From: Phycisphaerae bacterium
GTDB lineage: Bacteria > Planctomycetota > Phycisphaerae > Tepidisphaerales > Tepidisphaeraceae
DNA length: 64,000 nucleotides
Direction of reading: 5' to 3'
NCBI GenBank assembly: GCA_025924315.1
Contig: JAICIO010000020.1
Location: forward strand, 1 to 64,000
Part shown: positions 1-64,000 of the stretch, in pieces
Layout: each line of letters begins with the position of its first letter
Position numbering within the stretch: position 1 is the first letter of the stretch
Notes under the pieces: model-generated
Database searches by the model: none
Seen by the model: the letters and a program-made list of their open reading frames with translations, nothing else
What the model was told of the DNA's origin: nothing
Position numbers and translations under genes: made by a program

Positions 1-61
1 AGCTGCCAGATCATCTTCTCAAGATGCACGGGATGCGGCGTGGTGCATTCGTGTAATCGGT

Positions 62-373
62 GTGATTGAGCGGCGATGGGTTTGCGAGGATATCGTGTCA
101 GAGCAATCATATCGTCCGACATGGCGCGGGAGTCCGTTCCAAACCGGTAAGCGCTATCGAACGCTTAAATCGGCGCCGGCATTGCCGGCCGAAACTAGGC
201 TCGTTCCAGGCGAGATCATCATCTACGAACAGTCGTCCTATTCGCGATACGATAGTTGTTCGATTTACCACTTCGGAACCGACTCAGGCGAAGAGCGCAC
301 GTGGTTACTGCCCGATGATGCGCCACTTGAAAGCTGGCACGAAGTGCTTGTGCCGGTCGAAGATGCCAAATAG
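62..373 (+). CDS. small hypothetical protein, possibly immunity-like
   Basis: Open frame of 103 codons from a GTG; the frame stays open to the window edge, so the true start may lie outside. The product is acidic, without signal peptide or membrane segment. A stretch around residues 24-55 (TGKRYRTLKSAPALPAE, then a PGEIIIYEQ strand) resembles small beta-rich proteins of the DUF3601 kind, which often sit beside polymorphic toxins. That likeness is recalled by eye, not computed. The next gene follows at once on the same strand and also looks like an immunity protein. No Shine-Dalgarno site decides the start. Function unknown. Confidence 0.45.
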   Translation: MIERRWVCEDIVSEQSYRPTWRGSPFQTGKRYRTLKSAPALPAETRLVPGEIIIYEQSSYSRYDSCSIYHFGTDSGEERTWLLPDDAPLESWHEVLVPVEDAK

Positions 374-407
374 TCCAATGTCGGCAGGATCAGCAGGGAT
401 AGAAGTT

Positions 408-848
408 ATGCCTTTGACCGCCGATGAAATGATCGCCGCGCTCGCCAGCTTCGAACCCGAGCCCGGCGACGGCAATCCGCTTCGCTTATATTCGATCACC
501 GAGGGCCTCAACGAACTGCCAGACCGGAAGCGCATCGTGCCGGCGATGTTTGCGTTGATGGAGCGTTATCCGGATGCAGAACTTGGCACGCCCGGCCCGC
601 TGGTGCATTCGATCGAATCGCTTGGCTGGGAATGGTCTGAGCCGCTGCTCACTGATTCCGTCCGTCGCCAGCCGGTGGAACTGAACGTCTGGATGGTCAA
701 TCGAATCCTTAACACGAATCTCGAGCCCGAGCATCGGCGACGGCTGCTTGATCTGATGCGCTCCGTCCCAGAACATCCAAAAGTCCCGGCGCGCGTAGCA
801 AAAGTGGCGCGTCACTTCTTGGAATTTCAGGCGAAACGAGGCTTATAG
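408..848 (+). CDS. hypothetical protein resembling polymorphic-toxin immunity proteins
   Basis: The 146-residue product starting MPLTADEMIAALASF is soluble and mostly helical. The segment NELPDRKRIVPAMFALMER followed by ELGTPGPLVHSIE and WMVNRILN matches a recurrent small-protein pattern (charge-rich helix, 'PxxFxLxE', 'W(M/T)xNRxLN') that I associate with immunity genes beside contact-dependent toxins. In-frame ATGs at 363 and 378 would lengthen it; 363 would overlap the preceding stop at 371-373. No toxin gene is visible, but the window begins only 62 bases before the first of these genes. The family name is not certain; the gene itself is well supported by its composition. Confidence 0.6.
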   Translation: MPLTADEMIAALASFEPEPGDGNPLRLYSITEGLNELPDRKRIVPAMFALMERYPDAELGTPGPLVHSIESLGWEWSEPLLTDSVRRQPVELNVWMVNRILNTNLEPEHRRRLLDLMRSVPEHPKVPARVAKVARHFLEFQAKRGL

Positions 849-900
849 CGTCGTTCGTGTGCGATATGTGGGCCATAGCAATCCTCGCACTCGAACGACG
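849..900. repeat. imperfect hairpin between convergent genes
   Basis: CGTCGTTCG at 849-857 pairs with CGAACGACG at 892-900, with further TGCGA/TCGCA pairing inside. It begins directly after the stop codon of the upstream gene and lies between convergent genes. There is no clear U-tract, so it may be a palindromic repeat or a weak bidirectional terminator. Confidence 0.5.
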
Positions 901-906
901 AGAGGT

Positions 907-1383
907 CTACTGAGTGCTGGCTGTCCACATGTACCCGACTTCCCACTCGGCGGACGATGCGCAGAAGAGAAGGCGCGAAAGGTCGCTGGTCAGCGACACG
1001 ATCTCACTCTCGCGCGCACACACCGCGCGGATCATCTGAAGATAGAACTCATCAGTCACCGGAACCCCCTCGATATCGGTACGGGCTACGTTCACCATTT
1101 CGAAATCGCCCAACGCCAGGCTGCGTCCGACGTTCGCTTTGAATAACGCCGCCTTTCGTAGAGCGCCTTTCGCCACCGCATCCGTGAAGTGGCGCAGAGT
1201 AAAAGCATTTTGAGAGCGAACCAATCGGGCGGAGCTGGCCGCCGTGTCGACGCACACGGAGACCGCGGCCGACTCGTGATCGTGGAAGGCGAACGTGAAC
1301 ACGTCGATGCCGCGAGCGCGCACCTCCGCAATCGCCCGCGAGAGCACGTTGTCAAACAGCCGCTCGGGATTGCTCGTGGTCAT
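907..1383 (-). CDS. hypothetical protein
   Basis: A 158-residue soluble protein starting MTTSNPERLFDNVL; an in-frame ATG 12 codons upstream (1419) is the alternative. The N-terminal half (residues 1-70) reads as a helix followed by strands, with VFTFAFHDHESAAVSVCVDT as a clear beta-hairpin; the C-terminal half is helical. No motif of a known enzyme was recognised. It is convergent with the immunity-like genes and upstream of a small membrane protein gene on the same strand. Opposite-strand frames over this interval are arginine-rich and look like shadows. Confidence 0.55.
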   Translation of the reverse strand: MTTSNPERLFDNVLSRAIAEVRARGIDVFTFAFHDHESAAVSVCVDTAASSARLVRSQNAFTLRHFTDAVAKGALRKAALFKANVGRSLALGDFEMVNVARTDIEGVPVTDEFYLQMIRAVCARESEIVSLTSDLSRLLFCASSAEWEVGYMWTASTQ

Positions 1384-1428
1384 TCCGTCGTCTTCTGATG
1401 CCGGACGCGGCTGTATCATGTGGGGCCA

Positions 1429-1788
1429 TCAATCGGAGCGCTTCCACATCACAATGTTGGTGATTCCGATGAAAAACAGGAACCCAACCATCTTCCACGG
1501 CGCCCATCCGAGAGACGTCAACACACCCGTCCCCAAACCCGCACTCATCACGACGGCGGCGAAGAGGCAGATGCAACCGATGAAGAGATAGGTTGCTCTG
1601 GGGCCGCCGAACCCCGTTCGCTCCGCGGCGAATGCGGCGTTTGCCCGTCCCGATGCGATCAGCATCGGCGTGAGAACAACCGTCGCGATCAAGTACCCAA
1701 CCGCGAAGGGGCGAACTTGCGCACGCACCTCGGCCGGTCCACCCGATTTCGAGAACGCGAACCAAAGCGCCGCGGCATCCAAAAACAT
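1429..1788 (-). CDS. small multi-pass membrane protein
   Basis: About 119 residues with three clear membrane segments (FAVGYLIATVVLTPMLIASG, ATYLFIGCICLFAAVVMSAG, MVGFLFFIGITNIVMW) and a partial hydrophobic one at the N-terminus. The start is uncertain: GTG at 1794 or ATG at 1788. Hydrophobic codons continue upstream but hit an in-frame TAG at about 1818, so the first membrane helix may be cut short by a mutation. Function not recognised. It ends just upstream of the 907-1383 gene on the same strand and could share its transcript. Confidence 0.5.
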   Translation of the reverse strand: MFLDAAALWFAFSKSGGPAEVRAQVRPFAVGYLIATVVLTPMLIASGRANAAFAAERTGFGGPRATYLFIGCICLFAAVVMSAGLGTGVLTSLGWAPWKMVGFLFFIGITNIVMWKRSD

Positions 1789-1951
1789 TCCCACCCAGAG
1801 AAGTGCGAGGAGGGTCTATTGCCACGGAAGAAGCGTGTCGTGATCCTGTTTCACGAATCGCGATTCTATCGCTCGGGCCTGGAAGCGTAAGTGAATTACT
1901 TTCGCGCTGAACAGGAAAGGGAGCACTGTCGAGCCTTCGTCTCGGGAGGAG

Positions 1952-2344
1952 CCGCGGATCAACGCAGATGAACGCAGATGGGGAGAAGAGTTTTGTCCAC
2001 GAAGGACACGAATGAACACGAAATCGCGTTCTGCCTTGTGGCCCTTCGTGTCCTTCGTAGATAATCCCACTGCACAAAGAGAGCGGATCAATGAAGCACG
2101 TGCTAGTTTCATACCGTACGCCGCGCAAGCTTGGTTGGAAAACAATCGTCGCTTGGTTTGCGCTCGCGGTTCTGATCGCAGCTCTGACGATATGCGTGAT
2201 TGCGGTGCTCACTTCATCCGCCACGTTTCAGGTCTCTGATTGAAAGTACATCAGTTCCGAATTTAGTTCTTGATTCGTGACTCTTCGTGTCCTTCGTGGA
2301 CAAAACTCTCCGCGATCTGCGTTCATCCGCGTTCATCTGCGGTT
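1952..2344. repeat. nested inverted-repeat unit with a small ORF inside
   Basis: Outer arms (1952-1980 and about 2311-2344) are built of repeated CGCAGATGAACGCAGAT-type words in opposite orientation. Inner arms are a perfect 25-bp inverted repeat, 1988-2012 against 2284-2308, carrying the TTGTCCACGAAGGACACGAA core. A further inverted copy of the core lies at about 2040-2062. The centre holds a 50-codon reading frame. The same two word families recur at 9333-9493, 20299-20376, 10.5 kb and around the GxxExxY gene at 40.8 kb. Confidence 0.75.
2091..2243 (+). CDS. 50-residue single-pass membrane peptide
   Basis: ATG at 2091 is preceded by a purine-rich AGAGAGCGG stretch. The 50-codon frame begins MKHVLVSYRTPRKLGW, a basic head, followed by one membrane segment of about 26 residues (IVAWFALAVLIAALTICVIA) and a short polar tail ending in TGA. 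The layout (basic head, one helix, short tail) is that of small inner-membrane peptides. It lies entirely inside a nested inverted-repeat unit, so it may be cargo of that element. Function unknown. Confidence 0.45.
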   Translation: MKHVLVSYRTPRKLGWKTIVAWFALAVLIAALTICVIAVLTSSATFQVSD

Positions 2345-2368
2345 TCAAGCACTGCTTTCTGAGTGATA

Positions 2369-2395
2369 TTGACACCACGCCGTTCGTGACATAAC
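2369..2395 (+). promoter_or_regulatory. possible promoter of guaB
   Basis: TTGACA at 2369-2374 and a CATAAC-like -10 at 2390-2395 (15-bp spacer). Transcription would begin at or within a few bases of the guaB ATG at 2404, giving a leaderless or nearly leaderless message. No Shine-Dalgarno site precedes the ATG, which fits. The -10 match is weak. Confidence 0.3.
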
Positions 2396-2403
2396 ACTGT
2401 CAC

Positions 2404-3930
2404 ATGGAACACCCCAAGATTCTGCACGACGCCATCACGTTCGATGATGTGCTGCTGATTCCTGCCCGTAGCGATTTCACGCCTGGTGATGCGGATACCC
2501 GGACTCGGGTTACGCGGAAGATTGAAGTCAATATCCCGCTCATGAGTGCGCCGATGGATACCGTGACCGAATCGGCGCTGGCGATTGCGCTGGCGCAGGA
2601 GGGCGGGATTGGGGTCATTCATAAGAATCTTTCTGTGGAGAATCAGGCGCGCGAGGTGGAGAAGGTTAAGAGAAGCGAGAATGGGGTGATTGTCGATCCG
2701 ATCACGCTTCCGCCGAGCGCGACGATCGCGCAGGCTCGGCGGATTATGCGGGAATACAACGTTTCGGGGATTCCGATTGTCGACGCGGACGGTCAGTCGG
2801 GGGAGAACGCGCGGTCGAAGACGAACGGACATTCGCCGCGACTTGTGGGGATCATGACGCGGCGGGATTTGAAGTTTCAGGAGGATGACAATCGGCGGAT
2901 TGGCGATGTGATGACGAAGGAGAATCTCGTGACCGCGCCGGAGACGACGACGCTCGATGAGGCGGAGCGGCTCTTGTATCACGCGAAGGTTGAAAAGCTA
3001 TTGCTCGTCGATCAGGAGAATCGGCTGAAGGGCCTGATCACGATGCGCGATATCGACAAGCTGCATCAGTTTCCCAATGCGTCGAAGGATCGGCGCGGGA
3101 GATTGAGAGTGGGGGCGGCGACGGGCGTGAAAGACTTTGCTCGCGTTGAGGCGCTGATCAAGGCGGATGTGGATTTGATCATCGTCGATACGGCTCATGG
3201 GCATAGTCAGAATGTGATCGAGACGGTGAAGGAGATTAAGAAGCAGTGGGACATTCAGCTGATCGCGGGGAACATCGCGACGGCGGACGCGGCGAAGGAT
3301 TTGATCGATGCGGGTGTCGATGGGGTGAAGGTCGGGATCGGCCCGGGGGCGATTTGCACGACGCGGATCATTAGCGGGGTCGGCGTTCCGCAGATCAGTG
3401 CGGTGATGAACGCAGTGAGCGTGGCGGAAAGTGCGGGCGTGCCGGTGATTGCGGACGGCGGGATTCGGCACAGCGGCGATATCACGAAAGCGATCGCGGC
3501 GGGGGCGCATGCGGTCATGATGGGATCATTGTTCGCGGGGCTGGATGAATCGCCGGGAGAGATGGTGATTCATCAAGGTCGGCGCTACAAAACGTATCGG
3601 GGGATGGGTAGCATGGGAGCGATGGTCCAGGGGTCGAAAGACCGATATGGACAGGCGGACGTGAAGAGCACGAGCAAGTTGGTGCCGGAAGGCGTGGAAG
3701 GGCGCGTGCCGTATCGCGGGCCGCTGGGCGATTTCGTGTATCAACTGGTTGGTGGCGTGCGAGCGGGGATGGGGTATTGCGGAACGCGCAACATCGAAGA
3801 GCTGCGAAAGAATTCGAAGTTCTGCCGCGTGAGCGCCGCGAGCATGGCGGAGAGTCATCCGCACGATATTACGATCACGCGCGAATCGCCGAATTACACG
3901 GTGGAGTATGCGGAAGAGGCGAAGCGGTGA
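2404..3930 (+). CDS. guaB: IMP dehydrogenase
   Basis: The 508-residue product is a full-length inosine-5'-monophosphate dehydrogenase (EC 1.1.1.205), the cytosolic NAD-dependent step from IMP to XMP in GMP synthesis. [10 protein letters not shown] near residue 11 and the [10 protein letters not shown] motif open the TIM barrel. Two CBS domains lie at about residues 95-220; the first has an inserted polar loop (about residues 128-145). The catalytic Cys is Cys318 in GPGAICTTR, where most homologues have GPGSICTTR. The flap follows as [10 protein letters not shown]. It stands alone, without guaA beside it. An exact hexamer TTGACA lies about 30 bases upstream. Confidence 0.97.
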
Positions 3931-4007
3931 AGGCGGACAGAAATACGTAAATACGTAATTACGTAAAGAAGAGCGGGCGAGGGTCGTCTTTGAGAAGCAC
4001 CCGTGTG

Positions 4008-4109
4008 GGTGGCACAGACATTCGTGTCTGTGATCGGGCGCGGTACTCCGTGACCGATATGCGTCGATGAGTACATCGCCGCATCACAGACAAGAATGTC
4101 TGTGCCACC
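4008..4109. repeat. 102-bp palindromic repeat, family D copy 1
   Basis: The end GGTGGCACAGACATTC is mirrored by GAATGTCTGTGCCACC; the loop carries GTCGATGAGTACATCGCCG. A second copy with the same ends and a diverged left half is at 52294-52394. The copy lies between guaB and a lipoprotein gene. Just before it (3944-3966) is a short run of AATACGTA words. Confidence 0.85.
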
Positions 4110-4145
4110 GGGGATGCCAATGCGTGCGTCTTTCGAGGTCGCATC

Positions 4146-4394
4146 ATGACGAAGCAACTCAACACTTATCGGCCCCTGCTGATCGCCATCGCTTTTTGCG
4201 GGCTGGCGCTGGGTTGCGTCGATAAAAAGGAACCGACGACCCAGCCGTCGCTATCCGATCGAAGCGACGCAGCGCTGAAGGATCCGATGGGCATGAAGGC
4301 CGACACGGATCCGATTGACATCAGCGGCGGAAAGATCAATGAATACGATCACAACGCCATGAAGCGCGATCTGGATTCGGTGTTCAATCCATAA
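4146..4394 (+). CDS. small lipoprotein
   Basis: An 82-residue product with a lipoprotein signal: basic start, hydrophobic core LLIAIAFCGL and lipobox LALGC, so Cys24 would be lipidated. The mature part is about 58 residues, polar and Asp/Lys-rich, without a recognisable domain. It is followed 12 bases later by a second lipoprotein gene, and the two probably form one transcript. Function unknown. It starts within the tail of the sequence following repeat family D. Confidence 0.7.
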   Translation: MTKQLNTYRPLLIAIAFCGLALGCVDKKEPTTQPSLSDRSDAALKDPMGMKADTDPIDISGGKINEYDHNAMKRDLDSVFNP

Positions 4395-4406
4395 ACGAGG
4401 GTTTCC

Positions 4407-4895
4407 ATGCGTTCTCATCTGCCGATGATTTGTGTTTCACTCGCCGCGTGCTCGTTCGGAATGGTCGGTTGCCAGATGCGCCAGCAGCGCACGACCGAGC
4501 CGATGAGCGACGCGCCGCTGGTGATTGACGAAGCGACGCAGAAGCGCGATTTCCCGAAGACCGAGGCGATGTATCCGAACGGTGCGGTGGTGGCGGGTTC
4601 GACATGGGAAACGATCGAGCCGAAAAGTGGTTTGCCATACAACGCGAACGCCCTCACGGAAACGCCCATTTCGATGGCGAACATCTTGATGGCGCCGTAT
4701 CAGATGTTTACACATTGGCAGGGCGGGATTTCATACCCCGGCGCCATGATCGAGCCGAGCTACAACGCAATGCCCGCCGTCCCCGAATCCGCCTCGCAGC
4801 AATCGCAAAGCCAGCGCACCGCGGAAGTACCGAACAAGAACACGTCGAACAACGCGAACACAAACAACAGCGCGACACCTGCGGTGAGTCCGTAA
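4407..4895 (+). CDS. lipoprotein of unknown function
   Basis: A 162-residue product with an N-terminal signal ending in the lipobox GMVGC (Cys22). The mature protein has a middle region rich in Met, Tyr and Pro (MANILMAPYQMF, ISYPGAMIEPSYNAMP) and ends in a low-complexity Ser/Gln/Asn/Thr tail. No known domain. It lies immediately downstream of another lipoprotein gene and upstream of the RAYT region; the transposon-related repeats begin 9 bases after its stop. Confidence 0.7.
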   Translation: MRSHLPMICVSLAACSFGMVGCQMRQQRTTEPMSDAPLVIDEATQKRDFPKTEAMYPNGAVVAGSTWETIEPKSGLPYNANALTETPISMANILMAPYQMFTHWQGGISYPGAMIEPSYNAMPAVPESASQQSQSQRTAEVPNKNTSNNANTNNSATPAVSP

Positions 4896-4903
4896 TAAAA
4901 AGC

Positions 4904-4989
4904 GCACAGTCCCGGCGCGCCGGGACTGTCCCACATGTGATTTGCCAAACCACGTGTAGCACAGACGCCCTCGGCTGTGCTTCGCTCGA
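4904..4989. repeat. REP family A, copy 1 (pair upstream of RAYT)
   Basis: Two palindromic half-units: GCACAGTCCCGGCGCGCCGG followed by GACTGTCCCACATG (4904-4937), and a second half with GCACAGACGCCCTCGGCTGT (from about 4959 to 4989). It sits directly upstream of the RAYT start. The same GCACAGCC-GAGGGC-GGCTGTGC core occurs at 5488, 5594, 32813, 33583 and 50034, which fits repeats mobilised by the neighbouring RAYT. Confidence 0.85.
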
Positions 4990-4996
4990 ACGATCT

Positions 4997-5485
4997 ATGG
5001 GCGCGAAACCCGCCAAGCAGACGTACGAACGAAACCTTCCGCACATCCAAGGCGTCGATCGTCCGATCTTCGTCACGTTCTGCACTTACGAACGCTGGAT
5101 CCTTCCCGAAGAAGTTCGCGATCACGTCTTGCGCCACTGTCTTCATGATCACGGCACGAAGCTCTGGATGCACGCGGCAATTGTGATGCCGGATCATTCG
5201 CACCTGTTGTTTACGCGGATGAATGACACAACCGGCGCGACGTTTGGACTCGCGGAGATTATGAACGGGGTCAAGGGAGCATCAGCGCACACGGTAAATC
5301 GGTTGCTGAAGCGAAAAGGTCATGTCTGGCAGGACGAATCGTTCGATCATGTCCTTCGGTGCGATGAAAATCTGCGATTGAAAGCGGAGTACATCTGCGA
5401 GAATCCCGTTCGACAGAATCTCGTGAAATCAGTGGATGAGTATCGCTGGATATGGCGCGAGTGGACTGAAGGCGCGGTACCATAA
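4997..5485 (+). CDS. REP-associated tyrosine transposase (RAYT)
   Basis: A 162-residue Y1 transposase of the IS200/IS605 superfamily. The HUH motif is in HAAIVMPDHSHLLF (near residue 60), and the candidate catalytic Tyr lies in EYICENPVRQN (near residue 137), the usual 'YxxxNPVR' site. Length fits a single-domain RAYT. Family members nick and move REP palindromes in single-stranded DNA. The gene is bracketed by copies of REP family A (4904-4989, 5488-5518, 5594-5619), which is the normal context. ATG 4997 was chosen because the reading frame upstream of it runs through the REP. It appears intact and is the only transposase seen in the window. Confidence 0.9.
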   Translation: MGAKPAKQTYERNLPHIQGVDRPIFVTFCTYERWILPEEVRDHVLRHCLHDHGTKLWMHAAIVMPDHSHLLFTRMNDTTGATFGLAEIMNGVKGASAHTVNRLLKRKGHVWQDESFDHVLRCDENLRLKAEYICENPVRQNLVKSVDEYRWIWREWTEGAVP

Positions 5486-5487
5486 CC

Positions 5488-5518
5488 AAGCACAGCCGAG
5501 GGCGGCTGTGCCACATGG
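5488..5518. repeat. REP family A, copy 2 (single unit downstream of RAYT)
   Basis: AAGCACAGCCGAGGGCGGCT followed by GTGCCACATGG, beginning 3 bases after the RAYT stop codon. It is inverted relative to copy 3 at 5594-5619. Confidence 0.85.
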
Positions 5519-5593
5519 TTCTCCTGCTTCGGTACGATAGACGGAAACACAGTTGAGAGTGGCTGTGCAACTTTTAATGGCATGTCACATGTT

Positions 5594-5619
5594 TGTGGCA
5601 CAGCCGCCCTCGGCTGTGC
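5594..5619. repeat. REP family A, copy 3 (single unit before the PfkB gene)
   Basis: TGTGGCACAGCCGCCCTCGG followed by CTGTGC. It ends about 18 bases before the PfkB kinase ATG, so it lies next to that gene's ribosome binding site (GGAGAAG at about 5625). Confidence 0.85.
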
Positions 5620-5637
5620 GGGTTGGAGAAGACGCAA

Positions 5638-6786
5638 ATGCCGCACACGCGCGAAGAGATTTGTTTGTCTGCCTCGAAGAAGCTGCAGGCCAGCGCGGGG
5701 TCGCTCAAGTCGATCAAGGCGACGGTGGGGCTCGATGGGTTTGTCGATGAGATCGTCGCCGTCGTGGACAAGCGGCTGAGCAGCGAGAAGTTCGAGCCGA
5801 TCAAGACGATCGATGCGTTCGGGAAAAAGGTCATCGCGTCGGCGGGGCAGAGCAACAACTTCGAGCTGGTTGTGAAGCAGAGAAAGCTCGGGGGCAACGG
5901 CCCGATCATGGCGAACGCCCTCGCGGCCGCGGGGGTGGGCGTGACGTATATGGGGTGTCTGGGCTTTCCGGAAATTCATCCGGTGTTCGCCCAATTCGCG
6001 CAGCGTTCCGAGCACGTGATCAGCGTCGCGGATCCCGGGCATACCGATGCGCTCGAGTTCGACGACGGAAAATTGATGCTTGGCAAGCATGGGAGCTTGC
6101 GCGATGTGAACTGGCAGAACCTCTTGCTGCGCGTGGGGCTCGACACGCTAAAGAGCGCGATTTCCAGCGCGACGCTCGTCGGCATGGTGAACTGGACGAT
6201 GCTGCCGTACCTGAGCGAGATCTGGGAGAAGCTGTCGGACGAAGTATTCTCAAATCTGCCAAAGGGCAAACGATATTTCTTTGCGGACTTGTGTGACCCG
6301 GAGAAGCGCACGCCGGAGGATCTGCGGGCGGCGATGAAGCTGCTGACGAAGATTCAGCGCCAGATGGATGTCATCCTTGGATTGAATTTGAAGGAGTCGA
6401 CGCAGGTCGCTCGCGTGCATGATATTCGTGTGCCGGACGATGCGGTGGGGGCTGGATTGGCGATCGAAGAGACCGCCAGCGCGATTCGGAAGAAACTGGA
6501 TCTGGCGTGTGTCGTCGTGCATCCCCGACGTGGCGCCGCCGCGGCGACGAACGATGGGTTGAGTGCGACATTCGCCGGTCCGTTTGTGAATGAGCCGAAG
6601 ATCAGCACGGGGGCGGGGGATCATTTCAACGCTGGGTTCTGCCTGGGGCGCATGCTGGGGATGTCGCTCGAAGAAAGCCTCTGCACGGGTTGCGGCACAA
6701 GTGGGTATTACGTTCGTACGGCAATCAGTCCGAGCGCTCAGCAGCTTGCTGAGTTTGTTGAGAAGCTTCCTCCTCCTCAGAAGTGA
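5638..6786 (+). CDS. PfkB-family carbohydrate kinase
   Basis: A 382-residue ribokinase-like sugar kinase. The C-terminal PfkB signature is present as ISTGAGDHFNAGF (residues about 320-332) with the catalytic Asp in GAGD; the N-terminal substrate region includes GGNGPIMANALAAAG (about residue 87). It should transfer phosphate from ATP to a sugar or nucleoside in the cytosol; the substrate cannot be read. The start at 5638 has a GGAGAAG site 7 bases upstream. A longer frame begins in the REP and is not credible. It stands between the RAYT region and a convergent gene. Confidence 0.88.
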   Translation: MPHTREEICLSASKKLQASAGSLKSIKATVGLDGFVDEIVAVVDKRLSSEKFEPIKTIDAFGKKVIASAGQSNNFELVVKQRKLGGNGPIMANALAAAGVGVTYMGCLGFPEIHPVFAQFAQRSEHVISVADPGHTDALEFDDGKLMLGKHGSLRDVNWQNLLLRVGLDTLKSAISSATLVGMVNWTMLPYLSEIWEKLSDEVFSNLPKGKRYFFADLCDPEKRTPEDLRAAMKLLTKIQRQMDVILGLNLKESTQVARVHDIRVPDDAVGAGLAIEETASAIRKKLDLACVVVHPRRGAAAATNDGLSATFAGPFVNEPKISTGAGDHFNAGFCLGRMLGMSLEESLCTGCGTSGYYVRTAISPSAQQLAEFVEKLPPPQK

Positions 6787-6789
6787 TTC

Positions 6790-6850
6790 TTCAGTTTCAG
6801 CTGCGCAAAAAGAGGCCCACGGCTTAAGCCGTGGGCTTGGTGAAACTGAA
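6790..6850. repeat. double-stem palindrome between convergent genes
   Basis: Outer stem TTCAGTTTCA (6790-6799) with TGAAACTGAA (6841-6850); inner stem GCCCACGGCTTAAGCCGTGGGC (6815-6836). It lies between two convergent genes, four bases after the PfkB stop. It may act as a bidirectional terminator, though the U-tracts are short. Confidence 0.75.
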
Positions 6851-6866
6851 TTTCGTTCGGAGCGGT

Positions 6867-7337
6867 CTAGGTGTTGATCGGCTTGACGTTCTTCTTGAGC
6901 GCGAGCTTCTTGTGCGTCGTCAGCTTCGTGGGCTGATGCGTTGTGGTCTTGCTCGTGAGCTTGGTCCGGGTGACCGTGGGCTTCTTCGTGAGCTTGGTCA
7001 TCTTGTTCGACTTGGTCGTCAGCTTCGTTGCAGAGACCTTCTTGGTCGTGAGCTTCGTCGGAGCGACTTTCTTGCTCGTCAGCTTGCTCGTCGTGTGCGT
7101 GCGCGCCACGAGCTTCTTCGACGGCGTCGTGTGATGCACGAGCTTCTTCGAAGGTGTGACGACGTGCGTCAGCTTCTTCTTGTCGTTCTTCTTGTCGATG
7201 GTTGAGGTCTTGGCGTCATTCGATTTGGTCGCGTTCATCATGATCTGATGAGCGCCCATCGCGAAGCCGACTCCGGGCACCAGCGCGGCCGACACGATCG
7301 CGATGCCGACAAATTTCTTCCAGTTCGTCCTGAACAT
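6867..7337 (-). CDS. secreted lysine/threonine-rich repeat protein
   Basis: A 156-residue protein with signal peptide (NWKKFVGIAIVSAALVPGVG, cleavage near the following FAMGA) and a mature part made almost wholly of short degenerate repeats of KLT, TKK and SKKL words, strongly basic and without cysteine. A GGAGTG site sits at the right distance from the ATG at 7337. Such proteins may bind DNA, cell-wall polymers or polyphosphate outside the membrane; nothing here decides which. Lys/Thr/Ser/Val repeat tails resemble histone-H1-like tails, but the signal peptide argues for export. Function unknown. Confidence 0.7.
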   Translation of the reverse strand: MFRTNWKKFVGIAIVSAALVPGVGFAMGAHQIMMNATKSNDAKTSTIDKKNDKKKLTHVVTPSKKLVHHTTPSKKLVARTHTTSKLTSKKVAPTKLTTKKVSATKLTTKSNKMTKLTKKPTVTRTKLTSKTTTHQPTKLTTHKKLALKKNVKPINT

Positions 7338-7471
7338 GCAACACTCCTTTGCGCAGAATAGATCCTGCCCGGAAACAACCGGGCGACAGATCCTTATCGG
7401 ACCGCGTCCGCGAAGAAGTTGAGTTTGATTCGGTAATTTCGGGCGATTCGGGGAATCACTGAGTGCAAAAT

Positions 7472-7542
7472 GGGAGGGCGAGGCTCCCGCCGAGCCGCCC
7501 TGCGTGATTCGCAAAACGGCTCGGCAGGAGCCTCGCCCTCCC
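7472..7542. repeat. palindromic repeat, family C copy 1
   Basis: GGGAGGGCGAGGCTCC at the left end is mirrored by GGAGCCTCGCCCTCCC at the right end, with an inner GCCGAGCCG/CGGCTCGGC stem. A second copy is at 38279-38354. It sits 8 bases downstream of the dienelactone hydrolase stop. Confidence 0.85.
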
Positions 7543-7550
7543 GGGTTGCT

Positions 7551-8333
7551 TCATTTCTGCGGGAAGAGGTCAGCGAGGAAGTCCTTCATCGCCTGCCACG
7601 ATTCCTTGTCGGCCTTTTCGTTGTACTTGATGTTGTCGATGTGGTGCTCGTCCGCCTTGGGATTTGTGAAGGCGTGATGCGCATCGGGATAGTGCAACAC
7701 CTTGTAATCCGCGCCGGCGGATTTCATTTCATCTTCGAATGATTTCACCTGCTCGGGCGGAACGAATGCATCGGCGTCGCCCGTCGCGACGAGGATCTTT
7801 GCCTTGATCGATTCCTCTTTCTTCTTGTCGTTGCTCAAGTCGCCGTGGAAGCTGACGACGCCTTTCACCGGCATATTCCAGCGCGCCATGTTCAGCGCCA
7901 TCCCTCCGCCGAAGCAGTAGCCGATGGCGGCGATGTTGTCATCATCGACCTTGCCGCTCTTCTTGATCTGATCAAGACCGGCCTGCAGGCGGTCGCGCGC
8001 GAACTCCGGATTCTTTTTCACCTCGCTCGACAACTTGCCCGCCTCTTTCGGATCGTCGGTCGCTTTGCCGTCGCCGTACATGTCGACCGCAAACGCGACG
8101 TAGCCAAGCTCCGCCAATTGTTTCGCGCGGTTCTTCGGATACTCCGTCATTCCCCACCATTCCGGGATGACGAGCACGCCGGGCTTTTGACCTTGCTGCG
8201 CGTCATCGTAAGCGAGAAAGCCTTTGAACGATTTCGATCCCACCTTGTAATCGACTTCCTGAAGCTGCACCGCTGCTCGGACCGAGAGGGTCACCAGCAG
8301 GCACAGCACTGCCGCGGTTAGTACATGTTTCAT
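7551..8333 (-). CDS. exported dienelactone hydrolase family protein
   Basis: A 260-residue alpha/beta hydrolase with an N-terminal signal peptide (cleavage near VRA-AVQL). The nucleophile is Cys140 in GYCFGG, with the acid in GDADAFVP (Asp186 or 188) and His219/220 in DAHHAF; this Cys-Asp-His set is that of dienelactone hydrolases. These hydrolyse dienelactones and related esters; exported planctomycete versions have no proven substrate. The start codon lies 58 bases from the divergent ribF start. A longer upstream frame overlaps ribF and is rejected. Confidence 0.88.
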   Translation of the reverse strand: MKHVLTAAVLCLLVTLSVRAAVQLQEVDYKVGSKSFKGFLAYDDAQQGQKPGVLVIPEWWGMTEYPKNRAKQLAELGYVAFAVDMYGDGKATDDPKEAGKLSSEVKKNPEFARDRLQAGLDQIKKSGKVDDDNIAAIGYCFGGGMALNMARWNMPVKGVVSFHGDLSNDKKKEESIKAKILVATGDADAFVPPEQVKSFEDEMKSAGADYKVLHYPDAHHAFTNPKADEHHIDNIKYNEKADKESWQAMKDFLADLFPQK

Positions 8334-8390
8334 CGAGCCTCCTTTGTTGATGTTCGCGAAGATCATAGTACGTTCCCCGCAGAGAACGCT

Positions 8391-9323
8391 ATGGAGATTT
8401 GGAACGGGATCGACGGACTGCGGAAGCTTCGGCCGGGATCGGTGCTGTCGATCGGCAATTTCGACGGATTGCATCTGGGGCATCAGAAGATTCTCGAGGC
8501 GGCGCGCACGCTCCGCGATGCGCATCCGGGAAGCTGCCTGGCGGTCGTCACCTTCGAGCCGCATCCGCTTACCGTGCTTCGCCCGCAACTTGCTCCGCCT
8601 CGGTTGACCACACCGGTCGAGAAGCAGGCGATGCTGCAATGGCTCGGGGTGGACGATTACGTGATCCTTCCGCCCACACGCGAAGTGCTTGACCTCGAGG
8701 CGGAAACGTTCTGGGCGATTTTACGCGACGAGGTGAAGCCGATCGCGCTCGTCGAAGGCGGGACGTTCAACTTCGGCAAAAACCGCCGCGGAAGCATCGA
8801 GCGATTGAAGGAGTGGAGTGTCGGAACACCAATTGAGCTGAGGCTGGTGGATTCGGTGACGGTGACGCTGCCGGACATGAGTGTGGTGGACGTGAGCAGT
8901 TCGCTGATCCGATGGCTCGTCGCCTATGGAAGGGTGCGCGATGCTTCGATTTGCCTGGGCCGACCGTACGCGCTCACCGGCGAAGTAATCCACGGCAATC
9001 ATCGCGGGCGGACGATCGGCGTACCTACGGCGAATCTGCAGTGCGAAGATGTGCTGATCCCCGCGGATGGTGTGTACGCCGGCCGGTGCGCGATCGACGG
9101 CAAGTCCTACGCCGCCGCGGTGAGCATCGGTACCAATCCAACCTTTCACGATCGCCAACGCAGCGTCGAAGCGCATCTGATCGGCTTTAGTGGTGATCTC
9201 TACGGTCGAACGATACGCGTCGAGCTCCTCGATTGGCTCCGCGATCAGTGGAAATACAACGGTGTCGAGCCGCTCAAACGTCAACTCGTCCGCGATCTCG
9301 AAGAAACCGTCGCCCGCCAGTAA
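8391..9323 (+). CDS. ribF: bifunctional riboflavin kinase / FAD synthetase
   Basis: A 310-residue protein that phosphorylates riboflavin to FMN and adenylates it to FAD. The N-terminal adenylyltransferase has SIGNFDGLHLGHQKIL (about residue 20, with the HxGH motif) and VTFEPHPL. The C-terminal kinase has GNHRGRTIGVPTANL (about residue 203) and GVYAG. Length matches the family. The start at 8391 was preferred because the sequence from MEIWNGIDGL fits the family; upstream codons belong to the divergent promoter region. It is followed by a nested hairpin and then a DHH phosphoesterase gene. Confidence 0.95.
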   Translation: MEIWNGIDGLRKLRPGSVLSIGNFDGLHLGHQKILEAARTLRDAHPGSCLAVVTFEPHPLTVLRPQLAPPRLTTPVEKQAMLQWLGVDDYVILPPTREVLDLEAETFWAILRDEVKPIALVEGGTFNFGKNRRGSIERLKEWSVGTPIELRLVDSVTVTLPDMSVVDVSSSLIRWLVAYGRVRDASICLGRPYALTGEVIHGNHRGRTIGVPTANLQCEDVLIPADGVYAGRCAIDGKSYAAAVSIGTNPTFHDRQRSVEAHLIGFSGDLYGRTIRVELLDWLRDQWKYNGVEPLKRQLVRDLEETVARQ

Positions 9324-9332
9324 CGCAGAGAT

Positions 9333-9493
9333 TGGAACCACAGATGAACACCGATGAACACAGATAGGAAGAAAAACTTTTACCACGAATGGACACGAAT
9401 CTGCACGAATGAGAAAAAGCACCTGTCTTCATTCGTGTCCATTCGTGTTTATTCGTGGTTCACTCCTTTATCTGTGTTCATCTGTGGTTTCAA
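9333..9493. repeat. nested double hairpin of two repeat families
   Basis: Outer arms 9333-9366 and 9469-9493 carry ACCACAGATGAACA-type words in inverted orientation; inner arms about 9381-9411 and 9426-9459 carry CACGAATGGACACGAAT-type words. The whole interval would fold into one long two-step hairpin. It is the compact form of the unit at 1952-2344 and lies between ribF and the DHH gene. Confidence 0.85.
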
Positions 9494-9517
9494 TTCGCTC
9501 TTTGCTACGATGCCCCA

Positions 9518-10516
9518 ATGACCGACCAGTATCAGCAGTTCATCGATGTGCTCTCCCACTGTAAGCGCGTGCTCGTTACGACACATGTTCGTCCCGATGG
9601 CGACGCGCTGGGCACTTGCGCCGCCCTGGTGCTGGCGATGAAGAAGAAGGGGATCGAAGCCGAAGTCCTGCTGCTGAGTCATCTGCCGACGAAGTATAAG
9701 TTTGTGTTCGAAGAAGCGGGCCTCGTGCATCACGATGTCGAGAAGGGTTGGCCGGAGCATTTTCCCTTTGCGAACTTTGACTGCTTCCTGGTTGCAGATA
9801 CGGGCACCTGGTCACAGCTGCCGGGTGTGCAGGAACGCATCGCCAACTGGAACGTGCCGAAGCTTGTGCTCGATCATCATCTCACGCAGGAGGATTGGGC
9901 GGATCACAAGCTGGTGATCACGGAAGCCGCGGCCGCGGGGGAAATCGCGGCGGAGCTGATCGAATTGTGGAACATTCCGATCGATTCGAAGATGGCCATG
10001 GCGCTGTATGTCGCGCTCGTCTCCGATACTGGCTGGTTTCAATTCAGCAACACGCGACCCTTCACGCTGCGCCTCGCCGCCACGCTCATGGAAGCCGGTG
10101 TCGATACCGACCACCTCTACCAACTCCTTTACCAAAACGAGCGCGCCGAGCGCGTCGCGTTGCAGGCAAGGGCCATGCAATCGCTCGAGCTATTGGCGGA
10201 CGGCCAACTCGCCGTCATGACCATCCGCAAGCAGGATTTCCTGGACACGAAGGCCAGCGTCCCGGACACCGAAAACCTGATCAACGTTCCCCTCCAGATC
10301 CGCACCGTCGAAGTCGCATTGCTCTTCACCGAGCCGCTCGACAGCGGCCCCGTCCGCGTCAGCCTGCGAAGCAAAGGCCAGATCGACGTCGCGAAGTTCG
10401 CCCAACAATTCGGCGGCGGGGGTCACGCCCGCGCCGCGGGATTGAAGCTTCAGGCCTCGCTGGCGGACACGCACGCCCGAGTTGTTGGCGCGATGCAGAA
10501 GACGATTCATCCATGA
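9518..10516 (+). CDS. DHH-family phosphoesterase (NrnA-like)
   Basis: A 332-residue protein with N-terminal DHH domain (HVRPDGDALGT near residue 24, ADTGTW near 97, and LDHH near 121) and C-terminal DHHA1 domain ending in FGGGGHARAAG (about residue 307), which binds nucleotides. Family members are oligoribonucleases that clear 2-5-mers and also hydrolyse 3'-phosphoadenosine 5'-phosphate. Both activities are cytosolic and Mn-dependent. ATG 9518 is the first in-frame start after the repeat; the nearby ATG at 9510 is out of frame. It is downstream of ribF, as in many bacterial rbfA-truB-ribF neighbourhoods. Confidence 0.92.
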   Translation: MTDQYQQFIDVLSHCKRVLVTTHVRPDGDALGTCAALVLAMKKKGIEAEVLLLSHLPTKYKFVFEEAGLVHHDVEKGWPEHFPFANFDCFLVADTGTWSQLPGVQERIANWNVPKLVLDHHLTQEDWADHKLVITEAAAAGEIAAELIELWNIPIDSKMAMALYVALVSDTGWFQFSNTRPFTLRLAATLMEAGVDTDHLYQLLYQNERAERVALQARAMQSLELLADGQLAVMTIRKQDFLDTKASVPDTENLINVPLQIRTVEVALLFTEPLDSGPVRVSLRSKGQIDVAKFAQQFGGGGHARAAGLKLQASLADTHARVVGAMQKTIHP

Positions 10517-10587
10517 ACAAGCGCAGATGAACACAGATCGAATTCATCGGTGAAAATCCGCGTTGCTCTCTGAAGTGTCTCATTCCT

Positions 10588-10601
10588 CACCTGTTCAGGT
10601 G
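10588..10601. promoter_or_regulatory. palindrome CACCTGTTCAGGTG, candidate operator
   Basis: A perfect 6-bp inverted repeat around TT, followed by AATTGCTCC. It lies 78 bases before the ATG of the 10679 gene. A near-identical site with the same following AATTG is at 12545-12558, ahead of the 12684 gene. Two shared copies in one 3-kb unit suggest a dedicated regulator site. Confidence 0.5.
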
Positions 10602-10678
10602 AATTGCTCCACGTGCGCGCACTTCGATAGGTTCCTGCCAGCTATCAAGGCACACGGCAAACTCTCGTGGAGGTTGTT

Positions 10679-12094
10679 ATGGCAGATGAGGTACGGGAAA
10701 TCCCCTTCGGTCAAGCGATCAAGATTTCGCTCGACAACTATTATGACCTGCTCAAGACGAACGTAGGAAGTTTGCAGGCGGAAGAGTTCTTGCAGCTCAA
10801 GCTCGTCGCCGATCCGCTCGACATCAATCAGGACCAGTACGAATTCTTTTCCTATTACACCATGCTGGTTCGGTCGGATGCAGCGATCGAGCCGCAGCCC
10901 GTTGGCGGCGAAATCGTTACTTCGGCCGCGACGCTTGCGAGCGTCTACGGCCGGTTCCTTCAGAAGTTGCGTGGCTTTATCGTCCAGACGGAACTCACCG
11001 CGGACGATCAGAAGACCATTGCGTCCCTGGATCTCAACATTGAAGACATCAGGAAGCGCCAGGGGGAATACTTCAAGCTTGATGTGCAGGAGTGGAAGGA
11101 AATTTGTGAAGTCCGCGGCATTCCGGTTGGCGATTCACTCGCATATTTTCAATGGAGCAGCCGCTACGGCCACATCAACGAGATCGAGCAGCTGACGGCG
11201 GAACGTCAATCTCTGGAGTTCAAGCGGCGAACCATCCTGAATCGGGAATATGCGAAGCCGGAAGACAAGGACGTTGTTACCGCTGAAGCCGATTTCGAGA
11301 ACCCGGGGATGCGGCTTCGCTATCCGATGTACCCGGACTATGTCTACGGCCGGAAGTTTACGCTCGAAGATCTCGCGCGAATGGATCTTGGTTCGACCGC
11401 GCTGTTCGACGACCGGCGCGCGGTCACGTGGAACCAATCGCTCACCACTCTGAAGACGGCGAAGCAAGGCTCTCTGAACGCGGTCTTCGACAAGAACACC
11501 GGAAACTCTAATTCGATCGCGACGGACTGGAGCGCCTCCGGCAGCGCGGGTTACTGGTTCCTGAAGGTGAGGGCGAACGCCTCCGAGGCGACGAAGGTCA
11601 GCGAGGAATTCAGTCACGCGACGGGCATCACGCTCAGCTCCGAAGCCGCGTTTCGAGTGAACATTATCTGGCCGAAGTGGTTTCAACCGGTTCTCTTTCA
11701 GCACACACGCGTGCGCGAGAATGCGCGCGACTTCTCGGAATTCTTTGGCGCGAATGGGTCTGCGGTACTACCCAACGGCGCTGATCCTGGTCCGCGGATT
11801 CAAGACAGTCTTCACGTCATCCCAGAACTGGACCTACGACTACGACCACAATTTCAATGCGTCAGTGGGCGGGGATTCAGCGTTTTCGGTATCAACTTCG
11901 GCGGGAGCAGCACCTATGGATCGCACGTCACGGAACACAAGTTCGACAAGAGCCAAACCGACCTCACCGTGATGGACGCTCCGGATACGCTGCGATTTGT
12001 GGGCCTCGCGGTGAAAGAAACCAGGATCCCGGGCGCGGATTTCGTTCCCATTTCTCTTCCCGGTCCGAAAGCAGCTGCATTTAGTCCGCGGTAA
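10679..12094 (+). CDS. unknown protein with two internal beta-rich segments
   Basis: A 471-residue frame; ATG 10679 follows a perfect GGAGG five bases upstream. No signal peptide. Residues 1-220 are helical and acidic; the rest is beta-rich with alternating Ser/Thr/Gly (for example SASGSAGYWFLKVRANAS and DKSQTDLTVMDAPDTLRF). The frame is probably damaged: between about 11759 and 11885 the neighbouring frame reads more naturally (LILVRGFKTVFTSS, NWTYDYDHNFNASVGGDSAF) and joins smoothly on both sides if one base is removed near 11759 and one T added in the TTTT run near 11884. I did not recognise the family. It heads a unit with a lipoprotein and a Cys-rich protein. Confidence 0.7.
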   Translation: MADEVREIPFGQAIKISLDNYYDLLKTNVGSLQAEEFLQLKLVADPLDINQDQYEFFSYYTMLVRSDAAIEPQPVGGEIVTSAATLASVYGRFLQKLRGFIVQTELTADDQKTIASLDLNIEDIRKRQGEYFKLDVQEWKEICEVRGIPVGDSLAYFQWSSRYGHINEIEQLTAERQSLEFKRRTILNREYAKPEDKDVVTAEADFENPGMRLRYPMYPDYVYGRKFTLEDLARMDLGSTALFDDRRAVTWNQSLTTLKTAKQGSLNAVFDKNTGNSNSIATDWSASGSAGYWFLKVRANASEATKVSEEFSHATGITLSSEAAFRVNIIWPKWFQPVLFQHTRVRENARDFSEFFGANGSAVLPNGADPGPRIQDSLHVIPELDLRLRPQFQCVSGRGFSVFGINFGGSSTYGSHVTEHKFDKSQTDLTVMDAPDTLRFVGLAVKETRIPGADFVPISLPGPKAAAFSPR

Positions 12095-12113
12095 CACAAC
12101 GAGCGACTCGAAC

Positions 12114-12527
12114 ATGTCACGCGTCATCTGGTTTATTGCGGTTCTCATTTTCTTCGGTCCGCTTGGTTGCACCCGCATGTTGGTTCCTTTGTGCCCCAAG
12201 CTGGCCGAGCAGAGTTTCGATCCACCGAGACCCGGTACGGCGGTCAACCGGTACCTGCAGGCGGAGGCCGATCATCGCCATGTGAAGATCCACGTCCTCT
12301 CGCCGTTCGTCGGCGAGTTGGAAGGCATGCCCTGGGACATTTCGTGGTTCCGCCAGCGATACGTTTACATCGTGTGCGGATTCGATCCGCACAACGTGAT
12401 CGAGGACCGCTCCATATGCCTGGAGTGCCTCGCTCGCGCCAAAAAGTGGTTGGCGCTCATCCAATCACGAGCGCCGGAGGACTTGTTTCTGAAAGAAACG
12501 GATTACGTTCCATTGTGCGTTCCGTAG
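12114..12527 (+). CDS. small lipoprotein
   Basis: A 137-residue product with a hydrophobic start (VIWFIAVLIFFGPLGC) whose lipobox Cys19 would carry the lipid. The mature part is mixed, with several Cys residues (VCGF, CLECL) and no known domain. It begins 19 bases after the preceding gene and is probably co-transcribed with it. It ends just before the second CACCTG palindrome. Function unknown. Confidence 0.65.
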   Translation: MSRVIWFIAVLIFFGPLGCTRMLVPLCPKLAEQSFDPPRPGTAVNRYLQAEADHRHVKIHVLSPFVGELEGMPWDISWFRQRYVYIVCGFDPHNVIEDRSICLECLARAKKWLALIQSRAPEDLFLKETDYVPLCVP

Positions 12528-12544
12528 GCAGAGCAATGGCCCAT

Positions 12545-12558
12545 CACCTGTTTAGGTG
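12545..12558. promoter_or_regulatory. palindrome CACCTGTTTAGGTG, candidate operator
   Basis: Second copy of the site at 10588-10601, with one changed base in the centre region and the same AATTG extension. It is about 125 bases upstream of the 12684 gene. Confidence 0.5.
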
Positions 12559-12683
12559 AATTGTTCGGCGTCGTGGGCTCAGTACCGTCCCGGGCGAGAT
12601 TGAAACGTGTTCCAAGCACCCATCGGCGGCGCGCGTGGCGGCTGACGGTGGGTGAATTCTTCTCGCCACGGCAGGGAGCTTTT

Positions 12684-13346
12684 ATGTGCATGTCCGCTGC
12701 TTCACTTCCGGCGGGGATCGGTAATGCCCACGATGTCCTTTGCCTGTTGTGCAAGCTGATGGGTTGCAACGCGATGGGCGGGGCGTTGCCGTCTTCGATT
12801 ACGACGATTGATCTGGCGCAGGTCGCGCCGCATCAGCAGCGCGTTGCCGCGGCCGCGGGCGCTGGCGCCGTTCACACGCAGTTGCACGTGATGCCCGGCG
12901 GTGGACAGCTGATCACCTCTGCGGCGGTTGCCGGCAATGAGGTGAAGGTTCCATTGCAAGGCTCGATCGGCGGCATTCCGTTCGATTTGGAATTGCTATT
13001 CACCTTGGACCTCGGACAGAAACAGATTCGGGTGAAACTGACGGTGCGGGAGCCGATCGCGTTCGAGCACGAATGGATTTACAACCTGGGAACTGTTTTG
13101 CCGACTGCGAATGGAGTAATGGCGTCCGGGCTTCAGCTTGCACCTGCAACAAGCGTCGCCGGTCATGGCATCGACTTCCTCTGCATCCTCAAATGCGGCG
13201 GACTGAAGCTGTTGCCCATCCTGATCACGTGTCTGCCTGCTATGGCCGGGGGCGTTCCCGGCTTCGTGGCCTGCGTCGCGGGCCGTGCCGGTGCGGCCGC
13301 AGCCGATATTGCCGTCTGCATCGCGCAAGATTGCATCAAAGGCTGA
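12684..13346 (+). CDS. cysteine-rich protein with hydrophobic C-terminal domain
   Basis: A 220-residue product; ATG 12684 follows an AGGGAG site. The N-terminus has an early Cys cluster (MCMSAA and VLCLLCKLMGCNAMGG), the middle (residues about 65-160) is a beta-rich domain, and the last 60 residues are hydrophobic and Gly/Ala-rich with six spaced Cys (FLCILKCGGLKLLPILITC, FVACVAGR, AVCIAQDCIKG). The C-terminal pattern recalls Cys-rich bacteriocin-like domains such as halocin C8, but that is only a resemblance. No signal peptide is evident. It shares its upstream palindrome with the 10679 gene and seems to belong to the same system. Function unknown. Confidence 0.65.
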   Translation: MCMSAASLPAGIGNAHDVLCLLCKLMGCNAMGGALPSSITTIDLAQVAPHQQRVAAAAGAGAVHTQLHVMPGGGQLITSAAVAGNEVKVPLQGSIGGIPFDLELLFTLDLGQKQIRVKLTVREPIAFEHEWIYNLGTVLPTANGVMASGLQLAPATSVAGHGIDFLCILKCGGLKLLPILITCLPAMAGGVPGFVACVAGRAGAAAADIAVCIAQDCIKG

Positions 13347-13369
13347 GTCTGCGGAAACGCTCGGTAAGT

Positions 13370-13397
13370 TTGACCGTACCCGGGCTTACCGTATAAT
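13370..13397 (+). promoter_or_regulatory. near-consensus sigma-70 promoter
   Basis: TTGACC (13370-13375), a 16-bp spacer and a perfect TATAAT (13392-13397). Transcription should begin near 13404, at the base of the hairpin that precedes the ABC ATPase gene. This is the best promoter match in the window. Confidence 0.65.
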
Positions 13398-13402
13398 GCC
13401 GG

Positions 13403-13438
13403 GCCTCACTCGATCTCTGACGTGAGGCTCGGTTTTTT
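13403..13438 (+). terminator. terminator-like hairpin and U6 tract abutting the next start codon
   Basis: GCCTCAC (13403-13409) pairs with GTGAGGC (13422-13428), then TCGG and six T end immediately before the ATG at 13439. It could terminate the 12684 transcript. It is also almost the whole 5' leader of the transcript expected from the promoter at 13370, which would leave the ABC ATPase message without a Shine-Dalgarno site. Confidence 0.6.
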
Positions 13439-14695
13439 ATGGCCCAAGTCGTTCTCGATAAAGTTTCCAAGATCTACCCCGGTGGCGTGAAGGCCGTCGA
13501 TTCTATTGATCTGGGTATCAAGGATCAGGAATTCGTCGTGCTCGTCGGGCCGTCGGGATGTGGCAAATCGACCACGCTGCGCATGGTGGCGGGCTTGGAA
13601 GAGATTACGGCGGGGACGATTCGGATTGGCGAACGGGTGGTGAACGACGTTCCGCCGAAGGATCGGGATATCGCGATGGTTTTTCAGAACTACGCGCTCT
13701 ATCCCCACATGTCGGTTTACAAGAACATGGCGTTTGGGCTCAAGCTTCGCGGAATGCCCAAGAAGGAAATTCAGCAAAGAGTCTCCGAGGCGGCGAAGAT
13801 TCTGGATATTGAGCATCTGCTGGAGCGCAAGCCGAAGGCGCTTTCGGGTGGTCAGCGGCAGCGAGTGGCCGTCGGGCGCGCGATCGTGCGAGAGCCGGCG
13901 GCGTTTTTGTTTGACGAGCCGCTGTCGAATCTCGATGCGAAGTTGCGCGTGACAACCCGCGCGGAGCTGAAGCGACTGCATCAGCGACTCAAGACCACGA
14001 CGATTTACGTCACGCACGATCAGGAAGAGGCGATGACGCTCGGCGATCGGATCGTGGTGATGAAAGACGGTTTGATTCAGCAGGCGGATACGCCGCTGGT
14101 GACCTATAATCACCCCACGAACCGGTTCGTGGCCGGTTTCATTGGCATGCCGCCGATGAATTTCTTCGACGGTGCGCTGAAGATGATGGATGGCCAGCTG
14201 GTTTTCGAGGAAGGCAAACTCGAAAACGCCCGCGTCGCGGACGGCACGGGAACGGCCGTCTCCGCCGGCAACGGCGACAAGACGGTTTCCGATGAGCCGG
14301 TGGTGATGATCGGTGAATTGACGCTGCCGGGCAAAGGCTTCCGCCTCCCGGTTCCGTCGCATTTGGCCCAGAAATTGAATGGTTTGGTCGGCAAACACCT
14401 GGTTCTGGGCATGCGTCCGGAGCACTTCCACCTTCAGCCGACGGGTGGAGAGGGCGATTGTTGCCCGATTAAGGTACAATTGAATGTCATCGAACCGTTG
14501 GGTAATGACATGGATGTTTACATGAGCACCTCACTGCACGACCATGTGGTCGGACGTGTTGAGGCGCAACAGGGCCTTCAGATGAACGCGCAGGCGACGG
14601 TGTACGTCGATCTGCGGAAGGTCCACTTTTTCGAACCCGGAGTGACCGGGATGAACCTGAGCCTTGCAAAAGAGCCTGCCCATGCACTTGCATAA
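13439..14695 (+). CDS. ugpC: sugar ABC transporter ATP-binding protein (UgpC/MsmK type)
   Basis: A 418-residue ATPase of the carbohydrate-uptake-1 class. Walker A is GPSGCGKST (about residue 37), the signature is LSGGQRQR (about 136), Walker B and D-loop are [13 protein letters not shown] (about 157), and the switch His is in [11 protein letters not shown]-terminal OB-fold (TOBE) region follows, ending with MRPEHFHL. Such ATPases energise several sugar importers and are often encoded apart from their permeases, as here, where no permease or binding protein is adjacent. It has its own strong promoter. The residue 250-300 region carries a longer linker than usual. The gene symbol is by family, not by substrate. 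Confidence 0.92.
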
Positions 14696-14792
14696 GCATG
14701 GGCACAATCTCTTCGCGGCCGCCACCCCTATCCAAAGGAGCTTTGGATGAGGGGTTAGGTGTTTATCTACAGGTTCAGTGTCGAAACTGTGG

Positions 14793-14818
14793 GCCGCCCA
14801 ATTATGGGTGGCTTTTTT
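14793..14818 (+). terminator. Rho-independent terminator
   Basis: Stem GCCGCCCA / TGGGTGGC (14793-14812, one G-U pair) with an ATTA-sized loop, followed by TTTTTT. It lies about 100 bases after the ABC ATPase stop and before nusA. Confidence 0.75.
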
Positions 14819-14827
14819 ATTTGAATA

Positions 14828-14888
14828 GTTGTCGGTTTTCAGTTGGCAGTTGTCAGTAACTGCAAACTGACAACTGACAACTGACAAC
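14828..14888. repeat. TCAGTTGTCAGT-type palindrome
   Basis: Left part reads GTTGTCGGTTTTCAGTTGGC and the right part ends with repeated AACTGACAACTGACAAC words, complementary to it. It lies 24 bases upstream of the nusA ATG, so the nusA leader carries a strong hairpin. Confidence 0.75.
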
Positions 14889-14912
14889 TAAATAGAGAGA
14901 GGACAACTGAAT

Positions 14913-16508
14913 ATGCCGAATCCGGAACTCATGCGAATCGTGGACGGAATTGCCCGCGATAAAAATATTGATCGTGAACAGGTTTACTCGGACATCGAGC
15001 AGGCCGTCGCTTCGGGTCTGCGCAAACACTACAACACCGAAGACACCAACGAATTTGCGGTGACCGTTGATCGCACGAATGGCGATATTTCGCTGGCGCG
15101 GCAGGGAGAGATTTTGCCGCTGTCGGTCATGGGCCGGATCGGCGCGCAAACCGTCAAGCAGGTGATGATCCAGCTGATCCGCCAGGACGAGCGCGGCAGC
15201 ATCTACGAGGAATACAAAGATCGCGTCGGCACGATCGTGACCGGCACCATCGCCCGCTTCGAAGGCGGCGCGATGATCGTGAACCTCGGCCGCGTCGAAG
15301 GCATCATGCCGCGAAGCGAGCAGATCCCCGGCGAGCAGCATGAAGTCGGCGAGCGCGTGCAGGCGCTCATCCTGGAAGTGCGCGATACGCCCAGCGCCGT
15401 GAAGATCATCCTTTCTCGGTCGCATCCGGAACTGATTCGCCGGCTCTTCGAGCGCGAAGTGCCGGAAGTCGGCGAGCGAACGATCGAGATCAAGGCGCTG
15501 GCGCGCGAGCCCGGCCATCGTACGAAGATCGCGGTCAGCTCGATCGATTCGAAGGTCGATGCCGTCGGCGCGTGCGTCGGCGTGCGCGGCTCGCGAATCA
15601 AGAACATCGTCGACGAGCTCGGCGGCGAGAAGATCGACATCGTTCGCTGGAACGAGTCGTCGCAGATTCTCATCAGCAACGCCCTCAAGCCCGCGGAGGT
15701 GACGGAAGTCGCGCTCTGCTTCGAGCTTGGTCGCGCGACGGTGGTCGTGAACGACGATCAGCTGAGCCTTGCGATCGGCAAGCGCGGGCAGAACGTTCGT
15801 CTCGCGGCGCGTCTCACCGGATGGGACATCGACATTCTCACTCCGCCGGAATTCCAGAACGGCGTGCAGCGGCTCGACCAGACGCTCAAGAGCATGGAAG
15901 GCATCACGCAGGAAATGGTCGACAAGATCGTGGCGCTGGGCCTCATCGACGTGCGCGACATCGAAGAAGTCGGCACCGGTCCGTTGATGGAAGAGCTCGG
16001 CCTCGACGAAGAGTTCGCTCAGAAGATCGTCGATCGCTGCGCCGAAGAGGCGAAGATTGTCGCGGTCGAGCAGGAAGCGAAGAAGGCCGCGGATGCGAAA
16101 GCCAAGGCCGCCGACAGAGCGCTGCTGCAGGCAGGCACGAAGGGCGTGGACGGCGAAGCGTTCGCCAACCCGCTCCTTCCGCAAAATGCCGAAGCGGCGG
16201 TTCAAGCTGACGACACCGCGGCCGACACGAATCCGGATCGCAGGCACGGCGCGCTGGAAGCGACCGAAGGCGGCGCGCCCGAAATCATCACGCACGATTC
16301 GAAGTCGATCGCGGCCGAGGGCGAGTTGTCGCCCGAAGAGGAAGCGATCCATCCGGTGTCCGGCGTGGAGTCGGATGCCGAGCGCCAGCGCAAGGACCTG
16401 AACGACGAGAACGAGGACGCCGCGGCCCTGGCGGAAGGGCGTGTCGCTCCGCCGGCGCCGGCGTCGAATGAGCCGGTGTCGCAGATGAAACCGGACGATG
16501 AGGCGTGA
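14913..16508 (+). CDS. nusA: transcription termination/antitermination factor NusA
   Basis: A 531-residue NusA. The N-terminal RNA-polymerase-binding domain covers about residues 1-125, the S1 domain about 130-200 (DRVGTIVTGTIARFEGGAMI), and two KH domains about 225-345 (GACVGVRGSRIKNIVDELGG; LAIGKRGQNVRLAARLTGW). A helix-hairpin-helix-like segment follows (about 355-380). The last 150 residues are an Ala/Glu-rich acidic tail of low complexity. It binds elongating polymerase and controls pausing. It is followed by infB, the standard neighbour. The AGAGAGAGGAC stretch upstream of the ATG serves as ribosome binding site. Confidence 0.95.
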   Translation: MPNPELMRIVDGIARDKNIDREQVYSDIEQAVASGLRKHYNTEDTNEFAVTVDRTNGDISLARQGEILPLSVMGRIGAQTVKQVMIQLIRQDERGSIYEEYKDRVGTIVTGTIARFEGGAMIVNLGRVEGIMPRSEQIPGEQHEVGERVQALILEVRDTPSAVKIILSRSHPELIRRLFEREVPEVGERTIEIKALAREPGHRTKIAVSSIDSKVDAVGACVGVRGSRIKNIVDELGGEKIDIVRWNESSQILISNALKPAEVTEVALCFELGRATVVVNDDQLSLAIGKRGQNVRLAARLTGWDIDILTPPEFQNGVQRLDQTLKSMEGITQEMVDKIVALGLIDVRDIEEVGTGPLMEELGLDEEFAQKIVDRCAEEAKIVAVEQEAKKAADAKAKAADRALLQAGTKGVDGEAFANPLLPQNAEAAVQADDTAADTNPDRRHGALEATEGGAPEIITHDSKSIAAEGELSPEEEAIHPVSGVESDAERQRKDLNDENEDAAALAEGRVAPPAPASNEPVSQMKPDDEA

Positions 16509-16682
16509 TTTTGATTACGGACCGCTGCGAGTTTGAGCGATCCGCGAGAGATAGGGAACGTACGATAGAGGAATCCGATTTTGGGTGTTGGACTGCGGAT
16601 TTTGGATTGATGTACGGGTCTCGCATTGGGCGGGACCAATCCAAATCTGTGATCCAGGATTCGAGATCCACTGGAGCTTGTT

Positions 16683-19598
16683 TTGGCAAAAGCGACGAAG
16701 AAAGCTGGCGTTCGAGTGAACCAGCTTGCGCAGGAACTGAGTGTCGAAAGCAAAGACATTCTCTCGAAGCTGCGCAGCGAAGGCTTGGATTGGGCGCCCA
16801 ATCACATGAGCACCCTGACGATGGGTCAGGCCGAGACCGTACGCGAATGGGTCAACAGTGGGGAGATTGCGCGCAGTGAGAGCGGGGGCGGAGTGGGCAC
16901 CGCGACCGCGGAAGCCCCGCCCGAAGGGTCCGCCAAGCCGAAGGCTCCACGTCGCAAGACGACCAAGAAAGCGCCCGCGGCTGACGAAGCTGTTGAAATG
17001 CCGTCAGCTGAAACGACCGAAAGCGCCGCGCCAACGGTTAAAGCCCCGGTCGTGGAAGCGCCGCTTGCCGAAGCGCCCGCGCCCGCTGCGATGGAAGCGC
17101 CGGCCGCTCCGGTTGCGCCAAAGGCCAAGCCACACGTCAAGAAAGAAATACCGCACGCAGCGCCGGAAGCGCCCGCGGCGCCTCATGCACCCGCGATCAG
17201 CGCTGAAGCGCCGACGCCGACTGCGCCTGCTGCTCCCGCCGCGCAAACGCCTCCCCCCGCGGCGCCACCGAAGCCGGCGGTTGTCGCGCCGGAACACACG
17301 CGTCCCGCGTCGCGCCCGACAATCACGCTCGCGAATCGTGGTGGCGCGGTGCCGCAAGCGCCCGTGCGCCGTCCGGTCACGCCCGCGCCGCAGCTGAATC
17401 GTCCCGCGCCCGCGAGCATTCAAGGCCCGCGCGTGGTGCGCGAAGAAAAGCCCGACCCGCTGCCGGCTCCGCGTCCGCGCCGTCCGATGGGCGGGCCGAA
17501 TCTCGATGGCCCCGGCGGCGTTACGCAGGCCCGCACGCAAGGCGGCCGCGGCGTTCGCACCAGCGACGATGAGGGTGAAGACGACAAGAAGAAGGGCGCC
17601 GCCAACAAGAAAGGCGGCAGCTCGCTCTCCAATCGTCGTCGCGGGCCCGATGGTCGCCGCGGCGAAGCGATGGAGAAGCTCAAGGAATACACCGAAGCTG
17701 ACCTCATTGAGCGCCGCGATCGCCTCAACGCCGCCGCGAGCTATCGCACCGGCTTCGACTCGCACCTCAAGAAGAGCAGCGAGCGCGGCACGCACGCGAT
17801 CGCCAAGACGGGCGTGCAAAAGGGCGAGCCGATCGAGATCGAAGAACCGATTACGGTGAAGTCGCTCTCCGCCACGCTCGGCATCAAGAGCAACGACATC
17901 ATCAAGAAGCTCATGTCGCAAGGTGTCTTCGCGAACGTCAACCAGGCGCTCGACACCGAGACGGCTCAGGCCATTGCACTCGATTACGGCATCGAGCTCA
18001 CCATCGCTGTCGAACAGACGATGCAGGAGGAACTGCTGGCAGAATTCGAAGCGCGAGAAAACGTCGACAATCTCGTTCCACGACCGCCGGTCGTCACGAT
18101 CCTTGGTCACGTCGACCACGGCAAGACTTCGCTGCTCGACAAGATCCGCAGCGCCAACGTCGCCGCGGGCGAGGCCGGCGGCATCACGCAGCACACCGCC
18201 GCATGGATGGTCGAGATTGAAACCGAGGGCGAGAAGAAACGTGTCACGTTCATCGATACGCCGGGCCACCATGCGTTCACCCGCATGCGTGCCCGCGGGG
18301 CGAATATGACCGACGTCGTCGTGCTCGTGGTGGGCGCCGTCGAAGGCGTCATGCCGCAGACGGTCGAGTCGATCAACCACGCCCGCGCCGCCGGCGTGCC
18401 GATCGTCGTCGCGCTCAACAAGATCGATCGCCCGGATGCGAATCCGGACATGGTGCTCGGCCAGCTCGCCGCCAACAACCTCAACCCGGTTGAGTGGGGC
18501 GGCGACACCGAAGTGATCCGCACCAGCGCGGTCACCGGGCAGGGCGTCAAGGAACTGCTCGAAAATCTCAATTACCAGGCGGAGTTGCTCGAACTGAAAG
18601 CCGATCCGACCGCTCCCGCTCGCGGCAGCGTGATCGAATCGCGCGTCGATCCGGGCCTCGGTTCGGTCGCGACCGTTCTCGTGCAGGACGGCACGCTGAA
18701 GGTCGGCGATGTACTTCTGTCGGGCCCGGGCTATGGCCGCATTCGCAGCCTGCTCGACGACAACGGCAAGCCAATTCAGGAAGCCGGCCCGAGCACACCC
18801 GTCATCGTTAGCGGGCTCGATCAACTTCCCGACGCCGGCGACAAGTTCTTCGTCGTCGAGAACATCGACCGCGCTCGCTCGATCGCCGAGGAACGTGCGA
18901 CGCTCGCCCGCCAGAATCAGCTGGCCGGCCAGAACAAGGTCACGCTCGACAACCTCTTCGCCACCATCAAGGAAGGCGAGATCAAGACGATCAACCTGAT
19001 CATCAAGGGTGACGTCCAGGGTTCGGTCGAGACGCTCACGCAGACGGTGACGGATCAGAACACCGACGAAGTCCGCGTTCGCGTGATTCACAGCGCGGTA
19101 GGCGCGATCAGCGAAAGCGACGTCGAATTGGCGGACGCTTCGGACGCGGTCATCATCGGCTTCAACGTGGTGCCGGACGAAGCCGCCCGCGCGATGGCCG
19201 AGCAGCGCCGCGTCGAGATCCGCACCTATCGCGTCATCTACGAAATCTTCGACGATCTGAAGAAAGCGCTCAGCGGCATGCTCGAGCCGGAAATCCGCGA
19301 GAAGCTGCACGGCCACGTGGAGATCCGCCAAGTGTTCAAGGTCAGCCGCATGGGCAACATCGCCGGCTGCTTCGTCACCGACGGCCACGTGCAGCGCGGC
19401 AGCAAGATCCGGCTCATCCGCAACGGCGCGATCGTGACGGAAGATCTTTCAATCGAGTCACTCAAGCGCATGAAGGACGACGTGAAGGAAGTGAAGGCCG
19501 GCTTCGAGTGCGGCATCAAGCTGGCCGGCTACGACGACATCAAAGTCGGCGACATCCTCGAAGCGTACGTACGAGAAACGATCCAGCGGACGCTGTAG
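16683..19598 (+). CDS. infB: translation initiation factor IF-2
   Basis: A 971-residue IF-2 starting at TTG 16683, supported by GGAG six bases upstream and by the IF2_N-like opening [19 protein letters not shown]. Residues about 80-330 form a long Pro/Ala/Lys/Arg-rich linker. The G domain has GHVDHGKTS (about 474), DTPGHHAF (about 525) and NKID (about 579). The remaining C-terminal domains place initiator tRNA. It is a cytosolic GTPase of 70S initiation. The 174 bases between nusA and infB hold a GGATTTTGGATTG word and its inverse but no gene. The gene follows nusA as usual. Confidence 0.96.
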
Positions 19599-19603
19599 CA
19601 AAT

Positions 19604-19674
19604 AAGGATGAAGGATGAATTATGAAGGATGAAGCAACGGATTTTCATCATTCATAATTCATCCTTCATAATTC
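19604..19674. repeat. AAGGATGAATTATGAAGGATG palindrome
   Basis: Left arm is built of AAGGATGAA and AATTATGAAGG words and the right arm of their complements (TTCATAATTCATCCTTCATA). It sits between infB and a lipoprotein gene; the ATG of the latter is three bases after it. Confidence 0.8.
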
Positions 19675-19676
19675 TG

Positions 19677-19913
19677 ATGCTGCGACTTGTACTTGTGGTG
19701 ACGGCTATGACGCTCCTCGCCGGTTGTGCCGGCGACAAGCTTCGTGGCGAGGCGTATCAGCCGACGGACAACGACACGCCGTTCGGTGGTGGGTTTCCGG
19801 CGTCGCATCATCCCGGTGGCGATCCATTCAGCGCGAACAGTCGTCGCACCGAGATTCGCATAACGCCGCAAGGTCCATTGCAAGGCGACCCAAACGCGGC
19901 GCCACAGCGCTGA
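19677..19913 (+). CDS. small lipoprotein
   Basis: A 78-residue product with signal LRLVLVVTAMTLLAGC, lipobox LLAGC, and a short polar mature region rich in Pro, Gly and His (FGGGFPASHHPGGDPF). No known domain. ATG 19677 is the start that puts the signal peptide first; the longer upstream frame runs through the repeat. It sits inside the translation block between infB and the DUF503 gene, but nothing ties its job to translation. Confidence 0.65.
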   Translation: MLRLVLVVTAMTLLAGCAGDKLRGEAYQPTDNDTPFGGGFPASHHPGGDPFSANSRRTEIRITPQGPLQGDPNAAPQR

Positions 19914-19926
19914 GCGTGTGGCCAAT

Positions 19927-20006
19927 GTCATCCTGGGCGAAGCGAAGGATCTCGGGATTCAGAAGGTCGTTCGATTTTGGAGATCCTTCGCTTCGCCGAG
20001 GATGAC
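19927..20006. repeat. GTCATCCTG-GCGAAGCGAAGGATC palindrome
   Basis: GTCATCCTGGGCGAAGCGAA continuing into GGATCTC (19927-19953) is mirrored by GAGATCC-TTCGCTTCGCCGAGGATGAC (to 20006). It ends 10 bases before the DUF503 start, so it lies in that gene's leader. This word is widespread in bacterial intergenic DNA. Confidence 0.8.
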
Positions 20007-20015
20007 GAAAGCGAA

Positions 20016-20297
20016 ATGGTCGTTGGCGTTTTGCAGATCGAGCTCACCGTCATCGACGCGATGTCCCTTAAAGACAAGCGGCGGGTGATCAAGAGCATCA
20101 AGGACCGCATCGCCCACGCGCACAACGTTTCGATCGCGGAGGTCGGCGCGCTCGACGAGCATCGCCGGGCGATTCTGGGAATGGCGATGGTCGCCAACGA
20201 CAAGGCCTACGTCGAAGGCGGCCTGAGCAAGCTCGTCGATTTCGTGCGGATGGTCCCGCAGGTGAGCTTGATCGATTACCAGATCGATCTTTTGTGA
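20016..20297 (+). CDS. DUF503 family protein (YlxP-like)
   Basis: A 93-residue ferredoxin-fold-like protein. It opens VVGVLQIELTVIDAMSLKDK, with the family hallmark SLKDKRRVIKS, and has NVSIAEVG and an HRRAILGMAMV strand. DUF503 proteins regularly lie between infB and rbfA, as here, and are thought to relate to ribosome or RNA function; no activity is established. The ATG at 20016 fits the family N-terminus. The next gene rbfA is separated from it by a hairpin repeat. Confidence 0.85.
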   Translation: MVVGVLQIELTVIDAMSLKDKRRVIKSIKDRIAHAHNVSIAEVGALDEHRRAILGMAMVANDKAYVEGGLSKLVDFVRMVPQVSLIDYQIDLL

Positions 20298-20298
20298 A

Positions 20299-20376
20299 GG
20301 AACCGCAGATACACGCAGATGAACGCAGATTAAGAATTGCTTTTATCTGCGTTCATCTGCGTCCATCTGCGGTTTC
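20299..20376. repeat. CGCAGATGAACGCAGAT hairpin before rbfA
   Basis: Left arm 20299-20330 and right arm 20345-20376 are inverted copies of the outer word family of 1952-2344, with a 14-base loop. It ends five bases before the rbfA ATG and therefore occupies the place of its ribosome binding site. Confidence 0.85.
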
Positions 20377-20381
20377 AAAAT

Positions 20382-20816
20382 ATGTCGCGAAGAACGGAAA
20401 GAGTCGGCAGCACGATCCAGCAGGAGCTGGCGCAGATCATCATGCGCGAGCTGAACGATCCGCGCCTCACCGGCATGCCGAGCATCACGCGCGTGAAGGT
20501 CTCGCCGGATCTTTCCATCGCCGACGTGTATATCACCGTCATGGGCACGCCCGGCCAGCAGAATGCGGCGCTGAATGCGTTGCGTCACTCCGCCGGCCTG
20601 ATGCGCACGAAGCTCACGGGCCAGCTGACGCTTCGCCAGGCGCCGTATCTCAAATTTCACATCGACGAAAACCTGAAGAAGGAATTGGAAGTTCTCGATC
20701 TCCTGCGCAAAGCGCGCGAGGAGAACGAGGAGCTGGAACGAAAGCGCGCCGAAGCGGACTCGCCGGGGCGAGCGGAATCGGACGAACTCGAAGAGCATCA
20801 AGAGAAATCTGAATGA
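20382..20816 (+). CDS. rbfA: 30S ribosome-binding factor A
   Basis: A 144-residue RbfA: RRTERVGSTIQQELAQIIMR opening, then DPRLTGMPSITRVKVSPDLS with the KH-like fold, and APYLKFHIDENL near residue 88. A charged C-terminal tail (Glu/Arg/Ser) extends beyond the core. The protein helps 30S maturation and 16S rRNA 5'-end processing. It overlaps the next gene by an ATGA. Because a hairpin repeat occupies the leader, the start has no Shine-Dalgarno site. Confidence 0.94.
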   Translation: MSRRTERVGSTIQQELAQIIMRELNDPRLTGMPSITRVKVSPDLSIADVYITVMGTPGQQNAALNALRHSAGLMRTKLTGQLTLRQAPYLKFHIDENLKKELEVLDLLRKAREENEELERKRAEADSPGRAESDELEEHQEKSE

Positions 20817-22411
20817 AAAACGCAGGGAAACACGCGGACAAACTCAAGAGCGTCCACAAGAAGCTCGTTAAAGAACACAAGCCCGAAGCGAAGCAATCGC
20901 AGGAAGCGCTCAAGGCGCTCGTCCGCGGGGCGATGAGCTATGACGTCACCGACGCGCGCGCCGAAGACGCGATGAAGGCGATCGAGAAAGAGTTCGTCGA
21001 TCTGAACGAGCTTCGCGTCGCGACGGACCTGGAGATCCAGGAGCTGCTGGGCACGCGCTATCCGCAGATCGAGAAGCGCGTGGCGATGATCACGCAGTCG
21101 CTCAACAACATCTTCGAGCGCGAGCACACGTTGAGCCTCGATCGCCTGAAAGAGATCAGCCGCCGCGACGCGCGGCAGTTCCTCCGCGAGCTGCCGGAGA
21201 TTCATCCGTTCGTCGAAGCGTACGTGATGCTCTTCGCGTTCGACGGGCACACGATGCCGATCGACGATCGGATGCTCGAGTTCCTCAAGGAAGAGGAAGT
21301 GCTCGACCCGGAAACGACGCTCGAAGAGGCGCAGAAGTTTGTCGAGCATCACATGAAGGCGGAGGAGTGTCACGACCTGTATTTCTCGCTCCGCAAAGCT
21401 GCTGCAGAAGAGAAGAAGTCGAAGAAGAAAAAACGCACAGTTGCCGCTTGCGGTTTCGCAGATCAAAACGCATTCGATCTGCGAAACCGCAAGCGGCCGA
21501 ACATAGCAATTGAAATGACTGACAAGCTTCCAAGTTCCTCGCTGCGCCTGGGCCTTCCCAGTGGCAGCATGCAGAACTCGACGATCGAGCTCTTCGGCCG
21601 CGCCGGGTACAAGATCAACATAAGCGAGCGCTCCGTCTTTCCGCGGATCGATGACGATAAGATCTCCGCGATCCTTTTCCGCGCGCAGGAAATCAGCCGC
21701 TATGTCGCGGACGGCATCGTCGATTGCGGCCTGACCGGCTACGACTGGGTGCTCGAAAACGGCAACGAAAAGGACGTCGTCGAAATCTGCGACCTGACCT
21801 ACAGCCGCGGAAGCACCAATCCGGCGCGATGGGTTCTTTGCGTGCCGGATGAAAGTCCGATCCGCGAAGCGAAGGATTTCGAAGGCAAGATCATCGCGAC
21901 CGAGCTCGTGAATGTGACGCGCCGCTACTTCGCGGATCGTGGCGTGAAGAACGTGACGGTCGAATTCTCCTGGGGCACGACGGAAGTCAAAGCCCGCATC
22001 CTCGACGGCATCGTCGATCTCACCGAAACCGGCAGCTCCATTCGCGCGAACAATCTCCGCGTGATCGACACGCTGCTCACGAGCAACATCCGCTTCATCG
22101 CGAACAAGGCGGCGTGGGACATTCCCTGGAAGCGCGAAAAGATGGAAAACATCGCCATGCTTCTCCGCGGGGCGATGGAAGCGCGGGCGAAGGTCGGGCT
22201 GAAGATGAACGTGCCGGAAGCGAAGCTCGCGGAGGTGGTTGCGTTTCTGCCGGCGGAGAAAAGCCCGACCGTCAGCCGCCTGAGCGATCAGCAATGGGTC
22301 GCGGTCGAAGTGATCCTCGAAGAAAAGCAGGAGCGCGAACTGATCCCGCGGCTAAAGCGCGCTGGCGCGACGGGGATCATCACGTATCCGCTGAATAAAG
22401 TGATTCCGTAA
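20813..22411 (+). CDS. HhH endonuclease III-like protein fused in frame to HisG
   Basis: One open frame of 532 codons. Residues 1-205 form a helical protein like planctomycete endonuclease III-related proteins (AMSYDVTDARAEDAMKAIEK, ELLGTRYPQIEKRVAMI, LREL); the usual catalytic Lys and the iron-sulfur Cys set are not evident, so activity is doubtful. Residues about 210-229 are encoded by a palindromic repeat (21443-21497). From residue 235 (ATG 21515) a complete HisG begins. Either a true fusion is made, or HisG starts internally and the upstream gene has lost its stop to the repeat. The gene overlaps rbfA by four bases. Confidence 0.7.
   Translation: MKNAGKHADKLKSVHKKLVKEHKPEAKQSQEALKALVRGAMSYDVTDARAEDAMKAIEKEFVDLNELRVATDLEIQELLGTRYPQIEKRVAMITQSLNNIFEREHTLSLDRLKEISRRDARQFLRELPEIHPFVEAYVMLFAFDGHTMPIDDRMLEFLKEEEVLDPETTLEEAQKFVEHHMKAEECHDLYFSLRKAAAEEKKSKKKKRTVAACGFADQNAFDLRNRKRPNIAIEMTDKLPSSSLRLGLPSGSMQNSTIELFGRAGYKINISERSVFPRIDDDKISAILFRAQEISRYVADGIVDCGLTGYDWVLENGNEKDVVEICDLTYSRGSTNPARWVLCVPDESPIREAKDFEGKIIATELVNVTRRYFADRGVKNVTVEFSWGTTEVKARILDGIVDLTETGSSIRANNLRVIDTLLTSNIRFIANKAAWDIPWKREKMENIAMLLRGAMEARAKVGLKMNVPEAKLAEVVAFLPAEKSPTVSRLSDQQWVAVEVILEEKQERELIPRLKRAGATGIITYPLNKVIP
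21443..21497. repeat. palindromic repeat, family E copy 1, inside a coding frame
   Basis: Perfect 22-bp stems: GCCGCTTGCGGTTTCGCAGA plus TC, and its exact complement, separated by about 11 bases. It is translated without a stop between the HhH part and HisG. Copies at 59223-59272 (20-bp stems) and, diverged, at 55801-55849 are intergenic. Confidence 0.9.
21515..22411 (+). CDS. hisG: ATP phosphoribosyltransferase, long form
   Basis: From ATG 21515 the product is 298 residues, the length of a long-form HisG with the regulatory C-terminal domain. It opens LRLGLPSGSMQNSTIELF, with GIVDCGLTGYDW and the phosphate-binding DLTETGSSIRANNLR near residue 170. It catalyses the first step of histidine synthesis, joining ATP and PRPP; the C-terminal domain usually carries histidine feedback. 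No other his gene is adjacent. There is no clear Shine-Dalgarno site, so translation may depend on the upstream frame. This internal start is the conventional gene; the 20813 entry shows the whole frame. Confidence 0.9.
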   Translation: MTDKLPSSSLRLGLPSGSMQNSTIELFGRAGYKINISERSVFPRIDDDKISAILFRAQEISRYVADGIVDCGLTGYDWVLENGNEKDVVEICDLTYSRGSTNPARWVLCVPDESPIREAKDFEGKIIATELVNVTRRYFADRGVKNVTVEFSWGTTEVKARILDGIVDLTETGSSIRANNLRVIDTLLTSNIRFIANKAAWDIPWKREKMENIAMLLRGAMEARAKVGLKMNVPEAKLAEVVAFLPAEKSPTVSRLSDQQWVAVEVILEEKQERELIPRLKRAGATGIITYPLNKVIP

Positions 22412-22469
22412 GGATGACGGAATCGTGGCGCTCGTTTATTCGTTTAGCTTCACGAGCGGGTGGCCTAGA

Positions 22470-25178
22470 ATGACGATCATGAATCGATCGCTGCGATTGG
22501 TAGTGGCAGGAAGCGTGCTCGCTGTCGTTGGTTGCGCCGCGCAGCACAAGCAAGTGGTTGGTGCTCCCGCGACAAAACAAGCGGTCGCCACACAGCGCAC
22601 GATCGATCCGAAAGCATTTCTCAGCCTGAGCGAAATCGGCCCGAAACTTCCCGCTCCGGCAACACAACCCACCACCGAATCGAATCCGCCGCTCGAAGCG
22701 GTTCTTCTCTACGCCAAGGCGCGCGGGGCGATTCTGCAGAATCAGCGCGCGCAGGCAATCAACTATCTGCAGCAGGCGCTCGATCTCGATCCCAACAGCC
22801 TCGAGCTTCGCATCGCGATGGGCCGGGCAAACCTCGGCGCCGGTGGCTCGCCGGAGCGCGCGATCGAATCGTTCGAGAAGGCGCTGAAGATCGATCCCGA
22901 TAATCTCGATGTGCAGAACGAGCTCGGCCGGCTGTATCTGCTCAAGGGCGACCTCGCCAATGGCCTGGCTCACCTCCGTTTGGCGAGCGAGACGAGTGGC
23001 TACAAAACCGATCCCGAGATCGCGGTGGTGGTCGATTATCGGCTCGCCCGCGCGCTGCAGCAGGCGGGCTACGATCGTGCTGCGCTTGAAGTATACGAGC
23101 AGCTTCTCAAACGATTCGAGCGTCCCGGCTTTTCGCTTCGCGGAAATCCGGATCTGGCGTATCTCGTGAATCGGCCGGAACTCCTCTACGTCGACATCGG
23201 CTCTCTCTACGAAAAGAACGGGGATTACGCGCATGCGCTGGAGGCGTACGAGATCGTCGCCAAGCGCACGCCCGAGAACTTCGACGCGCAAGCCCGCGTG
23301 GTGCGCACGCTGCTTGCGCTAAATCGCGGCAAAGAAGCGCAGACGCGCGCGCTCGACGTCGTGAGAACGTTCAAAGCAAGCGACGATTCGATCGATCTTC
23401 TCCGCGAAGTGTATCGGCGAAATGGAAACGAGCCGGGCGTTGTGCCGGCGCTTCGACAGATTTACCAGGAACGGCCGAAGGATCACGCCGTGCTGTTCGC
23501 GCTGACGAACACGCTCGATTCGCTCGGCAAAACCGCCGATGCCGAGGCGATGCTGAGCGACGCGTTCGCGAAGAACGAAGGCCAGAACTTCGACATCGCG
23601 CATCGCCTTGTTGCGATGTACCTGAAGCACGACGAGGCCCCGCGCGCGGCCCTGCTGCTGATTGAGCTGTCGGCGAAGCAGCCGGATCTCGCCTCGCAGA
23701 TCGGCGAATTGTGGGACGACATTCTTCATGCCGGTCCGCATCATTTTCGTCTCGCGGATCTGCAAAAGCTCCAGGTTCCGCCGGACCTCGAGCCCGCGAA
23801 GGAGTATTGGGTGTCGCGCGTGGCGCTGATCAACGGGCGAAACAATCTGGCGAATGCGACGCTCGAAAAATCGACGACGCTGCAACCGATCTTTCCGCCG
23901 GCGTATCGCGCGCAGCTCAACAGCTATTGGATGCATTCGACGTGGGATACGCCGAAGAAGGTCGCAGAGTCGAACAAATTGATCGCGTCGATCGAGAAAC
24001 AGGCGCCGGGTCTCGCGGCGGAGCTGCGTGGAACGACGGCGCTGAGCCAGGATAAACCAGTCGATGCCGAGAAGGACTTTTCGCAGGCGATCACCGCGGG
24101 CGACAACTCCGCAGACGTGCAGTTCTTTTACGCGCTCTCGTTCCAGAAGCAGGGCGATCTCACGAAGTTCGAGCAGCTGCTCTGGAAGCTGGTCAGCGAT
24201 CATCCCTCATACGATCTTGCCTACACGACGCTGTTCGGGCATTACCTCGAGCACAACTCCGCGAAGCAGGCGATGAACGTGCTGAGCACGTGGCTGCAGA
24301 ATGATCCTGCAAGCGTGAATGCGCGGCTGTTTCAGGCGACGGTGCTGACGCAGGCGGGAAAATCCGACGCGGCCGAACATCTGCTGCTCGATCTCTTCGA
24401 GGAAAACCCGGATTCGCAGACGATCGTCAGCAAGCTCGAAGAGTTTTATGTGTCTGTGAATCGCCTGCCGACGCTGGTCGAACATCTTGAAGAGCAGCGC
24501 GCGTCGCATCCGGACAATCGCGCGGTGGTGCAGGCGCTGGTTGATATCTACGGCGAGCAGAACAAGACCACCGAGGCGGCGCACGACATCGAAGAGTTCC
24601 GCAAAGCCGTCGCGAACGATCCGGATCAGCTCTACCTCGCGGCGGGGCTCTACACGCGCATCGATGACAAGGTGAAGAGCGAAGAAGTGCTCGAACAGGT
24701 CTTGCGCATCGATCCGCAGCACGTCGGCGCGAGCAACGATCTCGGCTATTTCTGGGCGGATCAGGGCAAGAACCTCGAGAAGGCGGAGGCGCTGATCCGC
24801 ACCGCGGTGGATGCCGAGCCGGACAACGAATCGTTTCTCGACAGCCTCGCATGGGTGCTCTACAAGCGCGGCGAGTTTCTGCAGGCGCGAAAGTACCTGC
24901 AGCAGGCGATCGCATCGACCGATTCGCCCGATCCGGTGATGCTCGATCACCTCGGCGACGTGATGTATCAATTGAACGACAAGACGCAGGCGCAGGAATT
25001 GTGGAAGCGGTCGCTCACGGGAATCGCAGCATCCGGCGGCGAGCGCACGGATCTCGGTCCATTGCGATTGCAGCTGGAAGCGAAGTTGAAGCAAGCGGTG
25101 CAGGGCGGACCGGTGAACGTCGCGCCGACGGCGCAGAAGCCGGTCAAAACGCAGCAGGCGTCCTTGAGTGGAGGTTGA
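22470..25178 (+). CDS. large TPR-repeat lipoprotein
   Basis: About 902 residues. The N-terminal signal ends in LAVVGC, so it is probably a lipoprotein of the outer or inner membrane. TPR-like helical pairs fill the rest, clearest at about residues 75-160 (AINYLQQALDLDPNSLELR; AIESFEKALKIDPDNLDVQ) and about 740-840 (EVLEQVLRIDPQHVGASNDL, LGYFWADQGKNLEKAEALI). Such proteins assemble protein complexes or help export. ATGs at 22470 and 22479 are both possible. Its stop directly precedes the yebC ATG, so the two are coupled. Confidence 0.88.
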   Translation: MTIMNRSLRLVVAGSVLAVVGCAAQHKQVVGAPATKQAVATQRTIDPKAFLSLSEIGPKLPAPATQPTTESNPPLEAVLLYAKARGAILQNQRAQAINYLQQALDLDPNSLELRIAMGRANLGAGGSPERAIESFEKALKIDPDNLDVQNELGRLYLLKGDLANGLAHLRLASETSGYKTDPEIAVVVDYRLARALQQAGYDRAALEVYEQLLKRFERPGFSLRGNPDLAYLVNRPELLYVDIGSLYEKNGDYAHALEAYEIVAKRTPENFDAQARVVRTLLALNRGKEAQTRALDVVRTFKASDDSIDLLREVYRRNGNEPGVVPALRQIYQERPKDHAVLFALTNTLDSLGKTADAEAMLSDAFAKNEGQNFDIAHRLVAMYLKHDEAPRAALLLIELSAKQPDLASQIGELWDDILHAGPHHFRLADLQKLQVPPDLEPAKEYWVSRVALINGRNNLANATLEKSTTLQPIFPPAYRAQLNSYWMHSTWDTPKKVAESNKLIASIEKQAPGLAAELRGTTALSQDKPVDAEKDFSQAITAGDNSADVQFFYALSFQKQGDLTKFEQLLWKLVSDHPSYDLAYTTLFGHYLEHNSAKQAMNVLSTWLQNDPASVNARLFQATVLTQAGKSDAAEHLLLDLFEENPDSQTIVSKLEEFYVSVNRLPTLVEHLEEQRASHPDNRAVVQALVDIYGEQNKTTEAAHDIEEFRKAVANDPDQLYLAAGLYTRIDDKVKSEEVLEQVLRIDPQHVGASNDLGYFWADQGKNLEKAEALIRTAVDAEPDNESFLDSLAWVLYKRGEFLQARKYLQQAIASTDSPDPVMLDHLGDVMYQLNDKTQAQELWKRSLTGIAASGGERTDLGPLRLQLEAKLKQAVQGGPVNVAPTAQKPVKTQQASLSGG

Positions 25179-25913
25179 ATGGCAGGGCATAGTCACTGGT
25201 CGAAGATCAAGCGCGCCAAAGGCGCGAACGACGCGAAGCGCGGAAAGATCTGGAGCAAGATCGCCAAGAAGATCATGATCGCTGCGAAGGGTGGGGGCGA
25301 TCCGCGCGATAACCTTTCGCTGCGCTACGTAATCGACGAAGCCAAGCAGGCCCTGATGCCGAAGGACACGATCGAGAAGGCGATCAAGAAGGGCACCGGC
25401 GAGCTTGGCGGAGCAAATTACGAGAACATCACCTATGAAGGATATGCCCCCGGTGGTGTGGCGCTGCTCATCGAAGCGCTGACGAACAATCGCTCGCGCA
25501 CCGCCCCGGAGCTGCGCAGCATCTTCGAAAAAGGCGGGGGAAATCTCGCCAACAGCGGCGCGGTCGCGTTTCAGTTCACCAAGCAGGGAATCATCACGAT
25601 CAAGTCGGATGCGGTCGAAGAAGACGCGCTGCTCGAGCTCGCGCTCGAAGCGGGCGCCGAAGACGTGAAGAACGAAGGCGAAGTGTTTGAAGTGATCACT
25701 TCGCCGACGACCTACCTGAAGGTGAAGGAGGCGATCGAGATGGCGAAGATCCCGATCGAAGCCTCGGAAATCACCAATTTGCCTAACAATACGATCGCCG
25801 TGGAAGGGGAAATCGCGCAGCGCTTGCTAAAGCTGATTGACGCGCTGGAAGATAACGACGATATTCAAACCGTCTCGCACAATGCGGAGATCCCGGAATC
25901 GGTCATCGTGTAG
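25179..25913 (+). CDS. yebC: YebC/PmpR family DNA-binding regulatory protein
   Basis: A 244-residue member with the invariant opening AGHSHWSKIKRAKGANDAKR and the middle YEGYAPGGVALLIEALTNN. Family members were described as transcription regulators; some homologues act on ribosomes stalled at proline stretches. Either role would suit the neighbouring translation genes. The ATG follows the previous stop without a gap. No adjacent ruvC or ruvA, which often accompany it. Confidence 0.94.
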   Translation: MAGHSHWSKIKRAKGANDAKRGKIWSKIAKKIMIAAKGGGDPRDNLSLRYVIDEAKQALMPKDTIEKAIKKGTGELGGANYENITYEGYAPGGVALLIEALTNNRSRTAPELRSIFEKGGGNLANSGAVAFQFTKQGIITIKSDAVEEDALLELALEAGAEDVKNEGEVFEVITSPTTYLKVKEAIEMAKIPIEASEITNLPNNTIAVEGEIAQRLLKLIDALEDNDDIQTVSHNAEIPESVIV

Positions 25914-25957
25914 CCCGAAGGGCGCGACGATCAAGCCACTGGGGAAGGGGTGGAGAA

Positions 25958-27103
25958 ATGCGTATCACATTTTTGCTGCCATTCGCCGGCACTGCCGGCG
26001 GTACCCGCGTCGTCGCCGCGTACGCCGATCGCCTGGCTCGCGGCGGGCATGATGTCCTGGTTGTCTCCACGCCCAAGCGCGACCGTCCTTTGCGCGTCAA
26101 GATTCGAATGCTGCTCAAGGGCCAGGGTTGGCCGAAGCTGCTCGGCCCGTCGCATCTTGATCACGTCGATGTGAAGCATCGCATTATCGATCGGTTCCGG
26201 CCGATTACGGATGCCGATCTGCCCGACGCCGATGTCGTGATCGCCACGTGGTGGGAAACCGCCGAGTGGCTCGCGAAGCTATCGCCGAGCAAGGGCGCGA
26301 AAGTTCATCTCATTCAGCACGATGAGACCGTGCTGAGCGATCAGAAGGAGCGCGTGCTCAAGACCTGGTCACTGCCCACGCACAAGATCACGATTGCAAA
26401 ATGGCTGGTGGATCTGGGCCGGGACCGCGCGCCGAACGAGCAGATCGATCTGGTCCCGAACGCGGTTGATCTGAACCAATTTCGCGCACCGCCGCGCGGA
26501 AAACAGAATGTTCCCACCGTGGGCGTGATGTATTCGCAGGCACATTTCAAAGGCTGCGACGTTTCTCTGGCGGCTATGCGCATGGCGAGAGAAAAGATTC
26601 CGAATCTGAAACTGGTCGCGTTCGGCACGCAGGACTCGAACGAGACGCTGCCGCTGCCTGACGGCATTCATTACGCCAAGTATCCCGCGCAGGACCAGAT
26701 CGCCGGGATCTATGCGTCGTGCGATGTGTGGCTGTTCGCCAGTCGAACCGAAGGTTTCGGCCTGCCGGTGCTCGAATCGATGGCCTGCCGCACACCTGTA
26801 ATCGCTACGCCCGCCGGTGCAGCCGCGCGGCTCGTGGGCGAAGGCGGCGGGATTCTCGTCAATCACGAAGATCCGCAGGCAATGCGCGACGCGATCCTGC
26901 GGATCTGCGCGATGGACGGAGATTCCTGGCGCCAGATGTCGGACCGCGCCCATCAGACCGCCACGGCCTATACGTGGGACGACGCGACCGCCCGTTTTGA
27001 GGCATCGCTCAAGCGCGCCGCGAAGCAGCGCGCCGCGGATCGTCGCATTTCGGACGAGCAAAGCGACGAAGACTTCGATCCGGAATATTCACCGTCGTTT
27101 TGA
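25958..27103 (+). CDS. glycosyltransferase family 4 protein
   Basis: A 381-residue GT-B enzyme. It opens RITFLLPFAGTAGGTRVVAA, the usual acceptor-side strand with glycine loop, and has the nucleotide-sugar motif SRTEGFGLPVLESMACRTPV (about residue 263) with the EX7E pair. It should transfer a sugar from a nucleotide donor onto a glycan at the inner face of the membrane. It leads the surface-polysaccharide stretch, although the next genes are on the other strand. The last 30 residues are a charged tail rich in Asp and Glu. Confidence 0.9.
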   Translation: MRITFLLPFAGTAGGTRVVAAYADRLARGGHDVLVVSTPKRDRPLRVKIRMLLKGQGWPKLLGPSHLDHVDVKHRIIDRFRPITDADLPDADVVIATWWETAEWLAKLSPSKGAKVHLIQHDETVLSDQKERVLKTWSLPTHKITIAKWLVDLGRDRAPNEQIDLVPNAVDLNQFRAPPRGKQNVPTVGVMYSQAHFKGCDVSLAAMRMAREKIPNLKLVAFGTQDSNETLPLPDGIHYAKYPAQDQIAGIYASCDVWLFASRTEGFGLPVLESMACRTPVIATPAGAAARLVGEGGGILVNHEDPQAMRDAILRICAMDGDSWRQMSDRAHQTATAYTWDDATARFEASLKRAAKQRAADRRISDEQSDEDFDPEYSPSF

Positions 27104-27181
27104 GCGGGTTTGGCTCGCGCTGCTGTTCGTCGCTTGCGTATGTCGCAGGCGATGACGTGGAATCAATCGTCATCTCTTTCA

Positions 27182-28741
27182 TCACCCCAGTGCGGCAAGG
27201 CTTGCGACATTGTTCAGCCACGTCGTCGCGTCCGGCACCCACCAATCATTCTGGATCCCGTTCGCGTACCAATAGACCTGGTTGTCGTGTCCGCCATCGT
27301 TGAAGAAGAGCTTTTTATTCTCGCGGTTGGCATTCCAGATGGCGATGCCGACGTTCTGGTTCACGACCGTCCGCCCATCCGGCAGCAGGCCCGTGGATGA
27401 AACTTTGTTTGCGTAGATCTGCAGGTCGTGACCTGACGTAATCGCCAAGCCGTAGTTCGTTGTGTCGATCACCGTATTGTTGTATGCGTTCACATATGCC
27501 GGCACAGTCGAGCTGCTGTTCCCCCCGTCGCCGAGCATGATCCCGCCGCCCGTGTAGACGAACTGATAGTTATAGAGCGCATCGGAGTAGTTCGTCTGCC
27601 ACGGCGCGACGTTGTAGGCGCCATCAATATAATTGTCATGGATGCGGATGGGGCTGCTGGAGGTTCCACCGGATTGATAAATGCTGATCGTATCTTCAAC
27701 GCGGCTCAGTCCCGGCTGGTTCATCACATGATTGCCCGCAACTTCAATGCCCGGCACGTTGTGTGAATGAGCGATCTGCAGGAACTGAACGATGTCGTAG
27801 CCGTAATCGGTGAAGCCGTCGCTCTTGCGCACGCGCGTGTCGTAGGTGACGAACCCGCCGTTGCCGTCGCTATGGCGGCCGTCGATGTTCGTCGCGGTGT
27901 TGTTTACGATCTTAATCGTGTTGCCTGCTGATGGGCTGCCGATGTACGTATCGAGCACGATGCCGCTGGTGCCATTGAGCGTGCAGTTCTGCACGACGAG
28001 GTTGTTGAAGCGGTAGTCGTCGAGAAACCGTCCCGGTGCCTGCCCGGCGACGTTCGGATTGAGCGCGGTGCCGGTCACACCGTCCAGCGTGACGTTTGTA
28101 TGATCCACCGTCGTCGCGATGAGCTCCCCGCGGCTTTGGACGGTTGAATTGAGAATCGTGACCGGATCCGTCGTGGCGATGATGACCGCGGGTGTTTTCG
28201 GATCGCCGCTCCACCAGTTGCCGCTGTATGTTCCGCCCTTGGTGACGTACAGCCCGTTCGGGTTCGGGGGTGGCGACGGAATCTCTGTGAACAGATCATC
28301 GCTCGAAATTGCCTGCACGGGGGTCGATGCGCTCGACCACTGCAACTGCATCTTGGCGGTGCCGGTGTTTTCGAAGTACTCGACCTTCAGCGCGTGATAG
28401 CTTCCGGCGGAGAAATTGATTGAGGCACTCCCAGTTCCCGCCGGAGAGTTCCATCGATCGATCAGCAGGTTGCCATCGACCCACACGCGCACGCCGTCAT
28501 CGCTCGTCGTGGTGAGGGTGTAGTTCTCCGTGTATTGCGCCTGCACATAACCGGTCCATCGCGCCGAAAAGGTATCGGCGCTAATGCTCGGCGACGGCGA
28601 TCCGGTTCCCCAGTCGAAATTGATCTGCGGATCGATCCGCGTCAGCTTTTGCTTGGTTAGGTTCGCGTTGTCGAAGTATTGCGCGCTCAGGCCCGCGCTG
28701 AACAGAACGCGGCCCTCGAGCGGCTCGAAGGTCGGGAACAT
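27182..28741 (-). CDS. secreted PA14 / right-handed beta-helix protein
   Basis: A 519-residue protein opening FPTFEPLEGRVLFSAG, which matches the LEPR-XLL-type export start of planctomycete surface proteins. A PA14 domain covers about residues 18-145 (FSARWTGYVQAQYTENYTLT; DGVRVWVDGNLLIDRW), which usually binds carbohydrate. Residues 165-500 show beta-helix repeats of short strands with Asn ladders (VVQNCTLNGTSGIVLD, NTIKIVNNTATN). Likely a cell-surface polysaccharide-binding or -cleaving protein; no catalytic residues were assigned. A GGAG lies upstream of the ATG. The 203 bases before it hold no gene. Confidence 0.82.
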   Translation of the reverse strand: MFPTFEPLEGRVLFSAGLSAQYFDNANLTKQKLTRIDPQINFDWGTGSPSPSISADTFSARWTGYVQAQYTENYTLTTTSDDGVRVWVDGNLLIDRWNSPAGTGSASINFSAGSYHALKVEYFENTGTAKMQLQWSSASTPVQAISSDDLFTEIPSPPPNPNGLYVTKGGTYSGNWWSGDPKTPAVIIATTDPVTILNSTVQSRGELIATTVDHTNVTLDGVTGTALNPNVAGQAPGRFLDDYRFNNLVVQNCTLNGTSGIVLDTYIGSPSAGNTIKIVNNTATNIDGRHSDGNGGFVTYDTRVRKSDGFTDYGYDIVQFLQIAHSHNVPGIEVAGNHVMNQPGLSRVEDTISIYQSGGTSSSPIRIHDNYIDGAYNVAPWQTNYSDALYNYQFVYTGGGIMLGDGGNSSSTVPAYVNAYNNTVIDTTNYGLAITSGHDLQIYANKVSSTGLLPDGRTVVNQNVGIAIWNANRENKKLFFNDGGHDNQVYWYANGIQNDWWVPDATTWLNNVASLAALG

Positions 28742-28944
28742 AAAATCTCCACGAACGAATGGTTGGTCGCGCCAGAATGGAGCGCGTTACGAGCACCCAC
28801 GAACACCTACGCCCGATATCACAGCGATTCAGGATTGGCGGGTAAAGCGATTTGCAGGCAAAAATGTTTTAATTCCGCGGGACGAGAGAAAATGCGGCGC
28901 GCGAGAATTTTCTCGCGACCGATGCGCAACTTGCTGTGACGACT

Positions 28945-31209
28945 TTACATCGCGTTCACGTCCGCGACGCGCTTCTGGAAATCTTCATCCGAGAGCCGCT
29001 TGGGGTTCTCCGGATCGAGCTGCGAGTTTCTCTCGCGCGCGATGCCGATCTCGCGCTGCGCGGATTTTGCGTCACCCGTGAGTTGATAGACGTGCGCCAG
29101 CCGCAGATGACCTTCGACGTTGTTCGGATCGAGCGTCACGGCTTTGTACATGTCGCTCAGGATCTGTTGACGGTTCTGTTCGCTCGCGGGCTTGCGCAGC
29201 TCGTGCTGGGCGCGGGTCATGTAGTTACCGGCGTCCATCGGATTGTCGGCGATCGCCTTGGAAAGCAGCATGTCGGTTTGCCCGTCCGGCGCGTTGCTCA
29301 TCATCGAGACGCGCGCGGCACGGTAGTCGTAATCCGAATTCGAGAGCGGCGACATGGAGATGGCCGAGCGGAAGAGCGCGTCGGCCGAAGCCAGATCGCC
29401 GGCGCGAATGGCATCGTCCGCGGACTGCGCGCGCGCGTCGGCGTCGGCAATCGGCAGCACGAAGAAAATCGCCACGCCGACCCAGACCGCCATCGCGACT
29501 GCGAAGGCGAAGATTGCGGCTTTGCGCTGACGTTTCTGTCCGGCGACGCTCGGCGTGCGAACGCCCAGTGCGCTTCCGAGCAGCAGGGCGAAGACGAACA
29601 TCGGCCCAGGCTCGGCGATCGAAAAATCGATCGTGTTGTGCAGCATGAAAATCGCGAGCGCAATCAAGATGCCATACAGCAGCCACGGCGCTGACCGCTC
29701 ATCCAGTTGTGGATCTTTGGATGATTGAAACAGCACCATCGCGAAGCCGATCATCAGCAGGGCGAACCAGAGCGTGCGCTTCAGAAGATCGAGTAGCACG
29801 AATGCTGACCCGCCGTCTTTGCCGCTGGCCATCGAGAAATCGACGCTCGCAAAGATGTTGACGATCATCGCGAGCAGCGCAACGGCGCCGATCGAGAGGA
29901 TGGCGATGGCTCGGGCATTGGGCGGAGTGGGCTTCTTCTTTGGGGCGGGCGGGAAAGTAGGTTGCGTTAGTTCCCATGCCGCGCGAAGCATCCACGTGAT
30001 CAGCACGATGCAGCCAATCAGGCCAAGCTCGACGAGCACGCGCACGACGAGGTTGTGCGGATCTTTGATCTCTTCCGACGCGATCGGCAGGCGCACGCCG
30101 AGGTAATACGGGCCGAAGTTGCTCCAGCCCACGCCGAGCAATGGATGCGCGGTAAAGATGTGCATCGCACCGACCCAATATTGCCAGCGAAAGGTGAGGC
30201 TCGCGACAACGAGGCTGTTGTGCCACAGGCCGTGCCCGATGATCGCGAGGGTTACCACAACGACGCCGGCGACCGCGCCCCAGAACGCGACGCGGCGTTT
30301 TTCGATGAGCAGGGTTCGCCACTTGTAGATTATGAGAAAGAGGATCACCGCGATGAACGGTGTCGCGTACGCAGTTTTACTGTCCGTGTAGCGAAGAAGG
30401 AATGCGGTGATCGGAATGGTGATGCCGATGGCGACGGGCCAGCCGATCTCGTCGCGATCGACGATGCGCTGGATCATCGAGCCGGCCGACACGATCGTCA
30501 GCACGACCAGCATCGCCGCGTAGGTGTTGGGCGAAACGCTGAAGCCGACCATCTCGCCGCTGAGCAGTTTCTTCTCGAGCTGCTGCGCGTCGAACGAATC
30601 CGGTTTCCACCCGCGGCGGGCAAGCTCTTCATCCTTGTGGCCTTGCCAATAACGAACGTTGTCCGGGTAATCGATGAAGCGGTATTGCACGCCCTGCGCC
30701 AGGTGCACGAGCAGCATGCCAAAGCAGACGGCGACAACCCATCGCAAGCGAAGCCAGCTGCGAACGAGCTGGGCGCTTCCCCAGACGAGCGACGCCATCG
30801 CGACGAAGTGAAATGCCGTCACGCCCGCGAGCCACTTGTCCGCGGACCACGCCGTGCTGATCACCGCCCAGAGCGCGAGCGCGCCGAGCAACACCTGGCT
30901 GATCGACCAGCGCAGCACGTAGGTTTTATCCATCACCCGCCGCAGGAGCACGAGTACCGCGGGCAGGCACATCAGCAGATCCAGCACGACCGCGGCCGCG
31001 GGACCAGCGCCGCGCGGGACTTGCGGAAACCCCGGCGCGATTTCGGTCGGATCGCGAAGTGTTTCCATCATCATCGCCCGGGCACAAACAAGCGCGAGCG
31101 TGAAGTAGAAGGCGAATTGAGTGAGGCGCGCAAACCACGTCGGCAGGTTTTCGCCGTAAACGATCTCGACTTTCTCGGCCGCGGGTTGCGTCTTTGTCTT
31201 CGCCATCAT
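28945..31209 (-). CDS. O-antigen ligase/polymerase family membrane protein with TPR tail
   Basis: A 754-residue protein with about 14 membrane segments over residues 25-585, including the Wzy_C core (WQYWVGAMHIFTAHPLLGVG, then GWSNFGPYYLG, about residue 350). The C-terminal 150 residues are soluble and TPR-like (AVTLDPNNVEGHLRLAHVYQ). The family joins or polymerises O-antigen-like glycans at the outer face of the inner membrane. It lies beside a WecA-like transferase on the same strand, supporting a role in a surface glycan pathway. Two consecutive ATGs (31209, 31206) are both possible starts; there is no Shine-Dalgarno site. Confidence 0.88.
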   Translation of the reverse strand: MMAKTKTQPAAEKVEIVYGENLPTWFARLTQFAFYFTLALVCARAMMMETLRDPTEIAPGFPQVPRGAGPAAAVVLDLLMCLPAVLVLLRRVMDKTYVLRWSISQVLLGALALWAVISTAWSADKWLAGVTAFHFVAMASLVWGSAQLVRSWLRLRWVVAVCFGMLLVHLAQGVQYRFIDYPDNVRYWQGHKDEELARRGWKPDSFDAQQLEKKLLSGEMVGFSVSPNTYAAMLVVLTIVSAGSMIQRIVDRDEIGWPVAIGITIPITAFLLRYTDSKTAYATPFIAVILFLIIYKWRTLLIEKRRVAFWGAVAGVVVVTLAIIGHGLWHNSLVVASLTFRWQYWVGAMHIFTAHPLLGVGWSNFGPYYLGVRLPIASEEIKDPHNLVVRVLVELGLIGCIVLITWMLRAAWELTQPTFPPAPKKKPTPPNARAIAILSIGAVALLAMIVNIFASVDFSMASGKDGGSAFVLLDLLKRTLWFALLMIGFAMVLFQSSKDPQLDERSAPWLLYGILIALAIFMLHNTIDFSIAEPGPMFVFALLLGSALGVRTPSVAGQKRQRKAAIFAFAVAMAVWVGVAIFFVLPIADADARAQSADDAIRAGDLASADALFRSAISMSPLSNSDYDYRAARVSMMSNAPDGQTDMLLSKAIADNPMDAGNYMTRAQHELRKPASEQNRQQILSDMYKAVTLDPNNVEGHLRLAHVYQLTGDAKSAQREIGIARERNSQLDPENPKRLSDEDFQKRVADVNAM

Positions 31210-31239
31210 TTTTTATTATCGGCAAAGCGAGTGACTTCG

Positions 31240-31314
31240 GTAGGGTGCGCTTCAGCGCACCGGTTATTCATGCTGGCTGGGGAGAAATAACCGGTGCGCT
31301 GAAGCGCGCCCTAC
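31240..31314. repeat. palindromic repeat, family B copy 1
   Basis: GTAGGGTGCGCTTCAGCGCA then CCGGTTATT, mirrored at the right end by AATAACCGG-TGCGCTGAAGCGC and GCCCTAC. Other copies: 34924-34998 and 60621-60692. The right end overlaps the stop codon of the WecA-like gene. Confidence 0.9.
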
Positions 31315-32429
31315 GAAGGCCGCAGCGGATGTTGTTCGAGAAGGGCGACGACGCCGAGGATCAGCATCGTTTGCGATGCAATCAAAACGGCGGCGAACGT
31401 CGAGTCGACATGAGGCAACAACACCGCGGCGATGGAAGTGCAGGCGGTGATGAGGTAGAGGCAGAGGACCGCCGTTCGTCTGGACATCCCTCGCGCGACG
31501 AGGCGATGCGAGAAGTGATTCGTGTCGCCGACGAAAGGGCTTTTGCCGCGCGACAGGCGAATGATGCTGACGATGATCAGGTCATAGAGCGGGAGGGCGA
31601 GGACGATGACCGGGGCGAAGATGGAGTACCAGCCGGCGGCGAAGTTTTGGCCGGGGCGGAGGTAGGTCGTGCGCACGGTCAGTATGCCGAGGACGAAGCC
31701 GATGATGAGGCTTCCGCTGTCGCCCATGAAAATTTTCGCGGGTGGGAAGTTGAAGACGAGAAAGCCGAGGAGTGCGCCAAGCAGTAAGGCGAGCGTGGCG
31801 GCGACGAACCATTGCTGGATCGAGAGTGCGGTGACGAGAAACGCGGTCGTGCAGACGGCCGCGACGCCGGCGCTCAGGCCATCCATGTTGTCGAGGAAGT
31901 TGAAGGCATTGGTGATGGCGGTGATCCAAAGGACAGTGACGATGACCGACGGCCAGCGGCCCATGCCGAGCATGTTGTCGAGCGCGGTCAGCACGCGCAT
32001 GTTGAATCCGATCACGAGCGCGGCGGCGACGATGAGCTGAACGATCAGCTTGATGAGCGGGCCGAGCGATTTGCGGTCGTCGATCAGTCCCATCGCGTGA
32101 AGCACGAGCAGGGCCGCGAGCATGCCGAGCGACAGCGGTGTTTGCAGGTGCGCGCCGGATAGAAGGGCGGCGATGTTCTCCTTTCCTGAAAAGTGCTGCT
32201 CGATTTGTGAGCCAAAGCGATTCACGACGACGAGCCCCACCATCATGGGCAGCACGAGCGCGAGGAAGATTGCGACGCCTCCGCCGAGGGGTTTGGGGTC
32301 GACGTGGATCTTTCGCAGGCCGGGTTTATCGACGAAACCAATCCGCGGGGCGATGCGGATCATGGCGAACGTGAGAACGAGCGAGATCGCAAAGCTGGCG
32401 AGACAGAGGCCGAGGATCGGAAGGATCAT
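31311..32429 (-). CDS. undecaprenyl-phosphate sugar-1-phosphate transferase (WecA/MraY family)
   Basis: A 372-residue membrane enzyme with about 10 helices. Family motifs are LIDDRKSLGPLIK (about residue 115), NAFNFLDNMDGLSAG (about 170), GDSGSLIIGF (about 232) and the WecA-type HFSHRLVARG loop (about 305). It loads a sugar-1-phosphate on undecaprenyl phosphate, the first step of surface glycan assembly. The WecA-type loop and the lack of MraY-specific context favour WecA over MraY. The stop codon is supplied by repeat family B, so the last residues (about LRPS) may be newly acquired. ATG 32429 is the start that fits the first helix. Confidence 0.88.
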   Translation of the reverse strand: MILPILGLCLASFAISLVLTFAMIRIAPRIGFVDKPGLRKIHVDPKPLGGGVAIFLALVLPMMVGLVVVNRFGSQIEQHFSGKENIAALLSGAHLQTPLSLGMLAALLVLHAMGLIDDRKSLGPLIKLIVQLIVAAALVIGFNMRVLTALDNMLGMGRWPSVIVTVLWITAITNAFNFLDNMDGLSAGVAAVCTTAFLVTALSIQQWFVAATLALLLGALLGFLVFNFPPAKIFMGDSGSLIIGFVLGILTVRTTYLRPGQNFAAGWYSIFAPVIVLALPLYDLIIVSIIRLSRGKSPFVGDTNHFSHRLVARGMSRRTAVLCLYLITACTSIAAVLLPHVDSTFAAVLIASQTMLILGVVALLEQHPLRPS

Positions 32430-32521
32430 TCGGGGGGAAGGATAACCGAAAGGTTCGTTGGCGCGCGGCCTCTGGTTTGGAAATCGGGCGAGCAAGCTCG
32501 CAGCTAAACGCGGAGAAAAGC

Positions 32522-32704
32522 TCAGTCGATCCTGGTACGAAGGAACTCGATCTCGGATTTCAACTCGTCGATCTGCTTGTTGAGGACGCGTTTGTCGGAT
32601 TCGCTGTGGGCGTGCTCGATTCGGCGGCGCACGTCGCGGACTTCGAGTTCAAGGCGTTCGATCTGAGCGATGACTTCCGCTTCGGGGTTGTAAACCGTGC
32701 TCAT
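32522..32704 (-). CDS. small coiled-coil protein
   Basis: A 60-residue protein with a perfect GGAGGT six bases before its ATG, which makes it credible despite its size. From residue 10 it is one amphipathic helix (AQIERLELEVRDVRRRIEHA, then NKQIDELKSEIEFLRTRID) with heptad leucines and isoleucines, as in a dimeric coiled coil. No membrane segment. It lies between the WecA-like gene and the acetyltransferase, in the same direction. Function unknown. Confidence 0.7.
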   Translation of the reverse strand: MSTVYNPEAEVIAQIERLELEVRDVRRRIEHAHSESDKRVLNKQIDELKSEIEFLRTRID

Positions 32705-32812
32705 TACATACCTCCAAACGACCTCATCATTTTATCGCGGGAGATTGAGCGAGGGCAATTGAAATTTGGGAAATGTTCTGCGGTGGTTCACCGGGCTTTT
32801 CAGTCGGATTGA

Positions 32813-32879
32813 TGTCGCACAGCCGCCCTCGGCTGTGATGGCTTTCGGCGAAGCACAGCCGGGGGCGGCTGTGCCACAC
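32813..32879. repeat. REP family A, copy 4 (inverted pair)
   Basis: Two half-units in opposite orientation (32813-32838 and 32850-32879) with the CACAGCCG-CCCTCGGCTGTG core. It lies between two genes on the minus strand. Confidence 0.88.
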
Positions 32880-32894
32880 AGGGACGGCCGTGAA

Positions 32895-33545
32895 TCAAGT
32901 CGACATCGTTTGCAGTGTTTTAACCACGCACGCGGGGACGCCGACGACGGTGACGTGAGCCGGGACGTCTTCGATCACGACGGCGCCCGCGCCAACCGTT
33001 GTGTTCTCACCAATCGTCATGCACTGAATGATCTTTGCGCCGAGGCCGATGAACGCTTCGTCGCCGACGCGCACGCGACCCGCGAGGAGCGCGCCGGGGG
33101 CGATGTGGACGGCTTCGCCGATGATACATTCGTGATCGACGACGGCGCTGGTGTTGACGATGACGGAGTCGGCGAGCTTTGCTTCAGTGCAAACGACGGC
33201 GCCGGCGGCGATGACGACGTTTTTGCCGAGCGTCGCTGACGACGAAACGCTGGCGGCGGGATGGATCGCATTGATCAGCTCGAACCCCGCGTCGCGGGCG
33301 GCTTTCACGTAGCGGCGACGGGCACGATTGTCACCGATCGCGACGATCGCGTAGTTGTGCGTCTTCTTCAGCTTCGGGAGAAGGTTGGGGCCGCCAAGGA
33401 CTTCGAGACCGGCGACGGTCGTGCCGGCGAGCGATGCGTCAGCGTCGATGAAGCCCACCGGGTTTACATCGCCGCCGGCGCGCAGAATATCGAGCACGAC
33501 CTTGCCATGTCCGCCGGCGCCGATGATGAGAACGTCCATGGTCAT
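32895..33545 (-). CDS. NeuD-like sugar O-acyltransferase
   Basis: A 216-residue acetyltransferase with N-terminal Rossmann-like nucleotide/PLP-free domain (VLIIGAGGHGKVVLDILR, residues 4-21) and a left-handed beta-helix from about residue 95 of hexapeptide repeats (SATLGKNVVIAAGAVV, GRVRVGDEAFIGLGAKII), with the catalytic His candidate in DHECIIG. NeuD and PglD relatives acetylate activated sugars. It is placed with polysaccharide genes, which agrees. The start may be 33545 or 33539. It is followed upstream by REP copy 5. Confidence 0.88.
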   Translation of the reverse strand: MTMDVLIIGAGGHGKVVLDILRAGGDVNPVGFIDADASLAGTTVAGLEVLGGPNLLPKLKKTHNYAIVAIGDNRARRRYVKAARDAGFELINAIHPAASVSSSATLGKNVVIAAGAVVCTEAKLADSVIVNTSAVVDHECIIGEAVHIAPGALLAGRVRVGDEAFIGLGAKIIQCMTIGENTTVGAGAVVIEDVPAHVTVVGVPACVVKTLQTMST

Positions 33546-33582
33546 GTTATCGGCTTGTTCGTTAGGACAACTCCAAGGGTCG

Positions 33583-33654
33583 TGTGGCACAGCCGCCCTC
33601 GGCTGTGCTTCCGCGCCGAGCACAGTCCCGATCGATCGGGACTGTGCCACATCG
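33583..33654. repeat. REP family A, copy 5 (inverted pair, two variants)
   Basis: The first half has TGTGGCACAGCCGCCCTCGG; the second has GAGCACAGTCCCGATCGATC and GGGACTGTGCCACATCG, the same variant core seen in the first half of copy 1. It ends two bases before the stop of the KDPG aldolase gene. Confidence 0.88.
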
Positions 33655-33656
33655 TT

Positions 33657-34310
33657 TTATCCTTCTCGTGCTGCTTTGATCGTCTCGACGAACGATTTTG
33701 CGTTGTTTGTGATCGCGGTCCAGTCGCTCTTTTCCATCGCATCTTTTGAGACGAGTGACGAGCCTGCGCCAACGAAGACGGCGCCGGCCTTGATCCACGC
33801 GCCCGCGTTTTTTGTGTCGACTCCGCCGGTGGGAGTCAGTTTCAGTTGCGGGAGGGGGGCGAGGAGGTCTTTGAAATAGCCGGGGCCGAGGGCCGTCGAG
33901 GGGAAGACTTTTACGACGTCGGCGCCGTGCGTCCAGGCGGTGAGGATTTCTTTGGGCGTGAACGCGCCGGGGACGGAGATTTGGCCGTAGCGTCTTGTGG
34001 TTTCGACAATCTCGGGTTCGAAGGTGGGGGAGACGACGAAGCGAGCGCCGGCGGCGATGGCATCGCGCGCGGTGGCGGCGTCGAGGACGGTGCCGACGCC
34101 GATGATCGCCTTGTCGCCGAACTGGTCGGCGAGCTGCTCGATTCCGGCGATGGCTTTCGGCGTGCTCATCGTTACTTCAATGCTCGGACATCCGCCGGCC
34201 AGGAGGGCTTTGGCGATGTCGACGAGCTGGTCTTTGGATTTGGCGCGGATGACGGCGACGACGCCGGCCTGGGACATTTCGGTGAAGAGTTGGTCTTTGG
34301 TTCTGGGCAT
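33657..34310 (-). CDS. eda: KDPG/KHG aldolase
   Basis: A 217-residue class I aldolase. The Schiff-base Lys134 is in DVVKVFPS, the general base Glu45 in SIEVTMSTP, and the phosphate-binding segment is TPTGGVD. It splits 2-keto-3-deoxy-6-phosphogluconate to pyruvate and glyceraldehyde 3-phosphate (Entner-Doudoroff) or related keto acids. No kdgK or edd is adjacent, although a PfkB kinase is present at 5.6 kb; the link is speculation. The gene end lies next to REP copy 5. Confidence 0.9.
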   Translation of the reverse strand: MPRTKDQLFTEMSQAGVVAVIRAKSKDQLVDIAKALLAGGCPSIEVTMSTPKAIAGIEQLADQFGDKAIIGVGTVLDAATARDAIAAGARFVVSPTFEPEIVETTRRYGQISVPGAFTPKEILTAWTHGADVVKVFPSTALGPGYFKDLLAPLPQLKLTPTGGVDTKNAGAWIKAGAVFVGAGSSLVSKDAMEKSDWTAITNNAKSFVETIKAAREG

Positions 34311-34346
34311 ATCAGGTCGGTTTTATCGGAAAGGTTGATTGCTTGG

Positions 34347-34414
34347 TAGGGGCGATGCTTGCATCGCCCGGCATTGTTTTTGAAGGGAAGTGGGCGACGC
34401 AAGCGTCGCCCGTA
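34347..34414. repeat. GGGCGATGCTTGCATCGCCC repeat
   Basis: Two palindromic halves: GGGCGATGCTTGCATCGCCC and GGGCGACGCAAGCGTCGCCC, joined by a GGCATTGTTTTTGAAGGGAA linker, with TAGG and CGTA outer ends. It lies between divergent genes. Only one copy was noticed. Confidence 0.8.
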
Positions 34415-34459
34415 CAACGTCTGGTCACGTTCTCGGCGAGCGAGACCGTTATGTGAAGG

Positions 34460-34927
34460 ATGCCGGAATACGAGCGATTGCAGATCGAGACGTTGCTGCA
34501 ACCGAAGCCGGCGCCGATTGCGCGTGGGAGCGGCCTGTTCGTCATGCCGGCGACGGAGGTGTGCGACACGGTTTACCATTTCGCGGTTCGATCTGCGTTT
34601 CGGAAGAACGAGATCGATGCGTCGCAGGCGGTGGCGGTGTTCGATACAGATTCACTGCTGGCCGACGTGTGGAAGTATCTGAGCACGATCGAGGTGATCG
34701 TGGTTGAACTGACGACGTTGCAGCCGGAGTTGATGTACGTGCTGGGCATGTGTCATGGGATGGGGCGGTGTCCGATTCTGATTGTGCAGAAGGGGGAGGA
34801 CGTGCCGTTCGATCTCCGCGCGCTGCGGTGCATTGAGTATGAGCCGACACGGGAAGGGTTCTTCGAGCTGCGCGAGAACCTGACGCGGGCGGTGCGGACG
34901 TTCTTGAGCGCATCGCGCGCGTCGTAG
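34460..34927 (+). CDS. nucleoside 2-deoxyribosyltransferase-like / TIR-like protein
   Basis: A 155-residue Rossmann-like protein. The core strand VIVVELTTLQPELMYVLGMC (about residues 79-98) followed by CPILIVQ and VPFDLRALRCIEY resembles the nucleoside deoxyribosyltransferase and TIR-like families, which have 'NPNVxYELG'. The catalytic Glu of that motif is replaced here by Val94, so it may only bind nucleotide. The N-terminal 45 residues are a separate segment. The stop codon is provided by repeat family B. The gene stands alone on the plus strand. Function unknown; a role in nucleotide sensing is inference. Confidence 0.6.
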   Translation: MPEYERLQIETLLQPKPAPIARGSGLFVMPATEVCDTVYHFAVRSAFRKNEIDASQAVAVFDTDSLLADVWKYLSTIEVIVVELTTLQPELMYVLGMCHGMGRCPILIVQKGEDVPFDLRALRCIEYEPTREGFFELRENLTRAVRTFLSASRAS

Positions 34928-34998
34928 GGTGCGCTTCAGCGCACCGGTTATTTATTTCCGCGGAGAATGAATAACCGGTGCGCTGAAGCGCACCCTAC
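34924..34998. repeat. palindromic repeat, family B copy 2
   Basis: Same ends as copy 1. Its left GTAGGG supplies the TAG stop of the 34460 gene. The centre differs from copy 1 (TATTTCCGCGGAGAATGA). Confidence 0.9.
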
Positions 34999-35019
34999 GC
35001 GAGCGTTTTGTAGCTGCGA

Positions 35020-35178
35020 TCACGCGCTGCGCGCGAGGCGATAGAGACCGAGGAGGCAGAGGACCCCGCCGAGGACGGCGAGAGCGCCGCCGCTGTGCGT
35101 GCCTTTCATGACCAGGTTGCCGGACAGCCCGCCAATGATGAAGACCACGCCGATGACGATGTTGATGATCCCACGCAT
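35020..35178 (-). CDS. 52-residue two-helix membrane protein
   Basis: Two membrane segments (IINIVIGVVFIIGGLSG and ALAVLGGVLCLLGLYRLA) linked by a short polar turn. A GGGAGCAGGG stretch lies upstream of the ATG at 35178. Proteins of this type are common in planctomycetes and of unknown function. It is downstream of glnN-type GS on the same strand but separated from it by a terminator. Confidence 0.65.
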   Translation of the reverse strand: MRGIINIVIGVVFIIGGLSGNLVMKGTHSGGALAVLGGVLCLLGLYRLARSA

Positions 35179-35274
35179 AACCCTGCTCCCTTTGAAGACC
35201 CCATGAGATGAGACGGGCGGGATTGTAGCGGGTAGCAGCGGTTGATCCAAAGAATTTGCTGTGACGCATCAACG

Positions 35275-35325
35275 AGACACGGGCTTCCAGCCCGTGCGGG
35301 TGCGCACGGCCTGGAAGGCCGTGTC
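35275..35325. repeat. ACGGGCTTCCAGCCCGT repeat
   Basis: GACACGGGCTTCCAGCCCGT and ACGGCCTGGAAGGCCGTGTC are the two ends of an imperfect palindrome, each with its own internal stem. Widespread repeat word type; one copy here. Confidence 0.75.
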
Positions 35326-35348
35326 CCTTTCTCACGTCTCCGAAAAAG

Positions 35349-35378
35349 AAAGCCCCGGTGATTGCTCACCGGGGCTTT
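35349..35378 (-). terminator. Rho-independent terminator of type III glutamine synthetase
   Basis: Strong stem AAAGCCCCGGTG / CACCGGGGCTTT with a short loop, followed on the minus strand by CTTTTTC. It lies 30 bases downstream of the glutamine synthetase stop, so it is well placed for that transcript. It is near-symmetric and may also work for the plus strand. Confidence 0.8.
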
Positions 35379-35407
35379 TCGATTTCATCGTAACTGCTAC
35401 CAACGCA

Positions 35408-37588
35408 CTACTTGATAAACAGCATCTCGCGGTACGTGGGGAGCGGCCAGAGGTCGTCGGCGACGAGCGTTTCGAGCTTGTCGGCGGCGGTGCGGAGGTT
35501 GTTCAGCGCGGGGAAGACATCCGCCCGCATGTGCTTCGCGTGAGCGTATGCGTCGCCATCCGCGTGGTGGCCGTGGGCCTTCTCGAGCTTGTTGATCGAG
35601 AGCTGCAGGTCGTTGATGGCACTGACGAGCGTGCCGAAGCTTTCGACACCGGCGGGTGTGGCAGCGCCCGCAGCCTTCGCGGCGGCGATCGATTCGCCGA
35701 CTTCCTTCTGGTACCGAAGGGCGGCCGGCAGGATCATGCTCCTGGCCATCATCAAAGCCGTCTTGGCTTCGATGTCGAGCGTCTTTACATACGCTTCGGC
35801 CAGGATGTTGAAGCGGCTCTCGAGTTCCTTCGCGCTGTACACCTTGTACTTGGCGAACAGTTCGGTCGTGTCCTTGCGGGTGACGACCGGCAGAACTTCG
35901 ACGGTGTTCTTCAGATTCGGCAGGCCGCGCTTCTCGGCTTCGGCGTGCCATTCTTCCGAGTAACCGTTGCCGTTGAAGACGACCTTTTTGCTTTCCTTGA
36001 TGATCGGCGGAAGCAGTTCCTGGATCGCCTTGTTCAGGTCCTTGCCGGCCTTCACGTCGGCTTCGAGCTTGGTGGCGATGTAGTCGAGCGACTCCGCCAC
36101 GATCGTGTTGAGCACGGTGTTGGCTCCGGCGATGTTGGCCGAGCTACCGACCGCGCGGAACTCGAACTTGTTGCCCGTGAAGGCGAACGGCGAGGTGCGG
36201 TTGCGGTCGCCGGCTTCCTTTGGAAGCGGGGGAAGAACCGAGACGCCGGTCTCGAAAATCCCGCCTTGCTTCGACGACTTCGCGCCGCCTTTGTCGATCT
36301 GCTCGAAGACGTCGTTGAGCTGTTCGCCGAGGAAGATCGAGATGATCGCCGGCGGGGCTTCGTTGGCACCGAGGCGGTGATCGTTGTGGGCGGATGCGAT
36401 CGACAGACGCAGGATCTCGCTGTACTTCGCGACGGCGCGGATGACGGCGGCGCAGAAGATGAGGAACTGCGCGTTGTCGTGCGGGTTGTCGCCGGGGTTG
36501 AGCAGGTTCTCGCCGGTGTCAGTGGACATCGACCAGTTGTTGTGCTTGCCTGAGCCGTTGATGCCGGCGAAGGGCTTTTCATGAAGCAGGCAGACCAGAC
36601 CATAATGGTCGGCGATCTTGCGCATGACCTCCATGATCAGGTTCTGGTGATCCGTGGCGAGGTTGCTGTTCTCGAAGATCGGCGCGATTTCGTATTGCGA
36701 CGGCGCGACTTCGTTGTGACGCGTCTTCACCGGGACGCCGAGCTTGAAGAGTTCGGCTTCGCATTCGCTCATGCAGGCGAGGACGCGATCCGGAATCGAG
36801 CCGAAGTACTGGTCTTCGAGTTCCTGGCCCTTGGGCGGCGGAGCGCCGAACAGCGTGCGGCCGCAGGTGATGAGGTCGGGTCGGCCATAGTAAAAGTTCT
36901 TGTCGATCAGGAAGTATTCCTGCTCGGCGCCGACGGTCGTGAAGACTTTGCGGGCGGTGTTGTTGCCGAAAATCTTCAGGATGCGCATCGCCTGGGTGCT
37001 GAGCGCTTCCATCGAGCGAAGCAGCGGGGTTTTCTTGTCGAGCGCTTCGCCGGTCCAGCTCAGGAACGCGGTCGGGATGACCAGCGTCGAGCCGTTCGGG
37101 TTTTCCATGATGTACGCGGGAGAGGTCGGATCCCACGCGGTGTAGCCGCGCGCTTCGAACGTCGCGCGAAGACCGCCGCTGGGGAACGACGACGCGTCCG
37201 GTTCGCCTTTGATCAATTCCTTCCCGCTAAATTCCGCGAGCGCGCCGCCGTCGCCGTTGGGGGTGATGAAGCTGTCGTGTTTTTCCGCGGTGATGCCGGT
37301 CATTGGCTGGAACAAGTGCGTGTAGTGCGTCGCGCCGCGTTCGATCGCCCAGTCCTTCATGGCGCTGGCGATCGCGTCCGCGGCGCTCGGATCGAGCGGC
37401 ACCCCTAGCTTCACCGTCTGCTGCAGCGCCTTGAACGCCGGCTTCGGCAGACGCGCCTTCTGCACTTCTTCGTTGAAGACCATCGATCCGAAGAGGTCTT
37501 TGACGTGGGTCTTTTTGAAATCAACGCGATTCAGCTGATGCTTTGCACACGCGATAGCCTTGATCGCATCCTGGCGAACACTGGACAT
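35408..37588 (-). CDS. glnA: glutamine synthetase, type III
   Basis: A 726-residue GSIII (GlnN class), which makes glutamine from glutamate, ammonia and ATP as a dodecamer. Type III features are the length, [13 protein letters not shown] (about residue 203) instead of the type I order, [20 protein letters not shown] (about 280), and [13 protein letters not shown] (about 365). The ATG at 37588 has AGGAG eight bases upstream; an upstream frame extension is rejected. It has its own terminator. A type I enzyme is encoded 1.8 kb away. GSIII is known from Bacteroidetes, cyanobacteria and several PVC bacteria. The symbol glnN is also used. Confidence 0.94.
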
Positions 37589-38499
37589 AGCCCAACTCCT
37601 GATTGAAAAGCTGCCCGAGACGATTGCCGCCCGGGAAAGGCGGCGGATGAATCCGTCAATGATAACCGAGTGCTTGCTGTTTAAGCAAAGGAACCGGCCG
37701 TCTACGCACGCTCCGCCGCGCGACTTTAGCAAACCGCGTGCGAGGTGAAAAATCCGGAAAACGTGCAGGAAACCCCGATCGGGCGCGCTTAGAAACTAGG
37801 CAGCGCATGAGTGAAGAAGATATTTCGCGCGCGAAGCGCGCACCGGTTTGTGAGCTGTCGAAAAACCCTCTCGTGGTGGGTTCGTTTCGAAGATTCGCTG
37901 CGCGATCGTTTCCGAACATTTCGGAGCATCCTGGAACATCCACGAACATCATCCGCGCCCGCGACGTCATTCGAACCGGCTTAGCGTCGCAAAATCGAGG
38001 CCTCGCGACCGAGTTGGCTTCGTTTCGCATTTTCGCCTCGGCGCGAACATTTCGGAACATTTCGGAGCATCCCTGGACGCTCGCAAATAACCGAGCGACC
38101 GTTGTTCGCCGTCAAGGCCGTCCCAGAGCGAAGCGCCGGGCGGCATGCATTCCCCTCCTTCCGAATGAACTGTGACGCCGCGAACCGGCGCCAGCGAGGA
38201 ACAATCCTCACCGCGCGCGATCCTACCGCCGCCGCTCGCAAAATTCCGCGGAAAAATCCGCGTGTGATTTGCTGTAGCGGGAGGGCGAGGCTCCTGCCGA
38301 GCCGTCTTTGCGCGGATGACACTCGAACGGCTCGGCTGGAAGCCTTGCCCTCCCATTGCCTGCGACGAAGGGCTGAAAGGCTCCGATGCCCACGAGTCGC
38401 GAGGTCGTTCGTCCCAGATCGTGGCTCCCCACTTCCTAACGCCTGTTTCGTTTCCCGAACTAGACCATTTTGGGACGTCCGATGTCCGGTTTCCGTTTC
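37589..38499. other. 911-bp region without a convincing gene
   Basis: Between the type III GS start and the methyltransferase stop. It holds the GS leader, two copies of GAACATTTCGGAGCATCC (37914-37934 and 38044-38076, the second with an extra internal unit), repeat family C copy 2, and small frames on both strands. The frames are Arg/Ser/Pro-rich, change frame across the repeats and have no ribosome binding sites. I see no gene; a non-coding RNA cannot be excluded. Confidence 0.55.
38279..38354. repeat. palindromic repeat, family C copy 2
   Basis: GGGAGGGCGAGGCTCCTGCC on the left and GGCTGGAAGCCTTGCCCTCC on the right, with the GCCGAGCCG/CGGCTCGGC inner stem. The right arm is more diverged than in copy 1 at 7472. 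Confidence 0.85.
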
Positions 38500-39189
38500 C
38501 TACGATGCTGGGCTGACCGTATACGTCGCCCACCAAAAAGCCCGGCCGATTTTCACCTGAAGGTTCGTCGCAGCGCCGGCCAAGCATTGGCGCACACGGC
38601 TTTCATCGAACTCATTGTCGACAAGCTCGAAATTGAACCCATCTTCACGTCGCATGCTGAACGTGTCCGGTGATCCATCCCTGGTGTACATCTGCTGCTT
38701 CCAGTTCGCGCTGTATTGTTGACCGGCCGCGAAGACGCGACCGCCCGGCCCCAACCTGGCGTGCAGCACTGACAAGAAGCGAGCAGCAGCCGGCGCGGGC
38801 AGATGATTGAAGAAGTTCAAGTGCATGGCGCACACGAACTCGTCTTTCAAGCTGCCGATGTCGAAAGCATTGACACAGCGGAAACGGACGCGATCGCGCG
38901 GCAGCCGTAGTCCTTCGGCGTTCGCGAGTAGATTCGGAGCCGCGTCAGTAGCGAGCACGAAGCCTGCCGTTTCCGCCGCGAACTGAGTCCACCGACCCAT
39001 GCCACATGCCACTTCTAAAACACGGCGACCGCTGACGAAGGCCCGAAGGTCTTGCACCATCTCGTGCGCCCAGTGATTCGGATCGCGCTGAACGTCGTTG
39101 AAAAATCCAGCGGCATCGCCCGGCTTCTGAGGAAGTCTCGCTTCATTGTAGTAATGGACCATGTTGCTGAGGTAATCGGTCTCGAGCAT
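38500..39189 (-). CDS. class I SAM-dependent methyltransferase
   Basis: A 229-residue Rossmann methyltransferase. SAM-binding motif I is VLEVACGMGRWT (about residue 57), motif II is VLATDAAP with acidic Asp, and the post-motif FVCAMHLNFFNHL follows (about 115). The substrate cannot be read. ATG 39189 has GGAAGGG just upstream, a little close; MVHYYN at 39162 is an alternative start. It is divergent from the type I glutamine synthetase gene. Confidence 0.82.
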   Translation of the reverse strand: MLETDYLSNMVHYYNEARLPQKPGDAAGFFNDVQRDPNHWAHEMVQDLRAFVSGRRVLEVACGMGRWTQFAAETAGFVLATDAAPNLLANAEGLRLPRDRVRFRCVNAFDIGSLKDEFVCAMHLNFFNHLPAPAAARFLSVLHARLGPGGRVFAAGQQYSANWKQQMYTRDGSPDTFSMRREDGFNFELVDNEFDESRVRQCLAGAATNLQVKIGRAFWWATYTVSPAS

Positions 39190-39395
39190 ATCCCTTCCGT
39201 AGAATGATGGATACCGTGGTCTCCGTGGTAATAGATGGCACCATAATCCACTTGTACGACGACGCGAGAAAAAGCGTCCTGAAAAAGCAAGTGAGCTGTC
39301 ATTGAACGACACCCGGTCGCCGCCCGCCATCTTTGACGCTATCTCTGGGCGTCATTAGCATCATCCGCCGAACCCATCATCACTCGAGGGAAGCC

Positions 39396-40808
39396 ATGAA
39401 GCCACAGGACGTTCTCAAGCTTGTCAAAGATAAACACGTTCAGTTCATCGATTTGCGGTTCATGGATTTTCCGGGGCTTTGGCAGCATACGACGCTTCCC
39501 GTCACCGAGCTGACGCTCGATAGTTTCGAACATGGGTTTGGGTTTGATGGCTCGTCGATTCGGGGGTGGCAGGCGATTAATGAGTCGGACATGTTGCTCG
39601 TGCCTGTTGCCGACACCGCCAAGATCGATCCGTTTTTGCAGCACACGACGATCTCGATCATCTGCGACGTGCGCGATCCGATTACGAAGAAGGAGTATTC
39701 GCGCGATCCGCGGTCGATTGCGCGGAAGACGACGGAGTATCTCCGCAAAATCAAGATCGCGGACACGGCGTTTTTCGGGCCTGAGCTCGAGTTCTTCATC
39801 TTCGATTACGCGTGGTACGACCAGGGGATCAACTTCGCGAAATATCACGTGGGATCGCGCGAAGGGATCTGGGGCCGCGGCGACGAGGACGAGACGAATG
39901 CGGGCTACAAGATTCGTCTCAAGGAAGGTTATTTCCCCACTCCGCCGATGGATACGATGCAGAACATCCGCTCGGAGATGGTGGCGGAGCTGATGAACCT
40001 CGGCATTCCGGTCGAGGCGCATCACCACGAAGTCGCGACCGGCGGGCAGTGCGAGATCGACATGCGTTACCAGGACCTGGTGACGATGAGCGACAACGTG
40101 ATGATGTACAAGTATGTCGCGAAGAACGTCGCGGCGCGTCATGGGAAGGTTGTGACGTTCATGCCCAAGCCGCTGTTCCAGGACAACGGCAGCGGCATGC
40201 ATGTGCACTTCAGCCTGTGGAAGGGCGACAAGCCGCTGTTCGCGGGGAACAAATATGCGGGCCTCAGCCAGATGGGCCTGTGGGCGATCGGCGGGATTCT
40301 GCGGCACGCGAAGGCGTTGTGCGCGCTGTGTAATCCGACGACGAACAGCTACAAGCGGCTGGTTCCGGGCTACGAAGCGCCGGTGAATCTCGTTTACTCA
40401 AGCCGTAATCGCTCGGCCGCGATTCGGATCCCCATGTATAGCGATAATCCTAAAACCAAGCGATTGGAGTTCCGCTGTCCGGACAGCAGCTGCAATCCGT
40501 ATCTCGCGTTCAGCGCGATCACGATGGCCGCCATCGATGGCATCCAGAACAAGCTCGATCCCGGCGATCCGCTCGACAAGAACATGTACCACCTGACCAT
40601 GGACGAGCTCGACAAAATCGGCTCCGCCCCCGGCTCGCTCGAGGAAGCGCTCGATCAGCTCGAAACCGACCACGACTTCCTATTGAAGGGCGACGTCTTC
40701 ACGGCCGACGTGATTCACTACTGGATCAAGTACAAGCGAGAAAACGAGGTCGACGCCATCCGCATGCGCCCACACCCATACGAGTTCTGCATGTACTTTG
40801 ATATCTAG
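39396..40808 (+). CDS. glnA: glutamine synthetase, type I
   Basis: A 470-residue GSI dodecamer subunit. FGFDGSSIRGWQAINESDML (about residue 45), FGPELEFFIFD (about 125), HHHEVATGGQCEID (about 206), NGSGMHVHFSL (about 263) and NRSAAIRIP (about 348) are the standard site segments. The Tyr of the adenylylation loop may be that in KNMYHLTMDEL (about 393), so control by GlnE is possible but not shown. GAGGGAAG precedes the ATG at a good distance; the longer TTG frame is rejected. The GxxExxY element begins 5 bases after its stop. Confidence 0.95.
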   Translation: MKPQDVLKLVKDKHVQFIDLRFMDFPGLWQHTTLPVTELTLDSFEHGFGFDGSSIRGWQAINESDMLLVPVADTAKIDPFLQHTTISIICDVRDPITKKEYSRDPRSIARKTTEYLRKIKIADTAFFGPELEFFIFDYAWYDQGINFAKYHVGSREGIWGRGDEDETNAGYKIRLKEGYFPTPPMDTMQNIRSEMVAELMNLGIPVEAHHHEVATGGQCEIDMRYQDLVTMSDNVMMYKYVAKNVAARHGKVVTFMPKPLFQDNGSGMHVHFSLWKGDKPLFAGNKYAGLSQMGLWAIGGILRHAKALCALCNPTTNSYKRLVPGYEAPVNLVYSSRNRSAAIRIPMYSDNPKTKRLEFRCPDSSCNPYLAFSAITMAAIDGIQNKLDPGDPLDKNMYHLTMDELDKIGSAPGSLEEALDQLETDHDFLLKGDVFTADVIHYWIKYKRENEVDAIRMRPHPYEFCMYFDI

Positions 40809-40813
40809 GAGAA

Positions 40814-41260
40814 TTGTCCACGAAGGACACGAAGGGACACGAAGAAAGACATCATCGGACCAGCCGCTTCCAGTCGAGGCGGCCTTCGTCTCCGAAGTTG
40901 ATGATGATGCCGACTCGAAGGCCAGTGGCTTTGAGATAGTTCAGCATCTGTGCCTCTTCTTTGCTTCCGATCTGGTTCATGGCTTTCAATTCGACGAGGA
41001 CGGTTCCATAGCAAACGATGTCGGCAAAATACTTCTTGTCAAGACAGCGACCTTTGTAATAGATGCACAGTTCCTTTTGTGGTTCAAATGGAATCGCGCG
41101 CGACGTTAGCTCAAGCTCCATCGCTTCTTGATACACCGCCTCAAGAAAACCACTTCCGAGCTCGCGATGCACATCAATCGCGGCGCCGACGATCGCATAC
41201 ACCTCGTCCTTCAGAAGTAGCTCTGCCATATTCGTGTCCCTTCGTGTCCTTCGTGGACAA
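40814..41260. mobile_element. 447-bp inverted-repeat element carrying a GxxExxY gene
   Basis: The left arm 40814-40843 and right arm 41231-41260 are a perfect 30-bp inverted repeat, TTGTCCACGAAGGACACGAA and ten more bases. The arms frame the GxxExxY gene tightly: the left arm ends 8 bases beyond the stop, the right arm starts one base before the ATG. No target-site duplication of more than 3-5 bases was found. The arm core also occurs at 1988-2062 and 2284-2308. The call as mobile is inference from structure. Confidence 0.6.
40852..41229 (-). CDS. GxxExxY family protein
   Basis: A 125-residue protein with the naming motif G27-x-x-E30-x-x-Y33 (GSGFLEAVYQEAM) and a PD-(D/E)xK-like core, Asp70 (YFAD) and Glu80-x-Lys82 (VELKA). 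The family (PF13366-type) is predicted to be nuclease-like, but no biochemical role is established. It is common in planctomycetes and candidate phyla, often in several copies, and as cargo of repetitive elements. Here inverted repeats abut both ends of the gene, so its ribosome binding site and terminator, if any, must lie within the repeats. Transcription from outside or from the arm is likely. Confidence 0.9.
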   Translation of the reverse strand: MAELLLKDEVYAIVGAAIDVHRELGSGFLEAVYQEAMELELTSRAIPFEPQKELCIYYKGRCLDKKYFADIVCYGTVLVELKAMNQIGSKEEAQMLNYLKATGLRVGIIINFGDEGRLDWKRLVR

Positions 41261-41268
41261 TGAATTAA

Positions 41269-42822
41269 TCATTCGTTCGTTTTTTGCTGCTCCGCCTGCG
41301 GTTTCTTTTCCTTTTCCTTGTCCTTTGCGCGAAGGACGGAGTTGGGCACGTCGGGGTTGGTGTCTTTGTACTTTTCCTGCAACTCTTTGAGTTCCGCTTT
41401 CAGGTCGTCCTGGATCCGCTTGTAGTTCGGATCGTCGTAGACGCTGTGCATTTCGTGGGGGTCTTTTTGCAGATCAAAGAGTTCCCATTGCTTGTCGTCG
41501 TAGTAGTCGATGAGTTTGTAACGGTCGGTGCGGATGCCGTAGTGGCGGTGGGTCATGTGCGGGCTGGGCAGCTCGTAATAATGATAATAAATCGACTTTC
41601 GCCAGTCGCTGGGCGTCTGGCCTTTGAGCAGCGGCACAAGGCTGCGGCCTTGCATGTCGTCCGGGATTTTCGCGCCGGCAATGTCGAGAAAGGTCTCGGC
41701 GTAGTCGATGTTCTGCACCAGGTCGTGATTCTCGGATCCCGGTTTCGTCACGCCCGGCCATTTCACGATCAGCGGCATGCGCAACGATTCTTCGTACATG
41801 AACCGCTTGTCGAAATAGCCATGATCGCCGAGGAAAAAGCCCTGGTCTGAGCTGTAGATCACGATGGTGTTTTTCGCGAGGCCCGACTGATCGAGATAAT
41901 CCAGCACGCGGCCGATGTTGTCGTCCATCGATGCGATGCAGCGCAGGTAATCCTTGATGTATCGCTGATACTTCCAGCGGATGAGCGCGTCTCCGGTGAG
42001 ATGCTCTTCCTCGAACTTCTGATTCATCGGGCCATAGAAATCGTCCCACGCTTTTCGTTGCTTCGGCCCCAGATCCGGGGGAGCGACGAGTTTGGTGTCC
42101 TTGTCGTTCAGGTCCGTGATCATCTGTTTCTGCTCGCGTGCCGCGTCGGCGCGGTTCTTGTAATCGTCGAACAGATTTTCCGGCTCCGGAATCGTTTCAT
42201 TCTCATACAGGTGGAAATGCTTGGGATCCGGTTCCCACGGCCGATGCGGCGCCTTGTGCTGGTACATCATGATGAACGGCTTGTTCGGATCGCGCTTGTT
42301 CTTGAGCCAATCGAGCGTCAGGTCCGTGATGATGTCGGTCGTGTAACCGTTGTGCTTTTCTTTGTCCCCGTTCGTGATGAGCATCGGGTTGTAGTACGTC
42401 CCCTGGCCGACCAGGATGCTCCAGTAATTGAACCCGGTTGGATCGCTTACCAGGTGCCACTTCCCCACGAACGCGGTCTGATAGCCCGCCTTTTGCATCA
42501 GCTTCGGAAACGTCTCCTGCGAACCATCGAACGTCTCGCTGCCATTCATGTAAATGCCGTTGAGATGGCTCATCTTGCCGGTGAGGATCGTCGCGCGGCT
42601 CGGCGCGCAGAGCGAGTTCTCGCAGAAGCAATTGCGGAAAAGCATGCCGTCTTTCGCAATGCGATCGATGTTCGGCGTTTTGTTGATCTTCGAGCCGTAC
42701 GCGCTGATCGCGTGGGCGGCGTGATCGTCGGAGAAGATGAACAGAATGTTCGGCCGATCGTCGGCATGAACTGCAGGGGCGACGAGCACCGTCACGAGAA
42801 GTGAAAGAATGATGTGTTTCAT
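41269..42822 (-). CDS. exported sulfatase, Cys type
   Basis: A 517-residue type I sulfatase with signal peptide ([15 protein letters not shown], cleavage before DDRPN). The formylglycine site is Cys72 in CAPSR, with metal ligands Asp32 and Asp33 in FSDDHAAH and the later [10 protein letters not shown] segment (about 327). The protein hydrolyses sulfate esters of glycans in the periplasm and needs a formylglycine-generating enzyme, which is not encoded here. The end is Lys/Glu-rich. It is divergent from the large secreted protein gene, suggesting shared control of a glycan-degradation locus. Confidence 0.93.
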
Positions 42823-42881
42823 CGACGCGAAGCGTACCGTATGACGTGCTGTGGTTTCAATCCGTTGATCGAAAGGCTGAT

Positions 42882-45800
42882 ATGCGGCGATTCGTTCCGG
42901 TCCTGCTGTCCGTTCTTTGCTTGGGTCCTCTTCTCCGTGCCGATGACGCAAGCGCTCCGCGGTTGATCTTCCCGCTCGGGCGAGTGGCGTATCAGACCAA
43001 TGAGATGATTGATCTGTCGATCGTTCGGGCAAGTGGAGCTACAAAGAACACGACTGATCTCAAAGTTTCGCTGACGAGCGACGACGGCAGCCAGATCGAT
43101 CTCGTGTTTCCCGGCAAATCAAATGACGCAGTCGAACATCTGCAATTGAACGGACATCTGCTTCGTCCCGCAAAATACAGCGTGAAAGCCAGTATCGACG
43201 GGCAACAGGCGACCGCTTCGTTCGAAGTTTACAGCCACATCCGCCGCAGCACGTTTAAGACGATCGATTGGGGGTCGCGCGCGAAAGACAAGGAGCAGCG
43301 CGATCTCGGCGAAGATGGGCTCGGATTTAACCTGCTTTACTACAACTGGGGCGGGCTGAATCCCGACGAAACCATCCGCGGCGGGATGGACTACATGCGC
43401 AACTGCACGATGAGCGGCGGGCATCAACTCGATTTGCGGCAGGAGTGCGACTGGTCCGATCCGTATGCGCTGCAAGGCGCCGACGCGCGCGTCGCGCGCG
43501 AAGCGCTCGAAGATCGCACGCGACCGAATTGCATCGGCGTGCACTTTTACGACGAGCCGGGCCTGACGTGGGCGAAGCATCCGAAGACCGGCATCGCCAC
43601 GCCGTACAACGTGCCGGCGCAGGACCGGTCGTATCGCGCCGCGTTTGGCGTCGAGGCGCCGCAGTACAACGATATTAAACCCAACGATTCCGCCGCCATC
43701 GAGCGGTGGATGCAGTACTCAATCTGGCGCCTCTCGCTGATGGAGGCCGCGTGGAACAATGCAAAGCTCGCCGTGAATGAGGTTCGGCCCGATTATCTTA
43801 CAGCGACGCAGTCGATGTACGCGTTTCCCGCGTATGGTGATGGCTATTACTTCAACGTCGTGCGGCCGCTTTCCGTGATCAGTGGCCACGGCGGATATGA
43901 CGACGGCGCCTCGGGGTATTTCTACCCGCCGTTCCATCTCGAGTTCGGCCGGATGCGCGATGGCATCGGCGCGAACAAGCCGGTGTGGTACCTACCAAGC
44001 TGGTATCGCCTCACGCCCGAAACATATCGTGTCGAGCAATACCTTTCGTTCATGAGCCACGTGCAGGGTCTGGCGAAACCACCCGATCTGCTTGCGCATG
44101 ATCCGTCGCAAACGCCGGAAGAGGCCGCCATCGTCGAAGCGAACAAGCTTGCCGCGCGGCTCGGCACGATCTTCACCACGATGCCGCTCACGCGCTCGCC
44201 CGTCGCACAGCTTTATTCGATCTCGCAGGATCTGTCGGCCGAGGTGCGCGACATGCAGGATCCGAAGACGATCGAGCAAAGCGCCTACATGGGCGGCGGA
44301 CACAGCCGCGCCAAATCGCTCTCGACTTATCTCGCGGGGAAATTGCTGCACATTCCCTTCACGCCGATCGTCGAGGAAGACATCCTCGACGGCACGCTCG
44401 CCTCCCATCATCGCGCGGTAATCCTGCCGGGCATCGATCATCTCGAACCCAATGTCATCGCCGCGCTGGAGCAATTCATCGCCGGCGGAGGCGCGGTGTT
44501 TGTCAGCGATGATTCGAGGGTAGAGATCAAAGGTGCGACGAAGATCGGCGCGCCCGCGAGCACGGCACAATGGGATCTGACTGAGAAACTGTGGCACGAG
44601 AACAAACGGGACGAAGGGCTCAAGCAGCACGGCGCGTTTTATTTTTTCAAAGACGCCGAGCCGATGGCGAACGCGCTGCGGCCGAAACTTGCGGCGCTCG
44701 GCATTCGTCCCGCGATGGATTCCGATCAGCGGTTCGTTGTCACCGCGCGGCAGGCGCTGGGCGACGTCGAATATCTCTTCGCGACGAATGCCACGCCGGA
44801 TGAGCAGGCGAAAAGCGGTCTCGCGCTCAAGCCGGTCGTCGCAACGCTCGGTGTGATCAACGACGGCCGCGCGATTTACGACGCAATCCGTGGGAAAGTG
44901 GCAAGTGAATTCGCCGTGAAAGATCAGGTGCTTTCCGCCAGCTTGCGCTTTGGGCCAGGGCAGATGCGCGTGTTTGCTCGCACCGCGCGGCCGATCGGTG
45001 CGGTGCAGATCACTTCGCCGATTATCACCTGCGATTACACGCAGATCGAAAACCCGCTGCGCGTCGAGTTTTCCGCGGCCGTCACCGACTCCGCGGGGAA
45101 AGTCCTCTGCGGATCGATTCCGCTGCAGATTAAAGTGGTCGATCCGCTCGGCGTCGCGCGCTTCGACATTGACCGAGCCACCGAGAAGGGAATCTGCCGC
45201 ATCGATTTGCCCCTCGCGGCGAACGATCCCGCCGGCAAATGGACCGTCAGCGTTCGCGAATTGCTGAACGACGCCGAGGGCGCGACGACGTTTGAGCATT
45301 CGGCGCCAGCGCAGGTCGGCGCCATCGCCGGCGTGACGCAGCGAGCGCTCGTCTTCGGGAACGATCGCGACAATATTTTCCGGTTCTTCCACACGTTCGA
45401 AGAGCTGTCGATCGTCGCGGGGAAGGGCGATTACACCGCCGCCGTCGAGCGCATCGTCACGAGCCTGCGGCCATGGGACGTGAAATGCAAAGTCGTGTCG
45501 GTGGATGAAGCATCGAAGCCGCGTGCTCTTACATCAGAGGAATCGAGCACGTGGGTCGGTCTCGTCGGCGGGGTGACGAAGGATCAGAAAACGGCGCCAT
45601 CGCCGGAGCAGGTGGGCTTCAACATTCAGGGCCCGGTGATTCTGCTCGGCACGCCGCAGGACAATCCGCTGATCCAATTCGCGCTGCAGCACAAGTTTCT
45701 GCCGTATGCGCCGGATGCGAAAGCGTTTCCCGGTCCCTCGCGCGGGATAGTGGCGTGGCAGCGAGATTGTGTCGGGTACCAGCAGCAGTCGATCACGCTG

Positions 45801-46355
45801 ATCGGTTACGACGCCGCCGGGATTTCCGAGGCGATCGGCACGATGTATCAATCGCTGGCGGGTCAGGAGCCACTGATGCCGCTGGCGCCGCCTATGGAGG
45901 CGCACATCGCGCCGGCAATGCGCTCGAATGCGTTGCCGGAAGCGAAGGTTATTTGGCGCGCTGCTCTGCCGGATCGCGTCGTATCACTCAATGCTGAGGG
46001 AGATCATCTCGTTGCCATCTCGTTCGATGGTTCGCACTTCACTATCGATGCAGCAGGTCATGTTGGATCCCGCGAAGACGCACGCGACGTTCATATCGAT
46101 TCGAAAAATGCGCCGCCCAAACTTTCGGAAGCGGTGGCAAAGTCTTTACCTCCCGGGCTCATTGCAAAACTTGCAGCCGAGCATGGATCAACCACGGCCG
46201 TCGGATTCTGGGGTGGAACGGTCGAAGGATTAGACGCAGCCGGGAAGCCGCTCTTCAAGCATGCGCTCCCGCAGGACGTTTGTGCAATGGCGTGGATGGG
46301 TGATCTGCTCGTCGTTGGAATGGCGGATGGCGAAATCGTTGCGCTAAAGCCGTGA
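42882..46355 (+). CDS. large secreted protein, glycoside-hydrolase-like
   Basis: A 1157-residue protein with signal peptide ([16 protein letters not shown]). Residues about 25-115 are beta-rich (Ig-like). Residues 125-420 resemble a TIM-barrel glycosidase ([27 protein letters not shown], where the Glu after DE could be catalytic; [15 protein letters not shown]). A Rossmann/trimerisation-like segment follows (about 470-560; [16 protein letters not shown]), as in beta-galactosidase-like enzymes. A further domain (about 820-1000) has [15 protein letters not shown]. It is likely a periplasmic or surface glycan hydrolase; the family is not assigned. It lies next to a divergent sulfatase. Confidence 0.7.
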
Positions 46356-46459
46356 GCCATCTTGCAGATCCATCGATTCTGCACTGCTGCAAAAAGTTAT
46401 AGTTGCGAAAATCTGCACTGCATTTGTAGACTGAGTACGTTGCTGTTCGGGGTGTTCGC

Positions 46460-47260
46460 ATGATATCGCGGACGTTCGGCTCAGTCGTACCTTACCGCGG
46501 CGCTTCAGCCCGCCGCGCAGCATTTACCCTCATCGAATTGCTCGTCGTCATCGCGATCATTGCGATCCTCATGGCACTGTTGTTGCCGTCGCTGAGGCGT
46601 GCGCGCGAGCAGGCAAACAGTGTGAAATGTCTGAGCAACCTTCGTCAGCTCGGCGCCGCTTTCGTGATGTACACGAATGACTACAAGCGTTTTCCCCGGC
46701 CGGGCGTGGCGTCGCCGATGGATACGCCGGAGGACTGGTTTTACTGGGATCAGGCCCGGGCGCCTGCGCGCGACTACGGCGGGATCGTCCCGTACCTCGG
46801 TCGGCCGATGAACGAGGGCGTGTTCCGCTGCCCGTCGGATGAGTACATGAACCATCCGGTGCTGCCCGAATACACGTACAGCTACAGCGTGAACGGAAAC
46901 ATTTGCGTGTGGCAGCATCATCCGACGATTCTGCCGGTCGACGACTCGCGCACGCTTCGGCCGACGCAGATCGTTCTGCCGTCGCAGAAGATTCTGATCA
47001 TCGACGAGAGCCTCGAGACGATCGACGACGGCTGTTGGCTGTACCAATGGAAAGGCGGCGGGGGACGCAACGTGCTGTCCAATCGCCACGACCGCACCGC
47101 CGAGACATCGCTCGATCCCAACGCCGGCTATGGCAACGTGTGCATGGCCGACGGTCACGCCGAACGCTTCCCGCGCAAGGCGACGTACTTCGAGCGCTAC
47201 TACGATCCCTTCTGGCCGAAAGCCCAGATCCTCCCCAAATCGCTGATGCCGCAGGAGTGA
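46460..47260 (+). CDS. type II secretion / prepilin-like protein (DUF1559-type)
   Basis: A 266-residue pseudopilin. The cleavage and methylation site is in [20 protein letters not shown] (residues 19-38), with the conserved Glu five residues after Phe. The mature domain has [20 protein letters not shown], a NRHDR box and a [16 protein letters not shown] segment typical of planctomycete secreted pseudopilins ('ADGH' motif). These are numerous in the phylum and probably act in export or the envelope; the exact substrate is unknown. No secretin or ATPase gene is nearby. Confidence 0.88.
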
Positions 47261-47311
47261 TCGTCGCATTGGTGTTCGATATCCCCCGCGCCGAACGATA
47301 TAATAAGACCA

Positions 47312-47515
47312 ATGGGGAAAACCCAAGATCCCAAAACATCGGCTTCGCAACGGTCGTGTTCACCCTCGCTTGAAGAATTGATCAAAGAGCAAGGCGTTGT
47401 TCCCGCCGACGACTTGGACGAAATCGGCGCGCTTTGGCCGGCAGATGATGACCTCGAGAGTTTTGAAAGATTTGTTGCCGAAGAGCGAGCCCGCCGCCGG
47501 CCCGCTCACGGTTGA
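47312..47515 (+). CDS. probable antitoxin of a PIN toxin pair
   Basis: A 67-residue, mostly acidic protein whose C-terminal part (LDEIGALWPADDDLESFERF) is typical of antitoxins partnering VapC. It ends five bases before the PIN gene ATG. TATAAT at 47299-47304 lies 8 bases before the ATG, so the message could be leaderless. The N-terminus is polar and does not show a clear DNA-binding fold. Confidence 0.6.
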   Translation: MGKTQDPKTSASQRSCSPSLEELIKEQGVVPADDLDEIGALWPADDDLESFERFVAEERARRRPAHG

Positions 47516-47520
47516 ACTGC

Positions 47521-47929
47521 ATGGCGATCCTCCTGCTCGACACATCCGTTGCAAGCTTTCTTCACCCCAAACGTCGAAACGCCGCAGAGAAATGCGTACG
47601 TCAATGATCTTCAGGGCCACTTGCTCGCGATGAGTTTCCAATCGGTCGCGGAGTTGCTTCAGTGGGCTGAGCAGAATCAGTGGGGCGCTCCGCAACGTCC
47701 CGCGCTGGATCGATTCATCTCGCGATTCCTGATCATTCCGTACGATATTGAATTGGCAAGAGTCTGGGCACGCGTAATGACGGAAATGCGTTCAGCAGGA
47801 CGACGACTTGAAGCTGGCGATGGCTGGATTGCCGCGACGGCGTTACACCGATCGATTCCACTGGTCACACACGATCGCGATTTGGCGAACGTGAACGTTG
47901 CGGGACTCAAAATAATCACGCACGCCTGA
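47521..47929 (+). pseudogene. VapC-like PIN-domain toxin, frameshifted
   Basis: The start reads MAILLLDTSVASFLHPKRRN in one frame (first catalytic Asp in LLLDTS), which then meets a stop. From about 47590 the protein continues in the next frame with MSFQSVAELLQWAEQN (catalytic Glu), ARVMTEMRSAGRRLEAGDGW, IAATALHRSIPLVTHDRDL (the last two Asp). Removing one A from the GAGAAATG run near 47592 restores a full 135-residue PIN domain. All four acidic residues are present, so the lesion is recent or is a sequence error. PIN toxins cleave RNA. Confidence 0.75.
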
Positions 47930-47941
47930 AAAGGGAGGGCT

Positions 47942-48169
47942 TTGAAATGGGCAGCTGGTGGGGCGCGATTCATTTCAAAACTACTGATCGGGCGAATGGA
48001 TTTAGCCGATGGGAAAGTCGAGACACTTTTGGAGATTCCCGAGAAAGGGGCCATCCTTGACCTCAAGATCAACGCAGATAGCTCCGCTATCGCGTGCTTG
48101 TGCCGATCGGATATGGCCGTGACGCCCGGCGTGATGCCCGCGACGCTGTATGTCGTGGGCCTTTCGTAA
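47942..48169 (+). pseudogene. remnant of a beta-propeller-like protein
   Basis: A 75-codon frame from TTG. LKWAAGGARFISKLLIGRMD and the following DGKVETLLEIPEKG look like the last blade of a WD40/TolB-like propeller, with VVGLS at the end. There is no complete gene. A GGGAGGG site precedes the TTG at too short a distance. It is more likely a fragment than a gene. A 76-base gap separates it from asnS. Confidence 0.35.
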
Positions 48170-48245
48170 CGAGTGAATCCCGCAACGTTGTTTCGGTCCA
48201 CGCTCGCGTATACGCTCAACCTGTTCTTGCTAAGGAGAGCACGCG

Positions 48246-49646
48246 ATGGCTGATGTATCGGTGGCGGCGGCGCTGAAGGGCGAGCCGGGTGAAAATCAAT
48301 CGGTGACGGTGAAGGGGTGGATTCGCACGCGGCGGGATAGCAAGGGTGGGTTTTCGTTTCTCGCGATCAATGATGGGTCTTGTTTTGATTCGATTCAGGC
48401 GGTTGCCGCCAACGCACTTCCAAACTACGCGAGCGAGATTCAGAAGCTGACTGCCGGTTGCTCGGTCATCGTTTCGGGGAAGCTGGTCAAGTCGCAGGGA
48501 AAGGGGCAGGCGTTTGAGATTCAAGCCGATGAGGTGAAGGTCGTCGGCTTCGTCGATGATCCGGATACGTATCCGATTCAGCCGAAGCAGCACTCGTTCG
48601 AGTATCTTCGCGAGGTCGCGCATCTGCGCTCGCGGACGAATACGTTTGGGGCGATCGCGCGCGTGCGGCATACGCTTTCGATGGCGATTCATCGGTTCTT
48701 TCACGAGCACGGGTTTTTCTGGATCCACACGCCGATCATCACGACCTCCGACGCGGAGGGCGCCGGCGCGATGTTCCGCGTGAGCACACTCGATCACGCA
48801 AACATGCCGCGAACGCCAGAGGGGAAAATCGACTACGGCCAGGACTTTTTCGGCAAAGAGGCGAGCCTGACCGTGTCGGGTCAGCTGAATGTCGAAACCT
48901 ACTGCATGGCGCTGAGCAAGGTGTACACGTTCGGCCCGACGTTTCGGGCGGAGTGGTCGTTCACGCCGCGGCACCTCGCGGAGTTCTGGATGATCGAGCC
49001 GGAGATCGCGTTCGCGGATTTGAAGCAGGACGCGGATCTGGCCGAGGCGTTTCTCAAATACATTTTCCGCGCGCTGCTCGATGAACGGCCGGACGACATG
49101 AAGTTCTTCGCGGAGCGTGTTCATAAGGAGTGCATCACGCGACTTGAGGCGTTCATCAACTCGAGCTTCGAGCGGATCACGTATACGGATGCGATCAGCG
49201 CGCTGGAGAAGAGCGGGAAGAAGTTTGAATTTCCGGTGAAGTGGGGCGTCGATTTGCAGAGCGAGCACGAGCGCTGGCTGACGGAAGAGCACATCAAACG
49301 GCCGGTCGTTGTGATGAACTATCCGAAGGAGATCAAAGCCTTCTACATGAAGCTCAACGACGACGAAAAAACGGTGGCGGCGATGGATGTGCTGGCGCCC
49401 GGCATCGGCGAAATCATCGGCGGAAGCCAACGCGAAGAGCGGCTGGATGTGCTCGATCGGCGCATGGACGAGATGCATCTCAACAAGCAAAGCTACAACT
49501 GGTATCGCGATCTGCGGAGATACGGCACGGTTCCACACGCGGGGTTTGGTCTGGGCTTCGAACGCACGATCATGTACGCGACGGGAATGCAGAATGTCAG
49601 AGACGTAATTCCCTTCCCGCGCACGCCGAAGCACGCGGAGTTTTGA
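48246..49646 (+). CDS. asnS: asparagine--tRNA ligase
   Basis: A 466-residue class II synthetase. The N-terminal OB-fold is at about residues 15-115 ([20 protein letters not shown]), with motif 2 in [21 protein letters not shown] (about 236-256) and motif 3 in [15 protein letters not shown] (about 433). Motif and length fit AsnRS; the Asn-specific EPEIAFAD segment separates it from AspRS. It charges tRNA-Asn in the cytosol. AAGGAG lies eight bases before the ATG. Asparagine synthesis by amidotransferase is therefore not the only route. Confidence 0.95.
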
Positions 49647-49677
49647 TCGCGGTCGCATAGGCGAACCGTTCTCCGAT

Positions 49678-50025
49678 ATGAAAATACCTGCGCCAATCGT
49701 TCACGTTGGTTTCGCGGAAGCCCTGAGCAAAGGCCCGCCGCCGCCGGGGAATCTGGCGGTCCCGGTTTTCGCCTATGGGTTGCTTGTGGTCGAGCTTTAC
49801 ACGCCGGTTGGTCAAGATCCGCAGAAGCCTCACACGCGGGATGAGATTTATTTTGTCGCGCGCGGCGAAGGATTTTTCTTCGATGGGGATAAGCGCGTGG
49901 CTGTCCGACCGGGTTCATTCATCTTCGTCCCAGCCGGTCGGGTGCATCGCTTTGAAGACTTCTCATCCGATATTGCGATCTGGGTCGCTTTCTACGGACC
50001 TGAAGGCGGGGAGTCGAATGGTTGA
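49678..50025 (+). CDS. cupin domain protein
   Basis: A 115-residue single-domain cupin. Motif 1 is KPHTRDEIYFVARGEGFFF (residues about 49-67) with HxxxxE ligands and motif 2 is PGSFIFVPAGRVHRFEDF (about 78-95) with the late His. It may be a metal-dependent enzyme or sensor; the substrate is not readable. It is 31 bases downstream of asnS on the same strand and may be cotranscribed. REP copy 6 follows at once. Confidence 0.85.
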   Translation: MKIPAPIVHVGFAEALSKGPPPPGNLAVPVFAYGLLVVELYTPVGQDPQKPHTRDEIYFVARGEGFFFDGDKRVAVRPGSFIFVPAGRVHRFEDFSSDIAIWVAFYGPEGGESNG

Positions 50026-50033
50026 GTGAATTT

Positions 50034-50091
50034 TGTGGCACAGTCGCCCTCGGCTGTGCTCCGCTCGAGAAGCACAGCCTGTGCCACATCG
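50034..50091. repeat. REP family A, copy 6 (inverted pair)
   Basis: TGTGGCACAGTCGCCCTCGG with CTGTGCT, and GAAGCACAGCCTGTGCCACA with TCG. The second half has lost its inner stem. It lies between the convergent cupin and STAS genes. Confidence 0.85.
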
Positions 50092-50098
50092 CATCTGG

Positions 50099-50449
50099 TC
50101 ATCCCCCGTGCGCCGCGATGGCGTCTTCGACGGTGGGGTAGAAATGGAAGAGGCGGCTGAATTTCACGATCTCCATGATGCCGGCGACGGGGCCGTGGAT
50201 GCCGGCGAGTTTGACGTCGCCGCCGATTTTCTTCACTCGGCTGTGCACGCGCGCGAGCACGCCGAGGCCCATGCTCGAGATGTATTCGAGCTGCGAGCAA
50301 TCGAGGATCAGTTTCTTGCGGCCGTCGAGCACGTGGTCCTGCACGCAGTCGAGCAGGTAATTGGCATTGCTCTCGTCGAGACTGCCGGACACAACAACAC
50401 CCAGAATATCCTGATCTTTACCGAGCTTTTCGTAGCGAAAATCGAACAT
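50099..50449 (-). CDS. STAS-domain anti-sigma factor antagonist
   Basis: A 116-residue SpoIIAA-like protein. The domain core is VVVSGSLDESNANYLLDCVQ and LILDCSQLEYISSMGLGVLA, where Ser58 or Ser59 next to Met-Gly is the usual phosphorylation site for a kinase anti-sigma factor. It would act by partner switching, releasing a sigma factor. No anti-sigma kinase gene is near. The start at 50449 fits the domain; the ORF upstream extends it with sequence lacking the family features. It is divergent from the PEP-CTERM gene. Confidence 0.88.
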   Translation of the reverse strand: MFDFRYEKLGKDQDILGVVVSGSLDESNANYLLDCVQDHVLDGRKKLILDCSQLEYISSMGLGVLARVHSRVKKIGGDVKLAGIHGPVAGIMEIVKFSRLFHFYPTVEDAIAAHGG

Positions 50450-50666
50450 GCGGATAGCCCCTGCGTAAGTGGAATGGTTGAAGCGTACGAATTCCCCGCG
50501 TGGCTCGCATCGGACCTTCGTCGGATGGGACAGACCCCCCCACGGACCTTGCCCCGAATTCTGATTTGACTTCAACGCCAGGCCCCTCCAAGCATATCGT
50601 TCCTAGTCGGATAGCGATTTCGAACGATCATTACAGATAACTGCTGAGTCATGGAGTCGAGAGAAG

Positions 50667-52319
50667 ATGTCCAATCCGTTGTATCGTGCTTCCGCAAAGG
50701 CACTTGCGTGTCTCCTTGGTGCGCTCGTCCTCCCCGCCGGTGTTACGCTCGCTGAGATCACTCCTGCGCAGCAGATATTAATCGATCGAGGCTTGCAGCT
50801 CTCCAACATGTCAGCGTCGGGCGACGTGTTCCATCAAAGCACGTATCAGGCGACGGGATACACGACGGAGGCATGGGAGTTCTCCGTCAACATGGACCAG
50901 CTCGGCGACATGCCATGGTCGCGGTGGGTGCCGAATGCATCGGAAATGCCCGGCGGGCCGAATCATCCCGACGAGACGCCTTACCTCAATCAGCTCGTCA
51001 GCCTCGAGCTCGGCGATGAGCTGAACCTCAACGATCCAACCATCTTCGCGAATGAAGTGTCTTGGTTCAATTCGGTGAAGAGCCAGTTTCCGAATACGCT
51101 TCTTTACACGAACAATTATTCGGGACAAATCAGCGACACGACGCTCGGCAACTTCATCACGCAAGCGCACCCGGACATGATCGCCTTCGATGCGTATCCG
51201 TGGAAATCGGTTTACTCCGCCGGCAAAGGATCGAATCCGAACAACACGACGGACTATCCGGCAATTGGCGGCGTGCCGACGAACTGGCTCAGCGAGCTGC
51301 GGCGGTATCGGCAGTTTGGGATTGGCGACAACGTTCCCGTCGCGACGTACACGCAGACGTTTCACGCAATTGAAGATTATGACTCGACCGTGTATCGCGA
51401 TCCGTCGGAATCGGAGCTGCGCTACAACAACACCGCAGCGCTCGCGTTCAACGTGAAGTCATTGATTGGGTTCCAATACAACGCGAGCAGCTCGATGTCG
51501 CTGTTCACCGGTCCCGGTGGAGATACGCATCCGAACGATGGATCGCCCGGCACGAACAACAGCCTGTGGACCGCTCAGCAGGACATCAATCGCCGCAATC
51601 GGAATCTCGGGCGAGCACTCGTGCAGCTCAAGCCGGTGTACGACATCCACAACGCCGCGGACACGAATCCGCCGCCAGGGCCGGCGAGCATCTACAGCTT
51701 CTTTCCCGACGGAACCACGACGAGCATTCTGATCCTCAAGAGCAATCCGGGCGCTTCGACCGGCGGATTGCCCATCGGTTTTCAGGATCATCCCGGGCTT
51801 CCGAAATCCGCCAGCTGGTGGGAGGCCGACGCGAATGATCCCTATTTCCGAGGATGGTCGGTGACCAATCTCGGCACGAAAAACGGTGGCGCGGCGGGGC
51901 AGGTGATGCTCTCGTGGTTCACGCCGCTCGATGAAAAGCTCGACGGCCCGGATGCCAACAACGAAGTCTACATCATGGTGACCAACGGTCTGACCGATCC
52001 CACCGGCACCGCGGCGGACTGCGCTCAAAAGATCACGCTGAATTTTCTCAGCTCACTGAAAGGCGTCGAGATGCTCGACCCCGAAACAGGGATCCTGCAG
52101 AAGATGAGCCTTCCCCTGGTGAATTCGCGAAGCCAGCTCGTGCTGACGCTCAACGGCGGGGATGGCGCGCTCTTCAAGTTCGATGACGGCGCGCCGTTTG
52201 TCGGATTCGACAATTACAACTTTGTCCCGGAGCCAGCGGGCCTCGCACTCTTTGGCGCGGTCGCAGCGTTCGGTCTCAAGCGACGGCCGCGCCGGTGGCA
52301 CCGACATTCCTGCCGGTGA
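50667..52319 (+). CDS. PEP-CTERM protein, glycosidase-like, with repeat-derived tail
   Basis: A 550-residue exported protein: signal peptide (LACLLGALVLPAGVTLA), a TIM-barrel-like body (FANEVSWFNSVKSQFPN; HPDMIAFDAYPWKSVY; ELRRYRQFGIGDNVPVATYT), a beta-rich C-terminal domain (about 390-520) and a PEP-CTERM sorting tail VPEPAGLALFGAVAAFGLKR (residues about 518-540). The tail would normally end in a few basic residues; here it runs on as RRPRRWHRHSCR, and the last seven residues and stop lie in repeat family D (from 52294). No catalytic pair was assigned. The start has no strong Shine-Dalgarno site. Confidence 0.78.
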   Translation: MSNPLYRASAKALACLLGALVLPAGVTLAEITPAQQILIDRGLQLSNMSASGDVFHQSTYQATGYTTEAWEFSVNMDQLGDMPWSRWVPNASEMPGGPNHPDETPYLNQLVSLELGDELNLNDPTIFANEVSWFNSVKSQFPNTLLYTNNYSGQISDTTLGNFITQAHPDMIAFDAYPWKSVYSAGKGSNPNNTTDYPAIGGVPTNWLSELRRYRQFGIGDNVPVATYTQTFHAIEDYDSTVYRDPSESELRYNNTAALAFNVKSLIGFQYNASSSMSLFTGPGGDTHPNDGSPGTNNSLWTAQQDINRRNRNLGRALVQLKPVYDIHNAADTNPPPGPASIYSFFPDGTTTSILILKSNPGASTGGLPIGFQDHPGLPKSASWWEADANDPYFRGWSVTNLGTKNGGAAGQVMLSWFTPLDEKLDGPDANNEVYIMVTNGLTDPTGTAADCAQKITLNFLSSLKGVEMLDPETGILQKMSLPLVNSRSQLVLTLNGGDGALFKFDDGAPFVGFDNYNFVPEPAGLALFGAVAAFGLKRRPRRWHRHSCR

Positions 52320-52394
52320 TTGGGCGCCGTGCTCGGCGGCCGATTGCGTCGATGATTACATCGCCGCATCACAGACAAGAATGTCTGTACCACC
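52294..52394. repeat. 101-bp palindromic repeat, family D copy 2
   Basis: Same GGTGGCAC end and CAGACAAGAATGTCTGTACC end as the copy at 4008-4109; the left half has diverged (CCGACATTCCTGCCGGTG). It overlaps the 3' end of the PEP-CTERM gene and supplies its stop. Confidence 0.85.
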
Positions 52395-52400
52395 GAGCTT

Positions 52401-53075
52401 CTAGTGGGGAACGGATTGCGTCGTCGCGGAGACGCGCATTCGCCCGGTAGTCCGATTAACCCACCCGAGCTGCTCGAACGTCGTTCGCTCCTTGTGTTCT
52501 AGTTCCTCGCGTTCTTGAGTCGACGATTCGGGATGCACTCGCGAGACCGAATTCGGCGGCTCACCCCCGGCCATCTCATTACCGCGTCCTGGCGCTGCCA
52601 AACTCGGCGTCATTCCGCTGAGGCTCCGCACATAACTGACCAGGCGCCACACCTGCTGGTCTGTCATCCTTCCCGCGAAGCTGGGCATGCCGTTGGGGCG
52701 GCCGAATACGATGTCGTCGAAAATGATCTGCGGGTTCCATCCGTAGATCCACGTGTTGTCGGAAAGCGCCGGCCCGATTCCTCCGCCGCCGTAGTTGCCG
52801 TGGCAGGCGGAGCAATTCATCGCGCGATAAAGTTGCATGCCTTCGGACAAGTCGTATGCATTTCCATCGTCCGATTGCATTGAGCGATCGGAGGTGATTG
52901 GCTGCACGGGCGCCGCGCCTCCCGCGCGCACCGGCGTGTTCGGCATTCCATCGCTGATGTTCCTGTCCATCGCGGGAGACGAAAAGGCGCGCCCTTCGCG
53001 CTTGCAGGAGACGATGGCGCCCGCCGCGAGTAACAATGCAATTGCACGAGAGAGGGTCGATGACGTTCGGCGCAT
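52401..53075 (-). CDS. exported cytochrome c lipoprotein
   Basis: A 224-residue protein with lipobox GAIVSC (Cys24) and one class I heme c domain: Cys88-Ser-Ala-Cys91-His92 (NCSACHGNYGG), with a distal Met candidate in GMPSFAGRM (about 139). The region after the heme domain is polar and low in complexity, about 65 residues. It may carry electrons in the periplasm, perhaps for a sugar dehydrogenase, but no partner is adjacent. It is divergent from the GH27 gene with 106 bases between. Confidence 0.85.
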   Translation of the reverse strand: MRRTSSTLSRAIALLLAAGAIVSCKREGRAFSSPAMDRNISDGMPNTPVRAGGAAPVQPITSDRSMQSDDGNAYDLSEGMQLYRAMNCSACHGNYGGGGIGPALSDNTWIYGWNPQIIFDDIVFGRPNGMPSFAGRMTDQQVWRLVSYVRSLSGMTPSLAAPGRGNEMAGGEPPNSVSRVHPESSTQEREELEHKERTTFEQLGWVNRTTGRMRVSATTQSVPH

Positions 53076-53181
53076 GATTTGATCGGACGCAAACGGAATA
53101 TACCGTGCGCTCGCGCAGGCCAGAATCGACGATCTTGATTCTCTCGTTGACCACCTGTCATCCATCCGTTATCCACCCAAC

Positions 53182-54873
53182 ATGAATTTGCTCAAACTCG
53201 CATTGTGCTTTGCGTGCGCGACGTCGGTTTACGCGCAGGAAGCCAAGCCGCGGCTCGCGGCCACTCCGCCGATGGGTTGGAACAGCTGGGAGGCTTTCCG
53301 CCGCGACTTCGATGAGGATATCATCAAGGCGGAAGTGGATGCGATGGTCAGTTCCGGGCTGCGCGACGCGGGCTACGACTACTTCGTGATCGACGGCGGA
53401 TGGAAGCCCGGCTCGCGCGACGACGCGGGCAACATTATTCCCGATCCGAAGAAGTTTCCGCACGGCATGAAGCCGATTGCCGATTACGTGCACTCGAAGG
53501 GGTTGAAGTTCGGCCTGCATCAGCCCGCCGGGATTCACGATTGCCCCAAGCTCAGCCCGGGCAGCCAGGGTTTTGAAGAGCGCGACGCGAAGGTGTTCAT
53601 TGACTGGGGCGTCGATTTCATCAAGTACGACCGGTGCGACTACAAGCATGCGGAGGACAAAACGAGCGCCGCGCCGGATTTCGATCGGTTCGTGATTCGA
53701 CAGGGCGACAAGGAAGTTTTTTCCACCGAAGCGGAGGCGGTTCAAAACAAATTCCGAGGCCTCGCGCGCGTGGAGCAGCGTCGCAATTGCTCCGGCGGAC
53801 GATGCGTCTCCGCGATCGGGTACGAGAACGGCGCGATCACCATTCCGGATGTGAATGTTCCGTCGGCCGGGAAATACAGCCTCGATCTGTACGTCGCGTA
53901 TCCCTACTTCGGCATGGAGCGATATCAGACGGTGACGTTTTTCGTCACGACGAACGATGCTCCGCCGCAGCGCATTGAGCTGCCATACAAGTTTGAGCAG
54001 CGCTACACGACTGACAAAACCACGATCGACGTCGAGCTGAAGGCGGGCATCAACACGATCACGATCGACAACCCGCTGTCGCAGGAGGAAGAGATTCGCC
54101 AATCGTACCTGGAGATGGCGCACGCGCTCGAGAAGAGCCCGCATCCGGTGATGCTCAGCGTCTGCACTGTTCCGCGGCCGTGGTTGTGGTGCGAACCGAT
54201 TGCGCATCTCTATCGGTGCGAGCACGACGTGGTCGATCGCTGGGACAAGGGCGGCGGCGCGATCATGCCGATTCTCGATCTTCACACCGATCTGATCGAC
54301 TACGGCGCGGTGGGATTCTGGGCCGATCCGGACATGCTCGAAGTCGGCAAGAAGGGCCGCATCGATCGGCCGAATATTCAGCTGCCCAAGATGAGCGATG
54401 CGGAATACCGCGCGCAGTTTGCGCTCTGGAGCATCATGAACGCGCCGTTGATGATCAGCATGGACCTGCGCTCCATCGACGATGCGACAAAGAAAATTCT
54501 GCTGAACAAAGACGTGATCGCGGTAAACCAGGATCCGCTCGCCGCGATGTGCCGCTGCGTGCGATCCGTCGGCGACCTGCAGATCTTCACGAAGCCGCTC
54601 GCGAATGGCGATATCGCGCTGGTGATCCTGAACCGCGCCGCAAATAGTGCGAAGGTGCAAGTGACAACCACTGAGCTTGGCTTGTCGAACAATCGCTGGA
54701 GCGCTCGCAATCTGTGGAGCGGTGAAAAGTCCGAGATCAGCGACGGCACGGTGCAAGCCGAGGTTGAAACGCACGGCGTGGTCATGCTGCGGCTCACGCC
54801 GGCGCCGAAGCAAAGCCGGGCGTCCTCTGTTCCTCCCCAGACGACCGATAGTGGATGCGACAGGGGCGTGTAA
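53182..54873 (+). CDS. exported alpha-galactosidase-like GH27 enzyme with inserted carbohydrate-binding module
   Basis: A 563-residue GH27/36-like protein with signal peptide (LLKLALCFACATSVYA). The TIM barrel opens TPPMGWNSWEAF (about residue 28) and has the nucleophile Asp150 in DFIKYDRCDY. The acid/base Asp is in the later CEPIAHLYRCEHDVVDRW or ADPDML region. Residues about 165-300 form an inserted beta-sandwich (GAITIPDVNVPSAGKYSLDL; YVAYPYFGMERYQTVTFFVT; AGINTITIDNP), like CBM6/35 modules, splitting the barrel. It should release alpha-galactose from glycans in the periplasm or outside. Confidence 0.9.
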   Translation: MNLLKLALCFACATSVYAQEAKPRLAATPPMGWNSWEAFRRDFDEDIIKAEVDAMVSSGLRDAGYDYFVIDGGWKPGSRDDAGNIIPDPKKFPHGMKPIADYVHSKGLKFGLHQPAGIHDCPKLSPGSQGFEERDAKVFIDWGVDFIKYDRCDYKHAEDKTSAAPDFDRFVIRQGDKEVFSTEAEAVQNKFRGLARVEQRRNCSGGRCVSAIGYENGAITIPDVNVPSAGKYSLDLYVAYPYFGMERYQTVTFFVTTNDAPPQRIELPYKFEQRYTTDKTTIDVELKAGINTITIDNPLSQEEEIRQSYLEMAHALEKSPHPVMLSVCTVPRPWLWCEPIAHLYRCEHDVVDRWDKGGGAIMPILDLHTDLIDYGAVGFWADPDMLEVGKKGRIDRPNIQLPKMSDAEYRAQFALWSIMNAPLMISMDLRSIDDATKKILLNKDVIAVNQDPLAAMCRCVRSVGDLQIFTKPLANGDIALVILNRAANSAKVQVTTTELGLSNNRWSARNLWSGEKSEISDGTVQAEVETHGVVMLRLTPAPKQSRASSVPPQTTDSGCDRGV

Positions 54874-55020
54874 ACACTGGTTGTCGAACGGGTTGCGCAA
54901 TCGCTCTGTCTGCGGCGCGATTTAATCGCTTCCCATGCTTTGTAAGACGCTTTACGATGCTTCCGTCTATCAGGGCGGGGAACTGTTCCTCATTCCTTCT
55001 TTCTTTTTCCGGGAGGCGTT

Positions 55021-55770
55021 GTGAACACGAAGCTTTTGCGCGCGGTGTGCATTTCGGCGATCGGGTGCGGTTTGTGTTTTGTTGAGAATGCGAGCGCTGC
55101 GACCTACTCGGTTACGCCGGGGCAAACGGTTTCCATCGATCCTTTCATAAAATTTGTGCCTCCATCGGGAACCGTCGTGAGCGAGACGACGAAAAAGTTC
55201 ACGATGGACTTCAGCGACGACAAAGGATTGGTGCATATTCCGGCGAACGGAACATTCCTGACGCAAGTTCTCCGGCGAGACGATGGGAAGCTGACGTTTC
55301 TGTACAACATTGAAGTGCTCACGAGTGACGGCGGCGACATTGGCGAGGAAGGCGGAAGCACTCAGTATTCCGCATTCGGCGATTTCACCACGATTGTTTC
55401 AGGACAATTCCAGCATGGTGGCAATCCCGGTCCCGTTATTAGCCGTTCCAGCGACGGCAATACCCTGAGTTTTGGCGGCGAGGGTCACGGGGAACCGACA
55501 GCACAGTCTCCTCTGCTGGTGGTCGAGACGGATGCGACGGAGTTCGATAGCAACGGTCACACCAGCCTGACGTGGTTTGACGAAACCGGAGATCCGGATC
55601 CACTCGACCCCGGATTCACTACCATCAAAGGAACCGCCGACTTCTCCAGCGTTTTCGAGCCGGTTCACGAAAGCGGCCCCGTCGCGGTCCCGCTTCCACC
55701 CGCGGCATACGGCGGGCTCGCGATGCTCGCGGGCATCGTCGTCACGCGAATCCGTCGACAGAAGGCATGA
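55021..55770 (+). CDS. exported protein with VPLPPA-type sorting tail
   Basis: A 249-residue protein from GTG 55021 with GGGAGG seven bases upstream. A signal peptide (residues 1-27, ending NASA-AT), a beta-rich body (about 30-205) and the C-terminal tail VAVPLPPAAYGGLAMLAGIV then RIRRQKA. This tail is the VPLPPA variant of PEP-CTERM, recognised by exosortase. No exosortase gene is in the window. Function unknown. Confidence 0.78.
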   Translation: MNTKLLRAVCISAIGCGLCFVENASAATYSVTPGQTVSIDPFIKFVPPSGTVVSETTKKFTMDFSDDKGLVHIPANGTFLTQVLRRDDGKLTFLYNIEVLTSDGGDIGEEGGSTQYSAFGDFTTIVSGQFQHGGNPGPVISRSSDGNTLSFGGEGHGEPTAQSPLLVVETDATEFDSNGHTSLTWFDETGDPDPLDPGFTTIKGTADFSSVFEPVHESGPVAVPLPPAAYGGLAMLAGIVVTRIRRQKA

Positions 55771-55800
55771 AGCGATTGGCCAGGTGCAGAAATGCAAACG

Positions 55801-55849
55801 GCCGCGAAATCGCAAGCGACATTCGAGCGTCGCTTGCGATATCGCGGTC
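55801..55849. repeat. palindromic repeat, family E copy 3 (diverged)
   Basis: GCCGCGAAATCGCAAGCGAC and CGCTTGCGATATCGCGGTC are the two arms around CATTCGAGCGT. The core resembles the E stem at 21443 (CCGCAAGCG word) but is not identical. It ends 11 bases before the next ATG. Confidence 0.6.
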
Positions 55850-55860
55850 GTTCTTATTTG

Positions 55861-56187
55861 ATGTTTCCGAGATACACACACGCGATGTCGCAGAACCAAA
55901 CGCTTGATTATGGTCGTCCACAGCGACGGCGGCTCGCACTGCGTCCCGCCGTTGCGATCATCGCGGGGATTTGTCTCGCCATTGGAGTTGCCGGATTCGT
56001 GATGGCCGGGCGAAACTTTACGATGCCCGGCCCGGATGACGACCTCAAGCCCGCGACGATGGCGGAAGAGGACGCGCAGAAGCAGGCGTGGCTCGATTAC
56101 AGCGAATCGTTATTCGCGGTTGGATTCGTCGGACTCCTTCTCCTTCCGTTTTCATTTCGGTTGAAACAGGCGCCCACGCAGCCCTGA
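55861..56187 (+). CDS. small two-helix membrane protein
   Basis: 108 residues from ATG 55861, or 100 from ATG 55885. A basic segment (GRPQRRRLALR), a first membrane helix (PAVAIIAGICLAIGVAGFVM), a polar loop with Asp-Asp-Asp-Leu and a second helix (SLFAVGFVGLLLLPFSF). No recognised family. It lies between two PEP-CTERM-type genes. Confidence 0.6.
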   Translation: MFPRYTHAMSQNQTLDYGRPQRRRLALRPAVAIIAGICLAIGVAGFVMAGRNFTMPGPDDDLKPATMAEEDAQKQAWLDYSESLFAVGFVGLLLLPFSFRLKQAPTQP

Positions 56188-56302
56188 GGCAAACGGTATT
56201 CAATTGTTTTTTTCTTGCGTTTGTCGAAGCGAATGCGTCTCATGGCCACAGCCATCGCCCGGTGGGCGCGTGGTTCACGTCATTGTGGGAACGGAGGACA
56301 TC

Positions 56303-57217
56303 ATGCGGCGCATTTCCTTCGCGGTCGGCGCGCTCCTCGCGCTGATGTTGTCGAACGGGCGGGTCTTGGCCCTAGACACGGTGCTCTACGCGGACGGGTT
56401 TGAATCCTTCGCGGGCGGGGGCAGCCCACTCGATGCGAACACGGCGGGCCCGAACCAGGGGCCCAATGGTGGCCCGGGGAATCCGTGGTTTGGTCCCGCG
56501 CCGCCCAATCTTCGCGTGGTCGGCGCCGGCGCCGGGATCAGTAGTGGCGCGGCCGGGCCGCACGGTGGTACGCAGATGCTTACCGCCAGCGCCGCCAGCG
56601 ACTTCGATCAGGACTGGTTCAACTTGGCGAACCGCCTCAATAGCGGCGCCAACTTTACCGGCGACGTCAAGCTTGATTGGTATTTCTACGATCCTAACGG
56701 CGCCGGCGACGCCAACTATCGTGACTACGCCGCTCTGGGGAACTACACCATCGCCTCGACCGCCGCGGCAAGCAGCTTGGACTATACCGAAGCCAGCGGT
56801 GGCAATCTGAACGGCGGCGCGGTCAGCCAACGGCTCTCCCTTGGCGCCGCCGCTCCGGCCGGGTTCAACTCGAACCAGTATCAGGCCCGCGTCGTCGGCG
56901 CGACCGATGGACTCGTGGGCGGGTGGTTTAACGTCGGCTCGCGCAGCGTCGGCTGGCATGAAGGGACCATCATCCTGGCCGACCCGAACGGCGCCAGCAC
57001 AACCGTCAGCTTCTACATTGACGGCATCAATGTGCTCAATCACGCCATCATGAACTCCACCGGAGTGAACGTCATCGAATTGAATGATGGTTTCGGCTCA
57101 ACCGTCGGCAACTACGACGACATCACCTTTTCACTGACGCCCGAGCCTACGTCCGCATGCATGCTTGCTTTCGCCGCGACCCTGCTCATCCGTCGGCGCA
57201 AACGCTGCGCGCCGTAA
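56303..57217 (+). CDS. PEP-CTERM protein
   Basis: A 304-residue exported protein; ATG 56303 has GGAGG five bases upstream. Signal peptide (FAVGALLALMLSNGRVLA), then a Gly/Asn/Ala-rich beta-sandwich like concanavalin-type or CBM folds (GWHEGTIILADPNGASTTVS; FYIDGINVLNHAIMNSTG), ending in the sorting tail LTPEPTSACMLAFAATLLIR and RRKRCAP. It is likely an extracellular-matrix or surface protein sorted by exosortase. Function unknown. Confidence 0.85.
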   Translation: MRRISFAVGALLALMLSNGRVLALDTVLYADGFESFAGGGSPLDANTAGPNQGPNGGPGNPWFGPAPPNLRVVGAGAGISSGAAGPHGGTQMLTASAASDFDQDWFNLANRLNSGANFTGDVKLDWYFYDPNGAGDANYRDYAALGNYTIASTAAASSLDYTEASGGNLNGGAVSQRLSLGAAAPAGFNSNQYQARVVGATDGLVGGWFNVGSRSVGWHEGTIILADPNGASTTVSFYIDGINVLNHAIMNSTGVNVIELNDGFGSTVGNYDDITFSLTPEPTSACMLAFAATLLIRRRKRCAP

Positions 57218-57338
57218 CGTCTGGATCGCCGACTTCCACTTGGTACTTTACCACGCAGAGGCAACACTTCTTCGCGATGGCGTGGGTCGGCAGCGCGATT
57301 GACTGTACTTTTCTCTCGGCGAGCGCCCGTATACCTAC

Positions 57339-57827
57339 ATGGTTTGGAGCTTTCTCGGGTATGTCTCGACCTTCTGGAGCGCGCTTGCGTTCCTGTGGGT
57401 GTCTAGCTGGTCGACGCCACATGCGCTTATTGTCCACGCCGTCCTGATCTCCGTTGGAGTTTTTGTGGCGGTTCTTGCGGCGCTTTCGAATTTCGTGTCG
57501 CCACGGCTTCAGCCGCTCGGAGAACGCGATCAGATTCGTCTCGCGTTCGCGAGGGGACTGCTTCGTCCGAGCCACGCATTCGCCCAAGGTGCATCCGGGG
57601 CGGCGTTTTTCATCGCGATATATTGGGCCCTCAGTGCGACAGACGTTTTCGGGACGCATTCGCACTTGCTTGGCCTCGGCCTTTGTGCGCTTTCGTTCTT
57701 CACTTCATTCGTGATTGGCCCCACCTGGCTGGCATATTCCGCCAGCAGAATCGCTGCGTGCGATGCGGGTTTTCCGGTCATCGTCAGTCAAACCCGAGTG
57801 GATGAGATTACCGAAAGCGAAAACTAG
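57339..57827 (+). CDS. four-helix membrane protein
   Basis: A 162-residue protein with about four membrane segments (SFLGYVSTFWSALAFLWV; LIVHAVLISVGVFVAVLAAL; GAAFFIAIYWALSATDVF; LLGLGLCALSFFTSFVIG) and a soluble charged end. No known family. It begins 121 bases after the PEP-CTERM gene and stands alone. The upstream GTACTTTACCACG stretch shows no clear promoter. Confidence 0.6.
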   Translation: MVWSFLGYVSTFWSALAFLWVSSWSTPHALIVHAVLISVGVFVAVLAALSNFVSPRLQPLGERDQIRLAFARGLLRPSHAFAQGASGAAFFIAIYWALSATDVFGTHSHLLGLGLCALSFFTSFVIGPTWLAYSASRIAACDAGFPVIVSQTRVDEITESEN

Positions 57828-57960
57828 CAGCGCCAGACCGGAATGTCGTCGCTGTTCACAGTACTTGCCTCCCCGATTTCTTCACGCTGCCTCCTTTGGA
57901 ATATCGTTGTAAGATGTTTCCCCAGAGACAGAAGCAGAAGAAGCAGAAGGAGAGAAGGTT

Positions 57961-59205
57961 TTGTCTGGCAAGCCGATTTCACAAACCCCGCTGCGGATCG
58001 CTGAGCCCGTCGATTTGCTCAAGTTCATGTTCGCGGTGGGGATCGAATGTTCGTATCCGCTCATACAGGGGAATCAACGCGTCGATCAGCTGCGCGACAC
58101 CGGCCATTACGAAATGTGGCAGCAGGATCTGAAGCTCGTGCGTGAGCTTGGATTGCGCTACCTGCGCTACGGCCCGCCGCTGTATCGCATCTTCAAGGGG
58201 CCGGGCGAATATGACTGGTCTTCGCTTGACCCCGTGATGGCGGAGATGCGCCGGCTCGGCATCGTGCCGATCATCGATCTGTGCCACTTCGGGCTGCCCG
58301 ACTGGCTCAACAATTTCCAAAACCCCAGCTGGCCCGACTACTTCGCCGAATATTCGCGCGCCTTCGCGGAGCGATATCCCTGGGTGCGCTACTACACCCC
58401 GGTGAACGAGATCTACGTGACTGCCCAGTTCAGCGCCGCCTTCGGCTGGTGGAACGAGCGGCTCATGAGCGACACCGCGTGGATCACCAACATCAAGCAC
58501 TGCTGCAAGGCCAGCGTGCTCTGCATGCGCGCGATCCTCGACCTGCGACCGGACGCCATCTTCATCTTCAGCGAAAGCACCGAATACGTGCACCCCGGCT
58601 CGCCGGACATGGTCGTGCAGGCGCAATTCATGAACGAGCGCCGCTTCCTCTCGCTCGACCTGCTCTTCGGCCACGACGTCACCGCCACGATGTACCAGTA
58701 CCTCCTCGCCGGCGGGATGACCAACGCCGAATACCAGTGGTTCCGCAGTCAAAAAGATCTGCGAACGCACTGCATCATGGGGACGGATTACTACATCACC
58801 AACGAGCACATCATCAAGAACAACGGTACGAGCATCGGTGCCGGCGACGTGTACGGCTACTACGTCATCACGAGACAATACTTCGAGCGCTATCGCATGC
58901 CCGTGATGCACACCGAAACCAACCGCACGGCGCATCTCGCGGTCGAGTGGCTGTGGAAAGAATGGATGAACTTGCTGAGGCTAAGGGAAGACGGCGTCCC
59001 CATCATCGGCTTCACTTGGTTCGGCCTGATCGACATGAAAGACTGGGACACCGCATTGACCCAAATCCGCGGGACGGTGAACAAGGTCGGCCTTTACTCG
59101 CTCCAGCGCAAACCCCGAACGGTGGCAAAGGAATATCGAAGGCTCGTCGAAGAATATTCGCAGCTGCCGATCAGCAGTAGTAAGTTCCCCATCCTAACTG
59201 CATAG
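57961..59205 (+). CDS. glycoside hydrolase family 1-like protein
   Basis: A 414-residue TIM-barrel protein that starts with TTG and an AGAAGG upstream. No signal peptide is seen. The acid/base Glu150 is in YYTPVNEIYV and the nucleophile Glu319 in HTETNRT, in GH1 order. The GH1 'NEP' is replaced by NEI, so the family is GH1-like or a related clan GH-A branch. The N-terminal LRYLRYGPPLYRIFKGPGEYD is like the GH1 beta-strand 2 region. Probably a cytosolic beta-glycosidase. A TTG start is uncertain; the next in-frame ATG (58027) would remove 22 residues. Confidence 0.8.
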   Translation: MSGKPISQTPLRIAEPVDLLKFMFAVGIECSYPLIQGNQRVDQLRDTGHYEMWQQDLKLVRELGLRYLRYGPPLYRIFKGPGEYDWSSLDPVMAEMRRLGIVPIIDLCHFGLPDWLNNFQNPSWPDYFAEYSRAFAERYPWVRYYTPVNEIYVTAQFSAAFGWWNERLMSDTAWITNIKHCCKASVLCMRAILDLRPDAIFIFSESTEYVHPGSPDMVVQAQFMNERRFLSLDLLFGHDVTATMYQYLLAGGMTNAEYQWFRSQKDLRTHCIMGTDYYITNEHIIKNNGTSIGAGDVYGYYVITRQYFERYRMPVMHTETNRTAHLAVEWLWKEWMNLLRLREDGVPIIGFTWFGLIDMKDWDTALTQIRGTVNKVGLYSLQRKPRTVAKEYRRLVEEYSQLPISSSKFPILTA

Positions 59206-59222
59206 GAACTGTGATGCTGTTC

Positions 59223-59272
59223 GATCTGCGAAACCGCGAGCGGCGTCCGTATCGCTCGCGGTTTCGCAGATC
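59223..59272. repeat. palindromic repeat, family E copy 2
   Basis: Stems GATCTGCGAAACCGCGAGCG and CGCTCGCGGTTTCGCAGATC, 20 bp, around a GCGTCCGTAT loop. Intergenic, in contrast to copy 1 which is translated. Confidence 0.9.
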
Positions 59273-59347
59273 AATCGTCCGCCAGCCCGCGACCCTCGCT
59301 GGTCCGCATTCCGGCATTTTCGGCATGCGTGATACGGTCAACAACCA

Positions 59348-59776
59348 ATGAGCAAAGACTTTCAGAGCATCGCATTTGGCCTCTTGGGAATTTTGATTGT
59401 TACGGACGGGATTGTCTTACAAGTCCATTACCCCTCGCATGAATTGGGAGACTTAATCTGGTCGCCCGGCTTCTTTCTGCTAATCGGCGCGATCGTTTGC
59501 TGCATCGCCTTTTTGTTACGCCGTGGTCGGGGCAACGGGGTGGCGATCGGTTTCCTGATGCTGCTCTCGTGGACAATCATTGCGGGCCTGATTGCCACAC
59601 GCAACGAGCCGGATAAGCCACTGCCCCGCGACCTAAGCCTGTTGCGATATGCGACGGGCGCTTCGGTTGTACTGTGTTGGGTGTCGATGACGATCCACTA
59701 CGTCGTGAAGTTCCATAGTCGTAACAAGACGAATGATCGTAGCAGCCTCTTGCGCGAGTCTTCCTCGGAACCATGA
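59348..59776 (+). CDS. four-helix membrane protein
   Basis: A 142-residue protein with four membrane segments (SIAFGLLGILIVTDGIVL; FFLLIGAIVCCIAFLL; VAIGFLMLLSWTIIAGLI; LLRYATGASVVLCWVSM) and a basic, Ser-rich end. No known family. It is convergent with the PhyH gene, 23 bases apart, without a recognisable terminator between. Confidence 0.6.
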   Translation: MSKDFQSIAFGLLGILIVTDGIVLQVHYPSHELGDLIWSPGFFLLIGAIVCCIAFLLRRGRGNGVAIGFLMLLSWTIIAGLIATRNEPDKPLPRDLSLLRYATGASVVLCWVSMTIHYVVKFHSRNKTNDRSSLLRESSSEP

Positions 59777-59799
59777 ACTCTGATCTCTGACTCTTCCTC

Positions 59800-60582
59800 T
59801 CACAGGTTGTAATGCGTCCCCATCGATCCCGGTTCGATCGCTTCGGTCTTTCGTTGATAGCGATTGTCGACGGAGAGGCGGAGGCGATCTTTTGTGAGAT
59901 TCGGGAGGGCTTTGTGGATCGTGTAGGCGTGGAAGATGAGGAAGTCGCCGGCTTGGAAATCGCCGGCGTGCCATTCCGTCCCTTCGGGGAGTTGGTCGTC
60001 GTCGAGGCCGTGGCCGGCGTACTTTTTCTCGGCGTGCATGCGGTGTTCGATGAGGCCGGCCTTGTGTGAGCCGCGGAGGACAGCTAAGCCACCCAGTTCG
60101 ATCGGGCAATCGCCCAGCGGGAGCCAGACGGTGTAGGTGTCGCTCGTTCCGCGGATGTAGTGATAATCCTGGTGGGCGGCGGTGGTTTGGTTGACGTTGT
60201 TCGGGAACGTCACGCGGCCGATGCGGCGATTATGGAGGAGGACCTCGCCGCCGAGGATCTTCGCCATTAGGTTCATGAAGACGGGGTGGGCGGGGAGCTC
60301 GTGGAAGCTTTTGAGGGCGAGGATTTCCTTGTAGACGTTCATATAGGGGGCTTCGCCTTCCGTGAAGGGGCCGGCGCCGCTCCATTTGCCGTCCATTAGA
60401 TGCGTGGAGTCGATCCAACCCGCGTCTTTGCAGAGATTGAGGATGTCGCGACGAGCGCTGAGGATTTCGTCCTTTGGCGCGACGCCGCGCATGAACAGGT
60501 AGCCATCTTCGGACATTCTCCTCCGCAGATTTTCTGGGTTGTCGAGGAGCGAGTTCGAGTCACGAAAAGGTTCATACGACAT
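59800..60582 (-). CDS. phytanoyl-CoA dioxygenase (PhyH) family protein
   Basis: A 260-residue Fe(II)/2-oxoglutarate oxygenase. The metal ligands are His137 and Asp139 in AAHQDYHYI with a second His in FLIFHAYTIHKA (about 225) and an Arg near LRLSVDNRY for 2-oxoglutarate. The substrate is not readable. ATG 60582 was chosen since longer frames run into repeat family B. Its promoter region is thus flanked by that repeat. Confidence 0.88.
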   Translation of the reverse strand: MSYEPFRDSNSLLDNPENLRRRMSEDGYLFMRGVAPKDEILSARRDILNLCKDAGWIDSTHLMDGKWSGAGPFTEGEAPYMNVYKEILALKSFHELPAHPVFMNLMAKILGGEVLLHNRRIGRVTFPNNVNQTTAAHQDYHYIRGTSDTYTVWLPLGDCPIELGGLAVLRGSHKAGLIEHRMHAEKKYAGHGLDDDQLPEGTEWHAGDFQAGDFLIFHAYTIHKALPNLTKDRLRLSVDNRYQRKTEAIEPGSMGTHYNL

Positions 60583-60620
60583 GCGGACGATGATCGCATT
60601 GGTCGGTGGTTTTGCAACTT

Positions 60621-60692
60621 GTAGGGTGCGCTTCAGCGCACCGGTTATTCCTGCTCGAAATGAAATAACCGGTGCGCTGAAGCGCACCCTAC
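60621..60692. repeat. palindromic repeat, family B copy 3
   Basis: Same GTAGGGTGCG and CACCCTAC ends as the copies at 31240 and 34924; short CCTGCTCGAAATG centre. Lies between two minus-strand genes and does not touch a stop codon. Confidence 0.9.
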
Positions 60693-60723
60693 GGAAAAAA
60701 AGTGGTCGATGCGCATCGTAGTT

Positions 60724-61647
60724 TCAGAGCGTGCTGGCATACGACTCGAGCGACGACGCGAACGGCTGTGGTTGCCAGTTGAAATGATCGACGAACTTCG
60801 TGATGTCGGTCGTGTTGTCTTCCTGGCTCATGATGAGCTGATCGCGATTGAAGCCCAGGAGCGCGCTGGGGAGGATTGAGGAAAGGATGCGGGCGACCCA
60901 GACCGGCATGGGCATGATCCAGCGCTTGTGATGCACAACTTCGTGTGAGACGTTCGTGTGCAGCTGCGGCCAGGTGACTTCGTCGGGGCCGGCGATGGGA
61001 TAGACCTCGCCGATGGTTTTGCGGTTTTCGACGGCGTCGACGAACGCGCGGGCCACGTCTTTCACGAAGATGGGTTGGAGTTTTCCCGCGCCGCCAAAGC
61101 CAAACAGGCCGCGGCCGAAGTAGGGCATGAAGAGGAACGGCGGGGCTTTGTGCCTCGCCCATTTCGCTTCCATCTGCATGAATTCGCCGTTAGCGCCATG
61201 GATGAGCGAGGGGCGGAAGATCGTCCAATCGAGTCCGCTGGACCTGACGTATTCTTCGGCGCGGAATTTGGTCTTGTGGTAGTTGCTGCGGGCGCCCGGG
61301 CGCGTGCCGAGGGCGGACATCTGGATGTATCGCTTGATCCCGTTGCGCTTGGCGGCGTCGATAATCGCTTGGGTGCCTTCGAAGTGCATGCGCTCAAAGG
61401 TGATGCCTTTCGACGGTCGCTCCATGATGATGCCGACGAGGTGAATCACCGCGGAACAGCCCTGCATTCCCTGATCGAGGGCGTTCGGATCAAAGATACT
61501 GCCCTGGATCGGGGTGATGTCGCCCTGAGCTTGAACGGGACGACGATTGACCAGCGCATTGACGGAGTATCCGCGCGAGGTGAGCTCTTCGATGACGGCG
61601 CTTCCAACAAAGCCGGCGGCGCCGGTGACAAACACCCGCCCGGACAT
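60724..61647 (-). CDS. NAD(P)-dependent epimerase, complex I NDUFA9-like
   Basis: A 307-residue extended SDR. The nucleotide-binding motif is VFVTGAAGFVGSAVIEEL (about residue 5), followed by a modified active site with YHKTKFRAE (Tyr-x-x-x-Lys, about 126) and FRPSLIHGANG. The pattern is that of NDUFA9-like NAD(P)H-binding proteins, including bacterial ones linked to quinone or sterol-like metabolism; the substrate is not known. AAGGAG precedes the ATG. It is convergent with nothing and followed on the minus strand by the PhyH gene. Confidence 0.85.
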   Translation of the reverse strand: MSGRVFVTGAAGFVGSAVIEELTSRGYSVNALVNRRPVQAQGDITPIQGSIFDPNALDQGMQGCSAVIHLVGIIMERPSKGITFERMHFEGTQAIIDAAKRNGIKRYIQMSALGTRPGARSNYHKTKFRAEEYVRSSGLDWTIFRPSLIHGANGEFMQMEAKWARHKAPPFLFMPYFGRGLFGFGGAGKLQPIFVKDVARAFVDAVENRKTIGEVYPIAGPDEVTWPQLHTNVSHEVVHHKRWIMPMPVWVARILSSILPSALLGFNRDQLIMSQEDNTTDITKFVDHFNWQPQPFASSLESYASTL

Positions 61648-61666
61648 GCTTGCTCCTTCTTTTTCT

Positions 61667-61732
61667 CGTGTAGCCGCGAGCTTGCTCGCGGTTGTCTCCC
61701 GAAGGAAACGCGAGCAAGCTCGCGGCCACACG
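61667..61732. repeat. GCCGCGAGCTTGCTCGCGG palindrome
   Basis: CGTGTAGCCGCGAGCTTGCT and GAGCAAGCTCGCGGCCACAC are the ends, each with its own small stem, around TCCCGAAGG. A half copy (GGGCGAGCAAGCTCGC) lies at about 32486. It is in the divergent region before the tandem secreted genes. Confidence 0.8.
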
Positions 61733-61823
61733 AAGAAATACCGAACGTTCCCCGTTTTGGTAAGCTACGTGCGAATCGGACGTCGCGTCAAACTTTGAAA
61801 GCTCTGAAACGTCAAAGGTGGGC

Positions 61824-62957
61824 ATGCGATTCATTCGATCATGTCTTTGGGTGGGACTGGCGATTGGCGGGCTCGCGCTCTTTGCGCAAGCGGACGATGA
61901 CACAGATATCAAACTGCCGCTCATCACGCTCAAGATGCAATCGGTCCAGATCAACGATGTGATCGACGCGTTCAGCAAGCAAACCGGTGTGAAGCTGCTT
62001 CGACCAACCGATGACAGTGGAGATGCGCATCGGCGGGTGAGCATCGACATTCGCGACAAGACCTTCTCCGAAGCGCTCGATGTGATGGGCGCCAAATGCC
62101 GAACCATTCCGCAAGAGTTAAACGAGCGCGGCGAAATGCCATTGGAGTGGCGCGGCGACAGCAAAGACGTCTTCGGGAAACGGCCAAGGTCGGTTGGGCC
62201 GCTGGCGACATTTCTCGTCGATTCCATCAATCGCCAAAATCAACTGAATCTCGACGCCGACGAACCCGAGGTAGCCCGCAGTTCAACCATCAGCTTCACG
62301 CCGTACATCGATCCGCGGTTGCATGTGATTCAGTGGAAGAGCGAGGCCGACATCGAGAAGGCGGAGGATGAGAACGGCGATTCCATCCTTCATCAGGACG
62401 ATTCGAACAACCAGCCGTTGATGAACGGGGTCCAACCGTTGTGGGAGTTTCAGCCGATGACGACGTCCCTCGATTACGATGCCGCCAAAAGCAAGAAACT
62501 CTCTGCGTTCAAAGGATCGTTACACGTGACGGCGGCGCGTGAGATTGAGCAAATGCAGATCGACAATTTGCTCAGCGCGCAGGGAACGGAGAAGGCAGTC
62601 GATGGATTGCGCGTCGTGATCGATGACGTGACCGAGCCGGAGGCTGCCGACGATCAGCCGAAGGACCAGCATCAGACGGTGATCAACCTCAGCATCTTTC
62701 GCGAAGGGATTGGGAACGATATGTGGGATTGCGTGATGTCGCGGATCTCGAATTCAATGCACGTTTTCAACGCGAATGGAAAAGAGATCGAGCAGTCGGT
62801 GAACCAGTCGAGTCAGGATGATTCGAAGACGACGTATACCGTTACCGTCACCTGGAAGGAAGCGGGTGATCGGCCGACGAAGTTCTCGCTGCTCATTCCG
62901 ACGAAGTTGCAGGAAGTCGACCTGCCATTCGAATTCCACGACCTGAAATTGCCCTAG
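61824..62957 (+). CDS. secreted protein with STN-like domain, paralogue 1
   Basis: A 377-residue protein from ATG 61824 (AAAGG upstream; a GTG two codons earlier is also possible). Signal peptide (LWVGLAIGGLALFAQA). Residues about 35-90, LKMQSVQINDVIDAFSKQTG then VSIDIRDKTFSEALDVM, fit the secretin/TonB short N-terminal (STN-like) fold. The rest is beta-rich, with DPRLHVIQWKSEADIEKAED. The following gene is a paralogue in the same order of elements. Function unknown; a role at the outer membrane is inferred. Confidence 0.7.
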   Translation: MRFIRSCLWVGLAIGGLALFAQADDDTDIKLPLITLKMQSVQINDVIDAFSKQTGVKLLRPTDDSGDAHRRVSIDIRDKTFSEALDVMGAKCRTIPQELNERGEMPLEWRGDSKDVFGKRPRSVGPLATFLVDSINRQNQLNLDADEPEVARSSTISFTPYIDPRLHVIQWKSEADIEKAEDENGDSILHQDDSNNQPLMNGVQPLWEFQPMTTSLDYDAAKSKKLSAFKGSLHVTAAREIEQMQIDNLLSAQGTEKAVDGLRVVIDDVTEPEAADDQPKDQHQTVINLSIFREGIGNDMWDCVMSRISNSMHVFNANGKEIEQSVNQSSQDDSKTTYTVTVTWKEAGDRPTKFSLLIPTKLQEVDLPFEFHDLKLP

Positions 62958-62994
62958 AAAACTTTATCCGCCTGCAGGCGTCCATGGGATCAAT

Positions 62995-64000
62995 ATGAAC
63001 AGAACTCTCGGTTGTGTTTTGCTGGCTCTGGCGCTGATCGCTCCCGTTGCCCGTGGCGACGATGACAACGCGGTCGATATCAAGGTCACTCCGATCACGC
63101 TCAAGATGGAGTCGGTACATCCGAAGGATGTGTTTGAAGAATTGAGCAAGCAGACCGGTGTCGTGGTGAAAGTGTGGCCGGAGAATCTCTGGAATCAGAA
63201 TTACGGCCCGAACGGTCCGCCGACGAGCGTGACGATCGATGTCGATCAGAAGCCGTTCTGGGAGGCGATGGAAGAGATTTGCACCGAAACACATCTCTAT
63301 CCCGCCAACATGGGAAACAACGATGCGCTCATACTGCAGTGGCGCGGCGGAGATGCGACCGGGCCATTTGGAAAGAAGCCCGTGTCGGCTTCAGAAAATG
63401 GAACGGTCGTCGCGAGCTCGATTCAGCGGTCGCACACGATCGACTTTAATGCGGCTGATCCCAAGCCTGTTCGCACGTGCGGGATCAACATCGAAGGCTA
63501 TGTCGATCCACGATTACGCATCGCGAGTTATTCGACTCATCCCAATATTGAGAAGGCGGAGGATGAGAACGGCAACTCGATTCTGCCGGCGCAGCAGGAC
63601 CCGAATCAATCGATGAACCAGGTTTATACGAGCTGGCAGATCGGCAACATCTTCATCCCGCTCGATTACGATCCGGAGAAAAGCCACAAGCTCGCGACAC
63701 TGAAAGGATCAATCAAAGTGACCGCTGCCGGCGCGGTGGAGAAGCTCGAGCTGGACGATCTCGGCAATGCCAACGGAACCGTGAAGGAACTGGCGGGGCG
63801 GAAGATCACCTTTGAGGACATCAAAGTCGAAGATAAGTCGTTCAGCGTAAAGATGACGATCGTCCGCGAAGGGATGAGCAATGAGGAGTGGGGGTCGCTG
63901 TTTCAGAACATCATTCGCAGCGTGAAAGTGGAGACAAGCAGCGGCCGCAAGCTTGATCTCGGTGGAGGCGGAGGCGGGAGCGATAAGCAGGTGACGTACA
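62995..64000 (+). CDS. secreted protein with STN-like domain, paralogue 2 (partial)
   Basis: Starts at ATG 62995 and runs open to the window end (335 codons). Signal peptide (CVLLALALIAPVARG). It repeats the layout of the preceding gene: ITLKMESVHPKDVFEELSKQ, VTIDVDQKPFWEAMEEI, EGYVDPRLRIASYS, NIEKAEDENGNSIL, LDYDPEKSHKLATLKGSIKV. Its end is Gly/Ser-rich (GGGGGGSDKQ). Tandem duplication is evident, with moderate divergence. The C-terminus lies outside the window. Confidence 0.85.
   Translation, partial: MNRTLGCVLLALALIAPVARGDDDNAVDIKVTPITLKMESVHPKDVFEELSKQTGVVVKVWPENLWNQNYGPNGPPTSVTIDVDQKPFWEAMEEICTETHLYPANMGNNDALILQWRGGDATGPFGKKPVSASENGTVVASSIQRSHTIDFNAADPKPVRTCGINIEGYVDPRLRIASYSTHPNIEKAEDENGNSILPAQQDPNQSMNQVYTSWQIGNIFIPLDYDPEKSHKLATLKGSIKVTAAGAVEKLELDDLGNANGTVKELAGRKITFEDIKVEDKSFSVKMTIVREGMSNEEWGSLFQNIIRSVKVETSSGRKLDLGGGGGGSDKQVTY

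Follow-up and report, generated by a model that had tools for sequence, protein, structure and literature searches.

The window, by which we mean the whole 64,000-nucleotide stretch of DNA analyzed here, raises the question of why a small gene of the GxxExxY family should stand alone between two perfect inverted repeats. The two arms are 31 nt each, 100% complementary and separated by 387 nt (Table 1). An earlier note, made by reading this DNA unaided, had described exact 30-bp arms; the exact complementarity stands, but each arm is one base longer at its outer end. Its description of how tightly the arms frame the gene agrees with our own measurement of 1 base between arm and start codon and 8 bases between stop codon and the other arm. 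The element fits between a glnA-type ORF, whose stop at 40808 lies 4 bp ahead of it, and a sulfatase-type minus-strand ORF, whose stop at 41269 lies 7 bp beyond it; from recognizing their sequences, we take these neighbors to be glutamine-synthetase-like and sulfatase-like. The window's genome has 24 copies of the arm core, CCACGAAGGNCACGAA, and 0 of its reversed control, so chance is excluded as the source of the arms. The observation is confirmed as real, and it proves to be general as well.

Table 1. Positions of the complete element and of the related arms in the window
Feature	Position	Strand	Basis or remark
Complete element (GxxExxY gene with an inverted arm on each side)	40813..41261	-	between two gene ends
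Arm 3′ of the gene, ATTGTCCACGAAGGACACGAAGGGACACGAA, with words CCACGAAGG, ACACGAAGG and ACACGAA	40813..40843	+	perfect 31-nt inverted repeat
Arm 5′ of the gene, minus-strand copy of ATTGTCCACGAAGGACACGAAGGGACACGAA	41231..41261	-	perfect 31-nt inverted repeat
GxxExxY / PDDEXK_3 protein, 125 aa	40852..41229	-	profile matches, alignment, structure model
Gene-less palindrome, 75 nt, word of the window gene; arms 1992-2022 and about 2036-2066	1992..2066		arm search
Third arm, word of the window gene	2274..2304	-	together with the 1992 arm, brackets a 50-aa peptide ORF as well as the second arm of the palindrome
Outer arm, other word CCGCGGATCAACGCAGATGAACGCAGATG, left side of the nested palindrome	1952..1980	+	also in the inverted-repeat scan of L039
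Outer arm, same other word, right side, minus strand CCGCAGATGAACGCGGATGAACGCAGATCG	about 2313..2342	-	arm search

The generality was measured by reverse-complementing the sequence downstream of each GxxExxY gene and aligning it with the upstream sequence. Among 84 GxxExxY loci from genomes around the window's own (genomes and loci carry our own G and L labels below), 70 (83%) have matching inverted arms at a score of at least 17, a score reached by 2.6% of mismatched locus pairs and by 0.5% of placements made at random in other loci. An arm usually measures about 30 nt (median 32), and in several of the remaining 14 loci the motif is visible below score 17. Four genomes of the window's phylum carry 10-15 GxxExxY genes each, and of 30 loci from them, 21 score at least 17 and 27 at least 14. 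Matched arms also accompany most of the loci from Bacteroidota (Bacteroides), Chloroflexota, Proteobacteria, Verrucomicrobiota, Lentisphaerae and Latescibacterota. The earlier note had held that the arms should be regarded as unrelated to the gene if most homologues lacked them and empty sites showed no precise excision boundary; arms flank most GxxExxY genes across genomes, so the link between arms and gene withstands that check.

In each arm a word of 9 or 10 bp is present about three times, CACGAAGG, CGCAGAGG, CACAGATGAA, CGCCAAG and CATGAAG being examples, and the polarity of the arm is constant, with the CC end outermost. By autocorrelation, the repeat period is 9 bp where the word ends in AG and 10 bp where it ends in AT, or about one helical turn. 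The word varies among elements, even within one genome, and the two arms of one element agree; in multi-copy genomes with 10-15 GxxExxY genes, each copy has its own word. Matching across the units is expected if one protein has to recognize all of them. It is not expected of RNA pairing, which needs no direct repeats and should favor G-U changes. Pairing of the arms at the RNA level was considered and rejected, as G-U compatible changes were not enriched (110 versus 89, p 0.16). Folded as DNA, an 80-nt gene-less example reaches -31.1 kcal/mol (z -9.3) and a single arm folds weakly (-3.8 kcal/mol, z -1.4), a stable hairpin requiring both arms.

Whether GxxExxY phylogeny tracks arm sequence, a check that the earlier note had proposed, can be answered in the affirmative. 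On a tree of 99 proteins, built from about 100 columns and with many forks unresolved, the AG or AT class of the arms changes 6 times, compared with at least 18 times (mean 23) in 500 shuffles, and across different genera protein identity is correlated with arm similarity (Mantel r 0.26, p 0.001). Three related elements at a MoxR/DUF58 junction illustrate how the word changes as a whole: their words are CGCGGAGG, CGCGAAGG and CGCAGAGG, present in almost every unit on both sides of the gene, with arm identity of 89-100% within an element and 77-83% between elements, and their proteins form one clade (94% SH-aLRT). Among other orthologous element pairs, only some show such a within-element excess, and concerted change of the word is therefore clear in some lineages only. 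The association of arms with the gene, the anatomy of the arms and the co-variation of word and protein are well established. Together, these comparisons of sequence argue strongly that the GxxExxY protein reads the word of its own arms.

Arms are also found in pairs that enclose no such gene. The window's genome has about 15 gene-less arm pairs with spacers of 12-23 nt and unrelated interiors; a convergent partner lies 12-23 nt inward of 20 of its 24 arms, and none of the 24 has a partner in any other arrangement. Conservation of these dispersed arms begins at (A)TTGT on the outside and ends about 25 nt inside. The gene-less cores that had been noticed at about 2.0 and 2.3 kb of the window are real, although their arrangement is more complex than first described, comprising a 75-nt palindrome, a third arm and an outer pair with another word. 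Arms of the AT class (CGCAGATGAA) here surround CACGAAGG arms across 1952-2342, with a further CACGAAGG palindrome inside, and a 50-aa membrane-like peptide ORF lies at 2091-2243 within the nest. In G320, a genome of the genus g126 with a single GxxExxY gene, 41 sites match the arm pattern, most of them with the gene's own word and mostly as convergent pairs 64-500 nt long with unrelated interiors. In five G320 loci (L211, L220, L235, L212 and L227), palindromes built of one word have palindromes of another at about their middle, with roughly equal spacers on either side; each word can be the inner or the outer one. These few nested cases suggest insertion into palindromes. An outer arm pair was found at only 3 of 117 gene loci, 2 of which look like split arms of one word, and nesting is therefore occasional. 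Derivation of the gene-less pairs from the gene element by deletion was rejected, the interiors being unrelated.

The dispersed arms are concentrated in genomes that have the gene. Among 246 genomes of the window's phylum searched with a generic AG-class pattern, 37 of 112 with GxxExxY have at least 10 arm sites, compared with 4 of 134 without it (Fisher p 1e-10, uncorrected for shared ancestry), and a reversed-pattern control showed no difference between carriers and non-carriers. The other 75 of the 112 carriers have fewer than 10 sites of this AG-class pattern. Within g126, the four non-carriers have 1-4 sites, as against the 41 of G320, the only carrier. In G000, G320, G305 and G188 the dispersed arms carry the word found in the arms of the gene, and in G318 they roughly do; this comparison was made by eye, and for G305 and G374 it uses only the gene arms and the pattern count. 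Exceptions occur. G309 has 121 sites, mostly CACGGAGG and often in convergent pairs, and its sole detected GxxExxY gene (L292) is armless; another enzyme may serve these sites. In G143 the gene's arm word is unlike the dispersed word, and in G374 the gene has no clear arm pair. Arm-rich genomes in which we detected no GxxExxY gene are G177, G200 and G189, the last with 39 sites in an assembly 84% complete.

What kind of protein could read such a word? The window protein matches PF13366 PDDEXK_3 (E 3.7e-40, 137 bits against a cut-off of 22), the sole profile of our search above its own cut-off other than the family profile itself, TIGR04256 GxxExxY (E 6.3e-41, 139 bits against a cut-off of 35). 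An alignment of 23 sequences is invariant at G27, E30 and Y33, which make up the family motif, and at D70, E80, K82, Q94 and Y98. The assignment as a GxxExxY/PD-(D/E)xK-like protein with Asp70, Glu80 and Lys82, first made by eye, is thus borne out: D70, E80 and K82 form the PD-(D/E)XK site, and Q94 and Y98 form a QxxxY motif, which is known in RecB/Cas4-type nucleases. The AlphaFold model is confident (pLDDT 93), and among solved structures it is closest to the Cas4 protein SSO0001 (4ic1; VIA-align Z 9.9, rmsd 4.9 over 101 residues; Foldseek E 1.6e-4). Lower matches, in a score range where a common fold means little, include 4r5q (titled Cas4, Z 6.4), alkaline and lambda exonucleases, LHK-Exo and Holliday-junction resolvases. 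With its PD-(D/E)XK core and QxxxY motif, the protein falls in the Cas4 / RecB-type nuclease superfamily. Its relation to Cas4 proper is another matter: the Pfam Cas_Cas4 profile gave a weak signal in 11 of 22 GxxExxY members, the best E over those 22 being 0.01, which is not significant, and no CRISPR gene was seen among the neighbors in the window or the other neighbors identified. A search for solved relatives by sequence found none at E up to 1. The conserved D-ExK-QxxxY residues and the modeled nuclease fold make it likely that the window protein is an active small nuclease. It matched no PADLOC defense model, one relative giving only a partial match (E 0.0025), and nothing in 50,697 phage records; there were few plasmid matches.

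The presence and absence of elements at equivalent places show that they are gained or lost. Between radA and a FAD-dependent gene in Bacteroides, some species have arm, gene and arm and others only 1-80 nt; arms of either class are found there, the two classes going with separate branches of the protein tree, and one locus (L167) has an apparent lone arm. Another radA-junction locus, L158, has a hybrid arm whose first word is of the CACAGAGG class and the rest CACGGATT/CACAGATT, facing an opposite arm of CACAGATT, and this suggests recombination between element classes at one junction. Two gene-less pairs of G320 are absent from congeneric genomes. The flanks of the empty sites in Bacteroides and g126 are too diverged for exact ends or a target duplication to be read, and the empty sites in Bacteroides and in the relatives of G320 contain no arm pair. 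Full elements look old and vertically kept. Sister species have the element at the same operon junction, and elements are located in conserved operon junctions, such as those we take from sequence recognition to be pyrB/pyrC and ruvA/ruvB. Recent transposition of the full element was rejected, because the multi-copy genomes G205, G254, G222 and G151 contain no near-identical full copies.

We consider it probable that the gene and its arms constitute a one-gene nuclease-palindrome system, in which the nuclease recognizes its own word and propagates or maintains palindromes in the manner of a RAYT. A small PD-(D/E)XK nuclease of the Cas4 / RecB / lambda-exonuclease branch would recognize a 9-10-bp word present about three times per arm, one helical turn apart, in both inverted arms. 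The gene would itself be one of the arm pairs, the nuclease happening to be encoded in its loop, and the other arm pairs, with short variable loops, would form strong hairpins. The nuclease would cut or process arm pairs, acting probably on their hairpin or cruciform form or where arm meets loop, and the ends so produced would serve to place copies of arm pairs in further intergenic sites or to convert pairs already present. The gene would remain mostly stationary and be inherited vertically, its word drifting along with the protein. Direct recognition of the word, cleavage and copying would then be activities of the GxxExxY protein, and arm pairs would move; copying or maintenance of the palindromes appears to be its most likely role.

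Other explanations begin from the same layout. A lone gene exactly framed by inverted repeats, with one junction either filled or empty and with elements nested in one another, is what a minimal classical transposon would look like, the arms being terminal inverted repeats, GxxExxY the transposase of a 450-bp unit and the gene-less pairs deletion derivatives (MITEs). We find this unlikely, given that near-identical full copies are missing from genomes with 10-15 genes, that gene-less pairs have no interior in common with the gene or with one another, and that orthologous junctions are kept while the word changes. The arms could also be the two halves of a palindromic recognition site, with a homing-type selfish nuclease in its center and the gene-less pairs as uncut targets. 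PD-(D/E)XK homing enzymes exist, the palindrome is indeed interrupted by the gene between its arms, the inner pair lies near the center of the outer pair in a few nested cases, and filled and empty alleles occur at one Bacteroides junction. The empty sites in Bacteroides and in the G320 relatives, however, have no arm pair, so insertion is not restricted to existing palindromes, and the gene has not been found spreading through the many pairs of its own word; homing, too, seems improbable to us.

Under a host function or a defense role, the protein would regulate its own gene by binding the arms, or the arms would serve as marks of self DNA or shape chromosome or transcript ends while the nuclease acts on another target. 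The arm that abuts the start codon, the snug position of elements between gene ends or in operons and their vertical persistence would all suit such a role, which we nevertheless judge very unlikely: there is no convincing PADLOC match, the words are highly diverse inside one genome, the 110 to 89 count (p 0.16) lacks the wobble-pair asymmetry expected of RNA structure, and the number of arm copies goes up with the presence of the gene. Finally, the armless gene of G309 and the arm-rich genomes in which no gene was detected (G189, G177 and G200) might be taken to mean that the arms arose independently, as repeats of the host or of foreign DNA, and that GxxExxY genes merely tend to land between them. 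That idea is almost certainly wrong, since the two arms around a gene agree with each other, the arm class tracks the protein tree, and within one genome the many genes each have a word of their own.

A nuclease that maintains or spreads palindromes of its own word, the reading we prefer, has its closest parallel in REPIN/RAYT, where inverted pairs with diverse spacers and singlet remnants accompany a single-copy, vertically inherited enzyme gene and are more numerous where the enzyme is present (PMC8049555). The GxxExxY arms likewise form dispersed inverted pairs with a short variable spacer, and we found them in greater number in genomes with the enzyme gene. The enzymes differ, GxxExxY being a PD-(D/E)XK nuclease without the HUH/Y1 tyrosine transposase domain of RAYT. 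So do the repeats: REPs are defined as short hairpins tagged with GTAG or CGTC (PMC3733652), whereas a GxxExxY arm consists of three direct 9-10-bp words over about 30 nt, and neither tag is present in the window arm. On present evidence, the GxxExxY-arm system works like REPIN/RAYT but is not a member of it, and it looks like a second, unrelated invention of the same arrangement. The earlier note had read the locus as a small transposon-like unit whose product might act on the repeat as RAYTs act on REPs. The latter half is well supported by arms at most homologues, by a word that tracks protein phylogeny and by the concentration of gene-less pairs in carriers; the simple-transposon half is not supported, given the lack of near-identical full copies, the junctions kept in sister species and gene-less copies that share arms only.

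Other known systems are more distant. The protein resembles Cas4, lambda exonuclease and RecB-type nucleases in its modeled fold and D...ExK...QxxxY residues, but it is only 124-125 aa long and stand-alone, with no CRISPR or recombination partner noticed beside the loci examined. MITEs and insertion sequences also have inverted repeats at both ends and short gene-less copies, but the gene-less copies here retain only the arms and there are no recent full-length duplicates. The nearest PD-(D/E)XK proteins with a proposed mobility role are the Rpn / YhgA-like proteins (PF04754), which have been proposed to promote DNA mobility, RpnA having little sequence specificity (PMC5350276). Rpn is a separate Pfam family, and inverted repeats are unmentioned in that paper (PMC5350276). 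Our search of the open-access literature, in which only two papers mention GxxExxY by name, found no description of arms associated with it. We know of no enzyme or repeat family of this kind in such a role, although the way of life of the system resembles that of REPIN/RAYT.

GxxExxY genes are annotated in many bacterial phyla without an assigned function, and the link to the arms offers a testable one; it would also account for short palindrome families such as CCACGAAGGACACGAAGG in these genomes. On balance we lean toward a wider view, in which GxxExxY would be a very large unrecognized class of word-specific nucleases, each maintaining or spreading its own palindromes, and a convergent, non-HUH counterpart of RAYT/REPIN across many phyla. 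If so, the REPIN/RAYT way of life would have arisen more than once. Natural protein-word pairs would then record how a Cas4-like fold shifts its DNA specificity, and hundreds of them could be used to decode DNA recognition by a tiny nuclease.

Several loci depart from the common layout. In L016 and L030 the GxxExxY gene has on either side a complete palindrome, with arms facing both ways, in place of a single arm. At several loci of the window's genome (L034, L035, L044 and L049), a different short palindrome, GCACGGGTTGAAAACCCGTGC, lies near a gene-less arm pair. Longer PDDEXK_3-domain proteins, encoded by open frames of 266-344 aa without arms, occupy orthologous places in three congeneric genomes (L107, L108 and L109) and are possibly a domesticated branch.
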